13,810 bases of DNA. Origin: an uncultured Bacteroidales bacterium (GTDB lineage: Bacteria > Bacteroidota > Bacteroidia > Bacteroidales > Muribaculaceae). The stretch lies in assembly GCA_945828175.1 (NCBI GenBank), contig CALZQD010000015.1, positions 1 to 13,810 on the forward strand, in the 5' to 3' direction. Numbering within the stretch: position 1 is the stretch's first letter; each line of letters begins with the position of its first letter. The position numbers were made by a program, and so were the translations under genes. This document shows positions 1 through 13,810 of the stretch, piece by piece. The notes under the pieces were generated by a model that saw only the letters and a program-made list of their open reading frames with translations, had not been told where the DNA came from and searched no databases.

Positions 1-47
1 CTACACACTGCATATCGTCGGCAGCGTCAGATGTGTATAAGAGACAG
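1..47 (+). other. Nextera/Tn5 sequencing adapter (left end, not genomic)
   Basis: Positions 1-6 (CTACAC) match the end of the Illumina i5 flow-cell primer. Positions 7-14 (ACTGCATA) match a standard Nextera i5 index. Positions 15-28 (TCGTCGGCAGCGTC) are the read-1 primer segment, and 29-47 (AGATGTGTATAAGAGACAG) are the Tn5 mosaic end. Genomic sequence starts at 48. The identification rests on exact recall of the adapter sequence, and the order of parts is that of a finished library molecule. Confidence 0.98.
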
Positions 48-640
48 GGTATCTTGTGATAGCCGTCGGCCTCGGGAGCGAAGCCGAAACCGTCGGCGCC
101 GATGACGACACCGCTGTGGAGTATACAGCGGTTGCCGATTTTACAGCCGTCATAAATCTTGACACCGGGATAGATGATTGTGCCGTCGCCGACGGTGACA
201 TTGCGGCCGACATAGGCCTGGGGATATATCTTCGCGTTATCGCCGACACGGGCGCCTTCGCCGATGTAGGCGAACGCACCGACATAGACGTCGCTGCCGA
301 CCGTGGCCTTGTCGCTGATATACGAGGGTTGCTCGATGCCTGTCAGGACGGGCTGAGTAGCCTGCGCTACGAGGGTCATGAGCGCCGAGAGTGTGGCATA
401 AGGGTCGTCGACGCGGATGAGCGTGGCGCTGACGGGATGCTCGGCCACGAAATCGCGGCGCACCAGCACGATGCTCGCCTTGGTGTCGTAGATATGGTGG
501 GTATATTTCGGATTTGCGAGAAAGGTGATCGAGCCGGGACCGGCTTCTTCGATTTTGGCAAATGAGCCGACGCAGACGTTACCGTCTCCTTCGACCGTAC
601 CGCCAATCTGCTGTGCTATCAGATCTGCAGAGAAATTCAT
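48..640 (-). CDS. lpxD: UDP-3-O-acylglucosamine N-acyltransferase LpxD, 3' part cut off by the fragment end
   Basis: LpxD transfers a 3-hydroxyacyl chain from acyl-ACP to the 2-amino group of UDP-3-O-acylglucosamine, the third step of lipid A synthesis in the cytoplasm. I translated the minus strand from the ATG at 638-640 and read about 197 codons without a stop. The start reads [18 protein letters not shown]. An N-terminal uridine-binding domain follows, with the family block [10 protein letters not shown] near residues 43-52. From about residue 110 there are left-handed beta-helix hexapeptide repeats ([20 protein letters not shown]) and the signature [10 protein letters not shown] near residues 182-191. 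The family is usually about 340 residues, so roughly the last 145 are missing. These would include the catalytic histidine, which lies after the GFGFAP block. The loss is due to the adapter junction at 47/48, so this is not a pseudogene. In related genomes lpxC-fabZ and lpxA often follow, and they would lie beyond this edge. Confidence 0.95.
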
Positions 641-679
641 TTTAGCAAGTTCGTGTTACTTATTCCTATAAACAATATG

Positions 680-687
680 CAAAGTTG
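680..687 (-). promoter_or_regulatory. Candidate -7 box for lpxD
   Basis: On the minus strand this reads CAACTTTG followed by CA. It matches the Bacteroidota -7 consensus TAnnTTTG at all fixed positions except the first. It would put transcription start about 35 nt before the lpxD ATG. I see no TTTG-like -33 element at the usual 20-nt spacing, so support is modest. Confidence 0.35.
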
Positions 688-721
688 GCAAAAAAAATTC
701 ACATAGAGGGCATATGCGTGC

Positions 722-760
722 AAAAAACCTGCCTCACGGGGTCCGGAAGGCAGGTTTTTT
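722..760 (-). terminator. Intrinsic terminator after trpB2, symmetric enough to act both ways
   Basis: Perfect 13-bp inverted repeat: AAAAAACCTGCCT (722-734) pairs with AGGCAGGTTTTTT (748-760) around a 13-nt loop. Because the outer arm is A6/T6, each strand has a U run at its 3' side. It lies 18 nt past the trpB2 stop codon and upstream of the lpxD promoter region. It should therefore end trpB2 transcription and isolate lpxD. Confidence 0.9.
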
Positions 761-778
761 ATATGTTCGGGGCTGTTT

Positions 779-2140
779 TCAGAGTTTTTCGAGGTCGCGG
801 GTGTTGTCTTTGATCTCGTTTTCGGGCACCTCGTAGTTGGTGAGGTCGCCTGCGAGGAAACGATCGTAGGCCGTCATGTCGATAAGGCCGTGGCCCGAGA
901 GGTTGAAGAGGATTACGGGCGACGTGCCGGCCTCTTTGGCCTCCTTGGCCTTGCGGATGGCGGCGGCGATGGCGTGGGCCGACTCGGGTGCGGGGATGAT
1001 GCCCTCGCTCTTGGCGAAGAGCGTCGCGGCCTCGAACGATTCGAGCTGCGGTATGTCGACGGCGCCGATGATGCCGTCGTTCTTGAGCTGGCTGACGACC
1101 GAACCCGCGCCGTGGTAGCGCAGGCCGCCCGCGTGGATGTTGGCGGGCGAGAAATTGTGGCCGAGGCTGAGCATCGGTATCAGGGGCGTGTAGCCGGCCT
1201 CGTCGCCGAAGTCATAGCTGAAGACGCCGCGCGTCAGCTTGGGGCACGAAGCGGGCTCGGCGGCGATGAATTCGGTCGAGCGCTCGCCCGAGAGGTTGTG
1301 GCGCAGGAAGGGGAAGACGATGCCCGAGAAGTTGCTGCCGCCGCCGAAGCAGCCGATGACGATGTCGGGATAGTCGCCGGCCATCTCCATCTGCTTCTCG
1401 GCCTCGAGGCCTATGACAGTCTGATGCAGAGCCACATGGTTGAGGACCGAACCGAGGGCATACTTGCAGTTGGGCGTCGACATGGCCAGCTCGACGGCTT
1501 CGCTGATGGCCGTGCCGAGCGAGCCCTGATAGTTGGGATGGTCGGTGATGATCTTGCGTCCGGCCTTGGTCGACATACTCGGCGAGGCAATCACCTCGGC
1601 GCCGTAGGTCTGCATGATCGAGCGGCGGTAGGGCTTCTGATTATACGAAATCTTGACCATATAGACCGCCAATTCGAGGCCGAACATGCGGCTCGCCAGC
1701 GACAGCGCGGCGCCCCACTGTCCGGCGCCTGTCTCCGTCGTGATGTTGGTTACGCCCTGTTTCTTGCAGTAATAGGCCTGCGGGATGGCCGAATTGAGCT
1801 TGTGGCTGCCGACCGGGCTGACGCTCTCGTTCTTGAAATAAATTTTAGCCGGAGTGTCGAGCATTTTCTCGAGGCCGCGGGCACGCACAAGCGGCGTCGG
1901 GCGCCAGATTTTGTAGAGGTCGCGCACTTCCTCGGGAATTTCTATCCACGAATCGGTGAAGTTAAGTTCCTGGCGCGAAGCCTCCTCCGAAAATAGCGGA
2001 TAGAGGTCTTCGACCGTGAGGGGTTTGTGCGTCGCAGGATTGAGCATCGGGCGAGGTTTTACCGGCATCGACGGGATGATATTGAACCATGCTGTCGGTA
2101 TGTCTTTCTCTGATAAGAGATACTTTTTTGACTGTTCCAT
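779..2140 (-). CDS. trpB: TrpB2-type tryptophan synthase beta subunit (PLP-dependent)
   Basis: This 453-residue protein condenses indole with L-serine to give tryptophan in the cytoplasm, using pyridoxal phosphate. It has the extended N-terminus typical of the TrpB2 branch (residues 1-75, with the IRPTPL-like block IWRPTPLVRA at 78-87). The PLP Schiff-base lysine is in GSHKLNS (K114). ETGAGQWG at 136-143 is the active-site loop, and GCFGGGSN at 263-270 is the phosphate-binding glycine loop. Length and motifs match the TrpB2 family, which differs from canonical TrpB (about 400 residues, HKxN site) and is thought to act without TrpA or to salvage indole. No trpA or other trp gene is nearby, which fits a stand-alone role. 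It ends at a terminator and is divergent from mltG. The 368-residue open frame on the opposite strand is a shadow. Function as an indole-salvage enzyme is inference. Confidence 0.93.
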   Translation of the reverse strand: MEQSKKYLLSEKDIPTAWFNIIPSMPVKPRPMLNPATHKPLTVEDLYPLFSEEASRQELNFTDSWIEIPEEVRDLYKIWRPTPLVRARGLEKMLDTPAKIYFKNESVSPVGSHKLNSAIPQAYYCKKQGVTNITTETGAGQWGAALSLASRMFGLELAVYMVKISYNQKPYRRSIMQTYGAEVIASPSMSTKAGRKIITDHPNYQGSLGTAISEAVELAMSTPNCKYALGSVLNHVALHQTVIGLEAEKQMEMAGDYPDIVIGCFGGGSNFSGIVFPFLRHNLSGERSTEFIAAEPASCPKLTRGVFSYDFGDEAGYTPLIPMLSLGHNFSPANIHAGGLRYHGAGSVVSQLKNDGIIGAVDIPQLESFEAATLFAKSEGIIPAPESAHAIAAAIRKAKEAKEAGTSPVILFNLSGHGLIDMTAYDRFLAGDLTNYEVPENEIKDNTRDLEKL

Positions 2141-2158
2141 AATATTGTTTTAAAACCA

Positions 2159-2176
2159 CAAATATACACAAATATA
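2159..2176 (-). promoter_or_regulatory. Two tandem -7 promoter boxes for trpB2
   Basis: The minus strand carries the 10-nt unit TATATTTGTG twice in direct succession (2157-2166 and 2167-2176). Each copy contains a perfect TAnnTTTG box (TATATTTG, at 2159-2166 and 2169-2176). The proximal box lies 18 nt from the trpB2 ATG. No clear TTTG -33 element is seen at 20 nt upstream of either box. The duplication could give two start sites 10 nt apart, or one could be a binding-site repeat. Confidence 0.55.
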
Positions 2177-2190
2177 TGACATATTGTCAT
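2176..2190. promoter_or_regulatory. 15-bp dyad between divergent trpB2 and mltG, operator candidate
   Basis: ATGACA-TAT-TGTCAT is a perfect 6-bp inverted repeat with a 3-nt centre. It lies directly upstream of the distal trpB2 -7 box, in the -33/-7 spacer, and at the expected -33 zone of mltG. A dimeric regulator bound here could touch both promoters. No regulator gene is present in the window, so the role is inferred from symmetry and position only. Confidence 0.4.
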
Positions 2191-2209
2191 CGGTTGGCGA
2201 TATTTTTTA

Positions 2210-2217
2210 TATTTTTG
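2210..2217 (+). promoter_or_regulatory. -7 box for mltG, very close to the start codon
   Basis: TATTTTTG matches TAnnTTTG perfectly and ends 8 nt before the mltG ATG (2226). With the usual spacing, transcription would start near 2221, leaving only about 5 nt of leader. A TTG at 2184-2186 is a possible but over-spaced -33 element. Confidence 0.5.
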
Positions 2218-2225
2218 TCGTCGAT

Positions 2226-3248
2226 ATGAAACCGACAACAAAAAAAATCATCCTCGGCTCGGCCGCGGCGCTCATCGTCATCGCCGCCGTCGCGGGCCTG
2301 TATTTCTACAGATACGTCAGCCAACCGTTTGAAGGTGAAAAAGTAAGAGTCCGCATCCCGGCCGCGGCCACTGCCGTCGACCTCCGCGACAGCCTCGTCA
2401 GCGCGCTCGGCGACGGTTACGGTTCGGCAGTCTATCGGCTCTGGGGCCTTCAGGGCGGAGAGGTCGCCGCGGCCCACGGCTCATATGTCGTCGACCCCGG
2501 GGCGAGCGCCCTGTCGGTTAGCCGCCGCATTGCCCACGGCCGTCAGTCGCCCGTCAACGTAACCTTCAACAACGTCCGCACCCTCGACGCCCTTGCCCGG
2601 CGCATCGCCTCGCGCATGGAGTTTGACGCCGACGCCTTCGTCGCCGCCTGCGACAGCGTTCTGCCGCCTATGGGCTTCAAATCAGCGCAATATCCCGCAG
2701 CCTTCCTGCCCGACACCTACCAGTTCTACTGGACCGATGAGGCCGCTGACGTCGTCGCCCGCATCGCCGGCGTGCGCAACGATTTCTGGAACGACAGCCG
2801 CCGCGCCCGCGCTAAAGCGATAGGACTCACGCCCGTCGAAGTCGCAACCGTGGCTTCTATCGTCGAGGAGGAGACAGCCAAGAGCGACGAGCGCCCCCTC
2901 GTGGCCCGGCTCTATCTAAACCGTCTCAACAAGGGCATGAAGCTTCAGGCCGACCCGACGGTAAAGTTCGCCATCGGCGACTTCTCGCTGCGGCGCCTAT
3001 ACAACAAGCACCTGACGGTCGACTCGCCGTATAACACCTACCGGAACGCCGGCCTGCCGCCGGGCCCGATACGCATCGTCGAGCGCGCGAGCATCGACGC
3101 CGTCCTCAATGCGCCGGTCCACGACTATATTTATATGTGTGCCAAAGAAGACTTTTCGGGCTACCATAACTTCGCCGCCGACTACGCCGGCCATCAGGCC
3201 AACGCTCGCCGCTACCGCGCCGCCCTCGACAAAAGAAATATAAAGTAA
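2226..3248 (+). CDS. mltG: Endolytic transglycosylase MltG (YceG family)
   Basis: MltG is an inner-membrane lytic transglycosylase that cleaves nascent peptidoglycan glycan strands inside the chain and so limits their length. The 340-residue protein begins MKPTTKKIILG and has one membrane segment at about residues 7-28, with the rest in the periplasm. A LysM-like region follows. The YceG catalytic domain holds ASIVEEETA, with the conserved glutamate cluster at E214-E216 that contains the catalytic acid. After it come RLYLNRLNKGMKLQADPTV and the substrate-groove block SPYNTYRNAGLPPGPI. The C-terminal FSGYHNFAADYAGHQAN block is also family-typical (E. coli has a matching YHxF segment). The frame stays open upstream to an ATG at 2184, but that start would lie upstream of the -7 box at 2210-2217 and adds residues unlike the family, so I chose 2226. 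It ends at a strong terminator. Confidence 0.95.
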   Translation: MKPTTKKIILGSAAALIVIAAVAGLYFYRYVSQPFEGEKVRVRIPAAATAVDLRDSLVSALGDGYGSAVYRLWGLQGGEVAAAHGSYVVDPGASALSVSRRIAHGRQSPVNVTFNNVRTLDALARRIASRMEFDADAFVAACDSVLPPMGFKSAQYPAAFLPDTYQFYWTDEAADVVARIAGVRNDFWNDSRRARAKAIGLTPVEVATVASIVEEETAKSDERPLVARLYLNRLNKGMKLQADPTVKFAIGDFSLRRLYNKHLTVDSPYNTYRNAGLPPGPIRIVERASIDAVLNAPVHDYIYMCAKEDFSGYHNFAADYAGHQANARRYRAALDKRNIK

Positions 3249-3262
3249 GAATCTCTTGTAAT

Positions 3263-3309
3263 AACACACCCCCGAAGGGCGGCTAAACCGCGCCCTTCGG
3301 GGGTGTGTT
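3263..3309. terminator. Bidirectional intrinsic terminator between convergent mltG and the macroglobulin gene
   Basis: Perfect 19-bp inverted repeat (3263-3281 with 3291-3309) around a 9-nt loop. The core is GC-rich (CCCCCGAAGGGCG and its complement), and a T run follows on the plus strand (3308-3311, then ATT). It starts 15 nt after the mltG stop and ends 25 nt before the stop codon of the convergent gene. On the minus strand the U tract is weaker (GTTATTA). Confidence 0.9.
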
Positions 3310-3333
3310 TTATTCAGAGGGTTGCGGCGATGT

Positions 3334-6300
3334 TTAGCGGCAGTCGAGGGTGCGGCCTGAGCTGTGGGCTGTGAGAGCCGGCTCGAGGCTGCTCTGCACC
3401 GTCGCGATGCCGGAGGTGAATTCACCCGCGAAGCCGACGGTCATCTCGGTCGTAATCTGATAGGTGCCCTTCGGCATATAGCCGACAAACAGGCGGGTGT
3501 CAGTGTCGTTGTTCTCGCGATAGAAACCGAGACCGGCGCTGTAGACATATCCGGGCAGCTGATTGACAGGCTCGAACGACGCCGGACGCTCGTCAATCAC
3601 TGTGACATACTCGAGGTCGCGGTCGGCCTTGATGGTCAGAAGCACTCTGACGCGGTCGCCGAGGCGTAGGCTGTCGGCATACTCCCAGCGGTCGCCGCGC
3701 TGAACGGTCAGACGCTTCTCTATCGACAGGCCGTCGCATTTGACAGCCTTGACGTCGGCCGAGGCGCTGACATAGCGCGAGATGACGGCACCGTAGGCCG
3801 GGCCGGCGGCGTTGTCACGCACGACGGTGAGCTTCTTGCCCGAAGCATCTGTCGGCAACTGTGCAATCAGATGGCCAGTGACAGGCTCGACCGAGCCGAC
3901 GCTTACCGGCTCGCCGCCGAGTGTAACTACGGGAGCGGCATCGCTGATATTCCAGTCGCTGCCGGTCATCTCGAAAGCCGCAATCAGGCGAGTCGGGTCA
4001 AACGAACCGAGGCGCGATGTAGCCTGACCGCGGACGACGAGCCACTGGCGCATGCCGTCGATGGCCGACGACTGCGGCTCGATGCGGGCGAAGGCAAAGA
4101 GCAGGTCGGCATAGCTGTCGACGCTCGTGACCGAGGGGAACGACGTACCCTTGTCTTTCGAGCTGACGCCGAACTGTGCGACTGACTCCATCAGCTGTCG
4201 CGACATAGCCTTGAAGCCGAAAGCGTCAAGCACGATGGCGGCACGGGCCTTGTCGGCTGTGCCGAATTTGCGGTACTCCTTATTTATATATGCCGTCGTG
4301 GCGTTGACAATCTGACGCTCCTTGAGGCTCAGCTCATGGTCGGGGAACATCGCCAGAGTCGACGACAGGCCGAGGTCGGGATAAATCTTCGTGGTCTTCG
4401 AGTCGAGGAAGGCGAAGGCCGATTCAATCATCGCTTTGAGCTCTTTGTCGGCCGGCATCATGCCGATTGCGTTGAGCTGGCCGAGTGAGTAGAGGGTCGA
4501 ACGGGTCGACCAGACGTTGCCCTTGCTCTCCCACTCTCCCCAGCGCCAGCCGCCGTCGGCGGCTTTGAGGGTCTTGAGCTTACTGATTGAGGCGGCCATG
4601 TTGCGCGCGACTGCCTTGCCGTCGAGCAGCGCTACGAGACGGGCCATGCGCTCGCTGTCGCTCTGCGCGGCCTGAACCCACGGGGTCTCGGTCAGCGCTG
4701 CAGTCTTGAGATCTTCGTTCTGGCTCAGGCGCGAGACGAGAGCCTGCGACGCGCTGTCGGCGCTCCATGTCTCAATGGCGCGGGCGAGTGCCGGATATTT
4801 CTTAAGCAGACCCGAGCTGACAGCGGCGCCGAAGAGGCGGCGCGCTGCTCCGGTCGACGTATATGACTCGCATACAGCGAGTGCGGGCAGCTGTTTAATT
4901 ACCTCCCGGGCCGGCGAGGCGTTATATTCGAGCGTCACCGATTCCATCTTGCCCTTTGGCAGCTTGACGCTGTAGTCGCTCACGCCGGGATTGAGATAGA
5001 AATTGTCGCTCTCGATGACATCAGAAGTCGACGGCATCACGGCGATATAATCCTGCTCGCCGTCGCTGAAACGACCTGCTGTCGAGCGCACGCGGTAGCC
5101 TATAGCCGAGGCGTTGCCGTCGGCTGCGACCTCTATCATGACGGGAGCCGAAGCCATCGGGGCGATGGTGTCAGTCGACGTCATGCTGCGGGTCACGGCT
5201 CCGCTGTTGGTGTCGAAGATTTCGACGACCGTAGTGGCCGTGATGGTCGAATCGCTGTTATTGAAGACATTGGCTATCAGCTGCACCTTATCGCCGGCGC
5301 GCAGGAAACGCGGCAACTGCGGCGTCACCATCACGGGCTTGTTCGATATAATTGATTTGAACAGCGTTGCCGTGCTGACATCTTTGGTCCAGGCGAAGGC
5401 TCTGAAACTCCATGTGGCGTTGGCGTCGGGAACAGTGAAACTGATGACCGAATTACCCTCGGCATCAAAAGTCATGTCAGGCTTCCAGAACGCCTGCAAA
5501 ACCTCACCCTCGCGATACTCGAAGTTATCGGGAACATCAGGAAGATTAGTGCTCTCAACTGTCACATTTTCCACAATATCAGTGGAGTAATCTTCCTTAG
5601 CTGCTAATCCATAAGCTACCATCGGTTTTTCCTCCAATGTCAAACCGGCGTCAAAATCCACCTCTTCTTCTGATACAGCCATTGAATTCTTGGCCATTGC
5701 TTTAGTGCCGCGAATTCTAAGCCTTGACATACGATAGTAATCAATCGTCGGATCAAAACGTGGCGCTCCAATAGAAATTGTCTGATAGTAATTATCAGCA
5801 TGACTGATACGTCCTGACAGCATGAAATTCCTTGGATATGAGCATCTAACCGTTGGCGATTCAAAATAAGATACAATACCACCCCACTGGTAAGATTTCA
5901 TGGCATCAAGTGCTGCATTATACATCGTCGCAACAAATGCTCCATGAGAAGGATGACCTTTATCCTTGAAATTCAATGTCCATCTCTCGGCGCTGCCGGG
6001 CAATAGTTTATCTCTGAAAGTTGAAACCGTAATAACCGGAGCCTGTGCCGAAGCACGTTCAATAACATATGTTTTATCGAATATTTCGCCATCGCGAACT
6101 GTATACAGCAACACTCTGCCTTTGTCATAACCATCGGCGAGCTTAAAGGAATATTTATGGAAACCATATTTAGCCTCCTTCATACCGATGGAAGTTACAT
6201 TGCTTCCGTCATTGAAGGCTGAATAGACATATGTAGTTCCTTTTGCTGTTGTTCCGACTGTTATAGTAAATGTGCCGTCTGTGTCAGCAGTTATCTTCGG

Positions 6301-8805
6301 GCTACCCGGTATGAAAAACGCATCCTTTGATTCAGGCATCGTATTGCGGGCGATGCTGTAGAGGGCGACATCGACGGTCGTCGTATCAGCCAGCGCCGTA
6401 TCAACGGGCCAAAATGACAATTTATAATTATCTGAAGCGAGTTTGCTGAAATCGGCCGACAAGCCCTTGACTGATGAAAATTCGCCTGAGGCTTCGACGG
6501 CAGCGCCCTCTTTATCGGCCTTGATTGACCAACGCAATGGAATCGACACCGTGTTATCATCAGCATCAATGACTCTTACCGCGACAGTTTCAATCATATC
6601 GGTATTAATTTTCTGATCGCCATCGCAATATATCACATAAGGTTTGCCAATTGAGAAGTTTCTTTGCGCATCGACGCTTTCGCCATCTGCAGACGTTACC
6701 GTAACAAGGCTTACAAAGAGTTTATATTCCTCATCTTTAAAAAAACTTTTGGGCAAAATCAGCTCGAAACAGCCATTTGCGTCAGTTCGAGTGTCAAGAT
6801 GACCTACTGATGATAGCGGATACAATGAACGCCAATACAATTCTCTTGCACTAACCTCAGCATGCACTTTGGCCGAAGCAACAGGCATTCCGGCATAGGT
6901 CACAGCTCGTCCTTTGATTGTCACTTCGTCTTTCGAAGGACAGTCACGTTTGACTGAGTCGATGTCGACTTTAAACGTTTTGAGCTTAAAATCGCTGACA
7001 GTTATATATTTATTGCCGATGTAATTATACCAATATTTTGCATTGGCGGCATCCCTTGCCTGCAGACAATAATTGCCTGTCAGCAGTCCGTCGGGTATCT
7101 TGAACCGTCCTGTCGCACGCCCATAGCTGTCGGTTGTCACAGCAACCGAGTCGACAAGTTGTCGGTTGGCATCAAAGAGCGAGACAATAGTCTTATAATC
7201 AGTCTTGACTTTATGGCAGTCCTTATTCTTAGGACTATCGTACACCATGACAGCCCAGGCGACTGAATCACCGGGATGATAAAGGGCTCTCTCAGTAAAT
7301 ATCTGAGCATAAGTTCTAACTGTATCACCCTCTTGATATTGATTCCTATTAAAGTTCGGCGTCGATGGGTCGTCGAAACATGTATATGTGATTCCGTCCT
7401 TTCTATATGTCAGGGGCGACCAGTTTGAATACTTTATAAGACTTTTCTTTATCTTAAGCCGTCCGTCGGCATTGCTTTTGCCAAGTCTGACGGTCTGCTT
7501 CTTCTGTTTGGCAAAAACCTCTACATCAGCAACGGGACGTCCGTCCTCTATATCCATAATACACAGTTCAGGTGCATTTCCCTCTATCAGGAAAGGAATA
7601 AACGGCACGGCACTGACTGTTATACCACGCCGTTGTAGCCCGCTGATACTGTCACTGAAAGCGGGTGCTATATAATAAGCCCCCGGCTTTGACAGCGTGG
7701 CTGTCAAGGTCGTATCGCAATCTCCCTGCAAAGCGTCGGTATCAATAAAATAGCTGTCTATCTTATATTTAGAAAAATCTTTCACTTCGCTGAGCGAAAC
7801 GCCCTCGGGAATCTTGCATACTATATAGCCGGCACGAGGCGTAAAAGAATAATTTACTGCAAGTTTAAACGGTTTTCCGACAGATACATATTTATAACCA
7901 TAGAGAACTACCGACTTGGCTCCTATTCTATTAAGATTATTTTCGAGCTCATTAATAAACACGAATTGCGGATAGGCCGCGACATATTCTTTCAACGCAT
8001 TGAAAATCGGCCCGAAAGACTTTTTATAGTCACTTACTCGATTCGTGAGTTCCATAAGCACTATACCTGAGGCTTCACAATCTTTATTAGCAAAATAAAG
8101 CTCTTTGAGATTATCTTCCCTCGTATAACCATTATCCAATAGCTTCACCTGCCAGTTGAACCAGGGGGCTGAGCGGCGGGGGCTGCGGGCGAGGGCGCGG
8201 CGCATCGGCTCGGTGGCATCGCCGTTTTGCGTCAGGCCCGATGCCTTGAGGGCGATAAAGTCGTAGACGGTAGGATAGAGGTAGCGCTCTGTGGCTCCGG
8301 CCGTGATAATGGCCGAGAAGTCGGCGAGCGGCTGACGGCCGGCGATGCTGTCGAGCGCCATGGCATCGTTGACGAGGCTGTCGATAACGGCACGGAACTG
8401 GCGGCCATTCCACTCCGAGATGTCGGCCGGCAGCGGTTGGTCGGGCGTACTCACCTGATTATAGCGGTAGGCGTTGGCGTTATAGATGCTCGAATAGATG
8501 TCGGCATCGATTAGGCTGACGAGAGCCTTGACGGCAGGGTCGCTGATCTGACGGGCGACGCTGTCGACGAGAGCCGGAGCCGTGAAATAGTTCTCCATAT
8601 CGACAAGGCCGCGGGCATAGACGATGTCGAGCAGGCACTCGGCGCGGCCGATGTCGGCTTTCTGACCCGTGGCGCCGTCGAGCGACGACAGCCGTTTCTC
8701 GCAGTCGGCTATAACCGTCTGAGGATATGCAAAATCGGGCGTTGCAGCCGACAATCCCATAACGGCCGCAATCGTTAGTAGTAGAGTTGAAATCGCTTTT
8801 CTCAT
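3334..8805 (-). CDS. Secreted bacterial alpha-2-macroglobulin family protein, thioester site degenerate
   Basis: This 1823-residue envelope protein has a Sec signal peptide at residues 1-20 (MRKAISTLLLTIAAVMGLSA) with no lipobox cysteine, so it is probably soluble in the periplasm. An MG2-like strand pair (FTERALYHPGDSVAWAVMVYD) sits near 496-516. A bait-like linker lies at about 1025-1090, followed by the A2M signature FWKPDMTFDAEGNSVISFTVPD near 1104-1125. TPQLPRFLRAGDKVQLIANVFN is near 1157-1178. A helical toroid spans about 1290-1560 (GGWRWGEWES near 1425), and the C-terminal macroglobulin domain has GDRVRVLLTIKADRDLEYV near 1713-1731. Family members trap attacking proteases. Active ones carry CxEQ, whose Cys and Gln form a thioester. 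Here C1312 is followed by E-S-Y, so the Gln is absent and covalent trapping is unlikely. Codons for about residues 220-1090 are far more AT-rich than the flanks. The frame is unbroken. No convincing TAnnTTTG box is seen upstream. Specific role unknown. Confidence 0.9.
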   Translation of the reverse strand: MRKAISTLLLTIAAVMGLSAATPDFAYPQTVIADCEKRLSSLDGATGQKADIGRAECLLDIVYARGLVDMENYFTAPALVDSVARQISDPAVKALVSLIDADIYSSIYNANAYRYNQVSTPDQPLPADISEWNGRQFRAVIDSLVNDAMALDSIAGRQPLADFSAIITAGATERYLYPTVYDFIALKASGLTQNGDATEPMRRALARSPRRSAPWFNWQVKLLDNGYTREDNLKELYFANKDCEASGIVLMELTNRVSDYKKSFGPIFNALKEYVAAYPQFVFINELENNLNRIGAKSVVLYGYKYVSVGKPFKLAVNYSFTPRAGYIVCKIPEGVSLSEVKDFSKYKIDSYFIDTDALQGDCDTTLTATLSKPGAYYIAPAFSDSISGLQRRGITVSAVPFIPFLIEGNAPELCIMDIEDGRPVADVEVFAKQKKQTVRLGKSNADGRLKIKKSLIKYSNWSPLTYRKDGITYTCFDDPSTPNFNRNQYQEGDTVRTYAQIFTERALYHPGDSVAWAVMVYDSPKNKDCHKVKTDYKTIVSLFDANRQLVDSVAVTTDSYGRATGRFKIPDGLLTGNYCLQARDAANAKYWYNYIGNKYITVSDFKLKTFKVDIDSVKRDCPSKDEVTIKGRAVTYAGMPVASAKVHAEVSARELYWRSLYPLSSVGHLDTRTDANGCFELILPKSFFKDEEYKLFVSLVTVTSADGESVDAQRNFSIGKPYVIYCDGDQKINTDMIETVAVRVIDADDNTVSIPLRWSIKADKEGAAVEASGEFSSVKGLSADFSKLASDNYKLSFWPVDTALADTTTVDVALYSIARNTMPESKDAFFIPGSPKITADTDGTFTITVGTTAKGTTYVYSAFNDGSNVTSIGMKEAKYGFHKYSFKLADGYDKGRVLLYTVRDGEIFDKTYVIERASAQAPVITVSTFRDKLLPGSAERWTLNFKDKGHPSHGAFVATMYNAALDAMKSYQWGGIVSYFESPTVRCSYPRNFMLSGRISHADNYYQTISIGAPRFDPTIDYYRMSRLRIRGTKAMAKNSMAVSEEEVDFDAGLTLEEKPMVAYGLAAKEDYSTDIVENVTVESTNLPDVPDNFEYREGEVLQAFWKPDMTFDAEGNSVISFTVPDANATWSFRAFAWTKDVSTATLFKSIISNKPVMVTPQLPRFLRAGDKVQLIANVFNNSDSTITATTVVEIFDTNSGAVTRSMTSTDTIAPMASAPVMIEVAADGNASAIGYRVRSTAGRFSDGEQDYIAVMPSTSDVIESDNFYLNPGVSDYSVKLPKGKMESVTLEYNASPAREVIKQLPALAVCESYTSTGAARRLFGAAVSSGLLKKYPALARAIETWSADSASQALVSRLSQNEDLKTAALTETPWVQAAQSDSERMARLVALLDGKAVARNMAASISKLKTLKAADGGWRWGEWESKGNVWSTRSTLYSLGQLNAIGMMPADKELKAMIESAFAFLDSKTTKIYPDLGLSSTLAMFPDHELSLKERQIVNATTAYINKEYRKFGTADKARAAIVLDAFGFKAMSRQLMESVAQFGVSSKDKGTSFPSVTSVDSYADLLFAFARIEPQSSAIDGMRQWLVVRGQATSRLGSFDPTRLIAAFEMTGSDWNISDAAPVVTLGGEPVSVGSVEPVTGHLIAQLPTDASGKKLTVVRDNAAGPAYGAVISRYVSASADVKAVKCDGLSIEKRLTVQRGDRWEYADSLRLGDRVRVLLTIKADRDLEYVTVIDERPASFEPVNQLPGYVYSAGLGFYRENNDTDTRLFVGYMPKGTYQITTEMTVGFAGEFTSGIATVQSSLEPALTAHSSGRTLDCR

Positions 8806-8875
8806 ATATATCTTATAGTTGGGTTTCTAATTTAGACGCTGTGCAGCCCCGAAAGTTTAGCAAGGAGCAAAAAAC

Positions 8876-8911
8876 AATCTCCGGAGACGCTCGGGGCAAC
8901 CTCCGGAGATT
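8876..8911 (-). terminator. Intrinsic terminator of the serC-serA-fumarase cluster
   Basis: AATCTCCGGAG (8876-8886) pairs perfectly with CTCCGGAGATT (8901-8911) around a 14-nt loop. On the minus strand the hairpin is followed directly by GTTTTTTG (from 8875 down). It lies 24 nt past the fumarase stop codon and upstream of the macroglobulin gene, which therefore needs its own promoter in 8806-8875. Confidence 0.9.
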
Positions 8912-8935
8912 CAATAATTTTATAAATGAGGCACC

Positions 8936-10585
8936 TTATTTATTCAGGCCGCACGATTTGCATTTCTCTGAAATCTCGGTGAAGAAGTCGTTGCCCTTGT
9001 CGTCGACGAGGATGAATGCGGGGAAGTCTTCGACCTCGATTTTCCAGATTGCCTCCATGCCGAGCTCGGGATATTCGAGAAGCTCGACGCTCTTGATTGA
9101 GTTCTGAGCTAATACGGCTGCAGGACCGCCGATTGAGCCGAGGTAGAAGCCGCCGTGTTTGTGGCAGGCGTCGGTGACCTGTTTCGAGCGGTTGCCTTTG
9201 GCAATCATCACCATAGAGCCGCCGGCCGACTGGAACTGGTCGACATAGCTGTCCATACGGCCGGCCGTTGTCGGGCCGAACGAGCCTGAGGGCATGTCTG
9301 CGGGAGTCTTGGCCGGGCCTGCGTAGTAGATGGGATGGTCTTTGAGATACTGAGGCATCTCTTCGCCGCGGTCGAGGCGCTCTTTGATCTTGGCGTGGGC
9401 GATGTCGCGGCCGACGATGATCGTGCCGTTGAGCGACAGGCGGGTCGAGACGGGATATTTCGTGAGTTCGGCGAGAATCTCGGGCATCGGGCGGTTGAGG
9501 TCGATCTTGACGACTTTGCCCTCGCCCTGACGGCGATATTCTTCGGGAATGAGTTCGCCGGGATTGCTGTCGAGTTTCTCGATCCAGAGGCCTTCACGGT
9601 TGATCTTGGCTTTGACGTTGCGGTCGGCCGAGCAGCTGACGCCGAGACCTACGGGGCAGGATGCGCCGTGGCGCGGCAGACGGATGACGCGGATGTCGTG
9701 GGCGAAGTATTTGCCGCCGAACTGTGCTCCGAGACCGAGTTTCTCGGCTTCGACCTTGAGCTGGCGCTCGAGTTCTTTGTCGCGGAAGGCGTGGCCCAGT
9801 TCATTGCCGTGGTCAGGCAGCGAGTCGTAGTATTTGACCGATGCCTTCTTGACTGTCGCGAGGTTCATCTCGGCCGATGTACCGCCGATGACGAAGGCGA
9901 TGTGATAGGGAGGACATGCGGCCGTGCCGAGCGATTTCATCTTCTCGACGAGGAAGGGAATCAGGGTCTTGGGGTTGATCAGGGCCTTGGTCTCCTGATA
10001 GAGATATGTCTTGTTGGCCGAACCGCCGCCCTTGGCTACGAAGAGGAAGTGATATTCGTCGCCCTCGGTGGCGTGGATGTCGATCTGCGCGGGCAGGTTG
10101 CAGCCGGTGTTGACTTCGTCGTACATGTTGAGCGGAGCGTTCTGGCTGTAGCGCAGGTTGTCGGTGGTATATGTCTTGTAGACGCCCTCAGAGATGCGCT
10201 CTTCGTCGTCGCAGCCGGTGTAGACGAACTGGCCCTTTTCGCCGTGGACGATGGCTGTGCCGGTGTCCTGGCAGAAAGGCAGCTGACCCTTGGCGGCGAC
10301 TTCGGCGTTGCGGAGCATCGTCAGGGCGACAAACTTATCGTTCTCTGAAGCCTCGGGATCGCTCAGAATCTTGGCGACCATGGCGTTGTGCTCGCGACGG
10401 AGCATAAAGGCGTTGTCGTGAGTGGCCTGACGGGCAAGCACTGTCAGCGCCTCGGGGTCGACGACGAGGAATTCGTGACCGCCCCAATTCTCGACTTTAA
10501 CGTAGTCTGATGTCAGATGATAGTATTCGGTTGTATCAGGTCCGAGGGGAAACATCGGCTGATATTTGAAAGGTTTTGTTGCCAT
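8936..10585 (-). CDS. Class I fumarate hydratase ([4Fe-4S], FumA/FumB type)
   Basis: The enzyme converts fumarate to L-malate reversibly in the cytoplasm. In anaerobic Bacteroidota it usually runs in the reductive direction, feeding fumarate respiration and succinate formation. The 549-residue protein is the fused form, with an alpha part (about 1-330) and a beta part (about 345-549). The three cluster ligands sit at C105 (LPFCQDTGT), C224 (TAACPPYH) and C318 (GVSCSADRN), the same residue numbers as in E. coli FumA. The substrate-binding block KGGGSANK is at 185-192. The beta-domain block [21 protein letters not shown] is complete. It follows serA by 43 nt with no promoter-like box between them, so it is probably the third gene of the serC transcript. 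It ends at a terminator hairpin. The long open frame on the plus strand at 9335-10348 is a shadow. The symbol could be fumA or fumB; I leave it blank. Confidence 0.95.
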
Positions 10586-10628
10586 AAATGACTTGGTTTA
10601 TTGTATGTTAGTTTTTTCTATGGTTTTA

Positions 10629-11549
10629 TCAGTTGACACGGAAGCGGTCGACGCCGTCGCGCAGATATGCCACGGTCTGGCGTGCGGCGGCGATGCCGGC
10701 GTTGATGTTGGCCTCGGCGGTCTGTGCGCCCATCTTCTTGGGTGTGAAGAACACGCGATCGCCGAATCGCTCGACAAGCTCGTCGGCGTTACCGGGCTTG
10801 ACGTCGGCGACATACTTGAGGTCGCTGCGGTCGGCAAGGGCGCGGGCAAGACCTTCCTCGTCGATGACTTCCTTGCGGGCGGTGTTGACGACGACGCCGT
10901 TGCGGGGCATTGAGGTCAGCAGATCATAGCCGATTGACTTGACGGTCTCGGGTGTGGCCGGAATGTTGATCGACACGACGTTGTTGTCGCGGTAGAGCTC
11001 GGCGACACTGCCGCAGGGCTTCACACCGGCTTCTTCCATCACCGTTGCGGGGCAATAGGGGTCGACGGCCGACACTTCCATGCCGAAGCCTTTGGCGATG
11101 CGGGCGATGTTGCGGCCCACCTGGCCGAAGGCCTGGATGCCGAGGCGCTTGCCCTTGAGCTCGCTGCCCGAGGTGCCGTTATACATATTGCGCACGGCCA
11201 TGACGAGCATGCCGAAAGCGAGCTCGGCCACGGCGTTTGAGTTCTGGCCGGGCGTGTTCTCGACGACGATGCCGCGCTCGCGGGCGGCCTCGAGGTCGAT
11301 ATTGTCATAGCCTGCGCCGGCGCGGACGATAATTTTAAGCTCGCGGGCGGCGTCGATAACTTCGCGGTCGATGATGTCGCTGCGGACGATAAGTCCCTCA
11401 GCATCAGCCACGGCGGCAAGGAGTTCGGCGCGTGAGCCGTATTTCTCAAGCAGTGCGAGCTCATAGCCTGCGCCTTCGATTTCGCGGCGAATGCCCTCGA
11501 CGGCTACTGCGGCGAAGGGCTTTTCGGTGGCGACAAGTATCTTTTTCAT
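10629..11549 (-). CDS. serA: D-3-phosphoglycerate dehydrogenase, short form with Lys in place of the catalytic His
   Basis: This enzyme oxidises 3-phosphoglycerate to 3-phosphohydroxypyruvate with NAD, the first committed step of serine synthesis. The 306-residue protein has only the substrate and nucleotide domains and lacks the C-terminal ACT domain that mediates serine feedback in E. coli SerA. RAGAGYDNIDL (76-86) and NTPGQNSNAVAEL (98-110) are family blocks. The nucleotide loop is LGIQAFGQVGRN (136-147), where Ala140 stands at the usual first glycine of GxGxxG. Arg225 (NTARKEVIDEE) is the conserved substrate-binding and catalytic arginine. The usual TPHIGA histidine is replaced by lysine in TPKKMGAQT (K271/K272). 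This matches the so-called type IIIK enzymes known from Bacteroidota and from Entamoeba. It lies 31 nt after serC, which catalyses the next step, so the pair forms a pathway operon. Confidence 0.93.
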   Translation of the reverse strand: MKKILVATEKPFAAVAVEGIRREIEGAGYELALLEKYGSRAELLAAVADAEGLIVRSDIIDREVIDAARELKIIVRAGAGYDNIDLEAARERGIVVENTPGQNSNAVAELAFGMLVMAVRNMYNGTSGSELKGKRLGIQAFGQVGRNIARIAKGFGMEVSAVDPYCPATVMEEAGVKPCGSVAELYRDNNVVSINIPATPETVKSIGYDLLTSMPRNGVVVNTARKEVIDEEGLARALADRSDLKYVADVKPGNADELVERFGDRVFFTPKKMGAQTAEANINAGIAAARQTVAYLRDGVDRFRVN

Positions 11550-11580
11550 ATCCAGTTGCTTTCTTTGACGGTTGGTTTCC

Positions 11581-12651
11581 TTATCTTGTTGCCTCGAAAT
11601 CTTTCATGGCCTCGACGAGCACGTTGACGCTCTCGAGAGGCATGGCGTTGTAGATCGACGCGCGGAAGCCGCCGACAGAGCGGTGGCCCTTGATGCCGAC
11701 AATGCCGCGGCCCGATGCGAAGTCGATGAAGTCTTTCTCGAGCTCCTTATATTCGGGAGCCATAACGAAGCAGACATTCATGATTGAGCGGTCGGCCGGG
11801 TCGGTCACCGTGCCCTCGAACATGCGGCTCTCGTCGATGGCGCCGTAGAGCACCTTGGCCTTCTCGAGGTCGCGGCGCTCGAGCTCCTTGATGCCGCCGA
11901 GCATCTTGTAGTAGCGCAGGGTCTGAAGAGCCGAGTAGATAGGCAGCACGGGGGGCGTGTTGAACATCGAGCCTTTATTGATATGGGTGCGGTAGTCGAG
12001 CATTGTCGGTATCTGACGGTCGACCTTGCCGAGAGCGTCGTCGCGCACGATGACGATGGTCACGCCCGCTGGAGCGAGGTTTTTCTGAGCGCCGGCATAG
12101 ATGGCGTCATACTTGGCGATGTCGATGGGGCGCGAGAAGATATCCGAACTCATATCGGCCACGAGACGGCAACCGACCTCGGGATCAGTGCGGATCTCAG
12201 TGCCGTAGATAGTGTTGTTCGACGTGAAGTGGAAATAATCCGATGCAGGATCGACACTGAAGCCTTTGGGGATGAAGGTATAGTTGGCCTCCTTCGACGA
12301 AGCCACGACATCGACCTCACCGAAGAGTCGGGCCTCCTTGATGGCGTTCGAAGCCCATGTGCCCGTGTCGAGATATGAAGCTTTCGTTTTCAGGAGGTTG
12401 AAAGGCAGCATGCAGAACTGCATCGACGCGCCTCCGCCAAGCCATAGCACACTGTAACCTTCGGGCACTTCAAGCAGCTCTTTGACAAGGGCTGTGGCCT
12501 CGTCGATGACAGCCTGAAACTCCTTGCTGCGGTGCGACACTTCGAGTATCGACAGACCCGTGTCTGCAAAATCGATGATGGCTCCGGCCGTATTCTTGAT
12601 CGTATAGTCGCTCAAGATCGAGGGACCGGCATAAAAATTATGTTTCTTCAT
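11581..12651 (-). CDS. serC: Phosphoserine aminotransferase SerC
   Basis: SerC transfers an amino group from glutamate to 3-phosphohydroxypyruvate, giving O-phosphoserine. In some bacteria it also serves pyridoxal phosphate synthesis. The 356-residue class V aminotransferase starts [13 protein letters not shown], the family's characteristic N-terminus. HRSKEF is at 40-45. GGGASMQF (72-79) binds the cofactor phosphate, and the TW pair is at 98-99. The Schiff-base lysine is K190 in [12 protein letters not shown]. The C-terminal block [18 protein letters not shown] is intact. The frame stays open upstream to 12705, but that start lies before the -7 box at 12686-12693 and adds a non-conserved tail, so I chose 12651. 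It is first in a serC-serA-fumarase cluster, and its leader is about 30 nt. Confidence 0.96.
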
Positions 12652-12685
12652 ATAGTGAAAAATTTTGGTTGTTTTCTTTATCTCA

Positions 12686-12717
12686 CAAATGTAGTCAATC
12701 GCCACCTAACTGCCAAA
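12686..12717 (-). promoter_or_regulatory. Promoter of the serC-serA-fumarase cluster
   Basis: On the minus strand there is TTTG (12714-12717), a 20-nt spacer, then TACATTTG (12686-12693). Both boxes match the Bacteroidota sigma-ABfr consensus TTTG / TAnnTTTG fully with normal spacing. Start of transcription is expected near 12682, giving a leader of about 30 nt before the serC ATG. This is the best promoter in the window. Confidence 0.8.
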
Positions 12718-12718
12718 A

Positions 12719-12735
12719 ATTATTCCCGGAATAAT
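12719..12735. promoter_or_regulatory. 17-bp dyad next to the serC -33 box, operator candidate
   Basis: ATTATTCC-C-GGAATAAT is a perfect 8-bp inverted repeat with a 1-nt centre. It begins 2 nt upstream of the serC -33 element and lies between the two divergent promoters. Position and symmetry suggest a dimeric regulator site. There is no U run, and it is upstream of both genes, so it is not a terminator. Confidence 0.4.
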
Positions 12736-12762
12736 CAGTTTTAGAAAATTAAAGCCCCGAAA

Positions 12763-12794
12763 TTTCACCGTCACACCGCTTTTTATTACTTTTG
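12763..12794 (+). promoter_or_regulatory. Promoter of the DUF59-LpxH gene pair
   Basis: TTTC (12763-12766), a 20-nt spacer, then TACTTTTG (12787-12794). The -7 box is a perfect TAnnTTTG and the -33 box matches three of four bases. The -7 box ends only 7 nt before the ATG at 12802, which predicts an almost leaderless mRNA. Confidence 0.65.
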
Positions 12795-12801
12795 CGCTAT
12801 T

Positions 12802-13122
12802 ATGACAGAACAACAGCGCACACAGATAGAAGAGAAGACCGTCGAAATGCTCCGCACGGTCTTCGACCCCGAGATTCCCGTCGACATCTACAGCCTCGGC
12901 CTCATCTACCGCATCGAGGTCGACGACGAGGGCAACCTCGACATCGACATGACCCTCACCGCCCCAAACTGCCCCGCAGCCGACTTCCTAATCGAAGACG
13001 CCCGCTACAAGCTCGAGAGCATCGAAGGCGTCAAATCGGTCAACATCAACATCGTCTTCGAGCCCGAGTGGACCAAAGACATGATGAGCGACGAAGCCAA
13101 ACTCGAACTCGGATTCCTCTAA
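12802..13122 (+). CDS. MIP18/DUF59 family protein, SufT-like Fe-S maturation factor
   Basis: This 106-residue cytoplasmic protein is a single MIP18 (DUF59) domain. Family hallmarks are the block TVFDPEIPVDIYSLGLIYRIEV (residues 19-40) and MTLTAPNCPAADF (50-62) with the conserved cysteine C57. EGVKSVNINIVFEPEW (74-89) follows near the C-terminus. Members without extra domains include SufT and the PaaD-like proteins. SufT helps build or transfer Fe-S clusters, whereas PaaD belongs to phenylacetate oxidation. No paa genes are present, so a SufT-like role is the better guess. The ATG at 12802 is supported by the start of the conserved helix near residue 10. The next Met (M16) would cut into the domain. 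It is the first gene of a plus-strand pair, 15 nt before the LpxH-like gene, and divergent from serC. Confidence 0.88.
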   Translation: MTEQQRTQIEEKTVEMLRTVFDPEIPVDIYSLGLIYRIEVDDEGNLDIDMTLTAPNCPAADFLIEDARYKLESIEGVKSVNINIVFEPEWTKDMMSDEAKLELGFL

Positions 13123-13137
13123 TCCCCACCCCGCCCC

Positions 13138-13764
13138 ATGGATGACCGCCGCCTGACCTACTTCATCAGCGACCTCCACCTCGGAGCCGCCCACATCGAC
13201 AGCGTCCGCCGTCGCGAGCGACTCGTCTGCCACTTTCTCGACAGCATCCGCCCCACAGCCCGGCGCCTCTACCTCCTCGGCGACATACTCGACTACTGGT
13301 GTGAATACAAGAGCGTCGCGCCACGCGGCTACCTCCGCTTCTTCGGCACCCTCGCCCGCATGGCCGACGCCGGCGTCGAAATCATCTGGTTCAAAGGCAA
13401 CCACGACATCTGGCTCTTCGACTACCTACGCGACGAGATAGGCATCACCGTCATCGACGGCAGCGAGAGTGTCACCATCGACGGCAGCCGCTTCCTCCTC
13501 TCCCACGGCGACGGCCTCGGACGCCTCAAGCCATCCTTCAGATTCATCCGCTCGCTCTTCCGCAACCGCTTCTGTCAGAAACTCTATTCAGGCATCCATC
13601 CCCGCTGGACCATCCCCTTCGCCCACGCCTGGAGCGCCGACAGCCGCAAGTCAGGCTCAGCCGACATCTCATACGAGCGCGACATCGCTCCCTCAGTCGA
13701 GCCATGGGCCCGCGAATACACTGCCGCCCACCCCGACACCGACTACATCGTCATCGGCCACCAC
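13138..13764 (+). CDS. Calcineurin-like phosphoesterase, probable UDP-2,3-diacylglucosamine diphosphatase (LpxH-like), 3' end cut off
   Basis: The visible 209 residues carry the binuclear metal site of the calcineurin-like family in order: D12 and H14 (ISDLHLG), D49 (LLGDILDYW), N88-H89-D90 (KGNHDIW), H123 (LSHGDGL) and the start of the GHxH block (GHH at 207-209). The GDILDYWxEYK and HGDGLG variants are those of the Bacteroidota proteins annotated as LpxH. LpxH hydrolyses UDP-2,3-diacylglucosamine to lipid X and UMP, the fourth step of lipid A synthesis, at the inner face of the inner membrane. E. coli LpxH has GNRD rather than GNHD, so a different phosphoesterase substrate remains possible. 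The family is about 250-260 residues, so about 45 are missing. Genomic sequence stops at 13764. The apparent tail LSLIHI followed by a stop is translated adapter. C-rich spacing of 15 nt separates it from the DUF59 gene. Confidence 0.78.
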
Positions 13765-13810
13765 CTGTCTCTTATACACATCTGACGCTGCCGACGATAT
13801 GCAGTGTGTA
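13765..13810 (-). other. Nextera/Tn5 sequencing adapter (right end, not genomic)
   Basis: Positions 13765-13783 are the reverse complement of the Tn5 mosaic end (CTGTCTCTTATACACATCT). Positions 13784-13797 are the reverse complement of the read-1 primer segment, and 13798-13805 (TATGCAGT) that of the index ACTGCATA. Positions 13806-13810 belong to the flow-cell primer. It is the exact inverted copy of positions 2-47. Confidence 0.98.

Follow-up and report, generated by a model that had tools for sequence, protein, structure and literature searches.

An alpha-2-macroglobulin without thioester motif in a Muribaculaceae-type gut bacterium, the core of which is probably exchanged as an allelic cassette

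The gene described here is probably a single-copy, thioester-less alpha-2-macroglobulin (A2M) the core of which is an allelic cassette undergoing exchange in place by recombination, its diversity being maintained by selection. It was found in a stretch of 13,810 nucleotides (hereafter: the window) from the assembly of an uncultured Bacteroidales bacterium of the Muribaculaceae. A sequence-only reading of the window had proposed that the interaction half of the protein was replaced by recombination, and this is strongly supported by: i) discordant trees for the three parts of the gene; ii) near-identical ends that are combined with different core classes; and iii) shared junctions. The features that are referred to in the following are given below; P0001 and P0003 are two of the close relatives that are introduced further on.

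3334..8805, minus strand: bacterial alpha-2-macroglobulin gene, 1,823 amino acids, with Pfam domains, without CXEQ thioester motif, single copy in the assembly
8143..8805, minus strand: segment A, residues 1-221, third-position G+C (GC3) 0.75, containing most of the N-terminal helices and conserved within the group of the ten closest proteins
5527..8142, minus strand: segment B, residues 222-1093, the core cassette that is exchanged, with the last helices, the MG domains and the bait, GC3 0.41
3334..5526, minus strand: segment C, residues 1094-1823, the conserved end from A2M/PF00207 to bMG10, GC3 0.76-0.77
8140..8145, minus strand: 5' junction, after ...RRSAPWFNWQVK, with the GC3 break and the identity break between the window gene and P0001, five further pairs having theirs within 2 residues
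5524..5529, minus strand: 3' junction, before DNFEYREGEVLQAFW, with the GC3 break and identity breaks
5512..5748, minus strand: bait-like disordered linker, residues 1020-1098, pLDDT below 50, acid-rich in most homologues
5533..5676, minus strand: stretch in which only the bait is exchanged, residues ~1044-1091, window gene versus P0003, identity 0.94 / 0.22 / 0.95
7036..7302, minus strand: MG2 domain (PF01835, Pfam), residues 502-590
5233..5493, minus strand: A2M domain (PF00207, Pfam), residues 1105-1191, the first domain past the bait
3379..3732, minus strand: bMG10 domain (PF17973, Pfam), residues 1692-1809
8936..10585, minus strand: class I fumarate hydratase (FumA), the upstream neighbour

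The step in composition was located with a maximum-likelihood two-break model of GC3 along the 1,823 codons. The best breaks were found at codons 221/222 and 1093/1094 (window positions 8142 and 5527) and separate stretches with a GC3 of 0.75, 0.41 and 0.76-0.77, the values for the neighbours of the gene being 0.69-0.84. The gain in log-likelihood amounts to ~118. The maximum was 9.4 in 100 shuffles of the codon order and 48.1 in 55 other genes with a length of 450 amino acids or more, on twenty contigs of the same genome. The next strongest mosaic among these 55 is a gene of 1,172 codons on contig C1 (L106:359-3875, minus strand; GC3 0.45/0.78/0.44, gain 48). The limits that had been read from the letters for an AT-rich block (5530-8140) lie at most 3 bases from the model breaks and the reading frame is indeed open across both composition changes. 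The ten 60-base rows for which G+C had been counted by hand were all correct (30-42% for seven rows inside the block, 57-82% for three outside), although they were somewhat selected relative to the means over all rows: 43.8% (range 30-60%) for the 42 rows in the block and 61.3% (range 48-82%) for the 45 rows of the gene outside of it.

The Pfam domains MG2, A2M and bMG10 follow each other in the window protein with scores (41.2, 60.9 and 89.1 bits) that exceed the curated cut-offs in all three cases, and the same domain order was recovered in P0001, P0003, P0005 and P0009 (in P0005 the MG2 score of 31.9 bits is just below the cut-off of 32.8). Two AlphaFold2 models, of residues 21-420 (pLDDT 92) and of residues 205-1200 (pLDDT 82), were used to place the junctions. 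After a start that is signal-peptide-like, as judged by eye, the predicted helical run comprises residues ~27-294 and the strand-rich MG domains begin at ~298; the block therefore contains the last helices, followed by the MG domains and almost the entire bait. The earlier assignment of the block (about residues 220-1090) to the MG domains and the bait holds in this form for residues 222-1093, with the amendment that the last N-terminal helices are included. The 5' junction was rejected as a domain border, because in the model it sits at the end of a helix within the helical run. A stretch that is predicted to be disordered (residues 1020-1098, pLDDT below 50) occupies the bait position, immediately ahead of the PF00207 domain, and the 3' junction precedes the end of this stretch by five residues. 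The half of the protein with the MG domains and the bait is predicted to have the A2M/complement superfamily fold, as its model groups with the A2Ms of E. coli and Salmonella, human A2ML1, CD109 and complement C3/C5 (Foldseek, VIA).

The thioester motif CXEQ is absent from the window protein, in which the aligned site reads AVCESY, and was found at the aligned thioester site in none of the 214 rows of an alignment of homologues (146 proteins were kept in it; P0150 and higher were left out, as were, for their length, P0020, P0115 and P0147). Elsewhere in the sequence CXEQ occurs in 18 of the 214 rows, in 14 of these at one place in the core that is equivalent to window residue 409 (L005, P0043-P0047, P0050-P0052, P0054, P0056, P0057, P0066 and P0072). 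This CXEQ-like match lies far from the thioester site and probably arose by chance and is shared by descent. In the distant relative L089, a CXEQ located ~50 residues from the aligned site, within that region, possibly represents a true thioester site that was misaligned. The presence of a bait in the window protein was judged from the disordered stretch at the bait position. The baits are acid-rich (at least 5 D/E in 10 residues) in 180 of 213 rows, versus 3% of the control windows; a trypsin-like basic site was rejected as a conserved bait feature, since a cluster of at least 4 K/R within 10 residues is present in 24% of the baits (52 of 213) versus 23% of the controls.

Relatives were retrieved by a protein search with segment C, in which the ~8,000 candidates sharing most words were scored (best 120 of 387 matches). 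Among the matches listed there are nine public proteins that are 87-99% identical to segment C (P0001-P0009); the public proteins compared are mostly derived from metagenome assemblies. With respect to the window gene, the nine are 78-98% identical in segment A and 87-99% in segment C, and within the matrix of all ten proteins the identities are 76-100% and 84-100%, respectively. The cores of the same ten proteins fall into three classes: class I (window gene, P0003, P0006, P0004, P0008 and P0009; identity within the class 0.60-0.92), class II (P0001 and P0002; 0.87) and class III (P0005 and P0007; 0.79), and between the classes the cores are only 34-42% identical. Near-identical ends enclosing different cores were thus found in the pairs window gene/P0001 (A 0.98, B 0.34, C 0.99), P0002/P0003 (A 1.00, B 0.34, C 0.97), P0007/P0009 (A 0.97, B 0.42, C 1.00) and P0005/P0006 (A 0.97, B 0.41, C 0.98), where it should be noted that P0001 begins at a later Met, giving an N-terminal identity of 0.91 in the fit of breakpoints versus 0.98 in the matrix. 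The cores that are alike on different backgrounds are those of P0001 and P0002 (0.87), P0005 and P0007 (0.79) and the window gene and P0003 (0.92). As one core class occurs on different backgrounds, fast divergence alone is insufficient to explain the pattern. A search with the core as query returned six of P0001-P0009 among the matches listed (93, 87, 65, 63, 61 and 41% identity). P0001, P0002 and P0005 were not among them, partly since only candidates sharing most words were scored, and the absence of P0005, with a core identity of 42%, implies that absence from these matches is weak evidence.

Separate phylogenies of the three parts, which had been put forward as a check on the replacement, did not yield the same tree: in AU tests (IQ-TREE, 17 sequences; parts A, B and C) each part rejects the trees of the other two, with p at most 3.6e-6 in all six tests. 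The data of A reject tree B (p 3.6e-6) and tree C (1.0e-7), those of B reject tree A (7.6e-56) and tree C (3.1e-72), and those of C reject tree A (5.9e-76) and tree B (3.1e-6); the discord between A and C is expected if the flanks recombine too. At the level of sequence, exchange of cores between strains is shown by these comparisons. When species are compared, the highest conservation is that of segment C in 67 of 67 genes. Segment A is more conserved than the core in 58 of 67, on the whole only slightly, and is lower or equal in 9 of 67, so that the 'constant frame' formed by both ends is limited to close relatives. A core that merely evolves faster, without any exchange, would account for this ranking, but unless the protein records are wrong it is refuted by topology: the core of P0001 is 34% identical to that of the window gene (C 99%) but 87% identical to that of P0002 (C 95%), and the AU tests argue in the same direction. 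We therefore attach almost no probability to it. Nearly as improbable is that the pattern was created by assembly chimeras joining cores and ends of different organisms. This could be suspected as the sequences stem mostly from metagenome assemblies and several genes of the genus are split across contigs, but the same arrangement recurs in clusters with several members or contigs (P0003: 15 members, 40 contigs; P0005: 62 members), the arrangements are non-identical (core 0.79-0.92 between the closest members of a class) with near-equal junctions in different species, and the proteins are in frame, though broken ones would escape a search aimed at long proteins.

The exchange of cores left junctions at positions that could be determined by fitting identity breaks in 15 protein pairs. 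The six core-swap pairs within the species complex, which are not independent because P0002 enters three times, gave breaks at 221/1093, 221/1093, 221/1094, 220/1092, 221/1095 and 219/1096 (numbering of the first member), and those between the window gene and P0001 (221 and 1093) coincide exactly with the codons of the independently determined GC3 breaks. Outside the complex the breaks were found at 224/1103 (P0046/P0057), 191/1112 (P0063/P0061), 193/1115 (L016/P0061) and 182/1102 (P0120/P0106). L010/P0024 has one break, at 1088 (A differs too and the L010 gene is cut short), P0090/P0099 has a break at 1180, and L021/P0089 has a 3' break at 1073 next to a 5' break that is a start-site artefact. 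According to these positions, the 3' junction recurs and the 5' junction is less constant outside the species complex. A composition break within 20 residues of 1093 is present in 9 of the 16 strongest GC3 mosaics of the 68 genes (a descriptive count); L013, L019, L021, L025 and L080 have such a break near residue 1093, the bait end, despite a much weaker core contrast. Shorter stretches were found as well. Between the window gene and P0003 the breaks lie at 1043/1092 with identities of 0.94 / 0.22 / 0.95, so only the bait differs much, and the bait of P0003 resembles, by eye, those of P0004, P0008 and P0009; between P0077 and P0075 they lie at 1084/1106, delimiting a stretch within the bait. 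Exchange of the bait alone is shown for one pair of this complex, the window gene and P0003.

The low G+C content of the core had been attributed to a lower-G+C relative as donor. We compared the drop in GC3 (mean of A and C minus B) within a set of 68 unique homologous genes, the window gene included, from which 19 duplicates and 7 loci with open frames of at most 1,400 codons had been omitted. The drop was largest in the window gene (0.35), followed by L010 (0.22), L002 (0.17), L026 (0.17) and L017 (0.14); among the other 67 genes (median 0.017) the drop deviates from zero by no more than 0.07 in 59 and reaches 0.10 in 7. For the proteins we used a linear proxy of the drop based on amino-acid content and fitted on 67 genes (R2 0.48, 0.75 and 0.59 for A, B and C). 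It predicts a drop of 0.13-0.26 for all nine of P0001-P0009, P0008 being the weakest, and exceeds 0.15 in only 9 of 146 proteins, namely eight of P0001-P0009 and P0014 (= L002). By DNA, AT-rich cores were identified in the window gene, L002 and L010 (sister lineages), and all three core classes look AT-rich (the window gene by DNA, classes II and III by the amino-acid proxy). Since the proxy gives a drop in all nine relatives, the AT-rich core is most likely a lineage property of the cassette pool and older than one swap. Such a pool could possibly derive from a low-G+C origin, or from weaker G+C-biased conversion in cores that are too diverged to recombine.

That the core was imported once and recently from a relative with lower G+C, the composition step marking foreign DNA, is consequently unlikely in our estimation. 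The core GC3 of 0.41 does fit the AT-rich tail of the genome (18 of 165 sampled genes have a GC3 of at most 0.42) and the sharp composition steps do coincide with the exchange junctions. Against the import count that the three core classes in the ten related proteins look AT-rich (nine of them by proxy), as do the sister cores of L002 and L010 by DNA, that at least one other lineage, L016/P0061, swaps cores with a flat composition, and that no donor was found: among the ~8,000 candidates scored per search, no protein outside the species complex exceeds 34% identity in the core. The donor claim is therefore not supported and composition was rejected as proof of a recent foreign import. The composition profile is largely shared by the close relatives and so is an older property, the situation that the sequence-only reading itself had named as a sign of an old property of the gene rather than a swap; the swap is shown by phylogeny instead. 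Several low-GC3 genes were also noted on contig C11 of the same genome (L116), in a run near 0.3 that includes one glycosyltransferase-like gene (first residues, by eye) and that is likely an exchanged polysaccharide locus.

The neighbours that could be named in the window are MltG, a TrpB-like protein, FumA, a SerA-like protein and SerC. In 17 of 29 testable loci of the genus FumA is the immediate upstream neighbour on the same strand, and it was rejected as a neighbour that is found everywhere; in L038, which represents the L002 locus over a longer stretch, SerA and SerC are also present. Both ends of the contig (window 1-47 and 13765-13810) carry an adapter end that we take to be Nextera/Tn5, and the terminal LpxD-like and LpxH-like frames end artificially because both run into it. 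Carriage by phages was confirmed for none of 43 pattern matches, and the search for plasmid carriage gave 8 records, the best with 27% identity over 57% of the core. The simplest reading is exchange in place at a fixed chromosomal site. Within the genus 48 of 49 genomes have a match, mostly one copy or one split copy, and within the family 144 of 149 sampled genomes, and 108 of 109 of the better genomes (query P0090), with few having more than one copy. The four sampled genomes of genus g50 (G097, G117, G136 and G152), two of which are less than 80% complete, are without a match. In G001, G032 and G036 the gene is distributed over different contigs and lacks a part that lies within the core or spans it, which could result from assembly stumbling on strain-variable cores.

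The nearly fixed places of the junctions could also be produced by switching within one genome, from silent cassettes or by an invertible locus, and P0090 and P0099, with segment C 97% identical, look like two copies on one contig. Nevertheless, no second copy was found in the window's own assembly (G000, 82% complete) with the window gene, P0001 and P0005 as queries, which argues against silent cassettes in the assembled part of this genome, and of three imperfect inverted-repeat pairs of 13-17 nt (minimum length 13) none has its arms at both junctions. Switching thus appears quite improbable. P0090 and P0099 are probably two copies in one genome, judging by the equal length of their contigs (53,219); they are 43% identical in segment B, with a C part that would be homogenised from residue 1180.

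The extent of core exchange was surveyed in the 214 rows, which are the best matches to the window gene, so that the counts of clusters do not represent a family-wide rate. At a segment C identity of at least 0.93 the rows form 31 clusters of at least two, 21 of which are not mere duplicates. A pair with a core identity below 0.70 is present in 7 of these 21 informative, species-like clusters and absent from the other 14; two of the seven represent the window gene's own species complex. Both ends are conserved (A 0.86-0.98 in the most discordant pair) in three of the seven: the window gene's cluster, P0007/P0009 and P0045-P0057. In the four others segment A is diverged as well (0.51-0.79; L016/P0061, L010/P0024, P0075/P0077 and P0090/P0099) and the exchanged stretch may therefore extend further there; P0075/P0077 is borderline with a core identity of 0.69. 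In the sister group, L010 and P0024 are 0.97 identical in C and 0.35 in B: the C tree joins the two (support 100), while the core of L010 groups with that of L002 (support 100) and the core of P0024 with those of P0016 (98) and P0027. By these groupings the core classes of the sister group cross species borders, either by old polymorphism or by transfer.

MagD of Pseudomonas aeruginosa, a Type II A2M without thioester, traps a protease non-covalently after cleavage of its bait, and bacterial A2Ms of this type often occur in a six-gene mag operon, as described in the consulted part of PMC5764988. The window protein is like MagD, and like Type II in general, in that CXEQ is absent and a bait (judged by disorder) is kept, but no mag operon was seen among the neighbours in the window, and allelic core cassettes go unmentioned for MagD in the same part of PMC5764988. 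The best bacterial relatives among solved structures are Type I A2Ms (E. coli YfhM/ECAM and Salmonella A2M; 5a42, 4u48 and 4ziq), which carry CXEQ according to the consulted part of PMC5764988, unlike the aligned site of the window protein. The nearest evolutionary parallel is TEP1 of Anopheles gambiae, which, in the portion of PMC2576239 consulted, is reported to have alleles that are strongly diverged as a result of genetic exchange, the source being other TEP loci of the same genome. TEP1 belongs to the same superfamily and diverged allele classes with a mosaic history are also present in the relatives of the window gene, but TEP1 draws on paralogues, whereas the window's own assembly (82% complete) yielded no second copy, and classes of the L010/P0024 type cross species. 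The VARTIG proteins of Thermococcales are likewise large (Ig-domain) proteins of which one part is hypervariable by recombination in place, in this case between species; they differ in protein and organisms, and it is their C-terminal domain that varies (PMC8416519, consulted part). Titles and starts of abstracts in the open-access PMC literature gave no description of allelic cores in bacterial A2Ms, and no mention of macroglobulin was found in the consulted part of PMC12916291.

In the explanation that we favour, the gene would encode an alpha-2-macroglobulin without thioester that is exported by a Muribaculaceae-type gut bacterium and in which, among close relatives, both ends would form a nearly constant frame around residues 222-1093 as allelic cassette, with at least three old core classes in the species and its sister species. 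The cassettes may move between cells by homologous recombination in the conserved ends while the chromosomal place remains fixed, the bait would additionally be exchanged alone, and frequency-dependent selection may keep the diversity, as the protease or other ligand that the protein meets would depend on the cassette. By analogy with MagD, the protein may act by trapping proteases, with the cassette setting bait and shell. Selection on the interaction half is plausible. The divergence spans the whole 870-residue core and not the bait alone, more than the choice of a protease would need; it favours a wider role in recognition, whereas the bait moving alone favours the protease reading a little.

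A cassette that varies as a putative surface target (phage receptor or antibody antigen), and not for protease choice, would fit variation across the whole core of 870 residues. The S-layer gene slpA of Clostridioides difficile has a divergent allelic cassette with recombination through conserved flanks and cassette switching. SlpA is a possible analogue, though an unrelated surface-layer protein. Exchange of only the bait is not specially predicted for a general surface target, and we judge this alternative to be rather unlikely, albeit with appreciable weight.

A composition step on its own does not reliably indicate an import; in this gene the step seems to characterise the cassette pool and not the swap. 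That the bait-bearing half of a near-universal gene is replaced within species points to the part that is under pressure, and the exchange of cores suggests an evolutionary contest with something in the gut. The natural allele pairs, with equal ends and a different core, offer a means to find the target. We tentatively extend the explanation to the family: the macroglobulin of the Muribaculaceae, near-universal and usually single, might possibly be a polymorphic recognition locus with old classes that cross species, swaps of the cassette and separate swaps of the bait, and frequency-dependent selection. If true, it would be a bacterial counterpart of TEP1 or MHC-type polymorphism, setting the proteases or rivals that each strain resists.
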